From Bermanella marisrubri (lineage in GTDB: Bacteria; Pseudomonadota; Gammaproteobacteria; Pseudomonadales; Oceanobacteraceae): a stretch of 64,000 nt of DNA. Of the stretch, positions 1 to 64,000 are shown piece after piece (position 1 is the first letter of the stretch; each line of letters opens with the position of its first letter). A model generated the notes under the pieces. The model worked only from the letters and a program-made list of their open reading frames with translations. It was not told where the DNA came from and ran no database searches. The translations under genes and the position numbers were made by a program. Location of the stretch: NCBI RefSeq assembly GCF_012295615.1, contig NZ_CP051183.1, positions 687,001 through 751,000 on the forward strand. The letters are read 5' to 3'.

Positions 1-563
1 CTGCTGCTCATAGTGCTATGGGGTTGTACTGGATGAATCGTGGTGAGCCAGAGCTTGCACAACAGAAATTCCAGACTGCGTTGGATATTGATGATGATCA
101 TAGCCCAAGCAATTACCATTATGGTCGTTTTTTGTTATTGCAGAAAAATGATCCTGCTGCGTGTGAATATTTGGCTAAAGCAGCCAAGGATGTAGACTAT
201 GAAGCGCGCATCATTGCGTATGAGGACTTGGGTGTTTGTCATTATCGCTTTGATCAGCAAAGACTTGCAATTGATGCGTTTGAGCGCGCTTGGACGATAA
301 ATAGTGATAGTACAGTCGCCTGTCTTAACTTGGCCGGCATCTATATGGAGCGGAATCGTTTAGATTTAGCGACTCGTTGGTTTCAGCGTTTCGAGCGAAT
401 CATCCAAGACAATGGCGTACAGCATAACGCAGAAAGTCTTTATCTAGGGGCACGCATTGGTAAAGCAAGTGGTGATAAAAACGCCCAAGCCAGCTATGCC
501 TTTAAGTTACGTAAGCGTTTCCCCAATTCAGAAGAATATCAGAGCTATCGCTCTGGGAAGTAA
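1..563 (+). CDS. pilF: PilF, type IV pilus biogenesis TPR lipoprotein (5' end cut off)
   Basis: This is the C-terminal part of a tetratricopeptide-repeat protein whose frame is already open at the left edge, so the N-terminal lipoprotein signal lies outside the window. The visible residues contain about four TPR-like helical pairs with the A-L-x-x-x-P/D pattern. PilF pilots the PilQ secretin to the outer membrane for type IV pilus assembly. It ends nine bases before ispG, and pilF-ispG-hisS is the standard order in Pseudomonas-type genomes, which supports the name. The in-frame ATG at 18 is not the real start because similar sequence continues upstream. Confidence 0.85.
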
Positions 564-571
564 AGCAGATT

Positions 572-1693
572 ATGAACAAGCAAGGTATCTCTCCGATTAA
601 GCGTCGTAAATCCCGTCAAATTATGGTGGGTAATGTTCCTGTTGGCGGTGATGCACCGATAGCCGTGCAAAGCATGACCAACACCGATACCTGTGATGTG
701 GCCGCAACCGTAGCGCAAATTAAGGCATTAGAAGACGTGGGTGCCGATATCGTTCGGGTCAGCGTACCAACTATGGATGCAGCCGAAGCGTTCGGGCAAA
801 TTCGTAAGCAAGTGAATGTGCCTTTGGTGAGCGACATCCATTTTGATTATAAAATAGCCTTGCGCGTGGCTGAATTGGGTGTTGATTGCTTGCGCATCAA
901 TCCAGGTAACATTGGACGCGAAGATCGTGTAAGAGCAGTAGTTGATGCCGCAAAAGATAAAGGCATTCCTATTCGCATTGGTGTGAATGCAGGTTCTTTA
1001 GAAAAAGACTTGCAAAAGAAATATGGCGAACCTACACCCGAGGCATTGGTGGAAAGTGCTATGCGCCATATTGACATTCTCGATAAGCTAAACTTCCCAG
1101 ATTTCAAATTAAGCCTCAAGGCAAGCGATGTCTTTATGACCGTTGCGGCTTATCGACAGATCGCTTCACAAATCGAACAGCCATTGCATTTGGGTATTAC
1201 CGAGGCCGGTGGTTTACGTAGTGGTACTGTGAAAAGCTCTGTAGGTCTTGGTATGTTATTGATGGATGGTATTGGTGATACTTTACGTGTATCGCTTGCA
1301 GCCGATCCAGTAGAAGAGATTAAAGTAGGCTTTGATATTTTGAAAAGTCTCAAGTTGCGTAATAAAGGCATTAACTTTATTGCGTGTCCAAGTTGTTCTC
1401 GCCAGAACTTCGATGTGGTGAAAACCATGAATGAATTAGAGTCGCGCGTCGAAGATATTCTCACACCTTTGGATGTGTCGGTTATTGGTTGTGTAGTGAA
1501 TGGCCCAGGTGAAGCGAAAGAAACCGATCTTGGTTTGACAGGCGGTTCTCCTAATAACTTGGTTTATGAGAATGGAAAGCCGTCAAGCAAACTGGGCAAT
1601 GAAAACCTAGTTGACGAATTGGAAGCTATGATTCGACGCAAAGTGGCTGAAAAGCAAGCAGAAGAAGAGAAGTTAATCGCGAAAAGCGAATAA
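572..1693 (+). CDS. ispG: 4-hydroxy-3-methylbut-2-enyl diphosphate synthase IspG (GcpE)
   Basis: IspG catalyses the reductive ring opening of methylerythritol cyclodiphosphate to HMBPP, the penultimate step of the MEP isoprenoid pathway, using a [4Fe-4S] cluster. The 373-residue protein has the normal bacterial length. The cluster ligands are visible as C272 and C275 in a CPSC motif and C307 in GCVVNGPGE, followed by the conserved Glu at 314. The N-terminal TIM-barrel part carries the SMTNTDT and RINPGN motifs. It follows pilF closely and precedes hisS by 26 bases, so they are probably co-transcribed. Confidence 0.98.
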
Positions 1694-1719
1694 TTACGAT
1701 TACAAGCAAGGATAATACA

Positions 1720-3000
1720 TTGGCAAAAGCGAGTATTCAGGCCATCCGTGGCATGAACGATATTCTTCCAGGTGAATCGCAAGTATGGCGTTACTTTGAG
1801 AGTACAGTTAAATCAGTGCTTGACGGTTTTGGTTATCAGGAAATACGTACGCCTGTGGTAGAACAGACACATTTGTTTAAACGCTCTATCGGTGAAGTTA
1901 CAGATATTGTAGAAAAAGAAATGTATACCTTTGATGACCGCAATGGTGAAAGCTTAACCTTGCGTCCAGAAGGAACAGCCAGCTGTGTACGTGCCTGCGA
2001 ACAGCATCAATTGATTGCCAACAATCAACGTCAGCGTCTTTGGTACATGGGCCCAATGTTTCGTTACGAGCGTCCACAAAAAGGTCGATACCGTCAGTTC
2101 CATCAAATTGGTGTAGAAACGTTTGGTATGGCTGACCCGGCGATTGATGCTGAATTAATTGTGATGACGCATCAGCTCTGGAAAAAATTGGGCATTCGCG
2201 ACAAAGTAGAGCTTGAGCTGAATACCATTGGTAGTAATGAAGCTCGAGCTAATTACAAAGCGGCATTGGTTGATTATTTGAGCGGCGTGAAAGATCAGTT
2301 GGATGAGGATTCTCAGCGTCGATTGGACACTAACCCTTTGCGTATTCTTGATAGTAAAGATCAGAATACGCAGTCGCTTTTAAATGATGCTCCAAACTTC
2401 CATGATTACCTTGATGAAGAATCTGAAGCGCATTTTGCTGAGCTAAAGGCACTTTTGGATGAAGTGGGTATCGAATACAAAGTGAACCCTAGACTAGTTC
2501 GCGGTTTGGACTATTACAGTAAGACAGTATTCGAATGGATCACCTCTGAGCTTGGTGCGCAAGGCACAGTATGCGCAGGTGGTCGCTATGATGGACTGGT
2601 AGAGCAGCTAGGTGGTAAAGCAACGCCGGCTGTAGGATTTGCCATGGGTATGGAGCGTTTGATTCTGTTACTGGAGTCTCTGAATGTGATTCCAGATCAG
2701 GTTAAAAGCAACATCGATGTTTATCTAGTTTCTATGGGCAATGTTACCACTGCGGCGATGGCCTTGGCAGCTCAGTTGCGCGAAGCTGTTCCTAAATTGC
2801 GTTTACAAATGCACATTGGCGGTGGCAATTTCAAGAAACAAATGAAAAAAGCCGATGAAAGCGGCGCTCGTTTTGCTCTGATTTTAGGTGAAGACGAAGT
2901 GAAAGCAGGTCAGGCCAGTATCAAGTCTTTAAGAGATAGTGCTGAGCAAATGACACTTAATAACGATGAATTAGCGAATTGGTTACAGCAACAGCTTTAA
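1720..3000 (+). CDS. hisS: Histidyl-tRNA synthetase
   Basis: Class II aminoacyl-tRNA synthetase that charges tRNA-His in the cytoplasm. Motif 1 (IRGMNDILP), motif 2 ([15 protein letters not shown]), the histidine-specific [15 protein letters not shown] segment and the AGGRYDGL motif 3 region are all present in order, followed by the C-terminal anticodon-binding domain. The 426-residue length is typical. The start is a TTG preceded by an AAGGA ribosome-binding site; the encoded N-terminus matches the usual family start, so the non-ATG codon is credible. It lies between ispG and yfgM in the conserved order. Confidence 0.98.
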
Positions 3001-3036
3001 TTAACAGCAATAAGAATAACAAGTGGGGATTCTATT

Positions 3037-3678
3037 ATGACTGAGATGCGTACTGAAGAAGAACAGATTGAAGCCATCAAGAATTGGTGGAAAGAAAACG
3101 GCATGCAAACGATTGCAGCTGTTGTGATTGTTGCTGGTGGTTGGTTTGGTTATCAAGGTTGGCAAAGTCAAAAGCAAGATGCAGGCGAAGGGGCATCAGC
3201 TGTCTATCAACAAGTGCTGGAATTGAGTGGTAGTGAACAAGAACAAGATCTTGCACAACGTGGTTTATTGTTGGATCAACTAAAAACGGATTTTAGCAGT
3301 ACGGTTTATGCTAGCTATGCAGCATTGTTCAAAGCCAAAGATGCTGTGAATGCTGGCAACTTAGAAGAAGCCGTGACTGAACTGGAGTTTGCAAAACAAA
3401 ACGCGACGACAGAAGAATTAAGTCATCTCGCCACCATTCGTTTGGCGCGTGTAAAAATAGCCCAGCAAGCCTATGATGAAGCACTGTCTTTGCTTGCTGT
3501 TGAAACCATGGGTGCATTTGAAGGTCAATACTTGGAAGTAAAGGGCGACGCTTTGAAAGCAAAAGGCGAAGTTGATGCAGCCCGAGATGCTTATAGTCAA
3601 GCGGTTGCGGCTAATCAACGAGATGGTGCCAATAATCCAATTGTAGAAATGAAGTTAGACGATTTGGCGGTTAACTAA
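3037..3678 (+). CDS. yfgM: YfgM-family periplasmic TPR protein, SecYEG ancillary subunit
   Basis: A 213-residue membrane-anchored protein: a short acidic cytoplasmic N-terminus, one transmembrane helix at about residues 24-41, and a periplasmic helical TPR-like domain. YfgM family members associate with the Sec translocon and the periplasmic chaperone PpiD. The position between hisS and bamB is the family hallmark. Its stop codon overlaps the bamB start by one base (TAATG), implying translational coupling. Confidence 0.9.
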   Translation: MTEMRTEEEQIEAIKNWWKENGMQTIAAVVIVAGGWFGYQGWQSQKQDAGEGASAVYQQVLELSGSEQEQDLAQRGLLLDQLKTDFSSTVYASYAALFKAKDAVNAGNLEEAVTELEFAKQNATTEELSHLATIRLARVKIAQQAYDEALSLLAVETMGAFEGQYLEVKGDALKAKGEVDAARDAYSQAVAANQRDGANNPIVEMKLDDLAVN

Positions 3679-4895
3679 TGCGAATATTGTTTTTGTTATT
3701 ACTGTCGGGCTTGGTGGCTTGCTCTAGTAACGACACTCAACCAGAAGAAGAAAGCAAAGGCCCTGTGGGGCTTTCTGGCTTTGACGAAGAATTTGATGTT
3801 AGCGTTGAGTGGAGACGTCAGGTGGGTGTTGGTCAAGGCGGTAGCCAAGGACAATTCGTGCCCGCTATTCAAAATGACCGCTTATGGATTGCTGATTCAG
3901 AAGGTGTAATTGAATCAATAGCTATCGAGTCGGGAGCCAGACTCTGGCGGGTTAACTTAGAAGAAAGCTTAACCATGGGCGTTTATCTTCACGATCAATC
4001 TCTGCTGCTAGCGACAGCGAACGGAGAACTGATTTCTCTGAGCATAGAAGATGGTAGTGAAAATTGGCGCAAAGATTTGAGTAGTGAAATTGTTGCTTTA
4101 CCAGCAGCCAATGATCAGCATATCGCGTTGCAATCAGTGGACGGTAATTTACATTTATTAAATGCCCAGTCGGGTAAGCGTCTGTGGAGCTACAACAGTA
4201 ACCTTCCTAATTTATCGCTACGTGGAACCAGCAGTCCTGTTATTACAGGCGACAAAGTTATCGCTGGCTTTGCTAGTGGTAAAGTAGTTGCCGTCAGTCG
4301 CAGCGAGGGCCGTGTATTATGGCAAGAGCGCGTTGGTATTCCAGCCGGTCGTAGTGAGCTCGAGCGACTTGTCGATGTAGATGGACGTATTTTGATTGAG
4401 GACGATATTGTCTACGCTGTTGGTTATCAGGGGCATGCGGTAGCACTAGACTTAAATAGTGGTAAAGCCATGTGGAAACGTGAAGCTTCCTCATACCATG
4501 GCGCACTAACCGGTTTAGGAAATCTCTATATCATTGCCGAAGATGATCGAATCATCGCGATTGATGAACGAACCACTAACGATGTCTGGATTCAGCCAGA
4601 TTTAATAGGTCGTCAATTAACACAACCAGTGATGGTTAAGGATCAAATAGCGATCGCCGACTACGAGGGCTATGTGCATCTGGTAAAACAGCTTGATGGC
4701 ACCATCGTTGGTCGCACCCACGTTGTGCGAGTACCGACGGACTGGGTGCGCACAGGCAGTTACAATATGAAGCACCCATCACGGCATTTTTCAAAAGAGA
4801 AAAACATTCCAGCTCGCTTAACCGTAGCTGGTGATACCTTGATTGCTTATAGCCAGTCTGGCTTGTTAAGCGCAATTACGGTGGAAAATAACTAG
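3678..4895 (+). CDS. bamB: Outer membrane assembly lipoprotein BamB
   Basis: BamB is the beta-propeller lipoprotein of the BAM complex that inserts beta-barrel proteins into the outer membrane. A lipoprotein signal with lipobox LVAC ends at C15. The remaining sequence shows repeated PQQ-like blades with the recurring G-x-x-x-W/A-L-x pattern (for example SGARLWRVNL, SGKRLWSYN, SGKAMWKRE). Its 405 residues are slightly more than the E. coli protein. It is translationally coupled to yfgM and followed by der, the classical order. Confidence 0.95.
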   Translation: MRILFLLLLSGLVACSSNDTQPEEESKGPVGLSGFDEEFDVSVEWRRQVGVGQGGSQGQFVPAIQNDRLWIADSEGVIESIAIESGARLWRVNLEESLTMGVYLHDQSLLLATANGELISLSIEDGSENWRKDLSSEIVALPAANDQHIALQSVDGNLHLLNAQSGKRLWSYNSNLPNLSLRGTSSPVITGDKVIAGFASGKVVAVSRSEGRVLWQERVGIPAGRSELERLVDVDGRILIEDDIVYAVGYQGHAVALDLNSGKAMWKREASSYHGALTGLGNLYIIAEDDRIIAIDERTTNDVWIQPDLIGRQLTQPVMVKDQIAIADYEGYVHLVKQLDGTIVGRTHVVRVPTDWVRTGSYNMKHPSRHFSKEKNIPARLTVAGDTLIAYSQSGLLSAITVENN

Positions 4896-4907
4896 TCATC
4901 TCGACAA

Positions 4908-4936
4908 AGCACAGAAGCATAAGAGGCTTCTGTGCT
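4908..4936 (+). other. Stem-loop between bamB and der
   Basis: A perfect 11-bp inverted repeat (AGCACAGAAGC / GCTTCTGTGCT) with a 7-base loop lies 12 bases after the bamB stop. No T-run follows, so it is not a classical terminator; it may stabilise the bamB 3' end or attenuate entry into der. It overlaps the longest open frame of der and argues that der translation starts downstream of it. Confidence 0.5.
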
Positions 4937-4988
4937 ATCATGCTTGCAATGCCCCGAAAAAACATCAAATCCTAGAGAAACCGCATTA

Positions 4989-6437
4989 ATGAATCCTGTA
5001 ATCGCATTAGTTGGTCGTCCCAATGTTGGGAAATCCACATTATTTAACCGTTTGACTCGCACACGGGATGCGCTTGTGGCTGATTTAGCGGGTCTTACCC
5101 GTGACCGTAAGTTCGGTGCGGGAAAGGTGGGGGAGCGAGACTATATCGTCGTAGACACAGGCGGTATTAGTGGCATGGAACAGGGCTTGGACGCGAAAAT
5201 GGCGGAACAAAGCTTTCAAGCCATGGATGAGGCCGATATCGTTTTATTCTTGGTAGATGCCCGTGCGGGGTTAACCAGCGCAGATAAAATGATTGCACAA
5301 CATCTGCGTGCGACTGAAAAGAAGACTTATGTGGTGGTCAATAAGATTGACGGTTTGAACCCAGATGTAGCTACCAGTGAGTTTTATGAGTTGGGTTTGG
5401 GCGAACTGCAGACGATTGCCGCTACTCATAACCGCGGCATTAATGTTCTTATGGATCATGTGCTGAATGAGCTGCCCCCAGAGTTCCAAATAGACGAAGA
5501 TGCTGACGAGGAAGATGAAAGCGAGAAAGGTGTTCGCATCTCTGTAGTGGGGCGCCCGAATGTCGGCAAGTCAACTCTAGTAAACCGAATGTTAGGTGAA
5601 GATCGTGTAGTGGTTTACGACCATCCTGGTACTACTATGGATAGTATCGAGATCCCCTATGAACGCAATGAAAAACCCTATACGCTCATTGATACTGCGG
5701 GTGTGCGCCGTCGCAAGAATATTAAAGAGGCTGCAGAAAAGTTCTCTATCGTTAAAGCATTGCAAGCGATTCAAGACGCGAACGTTTGTATTGTTGTTAT
5801 TGATGCGCGAGAGGGGATTGTTGAGCAAGACCTCACCATGCTGAGCTTTGTTTTGAATTCTGGTAAAGGCCTAGTAATCGCCCTAAATAAATGGGATGGC
5901 ATGGACATTGAGCAAAAAGACTTTGTTAAAAAAGAACTTGAGCGTCGCTTAAGCTTTGTTGATTGGGCCGATATGCATTTCATCAGTGCCAAACATGGTA
6001 CCGGAGTTGGTCACTTGTACGAAAGTGTTGATGAAGCATACAAGAGCGCCTACATGAACCTCTCTACTTCTCAATTGACACGTATATTAGAAGATGCGGT
6101 GATGGATCATCAGCCGCCTTTGGTGGGAGGACGTCGTATCAAGCTGCGCTATGCTCACCAGGGTGGAATGAATCCTCCAGTTATTGTCGTGCATGGTAAT
6201 AAAACCGCTTCGTTGCCTGATAGCTATAAGCGATATCTGGCGAACACTTTCCGTAAAGTACTAAATATTAGCGGCACTCCGATTCGTTTTGAGTTTAGGT
6301 CCGGTGAAAACCCTTATGCGGATCAAAAGGAAGATAAACTATTCAATCGATCTAAACGCAAAGAAACCGCCGAGCAAACTGCAAGTATTCGCCAAGCGAA
6401 GAAAGACAAGCTCCGCAAAAAGTCGAAAAAACGTTAA
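4989..6437 (+). CDS. der: Ribosome biogenesis GTPase Der (EngA)
   Basis: Der is an essential GTPase with two tandem G domains and a C-terminal KH-like domain, acting in 50S subunit maturation. Both G1 motifs read GRPNVGKST, near residues 7-15 and about 190; the switch II motifs DTGG and DTAG and both NKxD motifs are visible. The frame is open from an in-frame ATG at 4932, but the family N-terminus ([12 protein letters not shown]) begins at the ATG at 4989, giving 482 residues. The acidic linker between the G domains ([11 protein letters not shown]) is typical. The tail is strongly basic. Confidence 0.97.
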
Positions 6438-6844
6438 TGACATTGCCAAAAGCACAATATGGCCAAGGAGATGCAACCTATCAAGCTGCGGGTAAGTTCG
6501 AGGGTATTCTTAAACTGGTCGTCGCATTTTATGGCTACATGGATACCCTGCCAGAAGCTCAACACATCCGCGCTATGCATCCTAAGGATTTGGAGTTGAG
6601 TATAGATAAACTGGCCTGCTTTTTAAGCGGCTGGATGGGCGGTCCTCGCTTGTACCGAGAGAAATACGGCGTTATTGCCATCCCTAGTGCTCATAGTCAT
6701 CTCAATATCGGCTCAGCAGAACGTGATGCTTGGTTAATGTGTATGGAAAAGGCATTAGCGGACCAAGATTACTCAACAGACCTGCAAGGCTACTTGCTCA
6801 AACAACTGGCAGTGCCCGCCGAGCGTTGCCGTAACCTAGACTAG
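6437..6844 (+). CDS. Group II truncated hemoglobin
   Basis: A 135-residue 2-on-2 globin of the trHbII (YjbI-like) family. The likely haem-pocket residues are Tyr32 (B10), proximal His86 (F8) in an AHSHLNIG segment and Trp99 (G8) in ERDAW, the last being diagnostic of group II. Such proteins bind O2, NO or peroxide; the ligand used here cannot be told from sequence. The ATG overlaps the der stop by one base, so it is translationally coupled to der, an unusual partner. Its stop abuts the end of the convergent Rieske gene. Confidence 0.9.
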   Translation: MTLPKAQYGQGDATYQAAGKFEGILKLVVAFYGYMDTLPEAQHIRAMHPKDLELSIDKLACFLSGWMGGPRLYREKYGVIAIPSAHSHLNIGSAERDAWLMCMEKALADQDYSTDLQGYLLKQLAVPAERCRNLD

Positions 6845-7168
6845 TTATTCTACAATCATATAGATATTTCCGTCTTCAATCATAATAGGAATACTCGTCA
6901 GGAATTGCTCTGCGCATGGCCCACTGACACAGAGTCCGTCTTCTATCCTAAACAATGCTCCATGCATGCTGCAGTTGATAAGGCTATTGCTCGTATCTAA
7001 AAATTGGTCAGGGATCATTTCAAGCTGGATTCCCAAGTGAGGGCAGCTGTTGTGGTAGGCATATAGTTCGCCATACTTGCGAACAATGAAATACGGATTG
7101 CTGTCTATCGTAAACCCTTTGCTCTCTCCTTCCTTTAAATCCTCTAAAGAACAGATAAATTGACCCAT
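6845..7168 (-). CDS. Small Rieske [2Fe-2S] ferredoxin-like protein
   Basis: A 107-residue soluble protein with a complete Rieske binding pattern: C42-x-H44 in CPHLG and C66-x2-H69 in CSMHG. There is no signal peptide or membrane segment, so it resembles the stand-alone Rieske ferredoxins and small subunits of oxygenases or nitrite reductases. The start was placed at ATG 7168, which has an AGGCG ribosome-binding site; a GTG at 7192 would add eight residues. It ends immediately against the truncated hemoglobin gene on the other strand. The electron acceptor is unknown. Confidence 0.85.
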   Translation of the reverse strand: MGQFICSLEDLKEGESKGFTIDSNPYFIVRKYGELYAYHNSCPHLGIQLEMIPDQFLDTSNSLINCSMHGALFRIEDGLCVSGPCAEQFLTSIPIMIEDGNIYMIVE

Positions 7169-7293
7169 AAATCGCCTGTTTAATGATTGCACACTGGAAA
7201 ATTTGTGCCATATTTAATCTGTTAGCTAGCGGTTCAGTCAACTTTTACGTTAGTTTTACTTTCCTTACTCTTTGAAACAGGAAAGGACCTCCC

Positions 7294-9981
7294 ATGTTTG
7301 AAGATGCATCTAATGCACTGTTTAACAGTAATTATATGCCCCATGGCATGTGCTATGCGTGGGAGCCTGGTATATTGTGGACGTCGGTTATCTCAGACTT
7401 AGTGATTGCGACGGCCTATTTCTCCATCCCTTTTGCCATCCTGTTCCTTGTTCAGAAGCGTAAAATTAACAAACACCTTCATTTATACTGGCTGTTTGCC
7501 GCTTTCATTTTTCTCTGCGGCCTGACGCATCTCTATGGCATTTATGTGGTTTGGGAGGGCAGTTATGGCCCGCAAAGCTTGCTCAAGGCATTAACTGCGA
7601 TTGTGAGTCTAGCAACAGCGGTTATGGTCTACCGCTATTTACCGATTGCTTTGACGATTCCCAGCAAAGATGAGTTGGATAGTGCGATGGTGCAGGCTGC
7701 TCAGAATAAGTTATTCAAGGATGTGATTGAGCAATCTCCCATTGGTCTAATGTTGGTAGATAAGCAATTTAAAATGACGGTGGTGAATCACCACTTAGCG
7801 AGTTTGTTCGGATATCGAGTGGAAGAGTTAGAAGGGAAACCTGTGAATCTTCTAGTGGATAATGCCTTTGCCGAAACTCATACAGCGTTGATGCAAAATT
7901 ATTCGAAAAAGCCTGAAAGCTCTCACAGTATGGCATATGGTAGGACGATCTATGGCTATTCCAAGGATAAGCGTCACATTCCTATTGAGATCAGCTTAAC
8001 ACCTCAAAAATACAATAACGAGTCTCACATTTTTGTGAGTGTATTTGATGTCAAAGAGAAAACGAAGAACAAAGAACTCGCTTATCAAGCGATGGCTCGA
8101 ACTCAAAGGATCGCGGAAGCAACCCACGATGGTCTGTGGGAATGGAATCTTGTTACCGATGAAGTTTGGATGTCAGATCGCCAGAAAGAAATGATCGGGT
8201 TGAATGCGGATCAAGGAGCCAGATTTGAAGATTGGTTCGAGCATGTGCACCCAGATTATCGAGATATCGTTTTATCACATATACGCGCCAATCAAGATGA
8301 AGGAAAAGAATTCCAAGTCGATTATTTGGGTAGAACGCAAATAGGTGGCTACCAATGGTTTAGAGCTAGAGGTGATTCGCTATTTAATAGTGACGGTAAA
8401 GCTATTTTGATGAGTGGAGCGCTAACCAATATCGATACGATTAAGCGTTTTGAGCTTAACGCAGTGAAACGTTCTAAAACTCTGGAAAAAGTACTCGATA
8501 AGACGATTTGTGGTGTCTACATCTTTAACCTGAAAGAACATAAAACAACCTATATAAATCATGAATATAGCTATTTAACTGGCTATCAATTAAGTCATCT
8601 TCAATTGATGGACTTAGAAGATAACGGTAATGGCTTGATTCATCCAGACGATTTAGAACGATTCACGACACATTTTAAAGATATTGTTTCCAACCCTGAC
8701 TATAGCAAGGTTTTATTGTATCGCTTCAAGCATGCTAATGGGAACTGGATTTGGTGCTTATCAAAAGATTCGATATTAAGTCGATACAGCAGCGGAAAAC
8801 CAAAAGAGTTGATGGGTACTTTCATCGATGTAACGGAGTTGAAAGAGTCAGAAGAGACTCAGAGACGCTTGCGCAAAGATTTTGAAAATACGTTTGATCA
8901 AGCAGCTGTTGGCATTTGCCATATTTCTTTAGATGGAAGATTTATTAAAGCAAATGAAAAGATATCTGAAATACTTGGGTACCCAAGTGAACAGCTACAC
9001 GCAATGAGATTTCAAGATATTACCCACCCTCTTGATTTAAACGATGACTTGCAACATCTCAATCAGTTGTTAAGTGGAGAAATAGACTTTTATGCGATTG
9101 AGAAACGCTATATCCATTCAAACCAGAGATATGTATGGGCGAGGCTTACAGTGTCTTTAGTGCGAGATGGACATAATGAACCAGAGTACTTTATTTCGGT
9201 AATTGAGGATATTAGTCATAGGAAGCAGTTAGAAGAGAGTCTAATTCGATTAAATAAAGATCTTAAGCGCTCAAATGATCAGCTTACTCGTTTTGCTTAC
9301 TCTGCGTCTCATGATATGCAAGAGCCGTTACGTAAAATTACTTCATTTTCATCTAGCCTCTATGAAAGACTATCTGCAGAGCAGTTAGATGATACGTCCC
9401 GATTCGAGTTAGATCGCTTGATCAGTGCATCAATGAGAATGCGCGATATGATTTCGAGATTATTAGAGCTATCTCGTAGCAGTAATATCGCTTTGAAACT
9501 AGAGGATGTATTGCTATCTGAAGTCCTTCAAGATGCTAAAGAACAGCTTTCAATGTTATTTAAAGATCACCCAGTCTCGTTTATTGTTAACTCTGATGGT
9601 GCATTATATTGTGATAAGCAGGTCATGAGTACTGTGCTTCAAAATTTAATTAAAAATTCTGTTAAATACCAGCATGAGAGCCGGCCATTAGAAATTGAGA
9701 TTAATTGTGAGCAGGAAGGTGGTTATAGCATTATCGAATTTTCTGATAATGGGATTGGTTTTGATAATAAGTATAAGAATAAAATCTTTGAACCATTTAA
9801 GCGTTTAGTCAACCACTCTGAGATTGAAGGTACTGGTATGGGGTTGGCGATTTGCAATCAATTGGTTCATATTCATGGAGGTCAGATGCGTGCTGAGGGT
9901 ATGGAGGGACAGGGGTCTGTTTTCTTTATCCAGTTGCCCATTAACGTTTTAGAAATTAATTTTGGGGAGCAGAATGGCTAA
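7294..9981 (+). CDS. Multi-PAS histidine kinase with ethylene-receptor-like membrane sensor domain
   Basis: An 895-residue kinase. Residues 30-130 form three membrane helices resembling the ethylene-binding domain of plant ETR1 and cyanobacterial SynEtr1. D35, Y42, I45, P46, I72, C75 and H79 align, all at a constant +10 offset, with ETR1 D25, Y32, I35, P36, I62, C65 and H69; C65 and H69 hold the Cu(I) cofactor. Four PAS domains follow (about 141-260, 272-390, 393-517, 527-645). The HisKA domain has H673 in SASHDMQEPL, of the phytochrome-kinase type, and the HATPase has N-x-x-KN, DNGIGF and GTGMGL boxes. ETR1's N-terminal disulfide cysteines are absent. There is no GAF or attached receiver domain. 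Two regulator genes follow directly. Ethylene binding is inferred from residues only. Confidence 0.9.
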   Translation: MFEDASNALFNSNYMPHGMCYAWEPGILWTSVISDLVIATAYFSIPFAILFLVQKRKINKHLHLYWLFAAFIFLCGLTHLYGIYVVWEGSYGPQSLLKALTAIVSLATAVMVYRYLPIALTIPSKDELDSAMVQAAQNKLFKDVIEQSPIGLMLVDKQFKMTVVNHHLASLFGYRVEELEGKPVNLLVDNAFAETHTALMQNYSKKPESSHSMAYGRTIYGYSKDKRHIPIEISLTPQKYNNESHIFVSVFDVKEKTKNKELAYQAMARTQRIAEATHDGLWEWNLVTDEVWMSDRQKEMIGLNADQGARFEDWFEHVHPDYRDIVLSHIRANQDEGKEFQVDYLGRTQIGGYQWFRARGDSLFNSDGKAILMSGALTNIDTIKRFELNAVKRSKTLEKVLDKTICGVYIFNLKEHKTTYINHEYSYLTGYQLSHLQLMDLEDNGNGLIHPDDLERFTTHFKDIVSNPDYSKVLLYRFKHANGNWIWCLSKDSILSRYSSGKPKELMGTFIDVTELKESEETQRRLRKDFENTFDQAAVGICHISLDGRFIKANEKISEILGYPSEQLHAMRFQDITHPLDLNDDLQHLNQLLSGEIDFYAIEKRYIHSNQRYVWARLTVSLVRDGHNEPEYFISVIEDISHRKQLEESLIRLNKDLKRSNDQLTRFAYSASHDMQEPLRKITSFSSSLYERLSAEQLDDTSRFELDRLISASMRMRDMISRLLELSRSSNIALKLEDVLLSEVLQDAKEQLSMLFKDHPVSFIVNSDGALYCDKQVMSTVLQNLIKNSVKYQHESRPLEIEINCEQEGGYSIIEFSDNGIGFDNKYKNKIFEPFKRLVNHSEIEGTGMGLAICNQLVHIHGGQMRAEGMEGQGSVFFIQLPINVLEINFGEQNG

Positions 9982-10414
9982 CAGATTTCCACATATAGTC
10001 ATGATTGATGATGACGAAGATGATCAATATTTTTTCAGGGAGCATTTTAAAAGTTGCGATGATCATCTTTGTTTTGAAGGCTTCATTGGTGGAGAAGCGT
10101 TCTTTGATTTCTTTGATAACCAAGAATTAGAAGAGGATCAATTACCGAATTTGATTCTTCTTGATCTAAACATTCCTAAAGATGATGGCATCGATATTCT
10201 TATGCGCTTGAAGAATAATGCAACGTTAAAGCTTATCCCAGTTTTAGTTTTGACAACGTCTTCAAGTCCCTTGGATATTGAAGATTGTTATAATTTGGGA
10301 GTTCATTCGTATTTTGTTAAACCCATGTCTTTGCAGGAAACAAAAGAGTTAGTTTCTGTTATTTATGAGTATTGGTTCAATCAAAACATTATATCAAGGT
10401 TGAAAACAGGTTAA
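9974..10414 (+). CDS. Stand-alone response regulator, Rcp1-like
   Basis: A 146-residue single receiver domain with no output domain. The acidic pocket is D12-D13-D14, the phosphoacceptor is D64 in LLDLNIP, and the conserved Lys lies in YFVKPMS. The family resembles Rcp1-type regulators that pair with phytochrome-like kinases, matching the HisKA type of the kinase upstream. Start chosen at ATG 9974, which has a GGGGAG ribosome-binding site and overlaps the kinase stop by eight bases, so the two are translationally coupled. A TTG at 9962 is a poorer alternative. Confidence 0.92.
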   Translation: MANRFPHIVMIDDDEDDQYFFREHFKSCDDHLCFEGFIGGEAFFDFFDNQELEEDQLPNLILLDLNIPKDDGIDILMRLKNNATLKLIPVLVLTTSSSPLDIEDCYNLGVHSYFVKPMSLQETKELVSVIYEYWFNQNIISRLKTG

Positions 10415-10419
10415 GTGAT

Positions 10420-11346
10420 ATGAGTGATGAATATCGTATATTAATGGTTGAAGATGATAGCGACGACTATTATCTCACCAAACAGGCTTTAGCCAAGGAT
10501 CACCATCGTCGCTATGATATTGATCGGGCTAAATCAATTAGAGCTGCATCGGATTATGTTTCTAATCGATATGATACGATTCTGTTAGATGTAGTGTTAC
10601 CCGACTCTGAAGGTGTTAATTCGATTTTAGAGATTCAAAATGCATTCCCTAACACTCCTATTATTGTGTTGACGGGTATGGGCAATGATGAACTTGGTCA
10701 AAGTGCAATTCAATTAGGAGTGGCTGATTATTTATCGAAATCAGACATGACACCAGGCTTACTATCCCGCTGTATTCGATTCTCGATCGAGCGTCACAAC
10801 TTGATCAATAAGTTACAGAATATGGCACTTATCGATCCTTTAACCTTATTAAGCAATCGTGCTGACTTTATGCAAAAGCTAGAGCACCACTTAGAATATA
10901 GCCTGCGTTATCAAACAAAACTGGCATTGTGTATGGTCGATCTAGACGGATTCAAGCAAGTCAATGATACACTTGGTCATCGCGCGGGTGATCAGGTTTT
11001 ACAGCAATTTTCTACCCGGCTTAAGCAACGCCTTAGAAAGTCCGATGTACTCGCACGTCTAGGCGGAGATGAATTCGTTATTCTAATGCTAGGTGTTGGA
11101 GATGAAGAATCGTCAATGCAAGCAGCTAAAGAAAAAATGCAAGCGGTGGCGGAGCCATTTTTAATTTATATGGACGGTCAGGTTCACGATATTCAACTGG
11201 GTATGAGTATCGGTATTTGCATCAGTGGAGGCACGATATCTACGCCAGATAAATTGCTACACTGTGCAGATCAAGCAATGTACCAAGTTAAGAAATCAGG
11301 CAAGAATAATATTGCATTGCATAAGTCGCCACCCGAATCGGCCTAA
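10420..11346 (+). CDS. Response regulator with GGDEF output, probable diguanylate cyclase
   Basis: A 308-residue protein: receiver domain at residues 5-120 (acidic pocket E11-D12-D13, phosphoacceptor D57 in LLDVVLP) followed by a GGDEF domain at about 140-300. The active-site motif GGDEF is intact at 215-219 and is preceded five residues earlier by an RxxD inhibitory site (RKSD), as in product-inhibited cyclases. It would make cyclic di-GMP when phosphorylated. It begins five bases after the preceding regulator, so kinase, receiver and cyclase look like one operon. The in-frame ATG or equivalent upstream lacks homology; ATG 10420 gives the usual receiver start. Confidence 0.93.
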   Translation: MSDEYRILMVEDDSDDYYLTKQALAKDHHRRYDIDRAKSIRAASDYVSNRYDTILLDVVLPDSEGVNSILEIQNAFPNTPIIVLTGMGNDELGQSAIQLGVADYLSKSDMTPGLLSRCIRFSIERHNLINKLQNMALIDPLTLLSNRADFMQKLEHHLEYSLRYQTKLALCMVDLDGFKQVNDTLGHRAGDQVLQQFSTRLKQRLRKSDVLARLGGDEFVILMLGVGDEESSMQAAKEKMQAVAEPFLIYMDGQVHDIQLGMSIGICISGGTISTPDKLLHCADQAMYQVKKSGKNNIALHKSPPESA

Positions 11347-11714
11347 AAAAGCACATCTTCATTACTATCACTAGCTGAAACTTCTGCCATGTTTTGCAAT
11401 TCATCATTAAACCTAAGCATAGTTTGAATGATGTTGATGCTGTGATTTTCCATACTCGATAAATGTTCGAATTTATCGCTATTTCGATTCTGTGTATTGG
11501 CTACTAATGCTTGATAAGCCGATTCGTGAATGGCTATTAATGAATGTTCCATTTTCTTATAGCTATTTAAGTGACTAAAAGTCGATTTGCCTAGTCCTTC
11601 ATAATACCACTTGCCCATTCGGCCGGCGGTGTGATCTCTAATGTTGTCAATATAGGACTCATCAGTTACGTTTTCATCAATGGACTCTAGGATTTTTGAT
11701 TTAAATGCGAGCAA
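11343..11714 (-). pseudogene. CZB (chemoreceptor zinc-binding) domain fragment, detached from its receptor
   Basis: About 120 residues matching the C-terminal CZB domain of soluble chemoreceptors, recognisable from the GRMGKWYYEG core and the H-x6-H helix after it. CZB domains normally bind zinc through His and Cys and are fused to the receptor signalling domain. Here the frame opens only at a TTG with no ribosome-binding site, one codon after an in-frame TAA. The Cys expected before RxGKW is Gly, and the N-terminal L-D-H histidine is missing. This looks like the broken tail of the receptor gene at 11741. Convergent with the cyclase gene, overlapping it by a few bases. Confidence 0.6.
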
Positions 11715-11740
11715 GCATTAATAATGCGACCTGAATGAAA

Positions 11741-12499
11741 CTACTCATTAGTAGCCCGACTGATTATTAAGTTCATCTCTTGGCTAACTTGGGTTATATG
11801 TGAAACAGATTGATTAATGGTTTGTGTGGTTTCAGTTAGGGTGTTAGCGTTTTCTTTGATTAAGTCGATACCTCCACCCACTTGGCCAATATGATGATTG
11901 GTTTGATCAATAATATTGCCTATTTTATCCGTCGTTTGACTCGTTTGTTCAGCAAGATTGCGCACTTCATCGGCTACAACTGCAAATCCGCGACCCTGCT
12001 CACCAGCTCTTGCTGCTTCGATGGCAGCATTTAACGCAAGTAGATTGGTTTTTTCACTGATGGCTTTTATTTCATCGATAAAAGTATGAATAGAATCAGC
12101 GTCTTTACGCAAAGTCTCCATATGTTCAAATGTTTGATTAGACTGTTGGTTTATATTTTTCAGATTGCCACTAATACGCTGAAGGATGACAGAAATCTGA
12201 TCAAACGTGGCTGCATTGTCTTTTAAATTATTCTTTTCATCGGCAAGATGCTTTGCGTTACCGAGAACGAGATCATGTACATCATTGATGCGGTTAATGT
12301 TCTTGAATAGGATCGAATTAAGTTGAGAGTGTTCTTGCGCAATATCATTAATATGGTGTCTCAATTCATCCGCTGCGATGCGAGCTAGCTCAACATTCCC
12401 CAGTTTCTGTTTCGCATTTACAAGATCGCTTTCTAGCTCGGCAATACGACTAGCCAATGATGCGTATTTTTTTATATTAACGAAAGGGAATGCCGGCAT
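11741..12499 (-). CDS. Soluble methyl-accepting chemotaxis signalling protein, truncated
   Basis: A 252-residue cytoplasmic protein without membrane segments or a recognised sensor domain. An N-terminal coiled coil (about 10-50) leads to the highly conserved receptor hairpin tip with [19 protein letters not shown] and [12 protein letters not shown], which binds CheW and CheA. The frame ends at a TAG just where CZB-type receptors continue into their zinc-binding tail; shifting frame recovers SFIQVALL and then the CZB sequence at 11714. No clear ribosome-binding site precedes ATG 12499. It may still signal, but without its ligand domain; a decaying gene or a sequencing error are both possible. 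Confidence 0.75.
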
Positions 12500-12568
12500 G
12501 CCAAGAGTTCCATGAGTCCTGTTCTATTAACTCTAGGTCATATGCACGGTCTTGCAAAACCCCATATT

Positions 12569-12766
12569 TTATTCAGATTTGCTTGTATTCTGCATGGCTG
12601 TGGGAAGGAGAAACTGTTTGGCCTCAGAAAAATCGATGGCAAAGTCAGTTTCCATAGCCTCTTTGCTAGGGCGTATGCCGCAACAAGCACCAGTGACTGG
12701 CATGGTGGAGGCGCCTCCAACGGAGACAGAGTCTTGGTCTAGCGAGTCATTAGTTTCTTTTCTCAT
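12569..12766 (-). CDS. Hypothetical 65-residue protein after smr
   Basis: I do not recognise this protein. It has ordinary composition, two adjacent cysteines (ACCG) near residues 28-29, and no signal peptide or membrane helix. It starts ten bases after the smr stop on the same strand behind an AGGA ribosome-binding site at good spacing, which is the main reason to believe it is translated. Frames on the other strand across the same bases lack such signals. The short space from 12500 to 12568 between this gene and the chemoreceptor shows nothing clear. Confidence 0.45.
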   Translation of the reverse strand: MRKETNDSLDQDSVSVGGASTMPVTGACCGIRPSKEAMETDFAIDFSEAKQFLLPTAMQNTSKSE

Positions 12767-12775
12767 TGTTCCTGA

Positions 12776-13348
12776 CTATTTTATACGCAGTTTGTCGCGG
12801 GTTTCTTGTTTCTTACGCTCGCTCTTACGTAGCATGACGTATACCGCGCCATAGCCGCCATGGTGGGGTTGGCAGCTATGAAAAGCCAGTACATCATCGA
12901 GCTCTCTAAGCCACTTGTTGACCCAGCTTTTGAGTAAAGCCGGCGTTGCTTCTTTTTCGCCCTTACCATGCAAAATAGTGACGGTGCGCAGATCATAGCG
13001 CATGGCGTCGGCAATAAAGCGATAGACTTCTTGGCGTGCCTGCTCGACGGTTCGCCTGTGTAGGTCTAGCCGCGCATCGATTTCATATTTACCTAAGCGG
13101 AATTTGCGATAGACACCCTCTTGCACACCGTCGCGCTTAAAGCTGATCAGGTCATAAGGCTTTACCATATCCACATAGCTATCGCTTAGATGGTTGGGAT
13201 CCTGCTGAACTTGGGTTTCTGCAGCTTTGCGGCGAGCGGCAAGTGAGGCGCCTGCTTGTGTTTGCTTCCTTAAGAGGACCCGCTTTTCGGTTTTAAGAGG
13301 CGTAACATCGTCACCCATTGCTTCTTGGAATTCGGAAAAGTCTTCCAT
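12776..13348 (-). CDS. Smr-domain protein (SmrA/YdaL-type putative endonuclease)
   Basis: A 190-residue protein with a charged, probably disordered N-terminal half and a C-terminal Smr domain at about 90-175. The Smr hallmarks LDLHRRTVEQA, LHGKGE and HGGYGAVYVML are present. Smr domains of this stand-alone class nick DNA or bind nucleic acid, and are related to the C-terminus of MutS2; the cellular role of the gammaproteobacterial proteins is not settled. A strong GGAGG ribosome-binding site precedes ATG 13348. A TATAAT box lies at 13385-13390 on this strand, but no good -35 pairs with it. Confidence 0.92.
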   Translation of the reverse strand: MEDFSEFQEAMGDDVTPLKTEKRVLLRKQTQAGASLAARRKAAETQVQQDPNHLSDSYVDMVKPYDLISFKRDGVQEGVYRKFRLGKYEIDARLDLHRRTVEQARQEVYRFIADAMRYDLRTVTILHGKGEKEATPALLKSWVNKWLRELDDVLAFHSCQPHHGGYGAVYVMLRKSERKKQETRDKLRIK

Positions 13349-13406
13349 TGTCGCCTCCTCGTATTTACGTGCTCATAGTGCGTCATTATACGCCAAAATC
13401 GGCATT

Positions 13407-14234
13407 TTAGTCTTGTGCTGAGACTTGGGCGCTCTCAGGCAGCAATAGCATGGGATCGATACGGCTATTATTAAGGCTCACTGACCAATGTAGATGTGGT
13501 CCTGTGACTCGTCCTGTTGCGCCCACTTTACCCAGTATCTCCCCCTTCTCTAGAATCGATCCTTGCTCCACAAGAATCTCGTCAAGGTGACAAAACATAC
13601 TGATGAGTCCTTGGCCATGATCCACATACACAACATTCCCATTAAAGAAGAAATTCCCAGTCAGAACGACTTTGCCGTCAGCAGGAGCTTTGATATCCGT
13701 GCCGGTTGGAGCTGCTATATCAAGACCGCTATGTGGGCGGCGAGGTTCACCATTAAAAAAACGGCGCAAGCCAAAAGGGCTAGAGTAGGGGCCGTCCACT
13801 GGCTTGAGAAAGGCAAAGTCAGGCATACGCTGACGTTCAAAGTGTGCATAGGCGGCCATGGCTTTAGCTTTCTCTTTGCGGTGGCGGGCTAAGTCTTCTT
13901 GGCTAAGGTCAATGTGTTTACGTGTTTTAAGCGTGATGTGTTGTTCTTTGTATTGCTTATCTTGGACATCAAACGTTCGGCTTTTACCATTAATGGTAAT
14001 GCTGTGCTCACCGGGCTTAATCGACAAGGGTAAGCCTAGTACGGCGCGCCAGTTTTGACCGTTGGGTATGACGGCAACGGGCTTGTCTTGGAAAGCCACC
14101 TCTGGGTATTCACTCGACTCAACATCGAACGTGACGATGCCACCTGGGACGGCTAGCGTTTCAATTGCGTGCAGTGGTGTGATCGCAAGAAAGCATAAGC
14201 AAAGGCATAGCAACCCATTCTTAATTTGCATCAT
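13407..14234 (-). CDS. Periplasmic M23 (LytM/NlpD-type) metallopeptidase
   Basis: A secreted zinc peptidase domain protein of 275 residues. The signal peptide ends near LHA at about residue 23. An N-terminal beta-rich domain is followed by a basic helical linker and a C-terminal M23 domain with the zinc ligands visible in HSGLD and HLHW, so it should be catalytically competent for cleaving peptidoglycan peptide cross-links. The start was placed at one of two adjacent ATGs (14234 or 14231) because they open the signal peptide. They lie inside the last codons of xseA, so the genes overlap and are probably co-transcribed. Confidence 0.9.
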   Translation of the reverse strand: MMQIKNGLLCLCLCFLAITPLHAIETLAVPGGIVTFDVESSEYPEVAFQDKPVAVIPNGQNWRAVLGLPLSIKPGEHSITINGKSRTFDVQDKQYKEQHITLKTRKHIDLSQEDLARHRKEKAKAMAAYAHFERQRMPDFAFLKPVDGPYSSPFGLRRFFNGEPRRPHSGLDIAAPTGTDIKAPADGKVVLTGNFFFNGNVVYVDHGQGLISMFCHLDEILVEQGSILEKGEILGKVGATGRVTGPHLHWSVSLNNSRIDPMLLLPESAQVSAQD

Positions 14235-15561
14235 CAGAGTTAAGGATGGTTGCGGTAATTGAGCCTTGGTGTAGACGCCCATGAATGGTATCTCCTGCAG
14301 TTACTTGCTTGCTAGAGCGAATGGCTTCACCGCTCTCGGTGGTGAGGATCGCGTATCCGCGTCCTAATGTACTCAATGGACTTACGGCATTCAACACTTC
14401 CGCTTGGTTTTGCAGGCGATGTTTGAACTGGTTCAGTTCTTGTTTCATGGCCAGTTGTAAACGTTTGTTCAACTGCTGTAGTTGCAGTTTTTGTCGCTCC
14501 AGTTGCCGCTGAGGTTGAACTTGGTAAAAGCGATGGACGAGATGGGCAACCCGTGTTTGCTCGCGCTGCAGTTGCTTTTCCATAATCGTATTCAGGCGCA
14601 TGCTTGCCATATCCAAGCGCTGCATGTTTTCTTGCAGTTTCTCTCTCGGGTGGCGGATGCGCTTGCTTAATTGCTCTACTCGAAACTGCCAATGCTGAAT
14701 TCGATTGGACCAAGCACGCAGCAAAGCTCGTTCAGCATTTTCAAACCGACCTAGCCATTCAAAGCGATCCATGCTGACCATTTCTGCCGCGGCAGAGGGG
14801 GTTGCAGCGCGAACATCCGCGACAAAGTCACTAATAGAGACATCCACTTCATGGCCGACCGCACTGATAATGGGAATGCGACTATGGAAAATAGCCCAGG
14901 CCACGGCCTCTTCGTTGAATGGCCAAAGATCTTCGAGACTGCCACCACCACGTGTGAGAATGATGACATCGCATTGTTGGTCGCGATTGGCCCGTTCGAT
15001 GGCCGCAACAATTTGCGCTGCCGCTTGCTGGCCTTGCACTTGAGTTGGATAAATTGAGACGGGTAGGCTAGGCATTCGACGTTTTAAAACCGATAGTACG
15101 TCACGAATAGCAGCCCCCGTAGGACTGGTAATCACACCCAAGTGTTGTGGATGTTTGGGTAAGGCCTGCTTGTATTCTTGATTAAACAGGCCCTGTGTAA
15201 ACAAATGTTTTTTTAATGCATCAAATGCGGCTCGTAAAGCACCTTCACCGGCGCTTTCCATTTTATTCACAATGAGTTGGTAGTCACCGCGCGCCTCATA
15301 AAGACTGACGGAGGCATAAATAATAACCTGATCTCCTTCTTTGGGAGCAAAGTTCACAAATTGCGTTCGATTTTTAAACATAGCGCAGCGAACCTGGGCG
15401 CGTTCGTCTTTTAAACTGAAGTACCAGTGGCCACTGCGAGGGCGGGCGAGGTTACTAATTTCCCCCGTCACAACGACATTGTGCAAATAGGTTTCCAGCA
15501 GCTCCTTGCTTTGTCGGTTAAGCTGACTGACGGTAATAGGCTGTGTTTGAGTTGCTTTCAT
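14221..15561 (-). CDS. xseA: Exodeoxyribonuclease VII large subunit
   Basis: XseA, with XseB, forms a single-strand-specific exonuclease. The 446-residue protein has the N-terminal OB fold (GEISNLARPRSGHWYFSLKD and AQVRCAMF), the nuclease core with GVITSPTGAAIRD, RGGGSLEDLWPFN and SAVGHEVDV, then a long coiled-coil region and a C-terminal G-RGYAIL segment. ATG 15561 was taken as the start; a GTG nine bases upstream is possible. xseB is not adjacent. guaB and guaA lie nearby on the other strand, as in related genomes. Confidence 0.96.
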   Translation of the reverse strand: MKATQTQPITVSQLNRQSKELLETYLHNVVVTGEISNLARPRSGHWYFSLKDERAQVRCAMFKNRTQFVNFAPKEGDQVIIYASVSLYEARGDYQLIVNKMESAGEGALRAAFDALKKHLFTQGLFNQEYKQALPKHPQHLGVITSPTGAAIRDVLSVLKRRMPSLPVSIYPTQVQGQQAAAQIVAAIERANRDQQCDVIILTRGGGSLEDLWPFNEEAVAWAIFHSRIPIISAVGHEVDVSISDFVADVRAATPSAAAEMVSMDRFEWLGRFENAERALLRAWSNRIQHWQFRVEQLSKRIRHPREKLQENMQRLDMASMRLNTIMEKQLQREQTRVAHLVHRFYQVQPQRQLERQKLQLQQLNKRLQLAMKQELNQFKHRLQNQAEVLNAVSPLSTLGRGYAILTTESGEAIRSSKQVTAGDTIHGRLHQGSITATILNSDDAN

Positions 15562-15616
15562 GGTGGGCACTATAACTCAGTTTAGAGGCATTCTTCATAT
15601 TTTTATCAAAAAGCAC

Positions 15617-15647
15617 TGGACAAAACCCGTGGTAGGGCATCTATAAT
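15617..15647 (+). promoter_or_regulatory. Probable sigma-70 promoter of the DUF3015 gene
   Basis: A perfect -10 box TATAAT at 15642-15647 is preceded by TGGACA at 15617-15622, five of six matching the -35 consensus. The 19-base spacer is longer than ideal. The predicted transcript would carry a leader of about 55 bases before the ATG at 15710, which has an AAGGA ribosome-binding site. Confidence 0.5.
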
Positions 15648-15709
15648 CAAACGCTGGTAGTTATCTAAAACTACTTTTTCTTAAAGTTCCAACGGATAAG
15701 GAATCATAC

Positions 15710-16180
15710 ATGAAAAAACTAATCGCTGGTGCTGCATTCGCTGTAGCTGCTTCATCTTCTTTCGCTAGCCCTGCAGGTTGTGGTCTAGGTACGGCTGTTG
15801 TTTTCCCAGAAGCTAACGAATGGTATGAGCACGTAATGGCTGCAACTACTAACGGTACTTCTGGTAACCAAACTTTTGGTATGACCTCTGGTACTCTTGG
15901 TTGTGAAGAAGCAAACGGCCCTCTAAAACTAGCTCGCGTATTCATGGATCAAAACATGGAACAGTTAGCTGTTGATTCTGCACGTGGTCAAGGTGAGTCT
16001 CTAGAAGCACTTACTACTCTTATCGGTGTTGAGCAAGCTGATAAAGTTGAGTTTTCTAAAACTCTTCAATCTAACTTCGATTCAATCTTTGTAAGCACTG
16101 ACGCTTCTTCTGAGCAAGCTTACTCTGCAATGGTTGAAGCTATGGCTGCAAACGAAAAATTGGCTAAGTACCTTGGCTAA
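15710..16180 (+). CDS. DUF3015 family secreted protein
   Basis: A 156-residue exported protein of unknown function. A clean signal peptide ends at SFA (about residue 20) and the mature protein begins with the family's CGLG motif, with a second Cys near residue 64 that could form a disulfide. Codon use is strongly skewed to one preferred codon per amino acid, unlike neighbouring genes, which suggests very high expression. It stands alone with its own promoter and a strong terminator. The family is common in gammaproteobacteria; no activity has been assigned that I can cite. Confidence 0.88.
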   Translation: MKKLIAGAAFAVAASSSFASPAGCGLGTAVVFPEANEWYEHVMAATTNGTSGNQTFGMTSGTLGCEEANGPLKLARVFMDQNMEQLAVDSARGQGESLEALTTLIGVEQADKVEFSKTLQSNFDSIFVSTDASSEQAYSAMVEAMAANEKLAKYLG

Positions 16181-16212
16181 TTTACATTAATGTTACAAAA
16201 ACATTAATAATG

Positions 16213-16240
16213 AAAGGCGCATGTCACCATGCGCCTTTTT
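16213..16240 (+). terminator. Rho-independent terminator after DUF3015 gene
   Basis: Perfect 11-bp stem (AAAGGCGCATG / CATGCGCCTTT) with a TCAC tetraloop followed by a T-run, 32 bases after the stop codon. Confidence 0.92.
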
Positions 16241-16311
16241 AGTATCTGCCTTAGTCGAATTTGTGGCAGTATAACAGCAAGAACATGGATAGATTGAGTT
16301 AATACCCCTGC

Positions 16312-18165
16312 ATGCGTTTTATCATTTTTTTCATTGTACTAGTTTTACTTCGTCCGGCGTTTGCTCAGATAAGCCCTGCACAGATTGAACAACTCTCGCA
16401 AAATCCGAAGTGGCTTTCATTATTACATTATCGCCCCCATGGATTTATGGAAACATCATATAGTGAAGTAGATGATGATGCGTTTTTTCTTCACCAAGAC
16501 GGTAAATACAATGCAGCTAAAGAACTAGCCGCGAATATCGATCAATTCTCAAATGAAAATAATCAAGTCTTGAGTGACTCTAGCGCCAGTTGTCGATTTC
16601 CTGAACGTCGCTACTTTATTGCTTCACAATTGCCGCAATTGAATTTACAGCCTGTTAAGTGTCCAAAATATGATGAGTGGCGAAAAGACATTCATGGTGA
16701 TGTATTACATCTGATATTTCCGTCATCGTATATTAACAGTCCTTCTTCCATGTTTGGTCATACATTATTCCGTTTAGACGGAAAACAAGGTCATAAATTA
16801 TTATCGTCTGCTATTAATTTTGCTGCCTTCACAGATCCAACTGATGATGAAATTACTTTTACTTATAAAGGTTTAACAGGCGGCTATCCGGGGTATGTAT
16901 CGCTTGTCCCATACTATGAGAAAGTAAATGAATATAGTCATATGGAGAGCCGTGACATTTGGGAGTACGAATTAAAACTATCCCAAGAAGAGGTAGATAG
17001 TTTTATTCGTCACATCTGGGAGCTTGATCAAATTCGGTTTGACTATTTTTTTATTGATGAAAATTGCTCCTATCGACTACTGACTATTTTGGATGCAGTA
17101 AACCCTCAGTGGCGGTTGAGTGAAACATTTGATTCTCGAACAGTTCCGACAGATACGATACGCGCCCTTAGGGCTCGAAATTTGATTGCCAATATAGAGT
17201 TTAGGCCTTCAAAGACAACCAATATCGAGCATCAGCGTCTTCAGTTAACGCATGATATGAGAGAGCTTTCTCGTGCGCTCTCGGACAATCCATACGATCA
17301 GGAATTACAAACACGACTAAGCATCTATAATGAGAAACAGCAAGCTCAGATGCTTGAGTTAGGCTATCACTACACTCGCTATTTGGTCACGAAGAAAAAA
17401 GAGAGTGACCCAGATATCCCTAAGCGCAGTTTGAAATTGTTGTCCTTGCGATCAAAGGTCGATTTTAACCAAGAAGCTTTTACAAAAGTCATTGAACCTG
17501 TATATCGTGATGATCAAGGTCATGGAACCTATCGTTATCTTTTCGGTTTATCGCGCTTTCAAGATAAAGACTATTTGGAAGCGGGTTTTCGTATTAATTA
17601 CCATGACTGGTTGGACAATTTACCTGGTTATCGGGAAGGTGCGCAAATCGAAATGGGGAATGTGATCTTTCACGGTCGTGAAGATGAATTGAAACTAAAG
17701 CAATTTGACGTATTACATATCCGTTCATTGGGGCCACGTAATTTATTTAGTCATCCTATTAGTTGGCAGGTTCAAGGCGGTTATGAGCGCCAGCCTTTAA
17801 TGGACGATCATTGGTATGTTCGCGTAGGTGGCGGAGCTAGTTATGAGTTTCTTTCAGGTTTGATATACAGTATGGGTGTTGTAGAACTCTCAGCTATTGA
17901 ACGAGATAAAAATTGGTTTCGTATGAGTGCGGGTCCTGAAATAGGTTGGCTAAAGCAAAATGATTTGTTTAATTCATTCATTAAAGCTCGGTGGTTATAC
18001 GGTGTCGATGACGAAGAAGAAAACTTGCAAGCGGAAATTGGCATGTCTATCTCTGTTAGTCGAGATCAGCAAATAAGACTGCTTTATCAATACCAGCAAT
18101 ATGCAATGGATAATTTGCAAGAAGATCACGACAGTTTGCAAATACGCTATGTTTTGTATCAATAG
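16312..18165 (+). CDS. DUF4105 (Lnb N-terminal domain) envelope protein
   Basis: A 617-residue secreted protein. The signal peptide ends near AFA (residue 18). The central region (about 130-260) is the DUF4105/Lnb N-terminal periplasmic domain, with SSMFGHTLFRL and DENCSYRLL; the conserved His and Cys in these motifs suggest a papain-like hydrolase or transferase site, which is an inference. The C-terminal 250 residues are rich in alternating aromatic/polar strands, as in an outer-membrane beta barrel. It is followed after 13 bases by a lipoprotein hydrolase, so they probably form an operon. True function unknown. Confidence 0.85.
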   Translation: MRFIIFFIVLVLLRPAFAQISPAQIEQLSQNPKWLSLLHYRPHGFMETSYSEVDDDAFFLHQDGKYNAAKELAANIDQFSNENNQVLSDSSASCRFPERRYFIASQLPQLNLQPVKCPKYDEWRKDIHGDVLHLIFPSSYINSPSSMFGHTLFRLDGKQGHKLLSSAINFAAFTDPTDDEITFTYKGLTGGYPGYVSLVPYYEKVNEYSHMESRDIWEYELKLSQEEVDSFIRHIWELDQIRFDYFFIDENCSYRLLTILDAVNPQWRLSETFDSRTVPTDTIRALRARNLIANIEFRPSKTTNIEHQRLQLTHDMRELSRALSDNPYDQELQTRLSIYNEKQQAQMLELGYHYTRYLVTKKKESDPDIPKRSLKLLSLRSKVDFNQEAFTKVIEPVYRDDQGHGTYRYLFGLSRFQDKDYLEAGFRINYHDWLDNLPGYREGAQIEMGNVIFHGREDELKLKQFDVLHIRSLGPRNLFSHPISWQVQGGYERQPLMDDHWYVRVGGGASYEFLSGLIYSMGVVELSAIERDKNWFRMSAGPEIGWLKQNDLFNSFIKARWLYGVDDEEENLQAEIGMSISVSRDQQIRLLYQYQQYAMDNLQEDHDSLQIRYVLYQ

Positions 18166-18178
18166 TTAAGGACTGATA

Positions 18179-19012
18179 ATGCAACGACCACTCGTTGTCT
18201 GCTTGTTATTGCTATTGGCTGGTTGTGGCAATTTAACCAGCTTGATGTTCTATCCAAGCAAAAAATTACCCGTTATGCCTGATCGTTTGGGCAATGAATA
18301 TCAAGAAGTTTGGCATCAAGCCGCCGACGGTACAAAGCTATATAGTTGGTGGTTACCCGCACATTTGAAAGAAAATGAAGAAGCAAAAGGCAGTATTGTT
18401 TTTCTGCACGGTAATGCACAAAACATTAGTTATCATCAGCTTTCGGTCAATTGGTTGCCTGAACAAGGTTATAACGTTTTTTTATTGGGCTATCGACAAT
18501 TTGGAAAAAGTGAAGGCTTGGCTAACTTACCCAATGTTTATCAAGATGTTCATAGTGGATTGTCTTGGGTGATTGAGCATGGTGATTCTGATCGAATTTT
18601 TATCCTGGGTCAGAGTATGGGGGCGACATTAGCGGTTTACGGTTTGGCCAGCTATGAGCATAAGCAAGAGGTGGATGCCTTGGTCTTGGATGCCGCATTT
18701 CATAGTTATCCAGAAATGGCCGCTCACGCCATGGCGAGCAACTGGCTCACTTGGTTGCTTCAACTTCCAGCCTACTCTATTACTGATCAATATGACCCTG
18801 ATCAATGGATCAACCAGCGAAATGATATTCCATTGATGATGTTGCATAGCCCTGATGATCAAATCGTGCCTTACGAATTTGGGCGTCGGTTATTCGAGGC
18901 GGCGGACGAGCCAAAAACCTGGCTAAACAGTCAAGAAAAGCACATCGCTTCTTTTAATTTCAAACACGTGCGGAAAGCTTTACTTGATTATCTAGAAAGC
19001 CTTTCTAAATAG
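18179..19012 (+). CDS. Alpha/beta hydrolase lipoprotein
   Basis: A 277-residue hydrolase with a lipoprotein signal (lipobox LAGC, Cys16). The alpha/beta-hydrolase features are an oxyanion-hole HGNAQN segment, the nucleophile elbow GQSMGA, an acid in SPDDQIVP and a late His in KHIASF. This resembles the BEM46/ABHD13-like serine hydrolases. It is probably anchored in the envelope and shares a transcript with the DUF4105 gene upstream. Substrate unknown. Confidence 0.85.
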   Translation: MQRPLVVCLLLLLAGCGNLTSLMFYPSKKLPVMPDRLGNEYQEVWHQAADGTKLYSWWLPAHLKENEEAKGSIVFLHGNAQNISYHQLSVNWLPEQGYNVFLLGYRQFGKSEGLANLPNVYQDVHSGLSWVIEHGDSDRIFILGQSMGATLAVYGLASYEHKQEVDALVLDAAFHSYPEMAAHAMASNWLTWLLQLPAYSITDQYDPDQWINQRNDIPLMMLHSPDDQIVPYEFGRRLFEAADEPKTWLNSQEKHIASFNFKHVRKALLDYLESLSK

Positions 19013-19170
19013 CGTTTTTTGATAAAACCTCTAATGAATCAAGGCTCTAGAAAACGACGCTTTTATAACTGCATTATTTATCGTCTCTATAAGCAGATTT
19101 TCATTTACCCAAGCAGGGGAAACAATGTACAATTACGCGCCATTCTTATTCAGGTATGGCGGTCCCATCT

Positions 19171-20640
19171 ATGTTGCGAATTGCACAAGACGCACTCACA
19201 TTCGACGATTTACTCCTTGTTCCAGGTTACAGTGAAGTACTGCCTAACCAAGTGAGTCTCAAGACAAAATTAACCCGTGAAATCGAACTGAACATTCCTC
19301 TGATTTCTTCGGCTATGGATACCGTTACTGAAGCTCGTTTGGCTATTGCTATGGCCCAAGAAGGTGGTCTGGGTATTATTCACAAAAACATGACCATTGA
19401 AGAGCAAGCAGCGGAAGTTCGTAAAGTAAAAAAACACGAAAGCGGCGTGGTGAAAGATCCTATTACGGTCCCTAGCAATACTACCATTCGTGAATTAAGA
19501 GCCATCACGACTCAAAACAGTATTTCTGGTGTGCCAGTTGTGGATGGCGATGAGCTTGTAGGTATTGTCACCGGACGTGATGTTCGCTTCGCGGATGACC
19601 TTAATATGAAGGTCTCGGAAGTGATGACGTCCAAAGACCGTCTAATAACGGTTAAAGAAGGCGCTAGCCGTGAAGAGATTGAAAAGAAACTGCAAATGAA
19701 CCGCATCGAAAAACTACTAGTGGTTAACGAGACCGGTAAGCTTGCAGGTTTGATTACAGTTAAAGATATTAACAAGGCACAAAGCCACCCAAATGCGTGT
19801 AAAGATGATCAAGGTCGTTTACGAGTGGGTGCGGCAGTTGGTACGGGTCCAGAAACCGAGGACCGAGTTGCTGCATTAGCCAAGGCCGGTGTTGATGTGG
19901 TTGTGGTTGATACTGCCCACGGACATTCGAAAGGTGTTATCGATCGTGTGCGCTGGGTTAAGCAAAACTTCCCTGAGGTACAAGTGATCGGCGGTAATAT
20001 TGCAACAGCGGCAGCTGCTCGCGCGTTAGCCGATGCGGGTGCCGATGCGGTAAAAGTTGGTATTGGTCCAGGTTCTATCTGTACAACGCGTATCGTTGCC
20101 GGTGTGGGTGTACCACAAATTAGCGCAGTCGCCGATGTTGCGGCAGAACTAGAGGGTACTGGTATACCACTTATCGCAGATGGTGGTATTCGCTTTAGTG
20201 GTGATATGGCGAAAGCGATTGTTGCTGGTGCCTATGTCATTATGGCCGGTTCATTGCTGGCGGGCACGGATGAAGCACCGGGTGAAGTTGAGTTGTTCCA
20301 AGGCCGTGCTTATAAGTCATATCGTGGCATGGGATCTATTGGTGCCATGGGTCAAAGCCAGGGTAGTGCTGATCGCTATTTCCAAGATTCTAAAGCGGGT
20401 AACGACAAGCTAGTACCTGAAGGTATTGAAGGTCGTATCGCTGTTAAGGGTCCGATGGGTAATGTTGTGCATCAAATGATGGGCGGTTTGCGTAGCGCAA
20501 TGGGTTACACAGGTTGCGCGACGGTTGATGAAATGCGCACTAAGCCGGAGTTTGTCAAAATTAGTAATGCCGGCATGAAAGAAAGCCATGTGCATGATGT
20601 GCAGATTACCAAGGAAGCCCCGAACTATCGCTTAGGCTAA
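19171..20640 (+). CDS. guaB: IMP dehydrogenase
   Basis: GuaB oxidises IMP to XMP with NAD+, the first committed step to GMP. The TIM barrel is interrupted by two CBS domains (about 90-205); the catalytic loop GPGSICTTR places the active Cys at 304, matching the usual 304-305, and the mobile flap RYFQ is near residue 405. The start at ATG 19171 ([13 protein letters not shown]) fits the family; an in-frame ATG at 19156 would add five residues. guaA follows after a 267-base gap containing a long palindrome and a terminator, so the pair is not simply co-transcribed. Confidence 0.97.
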
Positions 20641-20656
20641 TCGGCTTGCTGAGCTC

Positions 20657-20741
20657 GATCTAGGGGTGTTAAAAATTTTCTCAAGATCCTCATTTGCAAA
20701 AGCAAACTGCGGTCTTTCGAAAATTTTTGCCTACCTAGATC
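20657..20741. repeat. 85-base imperfect palindrome between guaB and guaA
   Basis: The ends GATCTAGG (20657-20664) and CCTAGATC (20734-20741) are inverted repeats. Inside lie a second pair, AAAAATTTTC / GAAAATTTTT, a third, AAGATC / GGTCTT, and a central hairpin TTTGC-AAAA-GCAAA. Folded as RNA this would give about 29 base pairs in one long arm with small internal loops. No coding potential. It could be a structured leader or trailer, or a palindromic mobile-derived repeat; no second copy is seen in this window. Confidence 0.65.
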
Positions 20742-20794
20742 ATCGCCAGCGTCACCTCAAGTCAAATGTAAAATGACTGGGTGAAATGAATTTC

Positions 20795-20823
20795 AACCTG
20801 TTGCTAAGGCAACAGGTTTTTTT
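20795..20823 (+). terminator. Rho-independent terminator upstream of guaA
   Basis: Perfect 10-bp stem (AACCTGTTGC / GCAACAGGTT) with a TAAG loop and a run of seven Ts. It lies about 85 bases before the guaA start and would end the guaB transcript or act as an attenuator for guaA. Confidence 0.9.
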
Positions 20824-20907
20824 ACTTTATAGCTATTATCAATATTCAGTCTCGGAAAATGAGAACCCTAGTTTTAACTAGCCGATCATTTTCAGTTAGG
20901 AACGCAA

Positions 20908-22482
20908 ATGACAGATATACATTCACAGAAAATTCTTATTTTAGATTTCGGTAGTCAATATACTCAATTGATCGCACGTCGTGTTCGTGAATTGGGTGTG
21001 TTTTCTGAAATCCGTCCTTGGGATATGAGCTTTGATGAAATTAAAGAATTTGATCCGAAAGCCATTATTTTAGCGGGTGGCCCTGAATCTGTGCATGAAG
21101 CCAATAGTCCTCGTGCTACTGAGGAAGTGTTTGATATGGGGCTTCCCATTTTAGGCATCTGTTACGGCATGCAAACCATGGCGGAACAGCTTGGTGGTAA
21201 AGTACAGGGTTCGGATATTCGTGAATTTGGTTATGCGCAAATTAAAGTGGAAAGCGCAGGACCTTTCTTTAAAGATATTTCTGATCATATTGATAATAAA
21301 GGTAGTACTTATCTTGATGTCTGGATGAGTCACGGCGATAAAGTCTCAGAAATGCCAGCAGGTTTCGAACTGATGGCCTCTACTCCTAGCTGCCCAATCG
21401 CAGCTATGTATCATGAAGAAAAACAATTCTTTGGTGTTCAGTTCCATCCCGAGGTAACACATACCTTACAGGGCGGCCGCATGCTTGAGCATTTTGTGCG
21501 TGATATTGCTGGTTGCGAAGCTCTGTGGACGCCAGCCAATATTATTGAAGATCAAATTGCTCGTGTTCGTGAACAAGTGGGTGAGCGAAAAGTTCTACTT
21601 GGCCTGTCAGGTGGTGTGGACTCTTCAGTGGTTGCAGCGCTGTTGCACAAAGCCATTGGTGATCAGCTTACCTGTGTATTCGTGGATAACGGATTGTTGC
21701 GTAAAAACGAAGGCGACATGGTTATGGATATGTTTGCCAAAAACATGGGCGTAAAAGTAATTCGCGCCGATGCGGAAGACTTATTCTTGGGTAAGCTGAA
21801 TGGCATTGATGATCCTGAGAAAAAGCGCAAGGTCATTGGTAATACATTTATCGATGTATTTGACGAAGAAGCTGGCAAGATTAAAGAAGTAGATTTCTTA
21901 GCGCAGGGTACTATTTATCCTGATGTAATTGAGTCGGCGGCCTCGAAGACAGGTAAAGCTCACGTTATCAAATCTCACCATAATGTGGGTGGATTACCAG
22001 ATGACATGAAAATGGAATTAGTCGAGCCATTGCGTGAATTGTTCAAAGACGAAGTGCGTAAAATCGGTTTAGAACTGGGTCTACCATACGATATGGTTTA
22101 CCGTCATCCGTTCCCAGGTCCAGGACTTGGTGTTCGAATTTTGGGTGAAGTGAAAAAAGAATATGCAGATGTACTGCGCGAAGCGGACGCCATTTTCATT
22201 GAAGAGCTTCACAACTTTGATTGGTATCATAAAACCTCGCAAGCCTTTGCTGTTTTCTTGCCAGTTAAGTCTGTGGGTGTTGTGGGTGATCAGCGTCGCT
22301 ATGAATGGGTCATTGCCTTGCGCGCGGTGGAAACCATTGATTTCATGACAGCTCGTTGGGCACACTTGCCGTATGAACTACTGGAAAAGGTTTCAAATCG
22401 AATCATCAACGAAATCGAACATGTTTCTCGTGTGACTTACGATGTGAGCTCTAAGCCACCTGCTACGATTGAGTGGGAATAA
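20908..22482 (+). CDS. guaA: GMP synthase (glutamine-hydrolysing)
   Basis: GuaA converts XMP to GMP using ATP and glutamine. The N-terminal class I glutamine amidotransferase has nucleophile C85 in GICYGMQ and the His/Glu pair in FHPEVTHT. The ATP pyrophosphatase domain carries the P-loop LSGGVDSSV near residue 232, and the C-terminal dimerisation domain ends in the conserved PPATIEWE. At 524 residues it has standard length. No guanine riboswitch-like structure was recognised in its leader. Confidence 0.98.
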
Positions 22483-22504
22483 TTGTAATTCATATTGGTG
22501 AAGC

Positions 22505-22589
22505 GGATCCCGGGTTGACCGGGATCCCATCTAATTCAGTTATCTCAGACTTTTTGGGGATCCAACGATCGCTTTTCGTCTTGATCCCC
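22505..22589. repeat. Two GATCC-rich inverted repeats downstream of guaA
   Basis: The first is GGATCCCGG / CCGGGATCC (22505-22527, 5-base loop) and the second GGGGATC / GATCCCC (22556-22589, 20-base loop). Neither is followed by a good T-run. Together they fill most of the guaA-lipase gap and may act as a weak transcript end for guaA or as protein-binding palindromes. Confidence 0.45.
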
Positions 22590-22639
22590 TGATGATTCCG
22601 TTCTAACCTAGCGCTACCCAATCTCAACCTGTAAGCGCT

Positions 22640-23623
22640 ATGAAAATACTAATAAAAACTGCCGCTATTATTTCACTTTCATTACTCACTGCCTGTGCCA
22701 GCATCGAAAACAGTATTTTTGATTTGGCGATTAGTGTTGAGCGATCCTTTGCTAATTTACAAGAAAAACGCATCAAGCTTGAAGAGCATGAGTGGGTGTA
22801 TCTAGAAGCCAACGCCGATGAGGGTAAAGAAACCGTATTGCTGTTACATGGTTTTGCCGCGGAAAAAGATAATTGGACGCGTATGGCGGATTCCCTCGAA
22901 GACTATCATGTTATAGCCCCTGATCTACCAGGTCATGGTGAATCTAGCTTTGACTCGGATTTATTTTATGGCTTTGATGTGCAGAGTTTGCGCCTTGCTC
23001 GATTTGTCGATGCATTGGGTTTAAAACAGTTCCATATCGTTGGCAATAGCATGGGCGGTGGTATAGCGGCCTTATATGCTTATCGTCATCCACACAGAAT
23101 TTTAAGCTTGGGCCTAATCGATGCGGTGGGTTTTTATGGCAATGAACCCAGTGACTTGGAAATTGTATTAGAAAAGAATCTTGATAACCCGCTTATAGTA
23201 GAATCAAAAGATGATTTTGATCGCTTGATTGAATACGCCATGCATCAGCCGCCATTTATGCCTTGGCCGGCAAAATCCGTGTTAACGCGCAAAGCTATGA
23301 ATCGCACGGAGGCCAATAAACACATCTTTGAACACATTCATAAAGAAGCGGAAGCGGCAAAATTTGCGGGAGGATTTGTGCATGTGTTTGAGCAACTGGA
23401 CATGCCAACCCTTGTGCTTTGGGGAGAAAAGGATCGAGTATTGGATGTTTCTAGTGTCGATAAATTCTTTCAGCATACGCCTAATGTAGAAGTGAATGTT
23501 TTATTGGATATCGGCCATGCGCCTATGTTGGAAGTACCCCAGCAAACCGCACTTATTTTGCAAGACTTTTGGCAGCGTCACACTGACAGCAAAGCAAAAC
23601 TTGCAAGCAATACAAATGAATAG
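22640..23623 (+). CDS. Alpha/beta hydrolase lipoprotein, lipase-like
   Basis: A 327-residue hydrolase with a lipoprotein signal (lipobox LTAC, Cys19). The fold markers are HGFAAEKDNW (oxyanion hole), GNSMGG nucleophile elbow, acid in WGEKDRVLD and catalytic His in DIGHAPMLE. The overall arrangement is close to the Lip3/PHB-depolymerase-like esterases of Moraxella and Psychrobacter. Probably an outer-membrane or periplasm-facing esterase. tadA follows seven bases after its stop. Confidence 0.87.
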   Translation: MKILIKTAAIISLSLLTACASIENSIFDLAISVERSFANLQEKRIKLEEHEWVYLEANADEGKETVLLLHGFAAEKDNWTRMADSLEDYHVIAPDLPGHGESSFDSDLFYGFDVQSLRLARFVDALGLKQFHIVGNSMGGGIAALYAYRHPHRILSLGLIDAVGFYGNEPSDLEIVLEKNLDNPLIVESKDDFDRLIEYAMHQPPFMPWPAKSVLTRKAMNRTEANKHIFEHIHKEAEAAKFAGGFVHVFEQLDMPTLVLWGEKDRVLDVSSVDKFFQHTPNVEVNVLLDIGHAPMLEVPQQTALILQDFWQRHTDSKAKLASNTNE

Positions 23624-23630
23624 GTGATAC

Positions 23631-24125
23631 TTGTCTCAAGAATTGCAAGATGAACACTTTATGGCGCTCGCCATACAGCAGGCGAAAAAAGCAGATGCTT
23701 TAAATGAGGTACCTGTGGGTGCGGTCGTGGTGTTAGATGGTGAAGTTATAGGCGAAGGCTATAATCAACCCATTTCTGGATGTGATCCAACCGCTCATGC
23801 TGAAGTTATGGCATTGCGCCAAGCCGCAAAAAACGTAAGCAATTATCGCCTGGTAAATGCCGATCTTTATGTCACCATTGAGCCCTGCACCATGTGTGCA
23901 GGTGCCATCGTTCATAGCCGAATCCGTCGCTTGGTTTATGGAGCAACTGAACCCAAAGCCGGTGTGATAGAAAGCCAGCAGACGATTTTAACGCAGTCTT
24001 ATTTTAACCATCGAGTGGAAGTAGTATCTGGTATTTTGCTTGATCAGTGTACTGATATTGTGCAGGCATTCTTTAGAAGGCGTCGGGCAGAAAAAAAACA
24101 AGCTAAAAGGACAAAAAACGGATAG
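23631..24125 (+). CDS. tadA: tRNA-specific adenosine deaminase TadA
   Basis: TadA deaminates A34 of tRNA-Arg(ACG) to inosine. The cytidine-deaminase fold has the zinc motif HAE (T-A-H-A-E-V) and P-C-T-M-C, with the catalytic Glu in HAEV. The 164-residue length is typical. The start is TTG at 23631 with an AGGTGA ribosome-binding site; the next in-frame ATG would cut into the conserved first helix. Confidence 0.95.
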   Translation: MSQELQDEHFMALAIQQAKKADALNEVPVGAVVVLDGEVIGEGYNQPISGCDPTAHAEVMALRQAAKNVSNYRLVNADLYVTIEPCTMCAGAIVHSRIRRLVYGATEPKAGVIESQQTILTQSYFNHRVEVVSGILLDQCTDIVQAFFRRRRAEKKQAKRTKNG

Positions 24126-24211
24126 TCCTATATTCGGCACGTTGTCCCAGCAATATGAATCTAAATCATGATTATCTGCGTACATCCAATGAACCAAAAT
24201 ATAGGTAAAAT

Positions 24212-24745
24212 ATGAAGTTAGAAGCCCCTTGCGAAAGCATCGATTTCCTCGCCAACGATATTTATGGTCAATCCATCCGTCTCAAAGACTACCAAGGTAA
24301 AAAAATACTGCTCGCCTTCTTTAGAGATGCCGCGTGTCCATTTTGTAATTTAAGGTTATACGAGCTAACCAACCAATATCGACAGTTCAAAGACAATAAT
24401 GTTGAAATCATTGCTGTCTTCAGTTCACCGGCGGATGTGGTTCGTCACTTTGTTGCAAAGCATCCTCGGCCATTTCGACTCATTAGTGATCCCGATTTAA
24501 GTCTGTATAACAAATATCAGGTGCAGCATTCGTCTTCTGCATTGTTTAAAGCATTATTTTTTAAGCTACCACGCATCGTACGCGGTATGATCAAAGGTGG
24601 TAGACCCAAGCCAAATCCACACGTTCGATTGGTTCCGGCGGATTTTTTGATCAATGAACACGGCAAAATCGTCGATACTTGGTATGGTCGAGATACCAGT
24701 GATCATATGCCAATGAAAGATGTCATGGCGTTTGTTGCTGGCTGA
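24212..24745 (+). CDS. Peroxiredoxin-like (AhpC/TSA superfamily) protein
   Basis: A 177-residue thioredoxin-fold protein with no signal peptide. It carries FFRDAACPFCNLR, where a CxxC-like CPFC pair replaces the usual peroxiredoxin TxxC site, as in the peroxiredoxin-like family annotated next to redox enzymes. A thiol peroxidase or disulfide reductase role is likely but the substrate is unknown. The basic segment around residues 125-140 is not part of the usual fold core. It stands between tadA and a lipoprotein gene in the same direction. Confidence 0.8.
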   Translation: MKLEAPCESIDFLANDIYGQSIRLKDYQGKKILLAFFRDAACPFCNLRLYELTNQYRQFKDNNVEIIAVFSSPADVVRHFVAKHPRPFRLISDPDLSLYNKYQVQHSSSALFKALFFKLPRIVRGMIKGGRPKPNPHVRLVPADFLINEHGKIVDTWYGRDTSDHMPMKDVMAFVAG

Positions 24746-24840
24746 TCATTAGCTGGCAGTCAGTTACGGCATGAGTGTAGAGAGATGCTTATGCCTGCTT
24801 TGGTACGGTGCTTGGCTGTAACAGCAAGAAACAGGAGAGT

Positions 24841-25953
24841 ATGGTGAAGTTTGTATTGGCTATAGTTCTAGCATCGATGCTTTTATCGTTACTTGCCTGT
24901 GCAGGTAAAGAACAAAAGCAATATCAAAGCGATCACTACAAAGATGGTAAGTTTATTAATTTAGAACCCTTTGAAAAGGATTATGGCTTTGCTCGAACCA
25001 TCGATATCATCAACAAGTTTTGGTTTACCGAGTTCCCTTTTACCGAGCCTGACCGTCCTATACCCACGCAAACGCTGACGCCTGAGCAAATAGAGCAGGC
25101 ACCAAATGGAACTTTATACCGTTTAGGTCATAGTACAGTATTGATGAAGTTGTCTGGAAAGTTGATTCTGACCGATCCAATGTTCAGTGAGCGTGCGAGT
25201 CCTTTCCAATGGATAGGTCCAAAGCGGTTCCATGCCCCACCGATATCCATTGAAGAATTACCGCCTATTGATTTTGTATTGATTAGTCACGATCACTACG
25301 ACCACCTGGACGAATCTACTATTGAGCAGCTTCATGAAAAAGTTGGTCAATTTTTTGTGCCATTAAAAGTAGGGCGTTACTTACTGGATTTCGGTGTACC
25401 CAAGGAAAAAGTGCAAGAGTTTGATTGGTGGCAGGAAGCAACAGTTGGTCCTTTTAGAATCGCTGCCACACCAAGTAATCATTTTTCTGGACGTGGATTA
25501 TTTAATCGTGATGAAACACTATGGGTTTCGTGGGTTATCATCGACGAGGCGACGCGCATCTATTTTAGTGGTGATAGTGGATATTTTTCTGGGTTTAAAG
25601 AGATTGGTGAGCGTTACGGACCTTTCGATGTGACGATCATGGAGAATGGAGCCTATAACCCAGACTGGGCTCATAACCATATGTTTCCTGACGGCACGGT
25701 GAAGGGCCATCAAGATTTGCAAGGCAAGCGTTTATTACCGGTACACAACGGCACTTTTAAATTGGCGTTTCATCCTTGGTTCGAACCGATGCAGCAAGTC
25801 AGTGATATTGCCAAACGCGAACAAGTGTCAGTCTTATACCCAATGATGGGGCAGCCTGTTCATGCTCATAAGGATAAGATGTTTGATCCTTGGTGGTGGT
25901 TACCACAGCGTTCAGAGGCTACTGATGGGTTTGATGAAGCGAAAATGCATTAA
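24841..25953 (+). CDS. Metallo-beta-lactamase-fold lipoprotein, NAPE-PLD/UlaG-like
   Basis: A 370-residue exported hydrolase. ATG 24841 was chosen because AGGAG lies six bases upstream and it opens a lipoprotein signal with lipobox LLAC (Cys20). The metal centre motif is HDHYDH, with further ligands in SNHFSGRG, FSGDSGY and VHNGTF. The sequence resembles N-acyl-phosphatidylethanolamine phospholipase D-like proteins, whose bacterial members are annotated only broadly. The envelope location is an inference from the lipobox. Confidence 0.85.
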   Translation: MVKFVLAIVLASMLLSLLACAGKEQKQYQSDHYKDGKFINLEPFEKDYGFARTIDIINKFWFTEFPFTEPDRPIPTQTLTPEQIEQAPNGTLYRLGHSTVLMKLSGKLILTDPMFSERASPFQWIGPKRFHAPPISIEELPPIDFVLISHDHYDHLDESTIEQLHEKVGQFFVPLKVGRYLLDFGVPKEKVQEFDWWQEATVGPFRIAATPSNHFSGRGLFNRDETLWVSWVIIDEATRIYFSGDSGYFSGFKEIGERYGPFDVTIMENGAYNPDWAHNHMFPDGTVKGHQDLQGKRLLPVHNGTFKLAFHPWFEPMQQVSDIAKREQVSVLYPMMGQPVHAHKDKMFDPWWWLPQRSEATDGFDEAKMH

Positions 25954-25967
25954 AAACATCCTATCTA

Positions 25968-25993
25968 TGCAAGTTGGCGCAAAATGACTTGCA
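25968..25993 (+). promoter_or_regulatory. Inverted repeat and weak promoter upstream of the RsmZ-like RNA
   Basis: TGCAAGT (25968-25974) and ACTTGCA (25987-25993) form a 7-bp inverted repeat with a 12-base centre, just upstream of a -10-like TATCTT at 26011-26016. The half-sites resemble GacA-box halves (TGTAAG / CTTACA) but the spacing is 14 rather than 6, so I do not call it a GacA site. The right arm overlaps the likely -35 position. Confidence 0.35.
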
Positions 25994-26022
25994 GAGGTAA
26001 TAAGAGCGACTATCTTTAAATT

Positions 26023-26175
26023 CAAAGGTTAGGACGATCTTAGGACTTTTCAGCAGGACGCTGAACCAGTGGACGGGTACGGAAAGCATCGGACAGGCCA
26101 GGATGGCACCAAGTTAGGATGACACCTAGGGTGAAAAGCAAAAAGGGTAGAGGCTTATAGTCTCTGCCCTTTTTT
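26023..26175 (+). ncRNA. rsmZ: RsmZ/CsrB-type small regulatory RNA
   Basis: A non-coding stretch of about 150 bases contains eight GGA triplets (starting at 26032, 26043, 26056, 26071, 26081, 26091, 26101 and 26117), most as AGGA or CGGA. At least two sit in hairpin loops: TTCAGC-AGGAC-GCTGAA at 26049-26065 and GCC-AGGAT-GGC at 26097-26107. Loop GGA motifs are the binding sites through which RsmY/RsmZ/CsrB RNAs sequester the RNA-binding protein CsrA/RsmA. A strong terminator closes it. In Pseudomonas rsmZ lies beside fdxA, close to mutS, and here fdxA and mutS follow directly. The 5' end is estimated from a weak -10 box. Confidence 0.8.
26140..26175 (+). terminator. Rho-independent terminator of the RsmZ-like RNA
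   Basis: Stem AAAAAGGG-T-AGAG / CTCT-G-CCCTTTTT with one T-G wobble and a nine-base loop, ending in a T-run. It marks the 3' end of the small RNA. Confidence 0.88.
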
Positions 26176-26184
26176 AATGTGTGC

Positions 26185-26358
26185 TTATTCTTCCGCGTAC
26201 ACGTCTGCTTCGATCCGAGCTGTTTTTAAAGAGGTATTATCGCCTTGTTGGCTGTTAGCATGCTGATTGCCCTCGAGGGCGTTGTTGTCATGACTAAAAT
26301 ACAAAGCTGCAGTGCCCAGACATACAATGAATACCGCGAAAAGTTGGATGCGGTTCAT
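26185..26358 (-). CDS. Small single-pass membrane or secreted protein, 57 residues
   Basis: An unrecognised short gene between the small RNA and fdxA. ATG 26358 has an excellent AAGGAG ribosome-binding site. The N-terminus (MNRIQLFAVFIVCLGTAALY) is a signal anchor, followed by a polar tail of about 35 residues rich in Asn, Gln, Asp and Glu and ending YAEE. No homologue can be named from sequence alone. Its tail end converges with the RsmZ-like terminator nine bases away. Confidence 0.65.
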   Translation of the reverse strand: MNRIQLFAVFIVCLGTAALYFSHDNNALEGNQHANSQQGDNTSLKTARIEADVYAEE

Positions 26359-26486
26359 CTCAGCTCCTTTTTAATTATTATACGAGCGGTTTCAGTGTGT
26401 CCTGAATGAACATGAAATGAAACGGGTCAAGTTGGCCATTTTTCACAATGATGGATATAACTCCGTTTATAGAATGTTACAGATAC

Positions 26487-26514
26487 AAAAAAAGCAGCCG
26501 AAGCTGCTTTTTTT
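26487..26514 (-). terminator. Bidirectional terminator after fdxA
   Basis: Symmetric hairpin AAAAAAAGCAGC-CGAA-GCTGCTTTTTTT. It ends fdxA transcription, 18 bases after its stop; the symmetry allows use from either side. Confidence 0.9.
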
Positions 26515-26531
26515 GCTGAGTTGTATTGTGC

Positions 26532-26855
26532 TTAACGCTCAAGATGCTCAATTTTACCTTCGACACCGTCCCATTCTTCAGCATCTGGAAGCTTGTCTTT
26601 CATCTCTGTAATGTTTGGCCATTCTTCAGCGAGTTCAGCATTTAATTCAATAAACTTCTCTTGTCCTGCGGGTAGTTCATCTTCACTAAAGATCGCTTCT
26701 GCTGGGCATTCTGGCTCACAAAGGGCACAGTCGATACACTCATCAGGATGAATTACTAGGAAGTTAGGGCCTTCATAAAAACAGTCTACTGGGCAGACTT
26801 CAACACAGTCTGTGTATTTACACTTGATGCAGTTTTCCGTTACGACAAAAGTCAT
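26532..26855 (-). CDS. fdxA: 7Fe ferredoxin FdxA
   Basis: A 107-residue ferredoxin carrying one [3Fe-4S] and one [4Fe-4S] cluster. The N-terminal motif has C9, C12, C17, C21 and C25, and the second motif is [12 protein letters not shown]. It is nearly identical in design to Azotobacter FdI and Pseudomonas FdxA, including the C-terminal [13 protein letters not shown] extension. It lies downstream of mutS on the same strand with a terminator between them, next to the RsmZ-like RNA gene, as in Pseudomonas. Confidence 0.97.
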
Positions 26856-26976
26856 TGGCTTCTCTCTCTGGCCCTATGGGCGTTTTTATTCGCTAATCAA
26901 ATCACTAAAGCGCTCATTTTAGTCAGGCCATAGCCTGTGAGCAAGGTTATCTATAAACAGGTGGCTTTATACACAA

Positions 26977-27016
26977 AAGCACTATAGTTTTAAAGTCGAT
27001 TAAAACTATAGTGCTT
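26977..27016 (-). terminator. Strong hairpin terminator of mutS
   Basis: Perfect 17-bp stem (AAGCACTATAGTTTTAA and its complement) with a six-base loop, 18 bases after the mutS stop; read on the minus strand it is followed by TTTT after the arm. Confidence 0.85.
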
Positions 27017-27033
27017 ATCAGTAAACTCGATAA

Positions 27034-29721
27034 TTATTTTAGTTTGCCCTTGAGTTCATAAAGTAGTTCAAGCGCTTGCCTTGGTGTCAGATCATCTGGG
27101 CTGATATCTTTAAGCGCTAATTCCACTTCACTGGGTTCAGGCGGTGCTGCGAACATGTCTCCCTGCCAGATGGCTTCTGCACTGTCGTTTGGCTGAGACG
27201 CTGAAGGTTGAGGTTCCGTGACTTTAGCCACTTGAGGTGTCTCAGAAATGGATTGCTCAATCGGGCTGGGTTCAATGTTGGTTTCTTCTAACAAAGCAAG
27301 CTTTTGTTTGGCCTGTTCCACGACTTCTAAAGGCACGCCCGCTAGCTTGGCTACTTGCAAGCCATAGCTTTGGCTGGCGGGGCCTTCTTCCACATGGTGG
27401 AGAAATACAATATGGTCATTATGTTCGGTAGCGGTTAAATGCACGTTGGCAACATTGTCACTGCTCTCCACCAACTGCGTCATTTCAAAATAGTGGGTCG
27501 CGAATAGGGTATAGGCTTGAGTGTGTTTTGAGAGATATTCAGCGCTGGCCCAAGCTAAAGATAAACCATCAAACGTACTGGTACCGCGACCCACTTCATC
27601 CATCAAGACCAAGCTTTGCGCAGTAGCGTGATGGAGAATGTTAGCGGTTTCTGTCATTTCTACCATAAAGGTTGAACGGCCACCGGCGACGTCATCGCTT
27701 GAGCCCATACGGGTAAAAATGCGATCTAGAAGACCAATCGTCGCGCTATCTGCCGGAACATAACTACCAATGTGGGCGAGCAACGCAATGTGTGCTGCTT
27801 GACGCATATAGGTCGACTTACCACCCATGTTTGGGCCGGTAATCACGAGCATTTTACGGTTTTGATCAAAGCGCACATCGTTTGCCACAAATGGGTCTTC
27901 GATGACGGCTTCTACCACGGGGTGGCGGCCCTGTTGAATATCAATGCCAGCATTTTCGGTGAGCTCAGGGCGAACATAGCGCTGGGTGACGGCTCGTTCT
28001 GCTAAATTCGACAATACATCCAGTTCGCTGATGGCGGCCGCTGTATCTTGCAGAGCCGCTAATTGATCCGCTAAGGATTCAATGAGTTCTTCATAAAGGG
28101 CTTTTTCTCGAGAAAGCGCGCGGCTTTTGCTGGAAAGCGCTTTGTCTTCAAACTCTTTAAGTTCAGGTGTGATAAAACGCTCCGCATTTTTCAATGTCTG
28201 TCGACGAATATACTCGGTTGGCGCCTCACCCGCTTGAGCTTTGCTGATTTCAATGTAATAACCGTGCACTCGGTTGTAGCCTACTTTTAAGGTGCTAATA
28301 CCGGTCTTTTCACGTTCACGGGTTTCAATGTCGATTAGGAACTGGCCGGCGTTCTCACTGATGCCGCGCAGCTCATCTAATTCTTCGTCAAACCCCTCGG
28401 CAATCACACCACCGTCACGAATCACCACAGGTGGGTTTTCTACAACCGCATTGGTTAGGGTTTCAACTGTCTCTGGGTAGGTACTAATGCGTTGACCCAG
28501 AGCCGCAATGGGCGCTGCATCGACATCTGATATGGCGTTTTGCAATTGTGGTAAAACGGCTAAAGCATCTCGTAAGCGCGCCAGATCTCGAGGGCGGGCG
28601 CTGCGCAATGCCACTCGGCTGAGAATCCGCTCGATATCACCGATTTGTTTGAGCACATTGTGGATATCTTCATAACCATGGGTTTCGATCATGGCGCCAA
28701 TAGCATGTTGTCGCTCTTTCAACACGGATTGTTGACGTAAGGGTCGATTCAGCCAGCGACGCAATAGTCGACTGCCCATGGCCGTCGCGGTACGATCTAA
28801 TACCCAGGCCAAGGTGAAATCAGTATCACCGTTTAAATTGATATCAATTTCGAGATTTTTGCGGGTAGCCGCATCCATGACGATGGCATCGTCCGCTTGC
28901 TCTAGAAGGAGAGTGCGAATGTGGGGCAAGTTGGTGCGCTGAGTTTCTTTAGCGTAATGAATCAAACTACCTGCAGCGCCAATGGCTTGCTTCAAATGCT
29001 GACAACCAAAGCCATGCAAGTCTTTGGTTTGGAATTGTTCGGTCAGCAGGCGAAAGCCAGTCTCGTATTCAAATTCCCAAGGCGGCAAACTCTGAGCCCC
29101 TTTACGCTCGACTATTTCGTTACTGTGTTGTTGATCTTCACTGTAGAGCAGCTCAGCCGGGCGCAGACGCTCTAGTTCACCATGCAATGCTTCTTCTGAA
29201 TGAACTTCCATCACACTGAAGCGGCCGCTGCTGATATCCAGTGTTGCAATGCCATGGGTCTGTTTTTGTGTTCGGCCATCAATGTGGCTATTCACCGCTA
29301 CCAATAAATTGTCTCGACGCTCATCCAAAAAGCTTTCATCTGTCAGGGTACCCGGTGTAATCACCCTCACGACTTTGCGTTCAACTGGCCCCTTGCTGGT
29401 GGCTGGGTCGCCAATTTGCTCGGCAATGGCCACAGATTCACCCATTTTCACCAGTTTGGCGATATAGCCTTCCGCTGCATGGTAAGGGATACCTGCCATG
29501 GGGATCGGCGCGCCACCGCTTTTGCCTCTCGCGGTTAGCGTAATGTCCAATAAGCGCGCGCTTTTCTTGGCATCGTCATAAAACAGCTCATAGAAATCAC
29601 CCATGCGATAAAACACCAGCTGCTGCGGGTGCTCCGCTTTAATGCGCAAATATTGCTGCATCATAGGTGTGTGTTCAGATGCGTCTTTTGTGGCTTTTTT
29701 CGGGGCAGTTTCAACGGCCAT
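27034..29721 (-). CDS. mutS: DNA mismatch repair protein MutS
   Basis: MutS recognises mismatches and starts methyl-directed repair. The mismatch-probing F-x-E motif is F43/E45 in GDFYELF. The ATPase domain has Walker [26 protein letters not shown] and ATHYFEMT. At 895 residues it is slightly longer than the E. coli protein; the extra length is a low-complexity Ser/Pro/Gln-rich linker at about 815-860 before the C-terminal dimerisation helix. It is followed by fdxA, the Pseudomonas order. Confidence 0.98.
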
Positions 29722-29896
29722 AGCACTGCTCTTATGGGCTGAGTGGATGGAAAATCAATAAGCGCCAGATTGTACGAGAAATTGCGAGATCAAGGTAGGC
29801 TTGACATGGATCTATGTAAAGGTTCAGTGGGTTAGGTTTCGGTACAAAATCCTTGTATGATGAACCCTAATTTTAATGACAAGAAGTACATGATTT

Positions 29897-30235
29897 ATGA
29901 GTCAACCATCTTGCCCTAAATGTCAATCTGAATATGTCTATCCAGATCAAAACCTGCTGATTTGCCCTGAATGTGGTTATGAGTGGGATCCTGTTGAAAA
30001 AGAGAAAGAAGATGCGCCGCTAACAGAGAAGGATGCAAATGGTTCCGTTTTGAACGAAGGCGATAAAGTCACCTTGGTAAAAGATTTAAAGGTAAAAGGC
30101 AGCTCTCAGGTACTAAAGATCGGCACAAAGGCGTTGATTCGACGCATTGTGGAAGGAAAGGATCATCAGCTTGATTGTAAAGTGGATGGAGCCGGCGAAA
30201 TGATGGTGACGGCAGCATTTGTTAAAAAGGCGTAG
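29897..30235 (+). CDS. YjdM/PhnA-family zinc-ribbon protein
   Basis: A 112-residue protein with an N-terminal zinc ribbon (CPKC and CPEC) and a C-terminal SH3-like PhnA domain with GDKVTLVKDLKVKG. The family was named from the phn locus of E. coli, but the E. coli gene is not needed for phosphonate use, so a phosphonate role should not be assumed. It starts divergently from mutS and is followed by a small lipoprotein gene. Confidence 0.92.
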   Translation: MSQPSCPKCQSEYVYPDQNLLICPECGYEWDPVEKEKEDAPLTEKDANGSVLNEGDKVTLVKDLKVKGSSQVLKIGTKALIRRIVEGKDHQLDCKVDGAGEMMVTAAFVKKA

Positions 30236-30250
30236 ATAGAAGGAAGAGCA

Positions 30251-30454
30251 ATGAGTTGGAAGGGTATTTTTGTATTCGGGGCGTTTGTGTTTTTAGCCGC
30301 TTGCAGTAACCGTGCTGTGTATGATGGTATTAAAGTTGGACAAGAAAATGAGTGTAGACGTTTACCAGAGCCCCAAAGGGAAGAATGCCTCGACAATATC
30401 AATACTTCGTATGATGAATATCAGAGACAAAGACAGGAAGTAATAGAGAATTAA
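30251..30454 (+). CDS. Small lipoprotein, 67 residues
   Basis: A tiny exported lipoprotein: signal with lipobox LAAC (Cys18) and a mature part of about 50 residues that is charged and helical, with two more Cys (about 35 and 46) that may pair. The spacing of CRRLPEPQREEC resembles other short periplasmic lipoproteins annotated only as hypothetical. It starts 15 bases after the YjdM-type gene with an AGAAGGAAG leader, so it is probably co-transcribed. Function unknown. Confidence 0.72.
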   Translation: MSWKGIFVFGAFVFLAACSNRAVYDGIKVGQENECRRLPEPQREECLDNINTSYDEYQRQRQEVIEN

Positions 30455-30581
30455 TATCCTGTCGTGAACTAAAAAGTAGATGGTTATCTGATAGTTGTCA
30501 GTTCGTAAATTAAAAGACTATGATCGATTTTGGTTAAGTATGAGTATAACCATCAAATTAAGAGGGACAGGATTTAAAAGA

Positions 30582-31103
30582 ATGAAAGCCATCGTTATGC
30601 TGTTTTTTCTGGTTGTACTTACAGGTTGCTTGGGTATGCCTGAAAGAGTTTCACCTGTTACAGGATTTGAAGCTGACCGATATCTTGGCACCTGGTATGA
30701 AGTAGCAAGACTCGATCATTCTTTTGAACGCGGACTTAAAAATATCTCTGCGACCTACAGTAAACGGGACGATGGTGGAATTAATGTGCTTAACCGAGGT
30801 TATTCCATTGAAGATCAGGAATGGAATCAAGCACAAGGTAAGGCTTACTTCGTTGAAGACGAACGTACAGGATATCTAAAAGTCTCTTTTTTTGGACCTT
30901 TCTATGGATCTTACGTCGTATTCGATTTGGATAAAGAGGGTTATGAGTATGCCTTTATTTCAGGTCCAGATACGGATTATCTATGGTTACTGGCGCGAAC
31001 TCCTAATCCTGGAGAGGCCGTGATTAATCGCTTTAAAACCGTAGCTAAAGCTAAGGGCTTTGATACCAACGAGCTAATTTTTGTGGAACATGATGATTTA
31101 TAA
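30582..31103 (+). CDS. blc: Bacterial lipocalin Blc, outer-membrane lipoprotein
   Basis: A 173-residue lipocalin. ATG 30582 opens a lipoprotein signal with lipobox LTGC. The lipocalin signature GTWYEVARLDHSFERGL is textbook Blc, and the later YLWLLARTP segment matches the second conserved region. Blc binds fatty acids or lysophospholipids at the outer membrane and is induced in stress and stationary phase in E. coli. An in-frame GTG or similar codon at 30495 would add a non-homologous leader and is rejected. Confidence 0.94.
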   Translation: MKAIVMLFFLVVLTGCLGMPERVSPVTGFEADRYLGTWYEVARLDHSFERGLKNISATYSKRDDGGINVLNRGYSIEDQEWNQAQGKAYFVEDERTGYLKVSFFGPFYGSYVVFDLDKEGYEYAFISGPDTDYLWLLARTPNPGEAVINRFKTVAKAKGFDTNELIFVEHDDL

Positions 31104-31256
31104 ACTGGCTTCAAACCACAAAATCAGGCGCGACGTTTCATAAATTTGGACATTGTTGTAATCGTATTGCCACACTGAGATTTTTGAAACCGCTCTAAAA
31201 AGTGCCTCAAACTAGGACTAAAGGCGCATTTGGTCATGTGACTGCTTGTTATTTCT

Positions 31257-31281
31257 CATACTTGAATTAATCTTAAGTATG
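31257..31281. promoter_or_regulatory. Palindrome just upstream of the PAS-GGDEF gene
   Basis: CATACTT (31257-31263) and AAGTATG (31275-31281) are inverted with an AT-rich centre, directly before the ribosome-binding region of the next gene. It could be an operator or an RNA hairpin that limits translation. Evidence is the symmetry only. Confidence 0.3.
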
Positions 31282-31289
31282 GACTAACA

Positions 31290-32264
31290 ATGGTCGCTCT
31301 CGAGGTCAGGCATCGCCTTAGCCATATGACAGCCAAGAAAATCAGCCCGATAACCCAAGGGGTATCGGGTGTCGATCCCAAATACAAAGAGTCATTTGAT
31401 AAAGTGGCGGTGGGGTTGTGTCATGTGGATTTAAACGGTCGTTTTATACACGTTAACGATTTTCTCCTAGATTTCCTCGGTTATGAAGAGGATGAACTCC
31501 TCTCCATAACGTTCTCGCAAATATCTCGTGAAGAAGACATCCCAGAAAGTTTAGCGTGGATTAAAAAATCCCTATCCGGTGAAACTCAAAGTAATTTCTC
31601 GAAGGTTAAACAATATCTCCACAAAGACGGTCATTGGGTGTGGGCAAAGCTTTCAACGACCTTAATTCGAGATGAGCATGGCGTGCCCTCGTATTTTGTT
31701 TCTTCTATACAGGACGTTTCTGATCTTAAAAATGCAGAGACAGCGTTAGATTTTTCTTTGCAGCAACTTAACGAGGCTTACGCCGAGTTGGAGCAAATGT
31801 CACGAAAAGATGGCCTAACAGGGGCGTTAAATATTCGTGCATTTAAAGAGGAATTGTTGGATGCCATGGAGCGCTATCATCGTTCCGGTCAAAATGTAAC
31901 CTTGGTATTTATTGATCTAGACGATTTTAAACAGGTTAATGATCAATATGGTCACATTGTCGGAGATGAGGTGCTCACGACTTTTGCGAAAACGTTATTG
32001 AATCAATCCCGTCGTTGCGACGCTGTAGCTCGCTATGGTGGTGACGAGTTTGCGATGCTATTAGATGATACTACGGAGCAAGAGGCGTTGGATTTTTGTA
32101 AGCGGCTAGGCTCCGAAATTGAGTTTGAGACCGGTAACGGAAAAACCAAAAGTATGTCGTTTTCTTTTGGTATGTCTCAATTAAAAAAGAATCATCGTAC
32201 CGTAGAGGATTGGTTTGCAGAGGCCGATCAGCATATGTATCGTGATAAAGAATCCTCTAAATAA
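31290..32264 (+). CDS. PAS-GGDEF protein, probable diguanylate cyclase
   Basis: A 324-residue cytoplasmic protein: PAS domain at about 33-150, coiled linker, GGDEF domain at about 165-320. The active site GGDEF is intact and an RxxD inhibitory site (RRCD) lies five residues before it, so it should make cyclic di-GMP with product inhibition. The PAS domain closely resembles the fourth PAS domain of the ethylene-receptor-like kinase (FD-x-x-AVG-x-CH and DGRF-like segments). ATG 31326 is an alternative start. Confidence 0.9.
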   Translation: MVALEVRHRLSHMTAKKISPITQGVSGVDPKYKESFDKVAVGLCHVDLNGRFIHVNDFLLDFLGYEEDELLSITFSQISREEDIPESLAWIKKSLSGETQSNFSKVKQYLHKDGHWVWAKLSTTLIRDEHGVPSYFVSSIQDVSDLKNAETALDFSLQQLNEAYAELEQMSRKDGLTGALNIRAFKEELLDAMERYHRSGQNVTLVFIDLDDFKQVNDQYGHIVGDEVLTTFAKTLLNQSRRCDAVARYGGDEFAMLLDDTTEQEALDFCKRLGSEIEFETGNGKTKSMSFSFGMSQLKKNHRTVEDWFAEADQHMYRDKESSK

Positions 32265-32266
32265 AA

Positions 32267-33370
32267 CTAGTAACCAGTCATTTCCATAAATCCTACTCCG
32301 ACATCTTTTTCGGTTTTTCTATTGATTACTTTGATAGGCCCTTCCCAATAAGGGTACAGCGTATCTAACCAACTGTTTTCATAATATGCTTTAACAAGTA
32401 GATTCTTATTTATTTTTTTTATGTCCAGTTTCCACTCAGTAGGTACATTGCGAGTATTAATAGAGCTGTAATTTGTAGGGGTAAGTGCAATATCCTTTTG
32501 CGTCAGTACGATTTTATCTCCGAGCTTATTTATCCAAGTTCCGCTTTGAAAATCAGTTTTATTTTCGCTATCACGCAATTGAAACAGCATCAACCGGGCA
32601 CCGTTATTGAGCTGTATAGAGAGCCAGTCCCATCCTTTCTGCTGCTGTGTTAAAAACTGAGAACTCCACTCACGATCTAGCCAACCTTGACCATTAATAT
32701 TTACGCGTTCACCGTTCGGCATTTGGATAGCTCCGGCAACAGTAATCTCAGGATGTGAATAATAGTAACTCGCTTCGGTTGTTGATTTCTGACTAAAGCC
32801 GTTGTCACCATGTTTTATCCACTTATCATCGCCATTCAAGGTCAATGTTATGAAGTGATCTTTCACTGAGAATGATAGTGATGAATTTACGGGATTATGA
32901 TTTTTTCCTTGCCATTGCCAATCATCGATCCAAGCTTCAAAGTGTTGTTTCTGGTTAAATATAACCCCCGCTTGTCCTATACCTCCCCGGGCGAAACGCT
33001 CTTCATAAAAATGACCATCGCTACTATTAATAGCACTATGGGCCATCCAGCTCTGTCGGCTACGCCAAGGAAAGTCGCGTCTATAGTTTTCTTTTTCTAT
33101 TCTTTTCGCCGGAGCTAATGCTTGTCTGAATAAAGTAAATTGTAGGCCATAATGCTTACCATTCTTGTCCCATACGTTGGCGGTGAAGTACCACCATTCA
33201 ATGCGAAAGTCTGGATGTGGTAGATGATCCTTGGGTATGTCAATAGATACCCCTGGAACGACATTGGCAAAGTTTCGTGTTTCAGCGTCTTGCTTCAGTA
33301 CTGAGCTAGTTTGAGTAATAGTTGATGTCGAAAGTACAATTAAATAGATGCACAGTAATCGATATTTCAT
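32267..33370 (-). CDS. AttH/CrtC-like lipocalin-domain secreted protein
   Basis: A 367-residue exported protein with a signal peptide at the N-terminus and the AttH/CrtC-type double lipocalin fold, seen in FRIEWWYFTANV, GLQFTLFRQ, GQGWLDREWSSQ and WDWLSIQL. Relatives include carotenoid 1,2-hydratases and the AttH proteins of transporter operons. No carotenoid genes are present here, so a role as the partner of the ABC transporter is preferred. Its ATG overlaps the permease stop (ATGA), so it is the last gene of a coupled three-gene operon. Confidence 0.88.
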   Translation of the reverse strand: MKYRLLCIYLIVLSTSTITQTSSVLKQDAETRNFANVVPGVSIDIPKDHLPHPDFRIEWWYFTANVWDKNGKHYGLQFTLFRQALAPAKRIEKENYRRDFPWRSRQSWMAHSAINSSDGHFYEERFARGGIGQAGVIFNQKQHFEAWIDDWQWQGKNHNPVNSSLSFSVKDHFITLTLNGDDKWIKHGDNGFSQKSTTEASYYYSHPEITVAGAIQMPNGERVNINGQGWLDREWSSQFLTQQQKGWDWLSIQLNNGARLMLFQLRDSENKTDFQSGTWINKLGDKIVLTQKDIALTPTNYSSINTRNVPTEWKLDIKKINKNLLVKAYYENSWLDTLYPYWEGPIKVINRKTEKDVGVGFMEMTGY

Positions 33371-35883
33371 TGGTCTTGCCCTAACTTTTTCAAAGCGGTT
33401 GGTAGCTTATATTTCACTTGTAATGCTGCAATAAAGAAAGCCGCCATTGAGACAATAATACAGAGCACACCAAGCTTTAAAGCCGATTGCCATTGCCACT
33501 TAAGATCCATAGTCCAGCCAAAAGATAATACATTAATATCGTGTATTAGAAGCAAGGCTAAAAGTGAGCCTAGCGGGATAGAGAGTAACCATGTCATTGT
33601 GAGTGCAATAAAGATGGGTTTCCCTGTGAGAGTCACCCATTCAAACCAGGTTAACCCCATACTGCGCCAATGAGCGTAGCTTGCTAACTGTTTTTCGTGT
33701 TGAGCTAGGAGCGATAATAACAGCGCGATACCGGCGACCAAGAAGGTTAGGCTATTAATTGCTGCCGTCATTGAAAATGTGCGATCAAAAATCGTCATCG
33801 AGACATTGAGAATGCTTCGTCTATCAATCCAATCGCCAGGCTTTAAACCCAGTTCGAGTATGTCTTTTTCCCAATCGATTTCATTGTTTTTTGCTTTTCT
33901 ATTTAGCCATAATGCTATGCCTTTTGGTTTCGCTTGTGGCCAGATATTTTTTACCGTATTAAAAGGTAAATAAAATTGATAATAGGGATTGCCATAATCG
34001 TAATAAAAACCAGCGACGGTAAAAGCCTTTTGTTCGCCATCGAGTGTATTTAAAAAAATAGTATCACCCAACTCAATTCCAGCCAGATACTTTACTTGTT
34101 CATTGGCCAGAATACTTGGATGCTCATAGAGCGTAGGCCATTGTGCTGCTTTGTTTTCATGGGAAACGTATAGTGTTTCCGCCATAGGCAATGACGTTAC
34201 ATCAGGTGCCCTTGGATCGAGCCCGCGAATGAGGGTTGGGCGCGTTTGATGCTCTGGCCAACGCAGGCTTAAGCCATTGCGAATGTGCGTATCTTGCACC
34301 CATGGAAGGATCGCTATCGCTTGCTCGATCTTCGGAGAATTATTTTGTATGTAGACATCAGCGGCAATACGTTGCTGTAACCACTGGTCAAGAGCTGATT
34401 TAAAGGAACTTACCAGTGAATCTACACCAAAGTTGGCGGTGAGAGCCAATAGCATTGCCATAAAAGCGGTTCTCATAGGAATCATCTGAGTGATACCTTC
34501 GGACCATTGCCATTTGCTAAAACTATTGGCCTGTTTTATTGAAGCCCGACGTAATTGACTTAATGTAAATTGAATAATGAACGGCAAAATAGCGGCTCCA
34601 CAAAATAGTAAAACAGCTAAGAGAACAAATCCATGCAGCAAGCTGTCGAGCCACTGGTAGCTGATTGCCGCAATCGATAGGACAATGAGCGCATAAATAG
34701 TCAGTCGTTTTTGCTGAGTCGCTTCGAATGACCAGTTACTTTGTATGTTCAAAGCATTTTTTCTAGTTTGCTTTGCTTGTTGAATCAGAGGTGCCACTAG
34801 GGCTAGAGCTAATCCAAGCAGGGTGAGTAGCCAGGCACCCAACAGCGTATGCCAAGATAAGATAATAGATTGACTTAAAACAGCGCCATAAAGATTTTGT
34901 AATGTGGATGCAATGGACGGTAATAACAACTGACTGAGGCCATAGCCCATCAATAGGCCGAGAATGCTGGCGATCAAACTGAGTAAACTGGCTTCTATAA
35001 AAATGGCGATGAAAATGTAAATATCATCCACACCGAGTTCACGTAAAATTGCAAAGGTATGTCGGCGCGTGTGTAGGGAAAAGCGCACAGCATTGAACAC
35101 AATAAACAAGCCAACAGCAAAGGCAAGCAAGCTCATTGCGCTTAGATGTGTATGTAGGCTTTGTGTTAATTGTGTTAAGTCCAAGGGTTGTTGGTTTTCG
35201 ATACGATAAAGCGACGGCGTGTTGCGCTTTAACCAAGCATCGAGTGCTTGACGCTCATCCTGACTTAAAGAACTGACTACTAAATAGCTAGGGTTTGCTT
35301 GATCTAAGACAATCGCAGCGGCGCCTATGTCCATAAAAAGACGCTGCCCTTGCTGTGTATAGTGGCCAATAATGGCTGGTGGTAATGCGCGACCACTGCT
35401 CAATTTTATTGAGCTACCTTCCGTTATAGATAATTTTTTCGCTATATTTTCGGGAACCATGACGGCGTAAGGTGCTTGAAAAAGTGATTGCCACAATGAA
35501 AAATCTAAAGCGTTTGGCTGCGTATCATCCGTTTTCGGCAGCGCCATTAGATCGGTAGCTATCAGGGTTAATGGCATGCCGTCTTTTGTACTCAGGCGTT
35601 TCTCAATGACAGGGTAAACTTGTCGCCAACCAGAGCGTCTAAGTTTGATGTAGTCATCTAATGGAACCGAATCAAGGTTTGAGTAGATCCAGTCATTGGC
35701 TTGCGCACCTAGCAGCTGATTGGCTTCGGCATAACTGGCTTTGGCGTGTCCGTTGATAATTTCTACAGCGGACCATAACGCGACACCTAGGATCAATCCC
35801 AGTAATAAAAAAACGGTCTGGCTTTTCTTGTAGCGGTAGTGGCTGAGCAAGGTTTTACAAGTTATCCAAGTAATGTTGCTCAT
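33367..35883 (-). CDS. FtsX/MacB-type ABC permease, two halves fused
   Basis: An 838-residue inner-membrane protein with ten or so hydrophobic helices in two FtsX-like blocks (about 15-40 and 260-400; then 470-500 and 710-830), separated by large periplasmic domains. This corresponds to the AttF and AttG permeases of the AttEFGH type joined in one chain. Such systems act in envelope lipoprotein or lipid export rather than nutrient uptake. ATG 35883 overlaps the ATPase stop (ATGA), so the start is well fixed. Confidence 0.88.
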   Translation of the reverse strand: MSNITWITCKTLLSHYRYKKSQTVFLLLGLILGVALWSAVEIINGHAKASYAEANQLLGAQANDWIYSNLDSVPLDDYIKLRRSGWRQVYPVIEKRLSTKDGMPLTLIATDLMALPKTDDTQPNALDFSLWQSLFQAPYAVMVPENIAKKLSITEGSSIKLSSGRALPPAIIGHYTQQGQRLFMDIGAAAIVLDQANPSYLVVSSLSQDERQALDAWLKRNTPSLYRIENQQPLDLTQLTQSLHTHLSAMSLLAFAVGLFIVFNAVRFSLHTRRHTFAILRELGVDDIYIFIAIFIEASLLSLIASILGLLMGYGLSQLLLPSIASTLQNLYGAVLSQSIILSWHTLLGAWLLTLLGLALALVAPLIQQAKQTRKNALNIQSNWSFEATQQKRLTIYALIVLSIAAISYQWLDSLLHGFVLLAVLLFCGAAILPFIIQFTLSQLRRASIKQANSFSKWQWSEGITQMIPMRTAFMAMLLALTANFGVDSLVSSFKSALDQWLQQRIAADVYIQNNSPKIEQAIAILPWVQDTHIRNGLSLRWPEHQTRPTLIRGLDPRAPDVTSLPMAETLYVSHENKAAQWPTLYEHPSILANEQVKYLAGIELGDTIFLNTLDGEQKAFTVAGFYYDYGNPYYQFYLPFNTVKNIWPQAKPKGIALWLNRKAKNNEIDWEKDILELGLKPGDWIDRRSILNVSMTIFDRTFSMTAAINSLTFLVAGIALLLSLLAQHEKQLASYAHWRSMGLTWFEWVTLTGKPIFIALTMTWLLSIPLGSLLALLLIHDINVLSFGWTMDLKWQWQSALKLGVLCIIVSMAAFFIAALQVKYKLPTALKKLGQDQ

Positions 35884-36551
35884 GAGCGCACCAAATGACC
35901 ATTGTGTAGTTGCCATTGCGTATCACAATAGCCTGCCATGGCTGGACTATGAGTAACCATGAGTAACGCGGTATTGTTTTCTTGGATGAGTTCAAAGAAT
36001 GTGTCCATAACCAATTTGCTTGTAGTTTCGTCCAAATTTCCAGTGGGTTCGTCTGCAAGAATTAATTTGGGGCGGTGTAATAGTGCTCGAGCGATGGCGA
36101 CTCTTTGCTGCTGGCCACCTGAGAGCTGATGTGGATAGTGATTTAAATGCTTGGTTAAATTTAAACGCTTAGTAAGATGAGTGAAGTAATCTTCGTCAAT
36201 TTTATTGCATAGATTAGCTTGGATTCGAATGTTATCGGCTACATCCAGAGAGGCAATCAGATGATATTGCTGAAAGATTAGGCTGAGTTCTTGACGTCGT
36301 ATCAGATTTTTTTGCTGGTCAGATAAATCTGAATACCTCTTTTGATTAAAAAAGATGTGTCCAGTATCGGCATGATCTAACCCTGCGATTAGATGTAACA
36401 ACGTGCTTTTACCACTGCCGCTTTCGCCTAGTAACGCTTGTGACTCTCCGCGCTCTAGCGACATGTTTACGTTACTTAAAACCCTTAGAGTTTCCCCGTT
36501 GGGTTGCCGATGAGACTTAACGATGTCTTCCAGTTGAAGCAGCATTGACAC
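35880..36551 (-). CDS. ABC transporter ATPase, LolD/MacB type (AttE-like)
   Basis: A 223-residue ATPase with Walker A GESGSGKST, Q-loop, signature LSGGQQQRVAIARAL and Walker B LILADEPTGNLDE, the last typical of the MacB/LolD/FtsE group. The start is a GTG with AAGGT upstream; an ATG two codons later is equally possible. First gene of the coupled operon with the fused permease and the AttH-like protein. Confidence 0.93.
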   Translation of the reverse strand: MSMLLQLEDIVKSHRQPNGETLRVLSNVNMSLERGESQALLGESGSGKSTLLHLIAGLDHADTGHIFFNQKRYSDLSDQQKNLIRRQELSLIFQQYHLIASLDVADNIRIQANLCNKIDEDYFTHLTKRLNLTKHLNHYPHQLSGGQQQRVAIARALLHRPKLILADEPTGNLDETTSKLVMDTFFELIQENNTALLMVTHSPAMAGYCDTQWQLHNGHLVRS

Positions 36552-36729
36552 GTTACCTTGTTAAGAGATAGATGTGTTTTCCTAGTACGACTAAGCGATT
36601 CATTTAGACCTAGTGCTTGTGACGAAAAAGATCTTTATGCAAATAGGCTTTATAAACGAAAAAGTTAAAAACTATCGTGCTCTTAGTCATAATTAATTAG
36701 TGAGTGTGATCACTATCAACTATAACTAA

Positions 36730-38964
<2,235 letters not shown>

Positions 38965-38993
38965 ACTATCGAATATAACTCGATAACCTAAAT

Positions 38994-39026
38994 AAAACCC
39001 AGTACCTTAAAGGTGCTGGGTTTTTT
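38994..39026 (+). terminator. Rho-independent terminator of katG
   Basis: Stem AAAACCCAG-T-ACCT / AGGT-G-CTGGGTTTT with a short loop and a T-run, 30 bases after the katG stop. Confidence 0.9.
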
Positions 39027-39056
39027 CTTATAGCGATTAAAAAGGGATGAGTTCTT

Positions 39057-39491
39057 ATGGTGAGATTGATTATAGTCTTAATTTTCAATATTTATTCATC
39101 GGCTCTAGTTGCAGATACTATTCTCGGAACGCCTGAAGATGATGTTTTGGTGGAATCAGCAGGTCAAGATGTGTTTGTTGGTGGCCTAGGGGCAGATGAG
39201 TTTAGAATTAGTATAGACAATATAGAGATAGATACGATTTCTGATTTTGCGCCTGAGCAAGGAGATTTTGTCACACTGACTTTTTCTGACATGTCATTGG
39301 AGAAATGGTTACAGCGTTTGCCAAAGGGGGTGGGCTCTGAAAGCTTTTTTGTCGATAAAAATGGATTTCTTAAAGTGTATCTTAATGAAAGCAATACACG
39401 AACACTACTAAATTTGAAGAAGCCTCAGGTCATATTAAAAGTAGAAGAAACAGACAACGAAATTCGTCTGTATTTCCGGTCTCGATTTTAA
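39057..39491 (+). CDS. Small secreted RTX-like calcium-binding protein
   Basis: A 144-residue protein with a signal peptide ending about residue 19. The mature N-terminus has one or two degenerate RTX nonapeptide turns (LGTPEDDVLV, then GGLGADEF), followed by the DTISDFAPEQGD block found at the C-terminus of RTX proteins. The rest is unassigned. A full RTX protein would have many repeats and no Sec signal, so this is either a minimal member or a remnant. It has its own terminator downstream. Confidence 0.6.
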   Translation: MVRLIIVLIFNIYSSALVADTILGTPEDDVLVESAGQDVFVGGLGADEFRISIDNIEIDTISDFAPEQGDFVTLTFSDMSLEKWLQRLPKGVGSESFFVDKNGFLKVYLNESNTRTLLNLKKPQVILKVEETDNEIRLYFRSRF

Positions 39492-39501
39492 TGAAATAAA
39501 A

Positions 39502-39531
39502 AAACCCGCTAACCAGTGGGTTGGCGGGTTT
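39502..39531. terminator. Bidirectional terminator between the RTX-like gene and cysN
   Basis: Stem AAACCCGC-T-AACC / GGTT-G-GCGGGTTT with an AGTG loop, between converging genes; A-run on one side and T-run on the other fit use in both directions. Confidence 0.85.
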
Positions 39532-39554
39532 ATCTATTTGTATTTGAGAAAGAC

Positions 39555-41195
39555 TTAAATAATGCCTTTCTCTTGAATGTCTGCAATAGCACTATTGACA
39601 TCGGTAGAGCTACTATCGATAACCAAGTCCGCGTTATCGTGATCAAACGTGCAAAGTGCGATTAGACCAGCTTGATTGATAATTCGAGCCATGTCTTCGG
39701 GCTTGTTTTTACCAATATCATCTTTGCTGATCAGTGCTGCCGCGCGACCTAGAGCAAATAACTTGCGATCAACCGCTGCGGCAAGTACGTGTTTGTTCTC
39801 ACCCGTAAAGCTGATGCTTGCAGCTTTTTGATCGAAGCGATTGGCTTTCTCAATAGCAGTAACCGCACTTAAGTCTTGATCATTATTGGCATCAGCAGCA
39901 CCAACAATCATACCTGCACCAACCGTGACATTACTCAAACGATCAATAATGATAAAGGCGCCAGTAGCACGGTTGCGCTTATACGGATCAAATGCTACTG
40001 ATTTGTTCAGCGTTAATTCACATAAACCGATTTCATTAAGTTTTAATTCGGAGTCTTCAATTTTCTCTAAAGTGTTTACATCAACGCGGTGATGTACGCG
40101 AGAGATCGAACCTGTTGTTGGTGTAGCACTAAACTTAATATCGTATTGCTTACCTGGCTTCATGGCTTCTTCGCTCATCCACACCACTTCTGCATTCAGC
40201 GTGCTAGCGGTTTGTGGAAGATCGCTGGTTTTCACCAACATGTCGCCACGGCTGACATCAATTTCGTCTTCTAGTGTGATTGTTACAGCTTGATCAATAA
40301 AGGCTTCTTGCTGATTGCCTTCAAAGGTCACAATGGATTTCACTTTTGATTGCTTACCAGAGGGTAGCGCAGTAACTTCATCGCCTGGGCGGACAATACC
40401 GGATGCAACCGTACCGCAGAAACCACGGAAATCTAGGTTTGGACGGTTTACATACTGAACAGGGAAACGGAAGTTCTCTAGATTCTTATCAGCATTGATC
40501 TCAGCTTTCTCTAGAATCTCCATCAGCGTTTTGCCTTTGTACCAAGGAGAGCGCTCGCTACGTGTTACAACGTTGTCACCATCAAGGGCAGAAAGCGGAA
40601 CAAAGTGAATGTCGCTTATATCAAGTTGCTGAGAAAACGCTTCGTAGTCAGCTTTAATGTCGTTAAAGACTTTTTCGTCAAAGTCCATTAAGTCCATTTT
40701 GTTCACGGCAACCACAACGTGTTTAATGCCCAACAGAGATGCAATGAAACTGTGACGCTTAGTCTGAGTCTGAACGCCATAGCGTGCATCTACAAGAATG
40801 ATCGCTAGGTCACAAGTAGAGGCGCCGGTTGCCATGTTACGTGTATATTGTTCGTGCCCAGGAGTATCGGCAATGATGAACTTGCGTTTATCTGTTGAGA
40901 AATAACGGTATGCAACGTCAATGGTAATACCTTGCTCACGCTCGGCTGCTAAGCCATCAACCAATAGCGCTAAGTCAACCTTTTCGCCAGTGGTACCATG
41001 CTTGGTGCTATCGTTTTCGATAGCCGCTAATTGGTCTTCAAAAATCATCTTTGAATCGAACAATAAGCGACCGATAAGGGTAGACTTACCATCATCAACA
41101 TTACCGCAGGTTAAAAAGCGTAGTAGCTCTTTATTTTCGTGCTGTTTTAGATAGGCAAGAATATCTTCACTGATTAAATCGGATTTATGTGACAT
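39555..41195 (-). CDS. cysN: Sulfate adenylyltransferase subunit 1 with a degenerate APS-kinase tail
   Basis: CysN is the GTPase subunit of ATP sulfurylase. The EF-Tu-like core (about 1-440) has [21 protein letters not shown] and NKMDLMD. Residues 444-546 align with the start and parts of the CysC (APS kinase) domain of CysNC fusions: [14 protein letters not shown] then SISFTG. The P-loop expected at FTGLSGAGKTT reads [11 protein letters not shown], and much of the later kinase is missing. The tail cannot be an active APS kinase. Overlaps the cysD stop by one base. Confidence 0.93.
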
Positions 41196-42103
41196 TAGAA
41201 ATAACCCTCTTGCTTTTTCTTCTCCATAGAGCCGGATGAATCATGGTCAATGGCTCGACCTTGGCGTTCTGAAGTGGTGGTTAATAGCATTTCTTGGATA
41301 ATATCGGGAAGCGTAGCGGCCTCCGATTCAACGGCACCGGTTAATGGATAGCAGCCGAGGGTACGGAAACGCACCATTTTTTCTTCTGGCACTTCACCTT
41401 CTTTTAAAGGCATGCGTTCATCGTCCACCATGATGAGCATACCATCACGCTCAACCACCGGACGTTTTGCTGCTAGGTAAAGACCCGGGATTTCGATGTT
41501 TTCTAGATAGATGTATTGCCAAATATCTAACTCAGTCCAGTTAGAAAGTGGGAATACGCGGATGCTTTCACCTTTGTTTACTTTGCCGTTGTAGATGTTC
41601 CAAAGCTCAGGACGCTGGTTTTTAGGGTCCCAACGGTGGTTTTTATCACGGAAAGAATATACACGTTCTTTAGCGCGTGATTTTTCTTCATCACGACGGG
41701 CACCACCAAAAGCGGCATCAAACTGATATTTGTTTAATGCTTGCTTCAAAGCTTGGGTTTTCATGATGTCGGTATGCTTTGACGAACCATGGGTGAATGG
41801 TCCAACGCCTTGCTCAACCCCTTCTTGGTTGATGTGCACTAATAGTTCCATGCCTGATGTTTTGGCCATATGATCACGGAACTGAATCATTTCTTTAAAT
41901 TTCCACGTTGTGTCTACGTGCAATAGTGGGAACGGTGGAGTGCCCGGTGCAAATGCTTTGCGGGCAAGGTGCAGCATAACAGCGCTGTCTTTGCCCACGC
42001 TGTATAACATGACCGGATTATCGAATTCAGCCGCGACCTCGCGGATGATGTGGATACTTTCAGCTTCAAGCTGTTTTAAATGCGTAAGCTTATGCTCTGA
42101 CAT
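41195..42103 (-). CDS. cysD: Sulfate adenylyltransferase subunit 2
   Basis: CysD is the catalytic subunit of ATP sulfurylase, forming APS from sulfate and ATP. The PP-loop is [13 protein letters not shown] near residue 36, and [11 protein letters not shown] and [14 protein letters not shown] are characteristic. The 302 residues are full length. cysD and cysN are translationally coupled. No cysC is in the window. Confidence 0.97.
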
Positions 42104-42301
42104 GACTTTACTCTACAGATCAAAAAAGCGACAGGTGTAATAATGGGCGCTACTATACCAGTGGCAGCTAGGTATAAGAAGTGATTTGCTTATATCAAAA
42201 AATAATAGAGATATAGCGAATCACATTAATTGGGGGATATGAGAATCCCCGTTTGAAAGTGATTGTATCCACTTTCGAAGGGGTTGCGGTTGTGAAAGAG
42301 G

Positions 42302-42670
42302 TTAGATAGACGTTTCTTTACGCTCTTCCATAGCCTCAGTGACGTTCTTTCGCTCTTCAGTTTCTGGGGAAAACTCGAGGGCTTTCCGCAAGTCGGCAAG
42401 CGGTTGCTCGGTGAATGTATGAGAGCCTTTGGCGAGGTGTTCATAAAGCTCTTTATAGCTTTGCGTGAGATTTTGCGCAAGATGAGCGCTTTGCTGGAAG
42501 TGCTGTTGAAGAGCTTCTTTTTGTTTAAGTAATTCCCCTTTAACCTGATCAAGCTCTTTTTCTAATTGTGCAACTTGAGTACCTCGACTGAGCACATAGC
42601 GCTGCAGCAGAATACCAATACCAATGCCGATGGCAAAACTAAGTACAGAGGTCAGTACGGGTAAAGTCAT
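42302..42670 (-). CDS. zapG: ZapG (YhcB/DUF1043) inner-membrane coiled-coil protein
   Basis: A 122-residue protein with one N-terminal membrane helix (about 6-23, glycine-rich) followed by a long coiled coil (about 30-80) and a polar tail. This matches YhcB/ZapG, which links cell envelope growth and division. Position beside cysDN and zapE supports it. The region between 42104 and 42301 has two small hairpins but no strong terminator. Confidence 0.88.
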   Translation of the reverse strand: MTLPVLTSVLSFAIGIGIGILLQRYVLSRGTQVAQLEKELDQVKGELLKQKEALQQHFQQSAHLAQNLTQSYKELYEHLAKGSHTFTEQPLADLRKALEFSPETEERKNVTEAMEERKETSI

Positions 42671-42764
42671 GGAACATCCTTTTCTAGGTGTCTTGTTTGG
42701 CTAGTGTAGCCATAAGCATTATGATTGCTCAACCATTTATCTCTCAAAATAGTGAATTAGCACG

Positions 42765-43388
42765 ATGGAAAGCCTAATGATCGAGGGCCCAGTAGGTCAG
42801 CTCGAAGCAGCGTATCATGATGTTGGTTCTGATGATGTATTGCTTATTTGTCATCCACACCCACTGTATCAAGGCACAATGAATAACAAGGTAGTGACCT
42901 ATACTGGCAAAACCTATATGGATTTAGGTGTCAATGTCATGCGCTTTAATTATCGTGGTGTAGGTAAAAGCGAAGGTGAATACGGTGAGGTCAGCGGCGA
43001 GGTTCAAGACGGTGTCGCTGTCGCTCGTTGGTTAATTGAACATAAGCAGCCCAAGCGATTGTTTTTGGCGGGCTTTAGTTTTGGAGCCTACATCGCCGCC
43101 GCTATCGTTCAAGAACTACAGAGTGGAGTTACTATCCCGCATTTATTATTAATTGCTCCTAGTGTGGACAATTTCCCCTTTGACACGGTGACGCCTTTTA
43201 CCGTTCCATCGAGCGTCATTATGGGCGAACAAGATGAAGTTGTGTCATTTGCATCGGTTGAAGAGTGGGTGGAGGGTTTATATCCCCCAGTTCAGTTTAT
43301 TACCCTCAGAGAAGCGACTCACTTTTTCCACGGGCAACTAGTGACATTACGAGATGAGCTCAAAGAATTACTCGATCCGATTTTATAG
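42765..43388 (+). CDS. Alpha/beta hydrolase (PA4440-like)
   Basis: A 207-residue cytoplasmic hydrolase with HPHPLYQGT (oxyanion region), the nucleophile elbow GFSFGAY, acid in GEQDEVV and His in REATHFFHG. It belongs to the compact dienelactone-hydrolase-like group present between zapG and zapE genes in Pseudomonas-type genomes. Substrate unknown. Confidence 0.87.
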   Translation: MESLMIEGPVGQLEAAYHDVGSDDVLLICHPHPLYQGTMNNKVVTYTGKTYMDLGVNVMRFNYRGVGKSEGEYGEVSGEVQDGVAVARWLIEHKQPKRLFLAGFSFGAYIAAAIVQELQSGVTIPHLLLIAPSVDNFPFDTVTPFTVPSSVIMGEQDEVVSFASVEEWVEGLYPPVQFITLREATHFFHGQLVTLRDELKELLDPIL

Positions 43389-43457
43389 AATTAGCACATT
43401 TTGCCTAGTTTTTGTTAGAATGCAGCACGATTTTTGCTCAAGAATGCAGTCGCCATT

Positions 43458-44567
43458 ATGACACCCTTAGAACTTTACAAAAAAGATCTCGAAAGAGAAG
43501 ACTTCTCTTATGATGCCGCGCAAGAGATGGCGGTGAAGCATTTACAGCGCTTGTACGATGATTTACTGGTTCGACATGAGCAAGAACAAAATCAGTCTGT
43601 ACTCAAGAAGGCTTTGTCACTGTTTGGCAATAAACCCAAGGAACCTGTGCAAGGCTTGTATTTCTGGGGTGGTGTTGGCCGGGGTAAAACCTATTTAGTC
43701 GATACTTTTTACGATGCGCTGCCATTCGAGCGTAAAATGCGCACACACTTCCATCGCTTTATGCAGCGTGTTCACAATGAGTTAACCCAGTTAGCAGGGG
43801 AAAAAAATCCACTGTTGATTGTTGCGGATCAAATTGCTGATGAAGCTATGGTGATTTGTTTTGATGAATTTTTTGTCAGTGACATCGGTGACGCAATGAT
43901 TTTAGGTGGCCTTATGCAGGAGCTATTTGCACGCGGTGTAACCCTAGTGGCAACGTCTAATATTGTACCGGATGGTCTTTATGAAAATGGCTTGCAACGC
44001 GATCGCTTTATTCCTGCTATTAAACTGCTTAACAAATATACCGATGTGATTAACGTGGATAGTGGTGTGGATTATCGATTGCGAACGCTAGAGCAAGCCG
44101 AGCTTTATCATTTTCCGCTTGATAATACCGCTAATAGTAGCTTGCAAAAAAGTTTTGATAGCCTAGTGCCCGATGCAGCCCACGTTGAAAATAACGTGCA
44201 GGTCGAGATCTTAGGCCGCAATATTCCAGCAAAAGCCGTGTGTGACGATATTGCTTGGTTTGAATTTGAAGCACTGTGCGATGGTCCGCGATCGCAAAAC
44301 GATTACATCGAGCTAGGCAAGCTGTACCATGCCATATTAATTTCAAATGTTCCTGTAATGGGCGCTAAGAACGATGACTTGGCACGTCGCTTTATTAACC
44401 TAATTGATGAGTTTTACGATCGTGGTGTGAAAGTCATTATGTCAGCCGATGCGTCTATCGCAGATATCTATGGTAAGGGTAATCTTGAGTTTGAATTTCA
44501 ACGCACAACTTCACGTATGCTTGAGATGCAGAGCCATGAATATCTCGCTCGAGAACACAAAGCCTAA
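43458..44567 (+). CDS. zapE: Cell division ATPase ZapE (AFG1 family)
   Basis: A 369-residue AAA-like ATPase with Walker A GGVGRGKTYL and Walker B VICFDEFFV, and the later RTL, ATSN and RxxD-type sensor motifs. ZapE in E. coli affects Z-ring stability at high temperature or low oxygen. ATG 43458 (MTPLELYKKDLE) matches family starts; a TTG upstream is rejected. In Pseudomonas trpS lies between this and the hydrolase; here they are direct neighbours. Confidence 0.95.
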   Translation: MTPLELYKKDLEREDFSYDAAQEMAVKHLQRLYDDLLVRHEQEQNQSVLKKALSLFGNKPKEPVQGLYFWGGVGRGKTYLVDTFYDALPFERKMRTHFHRFMQRVHNELTQLAGEKNPLLIVADQIADEAMVICFDEFFVSDIGDAMILGGLMQELFARGVTLVATSNIVPDGLYENGLQRDRFIPAIKLLNKYTDVINVDSGVDYRLRTLEQAELYHFPLDNTANSSLQKSFDSLVPDAAHVENNVQVEILGRNIPAKAVCDDIAWFEFEALCDGPRSQNDYIELGKLYHAILISNVPVMGAKNDDLARRFINLIDEFYDRGVKVIMSADASIADIYGKGNLEFEFQRTTSRMLEMQSHEYLAREHKA

Positions 44568-44629
44568 GTTTTAGTTTTAAATGTTTAATTGTGAGTGTTG
44601 AGCTTGTTTTAATGTTGAGTTATGAATGT

Positions 44630-44671
44630 CACAACTCACAACTCACAACTCACAACTCACAACTCACAACT
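44630..44671. repeat. Six tandem copies of CACAACT
   Basis: Exactly six heptamers in a row, ending at the dedA stop codon and lying between converging zapE and dedA genes. Just upstream is a related inverted sequence (GTTGAGTTATGA). Slipped-strand length change is likely here. No CRISPR-like spacer structure. Confidence 0.9.
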
Positions 44672-45261
44672 TAGCGTTTCCACCACCATGTGGCGACGAA
44701 GGCAATCATGGTAGCCATGGTGAGTGCTAACAGACCTTTCCACGATAGCAGTTCGGTAATAGAAACGTACTGTCCAAAAAGATAACCTGGTAATAGATAA
44801 GCAGGCGCCCAGCATATTGCAGATGCGACATTTAGGGTAAGAAAGTGCTTACCATCCATTCTGAGCATGCCAGCTACCATGGGAATAAAAGGCCTTACTG
44901 GGCCTATGAAGCGTCCTATAAAAATGCTTTTACCACCATGCCTTTCAAAAAAATTATGTCCAGTGCTAATCCATTCTGGATGACGAGTAAAAGGCCATAT
45001 TTGGCTCAAACGATCTTGAAAGAGACGACCAAACAAAAAACTCAAACCATCACCAACAATCGCTCCAATGATAGCGACGCTGAGCATGGCATAGACATTG
45101 GTGCCTGCATTAGCAGCTAGAATACTTAAGCTAGCAAGTAAACCAACTCCGGGTACGACAATACCCACTACAGCCAGGGACTCTAACATTGCAATAATGC
45201 CAATTGCCCAAAGTAGATATTCTGGTTGGTTTTCAACAAAGGTGATAACTGCTTCCATCAT
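44671..45261 (-). CDS. DedA-family inner-membrane protein
   Basis: A 196-residue multi-pass membrane protein with a VTT/DedA domain: the GxxxGDxxxFxxGR block reads GAIVGDGLSFLFGR and the FxGRFxGxxRxxxPxxAG block reads FIGRFIGPVRPFIPMVAG. DedA proteins support membrane homeostasis and are thought to be lipid flippases or proton-coupled exchangers; the substrate here cannot be told. The stop codon touches the heptamer repeat. Confidence 0.92.
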   Translation of the reverse strand: MMEAVITFVENQPEYLLWAIGIIAMLESLAVVGIVVPGVGLLASLSILAANAGTNVYAMLSVAIIGAIVGDGLSFLFGRLFQDRLSQIWPFTRHPEWISTGHNFFERHGGKSIFIGRFIGPVRPFIPMVAGMLRMDGKHFLTLNVASAICWAPAYLLPGYLFGQYVSITELLSWKGLLALTMATMIAFVATWWWKR

Positions 45262-45279
45262 AAAATTATTGTTTAGGAT

Positions 45280-46257
45280 TTAGCCTTTAAACGAAAGTAA
45301 ACGCAAAGCGGTTTGCTGTTGTTGTTTGATTTGTTTCAGTGTGCGTTCTAAGAAATTCTCGGAAGTTTCGTTAGCGCCGAGGGTGGCCATACCGGTATTA
45401 ATTTGCAATTCCCCAATTTCACCCCACTGTTTTGTTTTTAATGTGTGGTTTAAGCGTTCACGCAGTACCACAGCGCCCTCATTAGGGCAGTTGGGCAATA
45501 ATAAATAAAAGCTACCCTTGCCGTCATGAAAAATTTCATCTCCTGTTCTAAGCAACTCCATAAGAACATGATTGAATTGCTTTAAGAGTTGTTCGCTTTG
45601 ATGGCGCCCGTGTATTTCTAAAATCTGATGATAATCATCAATGGTTAGTGCAATCAGTGAAAGGGTCCGATGAGTGAAGTGGCTACGGGCTATTTCAATA
45701 TCTAATTTCTTTCTAAGCTGACGTATATTAAATGCACCTGATAGATGGTCCGTTACTGCAAGCTCCAAGAGTTTTTTTTGTCGATTGGTATTAAGGTAGG
45801 CATAACACAAAGAGCATAAGCCTATGAGTAAGTAGACAGAGATCAAGCTTAACAGCTGTTGCAGTGTAAATTGACCGTAAAGTTGGCTCACACTGCTGAT
45901 CAATACTGCGCTGTTCAAAGCGAATGCTCTTGGCATGGGTAATACAAAGTAGCTAATGATTGGAAAAGTAAATAGCCAATAAAGTGTGAGTTCGGCTTCA
46001 TAGTGAAGTTGATATTGAGTGACAATGGCGATACATGCGAGAGCCATCAGATTAATCATATCGCTAATCTTAGAATTTGTGCTGAGGTAGATGAAAACCG
46101 CAGCAAATCCATAAGCCGTTGCTGCCGATAGATGTATTAGTACGATGTGGTACATCCCTGACCAGTAATGGTTCATGGTTAGCAATGCATTCGCTATGGC
46201 TAATAAAGCGTAAAGTAAGCTAAGTGCAGGCGTGCGTGAGAGGCCAAGGTTAAACAT
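45280..46257 (-). CDS. Membrane protein with degenerate GGDEF domain (second of a pair)
   Basis: A 325-residue protein with about six N-terminal membrane helices (residues 12-155) and a C-terminal GGDEF-fold domain. The catalytic GGDEF motif is replaced by GKGSF in the segment HDGKGSFYLLLP, and the D in the substrate site differs, so it should not make cyclic di-GMP but could bind a nucleotide or act as a partner. ATG 46257 has an AGGAG ribosome-binding site and overlaps the upstream gene by eight bases, so the two are coupled. It is related in plan to its neighbour. Confidence 0.85.
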   Translation of the reverse strand: MFNLGLSRTPALSLLYALLAIANALLTMNHYWSGMYHIVLIHLSAATAYGFAAVFIYLSTNSKISDMINLMALACIAIVTQYQLHYEAELTLYWLFTFPIISYFVLPMPRAFALNSAVLISSVSQLYGQFTLQQLLSLISVYLLIGLCSLCYAYLNTNRQKKLLELAVTDHLSGAFNIRQLRKKLDIEIARSHFTHRTLSLIALTIDDYHQILEIHGRHQSEQLLKQFNHVLMELLRTGDEIFHDGKGSFYLLLPNCPNEGAVVLRERLNHTLKTKQWGEIGELQINTGMATLGANETSENFLERTLKQIKQQQQTALRLLSFKG

Positions 46258-47164
46258 GACGCAACTCCTGATACGAGTGCTCAATGAGCGAATTCGCATC
46301 ATCATCAACATTCAAGCTCGCGTATCCCACCATGATATCTTTGCGCATGACTTCCGGCATCTCATCTACAATTTTTTTAGCGGTGATTAGGGCATCTTGC
46401 GTGGTGGTGTGGGGCAGGATTATGGCAAAGCGGTGGTCTTGTAATCGAAAATACAAATCAAATGGTCGCAATTGACTGCTAATGGCTTCGGCACATTTAA
46501 TATAGAGGTCAAAATGTTTGTCTTTACTACCTTGCCGCAACGCTTGATCTAAGTCCATCATCATCAACAATAGCCCTGTGCCTTCTCTTTCTGCTCGAAC
46601 AATTTCTTTTTGTAAATCTCCGTATAAACGACTCGAGAGCAAAGCCCCGGTTTCTTCATCTTTTGAGATCAGCGGGGCGAGAAGGCTCTGCGTGCGATGT
46701 TTCACGCTGGCTAAAAATAGCGACACCGTAGCGATTGCCGCAAAGCTATAAAAGTATTGTGCCTGCATGAATGTCGGGCTGTATTCGAGTAACAAATAAA
46801 TCACCAATGGTATTAGCAGTAAAGTCATGTAAACGGCAATGCGAAGGGGTAATAGGAAAAAGCTCGCGATAGGGACAAAGAACAACCAGTAGAATTGCTG
46901 GTAATTGACGACAGCGATAATCGAGAAAACAATTAATAGAATAATAAACGTCCATTCTGCAAAGACGGTGATATTCGACCATGAGGAAGTAAGAGTTAGG
47001 GCCGCACTGGCATAGAGGATCATCGCTAATGCCAATAGCCAAGGGACAAGAACATGACCTTGCTGTAGATATGCAAGATAGCAGTGAACCAATAATAGGC
47101 TTCCGGCCATGATAGCGAAGAGTCTTTTTGCTTGATTAGCCAGTTTTAAATGATGATCTCGCAT
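46250..47164 (-). CDS. Membrane protein with degenerate GGDEF domain (first of a pair)
   Basis: A 304-residue protein with five or six membrane helices and a C-terminal GGDEF-fold domain (about 160-300). The active motif is replaced by QDHRF in FRLQDHRFAIILP, and the Mg-binding DLD is only partly kept (MMDLDQ). Same architecture as the following gene, so the pair probably arose by duplication or forms a heterodimer. Not expected to be a cyclase. Confidence 0.85.
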   Translation of the reverse strand: MRDHHLKLANQAKRLFAIMAGSLLLVHCYLAYLQQGHVLVPWLLALAMILYASAALTLTSSWSNITVFAEWTFIILLIVFSIIAVVNYQQFYWLFFVPIASFFLLPLRIAVYMTLLLIPLVIYLLLEYSPTFMQAQYFYSFAAIATVSLFLASVKHRTQSLLAPLISKDEETGALLSSRLYGDLQKEIVRAEREGTGLLLMMMDLDQALRQGSKDKHFDLYIKCAEAISSQLRPFDLYFRLQDHRFAIILPHTTTQDALITAKKIVDEMPEVMRKDIMVGYASLNVDDDANSLIEHSYQELRHV

Positions 47165-47291
47165 ACCGAGTAAGCTTATTCCTTGGGTCTCATTCTACGG
47201 TTAGGTATAATCCTACTTTTCCGTAATCTATATTCTAAGGCAAGACCGCTAATGGGTTTTTCTCAAGGTTTGGCCGTAAAAAGGTAACTCA

Positions 47292-48548
47292 ATGGACGTC
47301 ATTGCGTATATGCAATCAGTCGGGGATGCAGCAAAGCAGGCATCCTCACACATCGCGAAAGCGAACTCTGGCACTAAGAATACAGCCTTGCTAGCGATCG
47401 CTGAAGCCATTCATGAACACCGTGAGGCTCTGGCCAGCGCAAACGCAAAAGACATGGCCAAAGGAAAAGACAATGGTTTAGATGCAGCTTTGTTGGATCG
47501 TTTGGAGCTTACGCCTGCGCGCATTGATGGCATGATTGAAGGTCTAAAACAGGTTGCAGCATTACCAGATCCCGTAGGCGGCATGACGGATTTAGATTAT
47601 CGCCCGAGCGGCATCCAAGTGGGAAAGATGCGTGTTCCGCTCGGAGTAATTGGCATTATTTACGAGTCGCGCCCTAATGTAACCATTGAAGCTGCAAGTC
47701 TTTGTCTGAAGTCTGGCAATGCCGCCATTCTGCGCGGTGGTAGTGAGGCGATCGAATCGAATCAAGCCTTGGCAGCCTGTATTAAACAAGGCCTTGCCAA
47801 AGCCGATTTGCCAGAAACCGTGGTACAGGTTATCGAAACCACAGACCGTGCCGCTGTCGGCGAGCTAATAACCATGACAGAGACTGTCGATGTGGTTGTG
47901 CCTCGCGGTGGCAAAAGCCTCATCGAACGCATCAGTGCAGATGCGAAAGTGACGGTTATCAAGCATCTTGACGGTATTTGTCATGTTTATATTGATAGTG
48001 ACGCTGATGTTTCAAAGGGGGTTAATATTGCGATTAATGCAAAAACCCATCGCTACGGTACCTGCAACACTATGGAAACTCTGCTTGTCAATGAAGCCAT
48101 CGCGGAAAAAATCCTGCCGCAACTTGATGCAGCTTACAGTGATATTGGTGTTGAACTTCGCGGTTGCGAAAAAACCATGGCAATCTTGGGTGATATTAAT
48201 GCCGCTACTGAAGAAGATTGGGCCACTGAGTACTTAGCACCCGTACTATCAATTAAAGTGGTTGCCGATATGGATGAAGCCATTGCCCACATTAACCGAT
48301 ATGGTTCTCACCATACCGATAGCATCATTACTGAAAATTACAGTAAGGCTCGTGATTTCTTGCGACAAGTGGATTCAAGTTCAGTGATGGTTAATGCGTC
48401 TACCCGTTTCGCCGATGGCTTTGAATATGGCTTGGGCGCTGAGATCGGTATCAGTACGGATAAAATACATGCTCGCGGCCCGGTAGGTTTAGAGGGATTA
48501 ACCTCACAAAAATGGATCGTATTGGGTGACGGGCACATCCGTCAGTAA
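47292..48548 (+). CDS. proA: Gamma-glutamyl phosphate reductase
   Basis: ProA reduces gamma-glutamyl phosphate to the semialdehyde in proline synthesis. The aldehyde-dehydrogenase fold has catalytic C258 in TCNTMETLL, and VPRGGKSLI is conserved. 418 residues is full length. Its stop is four bases before nadD. proB is not adjacent, as in Pseudomonas. Confidence 0.97.
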
Positions 48549-48552
48549 CGCT

Positions 48553-49182
48553 ATGAGCGAATTTGTAGCGTTTGGTGGCACATTTGATCCGGTTCACTTT
48601 GGTCATATTATTAGTGCGCGGGATGTTGCGCAGCAAATGGGATATCAACAGGTTCATCTTGTACCATGTGGCGATGCTTATCACAAAGGCGGGGCGTTAA
48701 CCCACTCGACACATCGCTTGGCCATGTTAGAGCAAGCCCTCGCTGAAGAACCATGGTTGCTGGCGGATGGACGTGAAACCCGGAGAGAAGGCGCCACTTA
48801 TACTATTGATACGCTCAAAGATTTGCGTTCCGAGTTAGGTCCAGATGCGCATATCGCATGGGTTATGGGCAGTGATACAGCAGATCAACTCACCTCATGG
48901 CATAACTGGCGCTCGCTGTTTGAATTAGCAAACGTGATTGTTGTACGTCGTGCTCACGAATCTCGCCCTAATCTATCATCTTGGCCTTGCCGGTGGATGC
49001 AGGATACGAAGGATTTTAAAGCCTGTGCGTTTGGTGCGGCTTTGGAGTTGGAGTTGACTCCTGTGGACATTTCATCGACAGATGTGCGTTGTCGACTAAA
49101 AAATCATCAATCAGTGGCTGACCTGGTGCCGCCATCTGTTTTAAAATACATCAATACACTAGGTCTATACCGAGAATCTTAA
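48553..49182 (+). CDS. nadD: Nicotinate-nucleotide adenylyltransferase
   Basis: NadD makes deamido-NAD from nicotinate mononucleotide. It has the nucleotidyltransferase motifs GGTFDPVHFGH at residues 7-17 and SSTDVR near 180. ATG 48553 gives 209 residues and the standard N-terminus; longer frame upstream overlaps proA and is rejected. Confidence 0.96.
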   Translation: MSEFVAFGGTFDPVHFGHIISARDVAQQMGYQQVHLVPCGDAYHKGGALTHSTHRLAMLEQALAEEPWLLADGRETRREGATYTIDTLKDLRSELGPDAHIAWVMGSDTADQLTSWHNWRSLFELANVIVVRRAHESRPNLSSWPCRWMQDTKDFKACAFGAALELELTPVDISSTDVRCRLKNHQSVADLVPPSVLKYINTLGLYRES

Positions 49183-49186
49183 TCTA

Positions 49187-49531
49187 ATGGATGCATCAGC
49201 ATTGAATAACGTCGTAATTGATTTACTTGAAGATATGAAAGCCCAAGACATTAATGTCATTGATGTTACTGGGCGTACCAGTGTTACTGACAGCATGATT
49301 ATCGCTAGTGGTACATCTAACCGCCACGTCCAAGCAGTGGCGGATCACGTAGCCGATAAGATCAAAGATCATGGCATTAATCCAATTGGTAGCGAGGGAC
49401 GTGGTAACTCAGATTGGGTGCTCATTGATTTGGGTGATGTGGTGGTTCATGTTATGACAACGCAGGCCCGTGAATATTATGATCTTGAGCATCTTTGGGG
49501 TGATCCCGAGTCAGATCGACAAGTACAATAA
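49187..49531 (+). CDS. rsfS: Ribosomal silencing factor RsfS
   Basis: RsfS binds L14 on the 50S subunit and blocks subunit joining in stationary phase. The 114 residues carry the family motifs [36 protein letters not shown] and [10 protein letters not shown]. It lies between nadD and rlmH as in most gammaproteobacteria. Confidence 0.97.
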
Positions 49532-49551
49532 TCAGGCAAATCATTGAATCT

Positions 49552-50019
49552 ATGAAAATTCGATTAATTGCCGTTGGTGGAAAAATGCCCGCTTGGGTTC
49601 AAGAGGGCTACCAAGAATACGCCAAGCGCTTGCCAAATGATTGTCGTTTAGAACTGGTTGAGCTGCCGCTCGGTCCTAGGGGTAAAAATCAAGGCGTTGC
49701 TAAAGCTATCGAAAAAGAAGGGCAGTCGATGTTGGCAGCCATGGATAGTCGCAATCACTGCGTCGCCTTGGAAGTAAAGGGCAAGCCTTGGAGTACTGAG
49801 CAACTGGCAGAACAATTAGAAAACTGGCGTATGCAGGGACAAGACGTGGATCTTATTGTTGGCGGTCCTGATGGGTTGTCGCCAGAATGCGTTGCACAAG
49901 CCAAACAAAAGTGGTCGCTAAGTCCTCTCACATTGCCTCACCCTTTGGTTCGAATATTATTAGCAGAACAAATCTATCGTGCTTGGACGGTGATGAATAA
50001 CCACCCATATCATAAGTAG
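49552..50019 (+). CDS. rlmH: 23S rRNA (pseudouridine1915-N3)-methyltransferase RlmH
   Basis: SPOUT-family enzyme that methylates pseudouridine 1915 in helix 69. The SAM-binding knot shows VGGPDGLSP and the C-terminal NNHPYHK is diagnostic. 155 residues, the same as E. coli RlmH. The 160-base gap to mrdA holds a T-rich stretch but no clear terminator. Confidence 0.97.
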
Positions 50020-50179
50020 CGACATCGGATTTTCTCTCTCAGAGCAAAGAGCTTCTAAAGCCCTGTTTTTTAATAAAAAAACTCATATACTGAAGGGATA
50101 AACACAAATTTCCAACGGGGGAAACTTGGTTGCTAATTAAACGATACCGAGCGACTCCCTACAACATATTGGCTCGTTA

Positions 50180-52057
50180 ATGAGTTTTTCCTTAAAAGAC
50201 GCAAATATCGAAAAAGAAATTTTCGTTAAAAGGGCGGCCTTAGTCTCTTTTTTCGTATTCGTTATGCTGTTGGTGCTCGCTGGACGCATGCTGTTCCTGC
50301 AAGTAAGTGAATACGAACTTTACGCAGGCAAATCTGAAAAAAATCGAGTGCAAATTGAACCCGTTCCGCCTATCCGCGGGTTAATATTTGACCGAAATGG
50401 CGTGCTACTGGCCGAAAATCTACCAAGTCACAGCCTCACTGTGGTTCCCGAACGCGTGGAAAATCTCGATTACAGCTTAAAGCTTGTCGATCAGTTGGTT
50501 GGTTTGAGTGAACGTGAGCTTGAGAACTTTGAAAAACGTATTGATCAATGGCGCCGACCTTATGAGGCGATCACGTTAAAGCATCAGCTAAGTGAAGAGG
50601 AAATCGCCCGCTTGATGGTGAATTCCAATTTCTTGCCGGGCATCCAAGTAGAGGCGGAATTGGTGCGTCATTATCCCCAGGGTAAATATTTTGCACATGT
50701 TCTTGGCTATGTCGGGCATATGAATGAGCGGGACAAGCAACGTTTGGATTCGGCCCAGTATAAGGCGACCAAACGAGTGGGTAAGATTGGTATCGAGCGA
50801 TATTATGAGGATCAATTACATGGTCAAGTCGGTTTACAAAAAGTCGAAACCAATGCACAAGGACGAATTTTGAATGTACTTGAGCGCGAAGATCCCGTTC
50901 CGGGCAAAAATTTAATCTTAAACCTAGATGTCAATTTACAGAAAGTTGCCATGGATGCCTTTGAAGGGCGCAGAGGTTCATTGGTGGCAATGGATCCAAA
51001 AACTGGAGGCGTTTTGGCTATGGTTTCAACGCCTAGTTTTGATCCAAATTTGTTCGTCAATGGCATCAGCTATAAAAAATATAATGCATTGCGAGATGAT
51101 CTAGATACGCCACTCTTTGATCGAGCAACTCGCGGTCAGTATCCACCTGGCTCTACAATGAAACCCTTTCTTGGTCTGGCGTTTTTAGAGGCTGGTGTGA
51201 CGGATTGGCAAGAGACCATTGCTGATCCGGGCTGGTACATGTTGGAAAACGACCCTCGAGTTTATCGTGATTGGAAGCGTAGCGGTCATGGTGAAGCCAT
51301 TGATTTACGCGATGCGATTATCCAAAGTTGCGATACGTATTATTACGAAATGGCTTTTCGCACGGGTATTGATCGTCTCCAGCCTTTTTTAGAAAAGTTT
51401 GGTTTTGGTCAGCGCACGTCAGTGGATGTGCAAAATGAATTGTCGGCATTACTCCCAACTCGTGATTGGAAGCGTCATCATCGTGGACGTTCTTGGTATG
51501 CGGGTGATACGTTAAACCTTGCCTTGGGCCAGGGATTTATGCTGACGACGCCTTTGCAGCTAGCGCAAGCAACCAGCGTCTATGCAGCCAAGGGGAAATG
51601 GCATCGATCAAAATTGGTTTATAGCGTCGATGGTAATGTGTTAGAAGAAACTGAAAAACCCGAAGACGTTATCATAACTGATCCCGCAAATTGGGATCGC
51701 ATGAATCGAGCTATGGAGGGGGTTATTACTCACTATCTCGGCACGGCACGAAATTTAGAATCTCGTTTATCTTATCGCGTCGCCTCTAAAACGGGTACCG
51801 CTCAAGTAGTAGGGATTGATCAAGATGCAGAGTATGATTCTGAGGCATTGGAAGAAAGACAAAGGGACCATGCGTTATATATGGCATTTGCTCCTGTGGA
51901 AGACCCCAAGATTGCCGTCGCGGTGATTGTAGAAAATGGTGAGAGTGCTGGCCGTACCGCAGCGCCTATTGCGATTAAAGTGATGGACGAATACTTATTG
52001 AATCAGCCTAAACGCCCCGAGTCCTTGGGAATTGTAGGAGCCAGTGATGGCCGGTGA
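50180..52057 (+). CDS. mrdA: Penicillin-binding protein 2 (MrdA), elongasome transpeptidase
   Basis: Class B PBP that cross-links peptidoglycan during rod elongation. One N-terminal membrane helix (about 17-37), a pedestal domain with RGLIFDRNG, and the transpeptidase domain with nucleophile S325 in GSTMK, the SxN motif SCD-type position and KTGTAQ. 625 residues. Overlaps rodA by 11 bases (to the rodA ATG). Confidence 0.97.
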   Translation: MSFSLKDANIEKEIFVKRAALVSFFVFVMLLVLAGRMLFLQVSEYELYAGKSEKNRVQIEPVPPIRGLIFDRNGVLLAENLPSHSLTVVPERVENLDYSLKLVDQLVGLSERELENFEKRIDQWRRPYEAITLKHQLSEEEIARLMVNSNFLPGIQVEAELVRHYPQGKYFAHVLGYVGHMNERDKQRLDSAQYKATKRVGKIGIERYYEDQLHGQVGLQKVETNAQGRILNVLEREDPVPGKNLILNLDVNLQKVAMDAFEGRRGSLVAMDPKTGGVLAMVSTPSFDPNLFVNGISYKKYNALRDDLDTPLFDRATRGQYPPGSTMKPFLGLAFLEAGVTDWQETIADPGWYMLENDPRVYRDWKRSGHGEAIDLRDAIIQSCDTYYYEMAFRTGIDRLQPFLEKFGFGQRTSVDVQNELSALLPTRDWKRHHRGRSWYAGDTLNLALGQGFMLTTPLQLAQATSVYAAKGKWHRSKLVYSVDGNVLEETEKPEDVIITDPANWDRMNRAMEGVITHYLGTARNLESRLSYRVASKTGTAQVVGIDQDAEYDSEALEERQRDHALYMAFAPVEDPKIAVAVIVENGESAGRTAAPIAIKVMDEYLLNQPKRPESLGIVGASDGR

Positions 52058-53171
52058 TTTTACTAGAACGCTAGATATGGGGGCTCAAAAACGCTCTATC
52101 TGGCAAAGCTTACATATCGATTTACCGCTATTGGTATTGCTGCTCATGCTGATGAGCACAAGTCTGTTTGTGCTATATAGCGCCAGTGGCGAAAATCTAT
52201 CCATGGTTTACCGGCAAATGGTGTATTTCGGCTTAGGCTTATTCATCATGTTTGTCGTTGCTCAGTTTCATCCGCTTTGGTTTCAAATGTTTGCACCATG
52301 GGCATTTACTGCTGTGGTTATCGCCTTGCTGCTGGTTCTTTTGGTTGGGGTTGGGGCTAAAGGTGCTCAACGATGGTTAAGTGTATTTGGATTATTTCGC
52401 TTTCAGCCCTCTGAGCTTATGAAATTGGTCATGCCCATGATGGTGGCTTGGTACCTAGCCAGTAAATTATTGCCACCCAGCTTCAAACATATCGTGGTCA
52501 CTTTATTGATAGTCTTTATTCCAACATTTCTTGTTATGCGACAGCCTGACTTGGGGACATCGTTATTAATTGCGGCTGCTGGTTTGTTGGTTCTTCTCTT
52601 CGCTGGTTTGAGTTGGCGCTACATTCTTGGAGCGGCCGGTGCAGCACTAGTGATCTTTCCTATGATGTGGTTGTTCGTCATGCACGACTATCAAAAGCAG
52701 CGGGTTTTAACCTTTTTAGATCCAGAAAGTGATCCGTTAGGCGCAGGATGGAATATCATTCAAAGCAAAACCGCTATTGGCTCAGGCGGAATTGAAGGAA
52801 AGGGTTACTTAGAAGGCACGCAATCTCAGCTAGAGTTTTTACCCGAGCGTCATACGGATTTCATCATTGCTGTATTTGCTGAGGAACAAGGACTGATTGG
52901 CGTCGTCTTACTATTGTTGCTATACGGTGCCATCGTCATGCGAGGCTTATATATGGCTTCAAGGGGTCGCGACACGTTTGATCGGTTATTTGCCGGTGCT
53001 CTTATTGTGACCTTTTTCATTTACGTGTTTGTAAATATTGGTATGGTTAGTGGTATTCTGCCTGTGGTGGGTGTGCCATTGCCATTAATTAGTTATGGTG
53101 GCACGTCCATTGTTACCTTGATGGCGGCTTTCGGCGTCATTATGTCGGTGTATATGCATCGGCGAGTGTAA
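52047..53171 (+). CDS. rodA: Rod-shape glycosyltransferase RodA (SEDS)
   Basis: SEDS-family peptidoglycan polymerase partner of PBP2. About ten membrane helices, with RWLSVFGLFRFQPSELMK, HTDFIIAVFAEEQGL and PLPLISYGGTS motifs. The ATG at 52047 has AGGAG six bases upstream and is preferred over the GTG one codon before. Coupled to mrdA. Confidence 0.96.
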   Translation: MAGDFTRTLDMGAQKRSIWQSLHIDLPLLVLLLMLMSTSLFVLYSASGENLSMVYRQMVYFGLGLFIMFVVAQFHPLWFQMFAPWAFTAVVIALLLVLLVGVGAKGAQRWLSVFGLFRFQPSELMKLVMPMMVAWYLASKLLPPSFKHIVVTLLIVFIPTFLVMRQPDLGTSLLIAAAGLLVLLFAGLSWRYILGAAGAALVIFPMMWLFVMHDYQKQRVLTFLDPESDPLGAGWNIIQSKTAIGSGGIEGKGYLEGTQSQLEFLPERHTDFIIAVFAEEQGLIGVVLLLLLYGAIVMRGLYMASRGRDTFDRLFAGALIVTFFIYVFVNIGMVSGILPVVGVPLPLISYGGTSIVTLMAAFGVIMSVYMHRRV

Positions 53172-53212
53172 ATGACTGCTCTCTTGTCACTTTATAATGA
53201 GTATAGGTTTAA

Positions 53213-54193
53213 ATGAGGTTTCCAGTGTTATCCGCCAGTTTCATTCTTCTCTTTAGTAGCTTTAGTGCCGATGCAGAGCGTTATACCGAGCACCCAAAGT
53301 ACGAGCCATTCATTCAAGAAATGGTGAGTGAGCACGACTATAACGAGCAAGATCTGCGAGCTATCTTGTCGCAAGCCGAAAAAAAACAAGGCATTTTGGA
53401 TGCTATTTCTCGCCCTGCTGAACGAACCAAAGCATGGTATGAATATCGTGAGATTTTTCTAAAACCTAATCGTATCAATTTAGGTGTAAAGTTCCTTCAG
53501 GATCACAAGGAAACTTTTGATAAAGTAGAAGTGCAATATGGTGTTCCTCGTGAGCTAATTGCTGCCATCATTGGTGTAGAAACATATTACGGCAGAATTA
53601 CGGGTAGTTACCGAGTGATTGATGCGTTATCCACATTGGCGTTTGATTATCCCAAACGTTCGCTTTTTTATAGAGAGTTGAAAAACTTTTTACTTATGGT
53701 TCGTGAGAATGATTTAGAGGCGACTGAATTAATGGGATCATACGCGGGTGCCATGGGCTTGGGTCAGTTCATTCCGTCAAGCTATATTAGTTACGCAAGA
53801 GACTATGATGGTGATGGTAAAAAAGATATTTGGAATAATGTAGACGATGCCATTGCTAGCGTAGCCTACTACTTCAAGCGTTATCATTGGCAAACGGGTG
53901 AGCCTATTGCCTCTGAAGTGACGCTCAATAATTCAGAAGCCGACAAGTACGCAAATGAGACCTTGAGTTTAGGTGGCGACTTTGACGTCTGGAAACAACG
54001 CGGCGTTAACGTGCCTAAGGATGTTTCTAGTCGAGAAGCGGCATTGTTTCGATATGAGACAGAGAATGGTCAGCAATATTGGTTGGCGTATAAAAACTTT
54101 TATGTGATCACTCGCTACAATCGCTCGCGTTTGTATGCGCGTGCGGTTTATGAATTAAGCCAAGAAATTAAAAACGCCTACGGAAAAAGCTAA
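53213..54193 (+). CDS. mltB: Lytic murein transglycosylase MltB
   Basis: A 326-residue secreted lytic transglycosylase. Signal peptide ends about ADA (residue 21); there is no lipobox, so it is probably soluble, unlike E. coli MltB. The catalytic Glu is E123 in GVETYYGRITG; AGAMGLGQFIPSSYISYARDYDGDGKKD-type segments (given in part: GLGQFIPSSY, DGDGKKDIW) complete the family pattern. Confidence 0.94.
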   Translation: MRFPVLSASFILLFSSFSADAERYTEHPKYEPFIQEMVSEHDYNEQDLRAILSQAEKKQGILDAISRPAERTKAWYEYREIFLKPNRINLGVKFLQDHKETFDKVEVQYGVPRELIAAIIGVETYYGRITGSYRVIDALSTLAFDYPKRSLFYRELKNFLLMVRENDLEATELMGSYAGAMGLGQFIPSSYISYARDYDGDGKKDIWNNVDDAIASVAYYFKRYHWQTGEPIASEVTLNNSEADKYANETLSLGGDFDVWKQRGVNVPKDVSSREAALFRYETENGQQYWLAYKNFYVITRYNRSRLYARAVYELSQEIKNAYGKS

Positions 54194-54222
54194 TTAAAAC
54201 TAAGATAGCTCACAAGCGAGAC

Positions 54223-54987
54223 ATGTACATGCGCACATTAGTGTGTTTTATCCTAATTCCAATGCTGCTTTCTGCTTGTAGCACGTCTCGCTATCATATG
54301 GCTCGTGATACTCTTCCTGAAAAAGCCGCACTATACCGTAGTAAGATTCAAAGTTTGCCGCCGGTTCAAGCGGTGTCTGAGCCACTCAGCCCAAGAGGTA
54401 ACGCCGACCAGTACGAAGTTTGGGGTAAAACCTATTATGTGGATAAATATATAAAGGATTATTCAGCTGAGGGCATTGCATCCTGGTATGGACAAAAGTT
54501 TCATGGCTATGAAACCAGCAATGGCGAAGTGTTTGATGTTTATCAGTTCAGTGCGGCTCACAAATCCTTGCCTTTACCCAGTTTTGTTCAAGTCACCAAT
54601 CTAGAAAATGGAAAATCGTTAATCGTGCGCGTGAACGATCGCGGCCCGTTTCATGATGATCGTTTAATTGATTTATCTTACGCGGCAGCTGTTCGACTGG
54701 GTTTTGATAAAAGAGGTACTGCAAAGGTCAAAGTTGACTTGGTGGCACCGCCACTACTACCAGAAGACTATCAGCACTTACAGGTGGCGGCTTTATCTAA
54801 AAAAGACCGAGCACTAGATCTACAGTCGCATCTATCAGCGTTGCTAAAAGAACCTGTATACATAGATGCTGATGAACAAAAGGGGCTGCATAAAGTCCGA
54901 ATTGGTCCAATTGCTCCTCATCGTTTAGCCAGCGTGCAAGAAGTGTTGCACAAGAACGCCCTATTTAATGGCATCATCTTGGACTAA
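54223..54987 (+). CDS. rlpA: Septal ring lytic transglycosylase RlpA
   Basis: Lipoprotein with lipobox LSAC near residue 19, a DPBB domain at about 85-175 (GIASWYGQKFHG, RVNDRGPFHDDR) and a C-terminal SPOR domain (about 180-254) for binding denuded glycan. RlpA cleaves naked glycan strands in Pseudomonas. Either ATG 54223 or ATG 54229 could start it. Confidence 0.94.
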   Translation: MYMRTLVCFILIPMLLSACSTSRYHMARDTLPEKAALYRSKIQSLPPVQAVSEPLSPRGNADQYEVWGKTYYVDKYIKDYSAEGIASWYGQKFHGYETSNGEVFDVYQFSAAHKSLPLPSFVQVTNLENGKSLIVRVNDRGPFHDDRLIDLSYAAAVRLGFDKRGTAKVKVDLVAPPLLPEDYQHLQVAALSKKDRALDLQSHLSALLKEPVYIDADEQKGLHKVRIGPIAPHRLASVQEVLHKNALFNGIILD

Positions 54988-55062
54988 GTCGGAACCTTTC
55001 CTTAACAATCTCGTCTTACATGGATACAATAAAATCTTTCATTTAATCATTGTGTTGATGCC

Positions 55063-56205
55063 ATGCGTGTTCTAATAGCCAGTTTCTTGTTTTTATTTTC
55101 TACTGTTACGTTTTCTGCTCCCAGTATTATTCCCAAACCACCTTCATTAGCCGCATCTTCTTACATTTTAATGGATGCCAATAGTGGAGAAGTTTTGGTC
55201 GAGCATAATGCTGATAAGGTATTGCCCCCAGCGAGCCTAACCAAATTAATGACAGCTTTTATTGCCTTTGAAGAGTTATCGTATGGGAATATTGCGCTTG
55301 ATGAAAAGGTACGCGTCAGTGTAAAAGCTTGGAAGGCTGAAGGCTCGCGTATGTTTATTCGCGAAGGGACTACGGTTCCGGTAGAGGATCTGCTACGTGG
55401 TATCATAATTCAGAGTGGTAACGACGCCAGTATTGCTATGGCAGAACATATAAGCGGTACAGAGTCATCATTTGCGGATATTATGAATCAATATGCCGTG
55501 TCGCTTGGTATGACTAATTCCCAATTCAAGAATGCCACTGGCTTACCATCGGAAGGGCACCACAGTTCTGCACGAGATATGGCGACACTGGCTCGTGCCA
55601 TAATTTTTAATCACAAACAGCATTATCCGATTTACAGTGAGAAAAAGTTTAAATACAACAACATTGAGCAAACTAATCGCAACCGACTATTGTTCTGGAA
55701 TGACAAGGTCGACGGTTTAAAAACTGGTCACACAGAAGAAGCCGGCTATTGTTTGGTTTCTAGTGCTCAAGATGAAGACATGCGCCTGATCGCCGTGGTG
55801 ATGGGAGCAAATTCAGAGCGCGCGCGGGCTCGCGAGTCGAATAAATTACTGACCTACGGCTTCCGTTATTTTGAAAGCCATCGTTTATATGAGTCCAAAG
55901 AGTCTTTGCAAACTACAGATGTATGGCTAGGCCAGCAAGAGACGTTGAATTTAGGCGTAAAAGAAGGGGCCTATATCACCATCCCTCGTGGCCAGAAAGG
56001 CAATCTTGATGTTGAATTCACAATAGATGAGGTGATCAAAGCACCCGTATTGGAGGGTATGGAATTTGGCCGCATCAAAGTCAGCCTTGATGATAAGGTG
56101 TTGATGGATAAGCCATTGATCGCATTGGAGAACATCGAGGAAGCCGGTTTCTTTGCGAGAATCTGGGACTATATCAAGCTTTTCTTCTATTCTTTATTTA
56201 GCTAA
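55063..56205 (+). CDS. dacA: D-alanyl-D-alanine carboxypeptidase DacA (PBP5)
   Basis: Trims pentapeptide stems in the periplasm. Signal peptide ends at FSA (residue 19). Active-site motifs are S58-x-x-K61 (ASLTK), SGND and KTG in LKTGHTEEAG. The C-terminal beta domain is followed by an amphipathic helix (last 20 residues) that anchors it to the inner membrane. Confidence 0.96.
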   Translation: MRVLIASFLFLFSTVTFSAPSIIPKPPSLAASSYILMDANSGEVLVEHNADKVLPPASLTKLMTAFIAFEELSYGNIALDEKVRVSVKAWKAEGSRMFIREGTTVPVEDLLRGIIIQSGNDASIAMAEHISGTESSFADIMNQYAVSLGMTNSQFKNATGLPSEGHHSSARDMATLARAIIFNHKQHYPIYSEKKFKYNNIEQTNRNRLLFWNDKVDGLKTGHTEEAGYCLVSSAQDEDMRLIAVVMGANSERARARESNKLLTYGFRYFESHRLYESKESLQTTDVWLGQQETLNLGVKEGAYITIPRGQKGNLDVEFTIDEVIKAPVLEGMEFGRIKVSLDDKVLMDKPLIALENIEEAGFFARIWDYIKLFFYSLFS

Positions 56206-56231
56206 CGCAAGCTAAACCATTGAAAAACACA

Positions 56232-56258
56232 AATGGGTCGCCATTATGGCGACTCATT
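56232..56258 (+). terminator. Probable terminator of dacA
   Basis: An 11-bp stem (AATGGGTCGCC / GGCGACTCATT, one G-T pair) with an ATTAT loop; the T-run after it is weak. It ends 22 bases before ybeD. Confidence 0.5.
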
Positions 56259-56280
56259 CTATCAAAACCGATAAAGCACT

Positions 56281-56556
56281 ATGGCTAAAAAAGCAGATCC
56301 TGCGAAGATTGAATTTCCGTGTCCAGATTATCCAGTAAAAATACTGGGTGAAGGCGGCGATGATTACCAACAAATAGTGACTGAAATTGTCGAGATTCAT
56401 GCGCCAGGATTTGATGCAGAGCGCATCAAAATCAATCACTCCAGCAAAGGGCGTTTTACCTCATTGACGCTGTTTATTACAGCGCAAAGTCCAGAACAGC
56501 TTAAGCAGCTTCACGAAGACTTAATGAAGCATGAGCGAATCAAAATGGTATTGTAG
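56281..56556 (+). CDS. ybeD: YbeD (DUF493) family protein
   Basis: A 91-residue ACT-like small protein between dacA and lipB, as in E. coli, with [14 protein letters not shown] and the [11 protein letters not shown] motif. Its role is unproven; it is often grouped with lipoate metabolism by position. lipB starts three bases after its stop. Confidence 0.95.
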
Positions 56557-56558
56557 TC

Positions 56559-57203
56559 ATGAAGCTCAAAGTACGATTGCTAGGCGACAAAGTCCTTTAT
56601 GAGCCCACTTGGCAGGCTATGAAAGACTTCGTAGAGCAGCGTACAGAGCATACCTCTGATGAAATCTGGTTGCTTGAACACCAGCCTGTTTACACACAGG
56701 GACAAGCTGGCAAACCAGAGCATGTATTATTCCCCGGTGACATCCCTGTTGTTCAGACCGACCGTGGCGGGCAAGTGACTTACCATGGTCCGGGCCAGAT
56801 AACGGCCTATTTTCTTTTGGATATTAAGCGTTTGGGTTTGGGTCCTCGACAGTTAGTGGATGCCATTGAGCAGAGCTTGGTATCTCTCTTAAAAAGATAT
56901 GATATTGAGGCTTATCCAAAATCTGATGCGCCTGGTGTATATGTTGTTGAAAGAGGTATGGAAAGCAAAATCGCTTCCTTAGGTCTGCGTATTCGCAAAG
57001 GCTTCAGCTATCATGGGCTAGCACTTAATGTGGATATGGACCTTGAACCTTTTCAGCGTATCAATCCATGCGGCTATGCCGGTATGGCCATGAGCCAGAT
57101 GACTCATTTTAATGCGACAGTCCGTATAAAACAGGTCATGGATGCATTGAGTGACGAGCTCCGATCTCGATTAGGCTATGATTCTATCGAAATTTTTGAC
57201 TAA
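56559..57203 (+). CDS. lipB: Octanoyltransferase LipB
   Basis: Moves octanoate from acyl carrier protein to lipoyl domains. The motifs are [13 protein letters not shown] and the catalytic Cys171 in NPCGYAGM, with the lysine in [13 protein letters not shown]. 214 residues, full length. The expected lipA does not follow; a lysine-rich protein gene does. Confidence 0.97.
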
Positions 57204-57356
57204 TATTTGATCGTTTTTAGCCGATATCTCACTACACTCAATCAGATAAATAGTGAGTAAAATCGCCAACACGCCCCAAAAACCGATTAATTGTTCAACA
57301 ATAAAGCGGATTTTATAGAAAAAATGCCCTGAAAAGCCTTTTTAACTGTATTAGTT

Positions 57357-57385
57357 TTGGCCTATTGCTCGAAGATGAGTATAAT
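57357..57385 (+). promoter_or_regulatory. Sigma-70 promoter of the H1-like gene
   Basis: TTGGCC (57357-57362) and a perfect TATAAT (57380-57385) with a 17-base spacer. Transcription would start about 60 bases before the ATG at 57451, which has a GGGAGAG ribosome-binding site. Confidence 0.65.
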
Positions 57386-57450
57386 GGCGCGCGATTTGTA
57401 CACATACCTTTTATTTTTTATTTCTACCTTCGGGAGAGAGCAACTGATTC

Positions 57451-58446
57451 ATGGCTAAACCTGGTAAGCGTTCCAAAGCGTCTAAAAAACGCCCTTCCTA
57501 CAAAAAGCTCATAAAGCAGCAAGAACAGCAAGAACAGAACGAAGAAAATATTGTTGATCAGATTGCAGCATTAGAAGCCCTATTGGGTTCAGCACCTGCT
57601 GAAGAGCCAACGGAAGCCGCAGCCGCTGAGGACAAGCAGCCTGAAACTTCTCAGATTGATCCTGAGGAGCAGAAGCGCAAAGAAGAAGCACGTAAGAAAC
57701 GCGAAGCTGAATTAGCGAAGCGTGAAGAAGAACGTGCAAAAGAGCGCGCGAAACGTGAAGAAGAGCGTAAGCGTTTACAGCAAGAATTAATCAAGCAGCA
57801 AGAAGAGCGTGAAGCCCGCTACAAGGAAGAGCAAGAAAAACTCAAGCAAGAGCTAGAGCAGAAGAAAGAGCTTAAGAAGCAAATTGCTGAGTCACGCAAA
57901 GAACTAAAGCGTCTGCAAAATCTTCACAAAATCGGCCGTTTAGACAACGCTCAAATCAAGCGTATGAAAGAGCTTGAAGAATTTGTGAAAAGCGGCGTGC
58001 GTCCTGTGGATGCGCTAGACAAAAAAGCTGAGCCTGTAGTGAAAAAAGCGGCGAAGAAAGAAGCGCCAGCTAAGAAAACCACAGCTAAAAAGTCTACTGC
58101 TAAGAAAACGGCAGCGAAGAAGTCTGCGGCTAAAAAGTCCACGGATGAAGAAGCGACGGCTAAAAAGTCTACTGCGAAGAAGACAACCGCTAAAAAGTCG
58201 ACAGCCAAGAAAACCACGGCTAAAAAGACAACTGCGAAAAAGTCTACAGCTAAGAAAACGACTGCTAAAAAGACAACCGCTAAAAAGTCTACCGCTAAGA
58301 AAACCACGGCTAAAAAGACAACTGCGAAAAAGTCTACTGCAAAGAAAACAACAGCTAAGAAGACGACTGCTAAAAAGTCTACCGCTAAGAAAACCACAGC
58401 GAAAAAGACAACTGCTAAAAAGTCGACTGCAAAGAAGACTAAGTAA
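57451..58446 (+). CDS. Histone H1-like lysine/alanine-rich DNA-binding protein (AlgP-like)
   Basis: A 331-residue protein in three parts: a basic N-terminus with a short acidic region (1-70), a long highly charged Glu/Lys/Arg coiled coil (about 70-185), and a C-terminal tail (about 196-331) of repeated KKTTAKKSTA-type blocks resembling the C-terminal domain of eukaryotic histone H1 and of AlgP (AlgR3) in Pseudomonas. In Pseudomonas AlgP affects alginate gene expression. Here a sugar-nucleotide dehydrogenase and capsule export genes follow, so a link to polysaccharide control is attractive but inferred. Repeat number probably varies between strains. Confidence 0.85.
   Translation: MAKPGKRSKASKKRPSYKKLIKQQEQQEQNEENIVDQIAALEALLGSAPAEEPTEAAAAEDKQPETSQIDPEEQKRKEEARKKREAELAKREEERAKERAKREEERKRLQQELIKQQEEREARYKEEQEKLKQELEQKKELKKQIAESRKELKRLQNLHKIGRLDNAQIKRMKELEEFVKSGVRPVDALDKKAEPVVKKAAKKEAPAKKTTAKKSTAKKTAAKKSAAKKSTDEEATAKKSTAKKTTAKKSTAKKTTAKKTTAKKSTAKKTTAKKTTAKKSTAKKTTAKKTTAKKSTAKKTTAKKTTAKKSTAKKTTAKKTTAKKSTAKKTK
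58070..58446 (+). repeat. Repeat array coding for lysine-threonine blocks
   Basis: The 3' third of the H1-like gene is built from near-identical 15-bp and 45-bp units based on the AAR-AAG-ACN-RCN pattern. The units keep the reading frame and vary mostly at third positions, so the amino-acid repeat is under selection. Confidence 0.9.
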
Positions 58447-58482
58447 ACGTTTAAATATACTAAGTAGTCTTCCTATTCCCTT

Positions 58483-58509
58483 AAAGCCCGCTCATATAGC
58501 GGGCTTTTT
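58483..58509 (+). terminator. Rho-independent terminator of the H1-like gene
   Basis: Perfect 10-bp stem (AAAGCCCGCT / AGCGGGCTTT) with a CATAT loop and a T-run. Confidence 0.93.
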
Positions 58510-58538
58510 CGTTTCAAGGATTACTCTCCGTAATCAAA

Positions 58539-58567
58539 TTGTCAGATGCACTGCATAGAACTGTAAT
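58539..58567 (+). promoter_or_regulatory. Sigma-70 promoter of ugd
   Basis: TTGTCA (58539-58544, five of six) and TGTAAT (58562-58567, five of six) with a 17-base spacer, about 60 bases before the ugd ATG, which has a GAGGG ribosome-binding site. Confidence 0.65.
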
Positions 58568-58629
58568 AGGTCTCCCCTAGATTGACTCTCAACATTAGTC
58601 AGCGATTCAATGATTTGTGAGGGCATGAT

Positions 58630-60009
58630 ATGAAGATATCTATTTTTGGTGGTGGTTACGTCGGACTTGTGCAAGCAGCTGTACTATCCGAAGTAGGTCA
58701 TGACGTAACGTGCGTCGATATAAATCCACGAAAGGTAGATGCTTTAAATCGCGGTTTGATCCCAATATACGAGCCAGGTCTTGATGTTTTGGTGAAGCAG
58801 GGACTCTCTAAAGGATTGCTGACATTTACCATTGATGCAGAAGAAGCCATTCAGCATGCCACTGCCATTTTTATAGCGGTAGGTACTCCACCGGACGAAG
58901 ATGGTTCGGCAGATTTGCAGCATGTGCTCAAGGTTGCAGAAACCATCGCTCAGTACATGAATGAGTATAAAGTCATTATTAATAAAAGCACTGTACCCGT
59001 AGGCACTGGTGCAAGAGTAAAGTCAGTAGTCCGCGAACAATTGAAGTCTCGAAATGTAATTTGCGAATTTGATGTGGTTTCGAACCCTGAGTTTTTGAAG
59101 GAAGGTGCAGCGGTTGCAGATTGTCAGCGTCCTGATCGTATCGTGATTGGAGTTGAATCGGACAAAGCCGCTAACATCATGCGTGAGATTTACGAACACT
59201 TTAATCGTAATCATGAAAAGATAATTCAAATGGATATACGAAGCGCGGAGCTGACCAAGTATGCAGCGAATTGCATGCTGGCAACAAAAATCAGCTTTAT
59301 GAATGAGATGGCTAACTTAGCAGAAAAACTTGGTGCCGATATCGAAAGTGTCCGCCAAGGGATCGGTAGTGATCCACGCATTGGCTATCACTTTATATAT
59401 CCTGGTTGTGGCTACGGGGGGTCTTGCTTCCCTAAAGACATCAATGCTTTGTTAAATACGTCGCGACAGGTCAGTTACGATGCGAAGATTTTGAAAGCAG
59501 TAGATCGCGTTAACCAAAAACAAAAGCAAGTGCTATTCAATAAATTACATCAGGTATTCAATGGTGACTTAGTCGGTCGGACTATTGCGTTGTGGGGTTT
59601 AAGCTTTAAGCCAGAGACCGATGACACTCGTGAAGCAACGAGCTTGGTGCTTATTAACGCGTTATTGGAAGCGGGGGTTGCTGTCCAAGCATATGATCCT
59701 CAGGCTAGAGCTGAGGTTGGCAATATATATGGAGATCAAGAAGAGCTTACTCTCACTGACAAAAAAGAAGATGCACTGATCGCTGCAGATGCACTCGTAA
59801 TTGTCACCGAGTGGAAGGAGTTCCGAAGTCCCAACTTCGAATTGATTCAGCAAAGCTTAAATTACCCGATCATTGTCGATGGCAGAAACTTATACTCACC
59901 ACAAAAAATGAAACAGCTTGGTTTTATTTATTATGGAGTTGGAAGAGGTGAGTCGATTAAAAAACAACCGGCTGTGATAATGACAGCACCGAAAGAAATG
60001 GTGCAATAA
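58630..60009 (+). CDS. ugd: UDP-glucose 6-dehydrogenase
   Basis: Oxidises UDP-glucose to UDP-glucuronate, a precursor for capsule and exopolysaccharide. The NAD-binding GGGYVGLVQA motif opens the protein, the catalytic Cys is in GYGGSCFPKD, and SFKPETDDTREA lies in the C-terminal domain. 459 residues. GDP-mannose dehydrogenase is an alternative in this superfamily, but the sequence context of the catalytic Cys fits UDP-glucose better. Its neighbours are capsule export genes. Confidence 0.92.
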   Translation: MKISIFGGGYVGLVQAAVLSEVGHDVTCVDINPRKVDALNRGLIPIYEPGLDVLVKQGLSKGLLTFTIDAEEAIQHATAIFIAVGTPPDEDGSADLQHVLKVAETIAQYMNEYKVIINKSTVPVGTGARVKSVVREQLKSRNVICEFDVVSNPEFLKEGAAVADCQRPDRIVIGVESDKAANIMREIYEHFNRNHEKIIQMDIRSAELTKYAANCMLATKISFMNEMANLAEKLGADIESVRQGIGSDPRIGYHFIYPGCGYGGSCFPKDINALLNTSRQVSYDAKILKAVDRVNQKQKQVLFNKLHQVFNGDLVGRTIALWGLSFKPETDDTREATSLVLINALLEAGVAVQAYDPQARAEVGNIYGDQEELTLTDKKEDALIAADALVIVTEWKEFRSPNFELIQQSLNYPIIVDGRNLYSPQKMKQLGFIYYGVGRGESIKKQPAVIMTAPKEMVQ

Positions 60010-60170
60010 TTATTGCGTCTGAACAATTCCGGTGCGTCTTGAAGAAACAAAGACTTCAAAAATATCAATTTAAATTGTACGTAAAGCAATCTATGCGATA
60101 GTAATTTTCTAGTATGAAAGTATTGGTAAGAGTATTTTTTATACTCATTTGATTGATTGTTAATCAGCAG

Positions 60171-60188
60171 TGTAAGACATATCTTACA
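60171..60188 (+). promoter_or_regulatory. GacA/UvrY-type binding site upstream of the capsule export genes
   Basis: TGTAAGACATATCTTACA is an 18-base perfect inverted repeat that fits the published GacA upstream activating sequence TGTAAG-N6-CTTACA exactly. It lies about 100 bases before the predicted capsule-operon start site. No GGA-rich small RNA follows it before kpsM, unlike the rsm genes that such sites usually serve, so it may act directly on the capsule operon. Confidence 0.6.
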
Positions 60189-60240
60189 AGTAAAATGTCA
60201 TTTCTCTTTCTGTCACAAAATTGTGTTCATTTTCGTCACT

Positions 60241-60274
60241 GATCAATTGATCTGTAACAAAATGAAACTATAAT
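60241..60274 (+). promoter_or_regulatory. Promoter of the capsule export operon with overlapping palindrome
   Basis: TTGATC (60247-60252) and a perfect TATAAT (60269-60274) with a 16-base spacer. A 12-base palindrome GATCAATTGATC (60241-60252) covers the -35, a likely repressor or activator site. This belongs to a 355-base gene-free stretch (60010-60364) that also holds a GAGTAT/ATACTC hairpin near 60130; the leader from about 60280 to kpsM is unassigned. Confidence 0.6.
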
Positions 60275-60364
60275 GCCAATCCGATCACAAAACCTTTACT
60301 TGGTTGCAAACTATTCAAAGTAACAAAGATCTAAAGGAAGTCACTCGTAAACAAATGGAATTGT

Positions 60365-61141
60365 ATGAAGCGCTCCTCTTTACACATTATGAGAGATACG
60401 GTCCACGCGTTACTGATGCGTGAACTGAAGACGCGTTTTGGTAACTCCAAGCTTGGTTATTTTTGGGCGATTGCTGAGCCTGCAGCGCAAGCATCCATTA
60501 TTGCTATTTTGTTTACGCTCATTGGGCGAAACAGTCTTGCTGGCGTTCCTGTCGCGTTATTCTTGATTTCAGGAGTGATGCCATTTAAAAGCTTTAGCAA
60601 GGTAGTTAACCAGTTGTCGTCAGGCATTAACGCAAACAAAGCCTTGTTCGCTTACCGCCAAGTCAGCCCGATCGATCCTATTATTACCCGTTTCATTATT
60701 GAGTTGGCCACATTTTTCATTGTGTACCTGATTATCTTAGCGGTTATGTTTTGGTTAGGGTTTGAGGTTGTACCGCAAGACTTGCTAATGCTGATTACGG
60801 TATCACTTTTACTTTTGGCAATGGGATTTGGAATAGCGCTATGTATGAATAGCGCTGTTAGTTACTGGCAAGACGCCACCAAATTACTGAGCATGGTTAT
60901 GATGCCAATGTTTTTTATTTCAGGCATTTTATATACGGCAACTATGATTCCTGCCAAATTTTGGTATCTATTTTCTTGGAACCCTGTATTCCATGCTATG
61001 GAATTAAGTCGAACTGCCTTTTTTGCAAGCTATGAAACACCGGTAGGGGATTTGGGCTATCTGGCATTGGTAGCACTTGCGTTTAATGTTCTGGGTGTCA
61101 TGTTGTATCGAGTTAATAGAGTGAGGTTTATTACCTCATGA
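60365..61141 (+). CDS. kpsM: Capsular polysaccharide ABC exporter permease KpsM
   Basis: A 258-residue inner-membrane permease of the ABC-2 family with six helices. It exports capsular polysaccharide across the inner membrane with KpsT. The ELKTRFGNSKLGYFWAI start and the later WNPVFHAMELSR segment are typical of KpsM/BexB/CtrC. Its stop overlaps the kpsT ATG. Confidence 0.92.
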   Translation: MKRSSLHIMRDTVHALLMRELKTRFGNSKLGYFWAIAEPAAQASIIAILFTLIGRNSLAGVPVALFLISGVMPFKSFSKVVNQLSSGINANKALFAYRQVSPIDPIITRFIIELATFFIVYLIILAVMFWLGFEVVPQDLLMLITVSLLLLAMGFGIALCMNSAVSYWQDATKLLSMVMMPMFFISGILYTATMIPAKFWYLFSWNPVFHAMELSRTAFFASYETPVGDLGYLALVALAFNVLGVMLYRVNRVRFITS

Positions 61142-61809
61142 TTAAATTCGACAACCTGAGCAAATACTACCCAACCAAGCAAGGCCGTCGCTATGTACTT
61201 AAAAACGTTAATTTGGCCATTCCCACCGATGTGAATATTGCCGTGCTTGGCCCAAACGGCGTTGGCAAATCAACTTTAATTCGCATGTTAGGTGGTGCCG
61301 ATTATCCAAGCCAAGGGGCCATATTGAGCGACAAAAAAATATCTTGGCCATTAGGTTTACAAGGTGGACTGCAAGGCAGTATGACAGGGCGAGAAAATGC
61401 ACGCTTTGTCGCGCGTATACACGGTATTAAAGATACAAAGGAAATAGAAGAGAAAGTAGCTGAATTCGCTGAAATAGGTGCTTATTTTGATGAGCCTGTA
61501 AAGACCTATTCAAGCGGTATGAAATCTCGCGTCACCTTTGGTTTAACCATGGGGTTTGATTTTGATTTCGATGTATTACTTATCGACGAACTTGGTGCTG
61601 TAGGGGATGCCAATTTCCGTAAAAAAAGCCAAGCAGTATTAAAAGAAAAGTTTGAAAGTACCAAACTCATTATGGTGAGCCATTCAATGGGCGAATTAAG
61701 GAAACACTGTCAATCAGGCATCCTTATCAAAGACCAGACACTCGTCTTTTTCTCCGACCTAGAAGAAGCCATACATTCCTACGAGGAAACCTATGTCAGA
61801 GCCAGCTAA
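61138..61809 (+). CDS. kpsT: Capsular polysaccharide ABC exporter ATPase KpsT
   Basis: A 223-residue ATPase with Walker A GPNGVGKST, signature TYSSGMKSRV and Walker B LLIDELGAVGD; the last two are the KpsT/CtrD variants. Overlaps both neighbours, so the three genes are tightly coupled. Confidence 0.94.
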   Translation: MIKFDNLSKYYPTKQGRRYVLKNVNLAIPTDVNIAVLGPNGVGKSTLIRMLGGADYPSQGAILSDKKISWPLGLQGGLQGSMTGRENARFVARIHGIKDTKEIEEKVAEFAEIGAYFDEPVKTYSSGMKSRVTFGLTMGFDFDFDVLLIDELGAVGDANFRKKSQAVLKEKFESTKLIMVSHSMGELRKHCQSGILIKDQTLVFFSDLEEAIHSYEETYVRAS

Positions 61810-62992
61810 GCAGCTTAGTAGTTTTCAGCGCAAAGCGCGTAAGCTACAACGCGATCCAAAACAATTTTTTGTGGATAGTAAAGCCTATGTCAGTACACGT
61901 AAGGCCGCATATATTGCTTGGGCGAAACTAGGTTCATTTGCCATTGTATTACTAGCATCACTCTTAGTTGTTACGTATTACGGCATAGTAGCCAGCCCAA
62001 GATATGTCAGTGAGACTCAGTTTGTTGTAAAGCAAGCTGGCAGTAACGAAGCGGCATTAATGGGAATCGCTGCTATTGCTACCACGTCTTCCTCTTCTCG
62101 TGATGCACTGATAATAAAAGAGTATGTTTTATCGAGAGAGATGGCGATCAAGCTTGATGAGAAAATCGCATTAAAGGAACACTATGCAAACTCAGAATGG
62201 GATTTCTTCAGTCGCCTATCTAAAGACGCCACCATCGAAGAATACGTAGAGTTTTATAAAAACCGAATAACTGTCCGTCATGACGAGCTATCCGATATTT
62301 TATATATCGAAGTGCAAGCCTATACCAATGATTTTGCCCTTCTGCTTGGTCAGGAAGTACTACAGCAAAGCGAAGCTTTTATTAATACGCTTGGCGATAA
62401 AATGGCCCAAGAACAGCTAATTTATGCAAAAAAAGAGGTTGAGCGATTACATAATAATATGAAAGTTCAGCAGCAACGCCTGCTTACCTTCCAGAACAGT
62501 AATCAATTGTATAGCCCAGAGCAACAAGGTAGCGCACTTCTGACTGCCATTGGCACACTGCAGAGTGAAGTAATACAAGCGGAAGCAAAGTTAAAGGAAA
62601 TGCAGAGTGTCATGCATGACGACGCAGCAGAAGTGAGAAGTCAAAAGAACTTAATCTCTTCACTAAAGCAACAGCTATCGGAAGAGAAAGCAAAGCTTAC
62701 TTCGGAAGATCAAGTCTCATTGAATAAGGTGAATGCACAGTATCAAGAAATTAAATTAAATACTGAACTTGCAGCCGCCATGTATCAATCTGCACTTTCC
62801 GGTATGGAAACAGTTCGTTCCGATGCTTATCGCAAGTTAAAGCACTTACTGGTCATACAGCACCCACGTCAACCGCAAGAAGATAAATATCCAAGACGTA
62901 TATACAGCATCGTCACTTGGTTTGTTTCACTATTGCTTATCTATTTTTTGGGTCGCCTAGTATGGACGATTATTAAAGAACACAAGGATTAA
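61793..62992 (+). CDS. kpsE: Capsule polysaccharide export inner-membrane protein KpsE
   Basis: A 399-residue polysaccharide copolymerase-type protein: membrane helix at about 38-58, a Wzz-like domain, a long periplasmic coiled coil (about 210-340) and a C-terminal membrane helix (about 370-392). It links the KpsMT exporter to the outer-membrane pore. Overlaps kpsT by 17 bases. Confidence 0.92.
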   Translation: MSEPAKQLSSFQRKARKLQRDPKQFFVDSKAYVSTRKAAYIAWAKLGSFAIVLLASLLVVTYYGIVASPRYVSETQFVVKQAGSNEAALMGIAAIATTSSSSRDALIIKEYVLSREMAIKLDEKIALKEHYANSEWDFFSRLSKDATIEEYVEFYKNRITVRHDELSDILYIEVQAYTNDFALLLGQEVLQQSEAFINTLGDKMAQEQLIYAKKEVERLHNNMKVQQQRLLTFQNSNQLYSPEQQGSALLTAIGTLQSEVIQAEAKLKEMQSVMHDDAAEVRSQKNLISSLKQQLSEEKAKLTSEDQVSLNKVNAQYQEIKLNTELAAAMYQSALSGMETVRSDAYRKLKHLLVIQHPRQPQEDKYPRRIYSIVTWFVSLLLIYFLGRLVWTIIKEHKD

Positions 62993-62999
62993 CAGTTTA

Positions 63000-64000
63000 A
63001 TGAATAAATACATAAGTAACATTTTGTTAATTATAGGGTTATTTGTTTTTACGCAAACCCATGCAATTGATATCCAGAAAGATCAAGAATCTCATCAATC
63101 TAACGCAATACAAAGCCAGGCGAAAGGGGATGTTTTTGCTAACTGGTTGTTTACCGGCGCTTTTGCTCGCACAGCGTTTAGTGGTATTAACCCTGCTTAT
63201 CGCATCAGTCAAGGAGATAGCTTGCTAGTGCAGCTATGGGGCGGAATTGACTATCAGAATGAAACCAAGGTTGATGCACAAGGCAATATATTCATTCCCA
63301 AAGTAGGGCCGGTGAAAGTACAAGGCGTTAATAATGCGGATCTGAACAAGGTTGTTTTAAAGTCCATTAAACGTGTTTATAAATCGAATGTAGAAGCCTA
63401 TGTGACCTTGATGTCTAGCCAGACCGTTAAAGTATTCCTTAGTGGTATGGTGAATAACCCTGGTTTATATGAAGGACAAAGTGCTGATTCCATACTCGCC
63501 TTTATTGATAAAGCAGGGGGTATCCGAGAGCAGATGGGCAGTTATCGCGATATTGAAGTAAAGCGAAATGGGAAAACACAAACCAAAATCGATTTATATC
63601 AGTTTATTGAGCAAGGCCGATTACCCAATATTCAGCTGCAAGATGGTGATGTTATCTTTGTTTCACCCAAGGTTGGTGATATTACCATTACGGGTGAAGT
63701 AGGTTTTGAAGGTCGATACGAAGTTATTGGTAATCAAACATCTTTAAAGAGTGTGTTGTCAGCGGTTGCGATCAAAGACTCAGCAACACACATTACCATA
63801 GTGGAACCTCACAATAGCGAAGGAATGAAAGAGGTAAAGGCAAAGCAATATCGTATTGGTGATACTGCAGGTGTTACGCTACGGGCTGGTTCAAGTGTGA
63901 AAGTATCATCGCAACTGCGTGCAAAAAGTATCAGTGTGGAAGTGATTGGTGAGCATGACTCTGAATTCGAAATGGTTGTTCCTTGGGGGGCGACTCTAGC
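63000..64000 (+). CDS. kpsD: Outer-membrane polysaccharide export protein, KpsD/Wza type (3' end cut off)
   Basis: A secreted protein running off the window end. The signal peptide ends about THA (residue 21). The mature part has the polysaccharide export domain (YRISQGDSLLVQLWGG, then SLBB-type segments MVNNPGLYE and GEVGFEGRYEV). This is the KpsD/OPX outer-membrane exit pore of the capsule system. The start ATG lies eight bases after kpsE. Confidence 0.87.
   Translation, partial: MNKYISNILLIIGLFVFTQTHAIDIQKDQESHQSNAIQSQAKGDVFANWLFTGAFARTAFSGINPAYRISQGDSLLVQLWGGIDYQNETKVDAQGNIFIPKVGPVKVQGVNNADLNKVVLKSIKRVYKSNVEAYVTLMSSQTVKVFLSGMVNNPGLYEGQSADSILAFIDKAGGIREQMGSYRDIEVKRNGKTQTKIDLYQFIEQGRLPNIQLQDGDVIFVSPKVGDITITGEVGFEGRYEVIGNQTSLKSVLSAVAIKDSATHITIVEPHNSEGMKEVKAKQYRIGDTAGVTLRAGSSVKVSSQLRAKSISVEVIGEHDSEFEMVVPWGATL

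Follow-up and report, generated by a model that had tools for sequence, protein, structure and literature searches.

The window, a stretch of 64,000 nucleotides of the Bermanella marisrubri genome, holds on its plus strand an open reading frame of 895 amino acids (ATG at 7294, TAA at 9979-9981) whose translation is a sensor histidine kinase, followed by genes for a small response regulator and a REC-GGDEF protein. Domain make-up, conserved residues, operon layout and catalytic motifs were read directly from the sequence. The features of the locus are the following.

7193-11342, plus strand: segment carrying the operon; the corresponding site of G003 and G006, two genomes of this genus, lacks it (site comparison)
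7294-9981, plus strand: sensor histidine kinase of 895 aa with an ethylene-binding domain (EBD), four PAS domains, HisKA and HATPase (ORF translation, Pfam)
7339-7353, plus strand: N-terminal PHGMC motif (aa 16-20; H17, C20), before helix 1 (alignment of bacterial EBDs)
7372-7656, plus strand: ETR1_N ethylene-binding domain, aa 27-121, with model helices at aa 25-56, 62-88 and 91-120 (Pfam PF25487, AlphaFold2, hydropathy)
7396-7530, plus strand: the seven ETR1 ligand-site residues D35, Y42, I45, P46, I72, C75 (7516-7518) and H79 (7528-7530) (alignment)
7705-8079, plus strand: PAS1 (aa 138-262), a FixL/DosP-like candidate heme PAS, with H196 at 7879-7881 and R217 at 7942-7944 (model, profile)
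8125-9228, plus strand: PAS2, PAS3 and PAS4 (about aa 278-396, 397-517 and 529-645; edges approximate)
9283-9942, plus strand: HisKA, with the phospho-accepting H673 at 9310-9312, and HATPase_c (Pfam, motif check)
9974-10414, plus strand: Rcp1/RcpB-type single-domain response regulator of 146 aa (ATG at 9974, alternative TTG start at 9962)
10420-11346, plus strand: REC-GGDEF diguanylate cyclase of 308 aa, starting 5 bases past the response-regulator stop (Pfam, motif check)

The N-terminal membrane domain matches the ETR1_N profile PF25487 at aa 27-121 with E=2.3e-28 and 98.7 bits against a curated cut-off of 27, a score that rules out a chance match; the same profile found nothing in the control genomes (0/14). 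The sequence-only reading had claimed that the residues needed for ligand binding in ETR1 (D25, Y32, I35, P36, I62, C65 and H69) are all kept here, and the alignment bears this out, 7/7 at a constant offset of +10 within an ungapped stretch, so that C75 and H79 fall on the ETR1 copper site in the sequence version of a superposition. The ETR1 sequence in this alignment was verified at these seven residues only. AlphaFold2, run with 56 homologues, predicted three long membrane helices (pLDDT 93.8), in agreement with hydropathy. Sequence and fold searches of the PDB gave nothing meaningful and detected no relative of the ethylene-receptor membrane domain. The sensor domain is 40.6% identical over 128 aa to that of the Azospirillum brasilense Sp7 receptor AzoEtr1 (L065), whose first 130 residues bind ethylene in yeast; A. 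brasilense with the receptor gene broken loses ethylene binding (PMC11819568). By sequence the membrane domain is a true member of the bacterial ethylene-binding domains, predicted to bind Cu(I) and ethylene.

All seven ligand residues are exactly kept in 44 of 64 aligned bacterial domains, and the PHGxC motif is conserved nearly as well as these residues. The motif and the C75/H79 pair occur together in 54 domains, the ligands only in 3, the motif only in 1 and neither in 5 (p=4.6e-5; p=1.2e-4 for their co-loss after near-copies of one family were removed), p values that serve as a guide only, the divergent rows having common ancestry and long branches. The cyanobacterial receptors have a single cysteine in the PHGxC region, which may link the dimer (PMC6682694). 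Our own suggestion is that the motif may take part in copper loading. The co-loss of H17 and C20 with C75/H79, and the Cu(I) site that the conserved residues make, would also suit a domain that senses periplasmic Cu(I) itself, not ethylene. We regard this as very unlikely, in that ETR1, SynEtr1 and AzoEtr1 carry the same seven residues and bind ethylene (PMC11819568) and the neighbourhood of the operon showed no gene for copper resistance. A Cu-ATPase in the genome was set aside as support because it does not discriminate: 13 of the 14 control genomes have one that passes the cut-off too.

Two relatives lack the copper cysteine. In the EBD kinase at L048:4317-6371 (minus strand) C75 is replaced by W, in that at L061:4742-7492 (plus strand) by A, and both retain the operon of response regulator and REC-GGDEF genes. 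Judged from these residues, they represent a predicted natural loss of the ethylene site. The presence of the operon next to receptors without the cysteine indicates that the cassette can work without ethylene, and the two variants offer ready-made natural controls.

C-terminal to the membrane domain, Pfam and delineation of the PAS units confirmed the earlier description of four PAS domains (boundaries about as listed above) and no GAF; a Pfam search of the 895-aa protein found no GAF domain, which in a plant-type receptor follows the membrane domain. H673 is present and the N, G1 and G2 boxes of the HATPase are all intact, motifs by which the protein is predicted to be a histidine kinase fit to phosphorylate a regulator. 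Together, the PF25487 match, the seven ligand residues and the HisKA/HATPase module support the claim that an ethylene-receptor-type sensor is joined to a histidine kinase. The phytochrome-type label that had also been given to the kinase agrees with the regulator next to it, which among solved structures is closest to RcpB and Rcp1, response regulators of phytochromes. In other genomes the kinase domain finds its best matches within EBD kinases, which suggests that sensor and kinase have travelled together. A scan of the genome collection with the full-length protein gave solely PAS/kinase relatives. An ORF of the same length at 27034-29721 is MutS by Pfam, unrelated to the kinase.

The ATG of the response-regulator gene lies inside the 3' end of the kinase gene, giving an 8-base overlap. 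Two Pfam matches (E=1.2e-44 and 8.5e-16) cover the REC and GGDEF domains of the cyclase, its GGDEF motif and its RKSD (RxxD) I-site are intact, and its best solved relatives are the DgcR-type chains 6zxm/6zxc; by these motifs, 10420-11346 encodes a predicted response-regulator diguanylate cyclase of the DgcR/PleD type. A promoter scan did no better than shuffles, and predicted terminators exceeded shuffles but were scattered. The order kinase, response regulator, REC-GGDEF is also found at L046 (same genus), L048, L050, L054 and L061, and a version with a longer cyclase at L087-L090, L092 and L095 (REC-GGDEF-EAL by Pfam for L087 only). Seven relatives have ETR1_N fused straight to GGDEF (L052, L056, L057, L064, L072, L075 and L091), those at L072 and L075 being EBD-PAS-GGDEF-EAL proteins; an earlier description of such fusions was not found in the literature searched. 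Elsewhere in the window GGDEF proteins are encoded at 31290-32264 (plus strand), 45280-46311 (minus strand) and 46250-47164 (minus strand), and the two on the minus strand overlap neighbours.

As a control for the cassette we took, from the genomes that carry the EBD kinases, 20 kinases of the same class that lack an EBD. A REC-GGDEF neighbour is present at four of them (L101, L104, L109 and L115) and at 12 of the 24 EBD kinases that are not hybrids (p=0.06); when the controls are limited to the roughly 11 that look non-hybrid by eye, p=0.49. With 4/20 controls positive and p=0.06, enrichment of the cassette was rejected as proof of an ethylene-specific output; the cassette belongs to the kinase class. 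The genome of the window (G000:C1) has a second kinase/response regulator/REC-GGDEF cassette near 2.92 Mb, at L115:3184-7825 (minus strand), and Pfam recognised no input domain ahead of its kinase. Occurrence of the cassette beside non-EBD kinases in these genomes, L115 included, is what would be expected if the EBD kinase acted on targets outside its operon and the neighbouring REC-GGDEF protein served another kinase. The gene overlap and the gap of 5 bases point, however, to transcription as one unit with matched expression, and several families show this order with an EBD kinase; we hold such outside targets to be quite unlikely. The cassette probably indicates the target of this kinase, not a preference of ethylene for c-di-GMP.

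PAS1 was modelled with a pLDDT of 90.9, and a Foldseek search of the PDB placed FixL, DosP, EcDOS and FG214 at all of ranks 1-28. A PAS1 profile gave heme PAS domains as its top 14 matches (E 2e-30 to 1.5e-19; next match 5e-9), a result that may lean that way, the profile having been built from PAS1-selected relatives; single-sequence phmmer of PAS1 against the PDB found no match at 1e-3. H196 and R217 align with FixL H200, the proximal heme ligand, and R220, the distal arginine, and both are kept in L046, L054 and L061 and not in L055. Members of this PAS subfamily often have a histidine at the place of H196, which by itself does not prove heme. The model and the alignments suggest that PAS1 may be a second, heme-based gas sensor, making the protein a putative dual-gas receptor. 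That heme PAS domains are its nearest neighbours in the fold and profile searches, taken with the kept operon and lost copper ligands of L048 and L061, would also fit a scheme in which oxygen, NO or CO sensing by PAS1 is the main input and the membrane domain is mostly an anchor with a little-used ethylene site. An anchor would have no use for the seven ligand residues, all present in this protein and in most relatives, and PAS1 is also missing from L048; we consider this scheme unlikely.

In the window the operon sits between the genes for a Rieske protein and an MCP-CZB protein. The corresponding sites in G003 (L121) and G006 (L122) run der, globin, Rieske, MCP-CZB, smr with the operon absent, one other gene separating Rieske from MCP-CZB in L122, and neither genome has a PF25487 match. 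G005, also of this genus, has its operon at another place, about 475 kb along the contig from its globin gene. GC content is 0.396 for the kinase gene and 0.331 for the response-regulator gene; 15 other genes in the window have 0.453 +/- 0.027. Gain by transfer and loss in relatives are both possible histories; the AT-rich make-up and the patchy distribution lead us to lean to gain. The MCP signalling and CZB domains of the window lie in two ORFs in different frames, 11343-11714 and 11741-12499 on the minus strand, and correspond to a single ORF of 389-390 aa in L121 and L122, so that frame changes seem to have disrupted the gene, unless the sequence has errors at that point. The empty site, the two genes 3' of the kinase gene and the FixL-like PAS1 had all gone unmentioned in the sequence-only reading.

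Of 391 genomes of the window's order, 46 have an ETR1_N protein over the curated cut-off; in a sample of 369 genomes from the whole class the number is 13. Within the genus, 3 of 9 genomes have a match (G000, which is the window's own, G004 and G005), and none was found among the 25 other genomes of the family that were searched. The trait is thus patchy yet not rare, and the view that such sensing is little described in these bacteria was overstated, given these counts and the bacterial receptors already published from Synechocystis and Azospirillum (PMC11819568, PMC6682694). A mobilizable plasmid of Blastomonas sp. RAC04, whose recorded source is an algal phycosphere, carries one EBD kinase, L068:2092-3255 (plus strand).

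The reading we favour, and hold to be reasonably probable, is that of a copper-dependent bacterial-type ethylene receptor controlling c-di-GMP. The three-helix membrane domain would hold Cu(I) through C75 and H79, and the copper would bind ethylene; the signal would run through the four PAS domains to the histidine kinase, which would phosphorylate the Rcp1-type regulator and the REC-GGDEF cyclase from its own operon. PAS1 could provide a second input, heme-based oxygen, NO or CO. Phosphorylation by the cognate kinase activates REC-GGDEF cyclases (PMC8041772), ethylene is thought to inhibit the kinase activity of bacterial receptors, and in A. brasilense ethylene reduces c-di-GMP and biofilm (PMC11819568). 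By analogy with SynEtr1 and AzoEtr1, ethylene would be expected to lower kinase activity and hence c-di-GMP, favouring motility over attachment. The sign of this presumed response is uncertain because ethylene raises biofilm in Synechocystis. A more far-reaching version appears to us possible but doubtful: that one kinase sets c-di-GMP from two inputs, ethylene sensed at the Cu(I) site in the membrane and oxygen (or NO/CO) sensed by a heme PAS of FixL type, that ethylene is thereby a gated attachment signal in gammaproteobacteria, and that PHGxC belongs to the copper site or to the path by which it is loaded.

The closest known system is AzoEtr1/AzoRR-Etr1 of A. brasilense Sp7 (PMC11819568), in which ETR1_N with the seven residues is likewise followed by PAS and histidine kinase domains and a small regulator gene overlaps the kinase gene. 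AzoEtr1 differs in its 525 aa, its one PAS and its alphaproteobacterial host, and no REC-GGDEF gene was found in the stretch around L065. SynEtr1 (slr1212) of Synechocystis PCC 6803 likewise joins an ethylene-receptor kinase to a second sensory module and has regulators next to it (PMC11819568, PMC6682694), but that module is a cyanobacteriochrome photosensor and the output runs through slr1213 to an sRNA, where here there are four PAS domains and REC-GGDEF. GeiEtr2 of the cyanobacterium Geitlerinema PCC 7105 shares an ethylene-binding domain, PAS and a diguanylate cyclase gene grouped with it; it has other further domains, and the cyclase linkage is only noted in its source (PMC6682694). Plant ETR1 has the seven ligand residues and a three-helix membrane domain but GAF instead of PAS, lacks the bacterial PHGxC and signals to CTR1 rather than by phosphotransfer. 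FixL and DosP resemble PAS1 in fold and in the proximal His and distal Arg positions, whereas identity to PAS1, a candidate heme domain, is about 17-20%.

Ethylene sensors are thus known in bacteria, and what is new here is the combination with an operon-encoded cyclase and a possible second gas sensor. The earlier suggestion of a signal derived from phytoplankton draws no support from the sequence; phytoplankton is one possible source of the ethylene, and sunlight photochemistry of dissolved organics, which makes ethylene in water (PMC6682694), is another. Operons of EBD kinases with response-regulator cyclases, and the EBD-GGDEF fusions, offer a short, testable route from receptor to behaviour, cyclic-di-GMP being the attach-or-swim signal made by the neighbouring enzyme. 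A heme PAS in the same protein, if true, would make this a receptor for two gases.

What the first reader, a model, noticed from the sequence alone, without database searches (positions are those of the whole stretch)
25954..26184. Unannotated RsmZ-type small RNA beside fdxA and mutS
Eight GGA triplets in about 90 bases, several in hairpin loops, followed by a strong terminator. Four of them recur every 10 bases (26071 to 26101), a tight CsrA-sponge layout. Beside fdxA-mutS this matches the place of rsmZ in Pseudomonas, although rpoS is not next to it here.
Basis: partly seen in the sequence, partly recalled or inferred. Interest (0 to 1): 0.7.

Follow-up and report, generated by a model that had tools for sequence, protein, structure and literature searches.

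The report
RsmZ-like small RNA near fdxA
Between a lipoprotein gene and the ferredoxin gene fdxA lies an unrecognised small-RNA gene that almost certainly soaks up the regulator protein CsrA; it is the local counterpart of the well-known Pseudomonas RNA RsmZ, so it is a new example of a familiar device rather than a new one.

Summary
Eight GGA triplets (26032-26117, + strand) form the densest such cluster in the window, followed by a strong terminator (26140-26175). A sigma-70-type promoter (25989-26016) puts the RNA at about 26024-26175. Comparison makes it a real gene: in seven genomes of the genus it keeps 7-8 GGAs, mostly in loops of small stems whose bases change in compensation. Over the whole genome, Rfam's CsrB model picks this site alone (E = 2.6e-4; next 0.6). 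A model built only from the genus also finds Pseudomonas rsmZ itself, at the same place (just past fdxA, opposite strand). Two sister genera keep rpoS-sRNA-fdxA-mutS; in this genus rpoS has moved away. The genome has one CsrA and GacA beside uvrC. Differences: Rfam's RsmZ model does not recognise it; the canonical GacA box (TGTAAG-N6-CTTACA) is missing, replaced by a genus-conserved box (AAGTTGGCGNNAAATGACTT) touching the -35; the 10-base spacing is not conserved; the window's own minimum-energy fold does not show the hairpins. Transcription and CsrA binding are untested. A CsrA sponge of the RsmZ/CsrB kind, probable positional orthologue of rsmZ; known kind, modest interest.

The parts
25968..25993 (+). 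Inverted repeat TGCAAG-N14-CTTGCA holding the genus-conserved box AAGTTGGCGNNAAATGACTT (25971-25990); probable activator site overlapping the -35
   Evidence: Exact in 6 of 9 genus genomes (G000, G001, G002, G005, G007, G008), diverged in G003; no exact copy elsewhere in the 9 genomes (3 inexact ones) and 0 matches to the reversed control pattern. Role inferred.
25989..26016 (+). Sigma-70-type promoter: -35 TTGCAG (25989-25994), 16-base spacer, -10 TATCTT (26011-26016)
   Evidence: Direct reading; -35/N16/-10 conserved in genus. Not picked up by the simple promoter scan.
26024..26175 (+). RsmZ/CsrB-like small RNA (start inferred, within a few bases)
   Evidence: R1 match 120.9 bits (a sequence the model was built from); CsrB RF00018 23.1 bits, E 2.6e-4 over the whole genome; conserved in 7 of 9 genus genomes.
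26025..26041 (+). Hairpin 1: AAGGUU [AGGAC] GAUCUU
   Evidence: equivalent hairpin in relatives with different stem bases.
26049..26065 (+). Hairpin 2: UUCAGC [AGGAC] GCUGAA
   Evidence: relatives GCAAC/GUUGC, UACAAC/GUUGUA: compensatory changes.
26071..26093 (+). Three GGA motifs (26071, 26081, 26091) in weakly structured linker
26097..26107 (+). Hairpin: GCC [AGGAU] GGC
   Evidence: relatives AGCC/GGCU and UUUGUC/GACAAG.
26113..26123 (+). Hairpin: GUU [AGGAU] GAC
   Evidence: GUC/GAC in relatives.
26124..26132 (+). ACC-UAG-GGU mini-hairpin, nearly invariant in genus
26140..26175 (+). Intrinsic terminator, 16-pair stem and U-tract
   Evidence: stem kept with compensatory changes.
24808..25953 (+). 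Metallo-beta-lactamase-fold lipoprotein gene upstream of the sRNA; same neighbour in G005, G008, G002
   Evidence: PF12706 E 1.3e-44; 53-57% identical relatives next to the sRNA in L003-L005.
26532..26855 (-). fdxA ferredoxin gene, convergent with the sRNA as in Pseudomonas
27034..29721 (-). mutS
   Evidence: 61-66% identical to MutS beside fdxA in named genomes.

Best explanation
26024-26175 (+) encodes a stand-alone small RNA of about 150 nt that presents about eight GGA motifs, four or five in loops of short stem-loops and the rest in linkers, and so binds several dimers of the genome's single CsrA protein, releasing CsrA-repressed mRNAs. It is the positional and probably evolutionary orthologue of Pseudomonas rsmZ. 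Shown here: the conserved gene, structure, promoter, terminator, synteny, and presence of CsrA and GacA. Inferred: transcription, CsrA binding, and activation through GacA or another regulator acting on the genus-specific box at the -35.
For: CsrB model over the whole 3.55-Mb genome: best hit is this site (E 2.6e-4), next 0.6. Homologues in 7 of 9 genus genomes, 7-8 GGAs each; more GGAs in stem-loops than random in six of seven (p 0.001-0.024; window 0.056). Covariation on 7 sequences: 92.8% of cells paired against 38-52% when the structure is slid; 14 cells with both sides changed against 4.6 in shuffles (0/500). The genus-only model R1 finds real Pseudomonas rsmZ: 22 of 25 hits at E<=0.01 among 80 named fdxA loci lie just downstream of fdxA on the opposite strand, 17 of them independently called PrrB_RsmZ by Rfam. 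Sister genera keep rpoS-sRNA-fdxA-mutS. One CsrA, nearly identical to solved CsrA/RsmA proteins over residues 1-56; GacA (65% identity, NF007018 297 bits over cut-off 280) beside uvrC.
Against: No transcript or binding data. No Rfam match at gathering score; the RsmZ model does not list this site even at E<=1 in the own genome. No canonical GacA box. The conserved fold is 14.7 kcal/mol above the MFE in the window's own sequence, and without the terminator the fold is no better than shuffles (z -0.71). The GacS/BarA sensor domain PF09984 was not found in the genome. Only 2 of 27 genus- and family-level fdxA loci searched carry a strong R1 match beside fdxA (one in the genus, one outside).
Confidence: 0.92

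Rival explanations
1. A CsrA-binding sRNA that arose independently near fdxA, analogous to but not orthologous with rsmZ.
For: Low sequence similarity to RsmZ (RF00166 does not match); promoter box differs from the GacA UAS.
Against: Same place and orientation as rsmZ in Pseudomonas, in sister genera with rpoS adjacent, and in Marinomonas; R1 detects genuine RsmZ.
Confidence: 0.12
2. A 3'-UTR-derived or read-through RNA of the upstream lipoprotein gene rather than an independent gene.
For: Only 70 bases separate the stop codon (25953) from the inferred start; the lipoprotein gene is the neighbour in four genomes.
Against: Own conserved promoter; in G007 the sRNA is kept beside different genes, the long frame upstream of it being on the opposite strand (L111); in Pseudomonas and sister genera the upstream gene is rpoS.
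Confidence: 0.04
3. Chance GGA-rich intergenic sequence with a terminator.
For: Density alone is matched by 6% of shuffles; single-sequence fold without the terminator unremarkable.
Against: Conservation, covariation, synteny and the genome-wide CsrB ranking.
Confidence: 0.01

Closest known systems
RsmZ / PrrB of Pseudomonas (Rfam RF00166)
   Same: Position: convergent with fdxA, next to mutS; roughly 130-150 nt; eight GGA motifs split between stem-loops and linkers (P. protegens RsmZ: eight GGAs, four in loops and four single-stranded, PMC12047976); strong terminator.
   Different: Not recognised by RF00166; rpoS no longer adjacent; canonical UAS (TGTAAGCATTCGCTTACT for rsmZ, PMC4353343) absent; a different box at the -35.
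CsrR2 of Alcanivorax (PMC9788540)
   Same: CsrA-related sRNA outside Pseudomonas beside a ferredoxin gene in opposite orientation; own promoter; six GGAs; those authors already noted the parallel with fdxA-rsmZ.
   Different: CsrR2 is described as antisense to fdx; here the RNA ends about 356 bases before the fdxA stop codon and does not overlap it.
CsrB/RsmB (Rfam RF00018)
   Same: Only Rfam family with a significant match (23.1 bits, E 2.6e-4 genome-wide); same GGA stem-loop principle.
   Different: CsrB model is 356 positions long; score far below the gathering score of 71.

Membership tests
CsrA/RsmA-sequestering sRNAs (CsrB/RsmZ kind, Rfam clan CL00106) | Multiple GGA motifs, several in stem-loop apices, conserved in relatives | tested here: met
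CsrA/RsmA-sequestering sRNAs (CsrB/RsmZ kind, Rfam clan CL00106) | CsrA protein encoded in the same genome | tested here: met
   Single CsrA at G000:C1:2720008.
CsrA/RsmA-sequestering sRNAs (CsrB/RsmZ kind, Rfam clan CL00106) | Binds and titrates CsrA | not testable with these tools
   Needs gel shift or pull-down.
RsmZ (PrrB_RsmZ) | Score above gathering cut-off of RF00166 | tested here: not met
   No match at gathering; not among the E<=1 hits of RF00166 in the own genome.
RsmZ (PrrB_RsmZ) | Genomic place between rpoS and fdxA, opposite strand to fdxA | tested here: inconclusive
   fdxA side and orientation met; rpoS side lost in this genus but present in sister genera.
RsmZ (PrrB_RsmZ) | Palindromic GacA upstream box TGTAAG-N6-CTTACA | tested here: not met
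   Absent upstream here (best match with a 5-9 base gap has 4 mismatches), found with 0-1 mismatches in two Pseudomonas controls.
RsmZ (PrrB_RsmZ) | Transcription controlled by GacA | not testable with these tools
   GacA present beside uvrC; control inferred only.

The most novel reading that the evidence does not exclude
In this genus the rsmZ orthologue has lost the usual GacA box and is run from a different, genus-specific operator (AAGTTGGCGNNAAATGACTT) overlapping the -35, essentially one site per genome, so the input to the CsrA circuit has been rewired or GacA's binding site has changed.
Probability: 0.35. Interest if true: 0.42.

Novelty: new member of a known kind. Interest (0 to 1): 0.3.

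Why it matters
It places the CsrA-sponge RNA in a gammaproteobacterial genus where the current RNA library sees none, shows that the rpoS-rsmZ-fdxA-mutS block is older than Pseudomonas, and gives a covariance seed that could extend Rfam's RsmZ family. The changed promoter box makes the question of how such sRNAs are switched on outside Pseudomonas testable.

Tried and rejected
Rfam at gathering score: nothing. RF00166 on the own genome: three chance-level hits, none at this site. Reading the upstream box as a canonical GacA UAS: spacing N14 instead of N6. Reading it as a sigma-54 promoter (TGGC...TTGC): spacing is three bases too long, rejected by inspection. The 10-base GGA period as a design feature: not conserved. 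A second Rsm RNA at G000:C1:497326: only its terminator is matched by BLAST in the genus, left open. Genus name of the host: not established (best named MutS match is Marinobacter, 66%).

Full report
Observation. On composition alone this is mild (6% of shuffles reach it), so the case rests on comparison. The four GGAs spaced by 10 are real but not conserved.

Anatomy. The lipoprotein gene ends at 25953. A box that is exact in six genus genomes and diverged in a seventh, AAGTTGGCGNNAAATGACTT (25971-25990), runs into a -35 (TTGCAG, 25989), a 16-base spacer and a -10 (TATCTT, 26011); the start is thus near 26024 (inferred). The RNA ends in a 16-pair terminator with a U-tract at 26140-26175. In between are hairpins AAGGUU[AGGAC]GAUCUU, UUCAGC[AGGAC]GCUGAA, GCC[AGGAU]GGC, GUU[AGGAU]GAC and linker GGAs.

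Conservation. BLAST found relatives in five other genus genomes and covariance model R1, built from those and the window, added G007: seven of nine genus genomes in all, the remaining two being draft assemblies. The stems vary with compensation: 14 cells changed on both sides against 4.6 in shuffles, none of 500 shuffles reaching it; 92.8% of cells paired against 38-52% for slid structures (the alignment was fitted to the structure, so it leans that way; on the MAFFT alignment of six the figures are 8 cells against 3.3 and 90.5% paired). Caveat: for the window's own sequence the conserved fold is 14.7 kcal/mol less stable than the MFE and the region without the terminator folds no better than shuffles.

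Family evidence. Rfam finds nothing at gathering score. In a permissive search CsrB (RF00018) matches 26007-26178 with 23.1 bits, and over the entire genome this is the best CsrB hit, E 2.6e-4, with the next at 0.6. RF00166 (RsmZ) does not list it. In the other direction, R1, which contains no Pseudomonas sequence, was run on 80 named loci around fdxA: 22 of its 25 hits at E<=0.01 lie just downstream of fdxA on the opposite strand. Rfam independently of those 22 PrrB_RsmZ; four others are two Marinomonas and two metagenome-assembled genomes. Position was not used by the model, so this concentration is its own control.

Synteny. In the window: lipoprotein, sRNA (+), 57-codon frame (-), fdxA (-), mutS (-). 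In sister genus g6 (G023, G057): nlpD, rpoS, sRNA, fdxA, mutS; in g5 (G012): rpoS, sRNA, fdxA, mutS (RpoS confirmed for G057 by NCBIfam, the rest from the same C-terminal sequence). This is the Pseudomonas order (L010; the rsmZ neighbourhood with fdxA, mutS, nlpD and rpoS is also drawn in PMC4353343). In the window's genus rpoS sits about 262 kb away, and fdxA lies 0.35 to about 10 kb from the sRNA in the four genomes where both are on one contig. The simplest reading is an ancestral rpoS-rsmZ-fdxA-mutS block broken on the rpoS side. Most other family members show no R1 match beside fdxA, so the RNA has moved or diverged there.

Circuit. The genome encodes one CsrA, nearly identical to solved CsrA/RsmA chains over residues 1-56; the chains matched include the entries 2mf0-2mfh. 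It also encodes GacA next to a frame that reads as UvrC (the GacA query was a recalled P. aeruginosa sequence, but the hit was confirmed by NCBIfam NF007018). The periplasmic domain of BarA/GacS (PF09984) was not found, so the sensor is unresolved. The canonical GacA box is absent upstream, although the same scan finds it with 0-1 mismatches in two Pseudomonas controls; a genus-specific box stands at the -35 instead.

Mechanism. By analogy with RsmZ of P. protegens, where eight GGAs, half in loops, bind four to five RsmE dimers (PMC12047976), the RNA most likely titrates CsrA and so releases repressed mRNAs. This is inferred from anatomy; no expression or binding data were available.

Novelty. 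A ferredoxin-linked CsrA sponge outside Pseudomonas has been described (CsrR2, Alcanivorax, PMC9788540), with the parallel to fdxA-rsmZ noted. So this is a new member of a known kind; the altered promoter is the only unexpected part.

Noticed in passing
L100:1520-1612 (G000:C1 about 497345-497437, +): Possible second CsrA-binding RNA upstream of the cca gene: three GGAs, ACCAGATAGGGTGA resembling the 3' part of this sRNA, then a terminator; best RF00166 hit of the genome (18.4 bits, E 0.08). Only its terminator is matched by BLAST in the genus.
   Followed up: partly
window 26188-26358 (-): 57-codon frame with a hydrophobic N-terminus and an AAGGAG ribosome site between the sRNA and fdxA; no Pfam match and no relative in the loci held.
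   Followed up: partly
L113 and L117 (G032, G062; another genus of the family): Long GGA-rich RNAs with GCTATCTTTAATT promoters, away from fdxA: candidate CsrB-like RNAs at another place.
   Followed up: partly
L094:2175-2431 (-) (G007): Repeated GGA-rich unit (CAAGGATGGGCGGTATAGCGCAAGGAGG...) right after the sRNA's terminator, giving weak R1 hits; looks like an interspersed repeat.
   Followed up: no
window 26486-26515: Palindromic terminator with U/A tracts on both strands downstream of fdxA; weakly matches several enterobacterial sRNA models, chance level.
   Followed up: no
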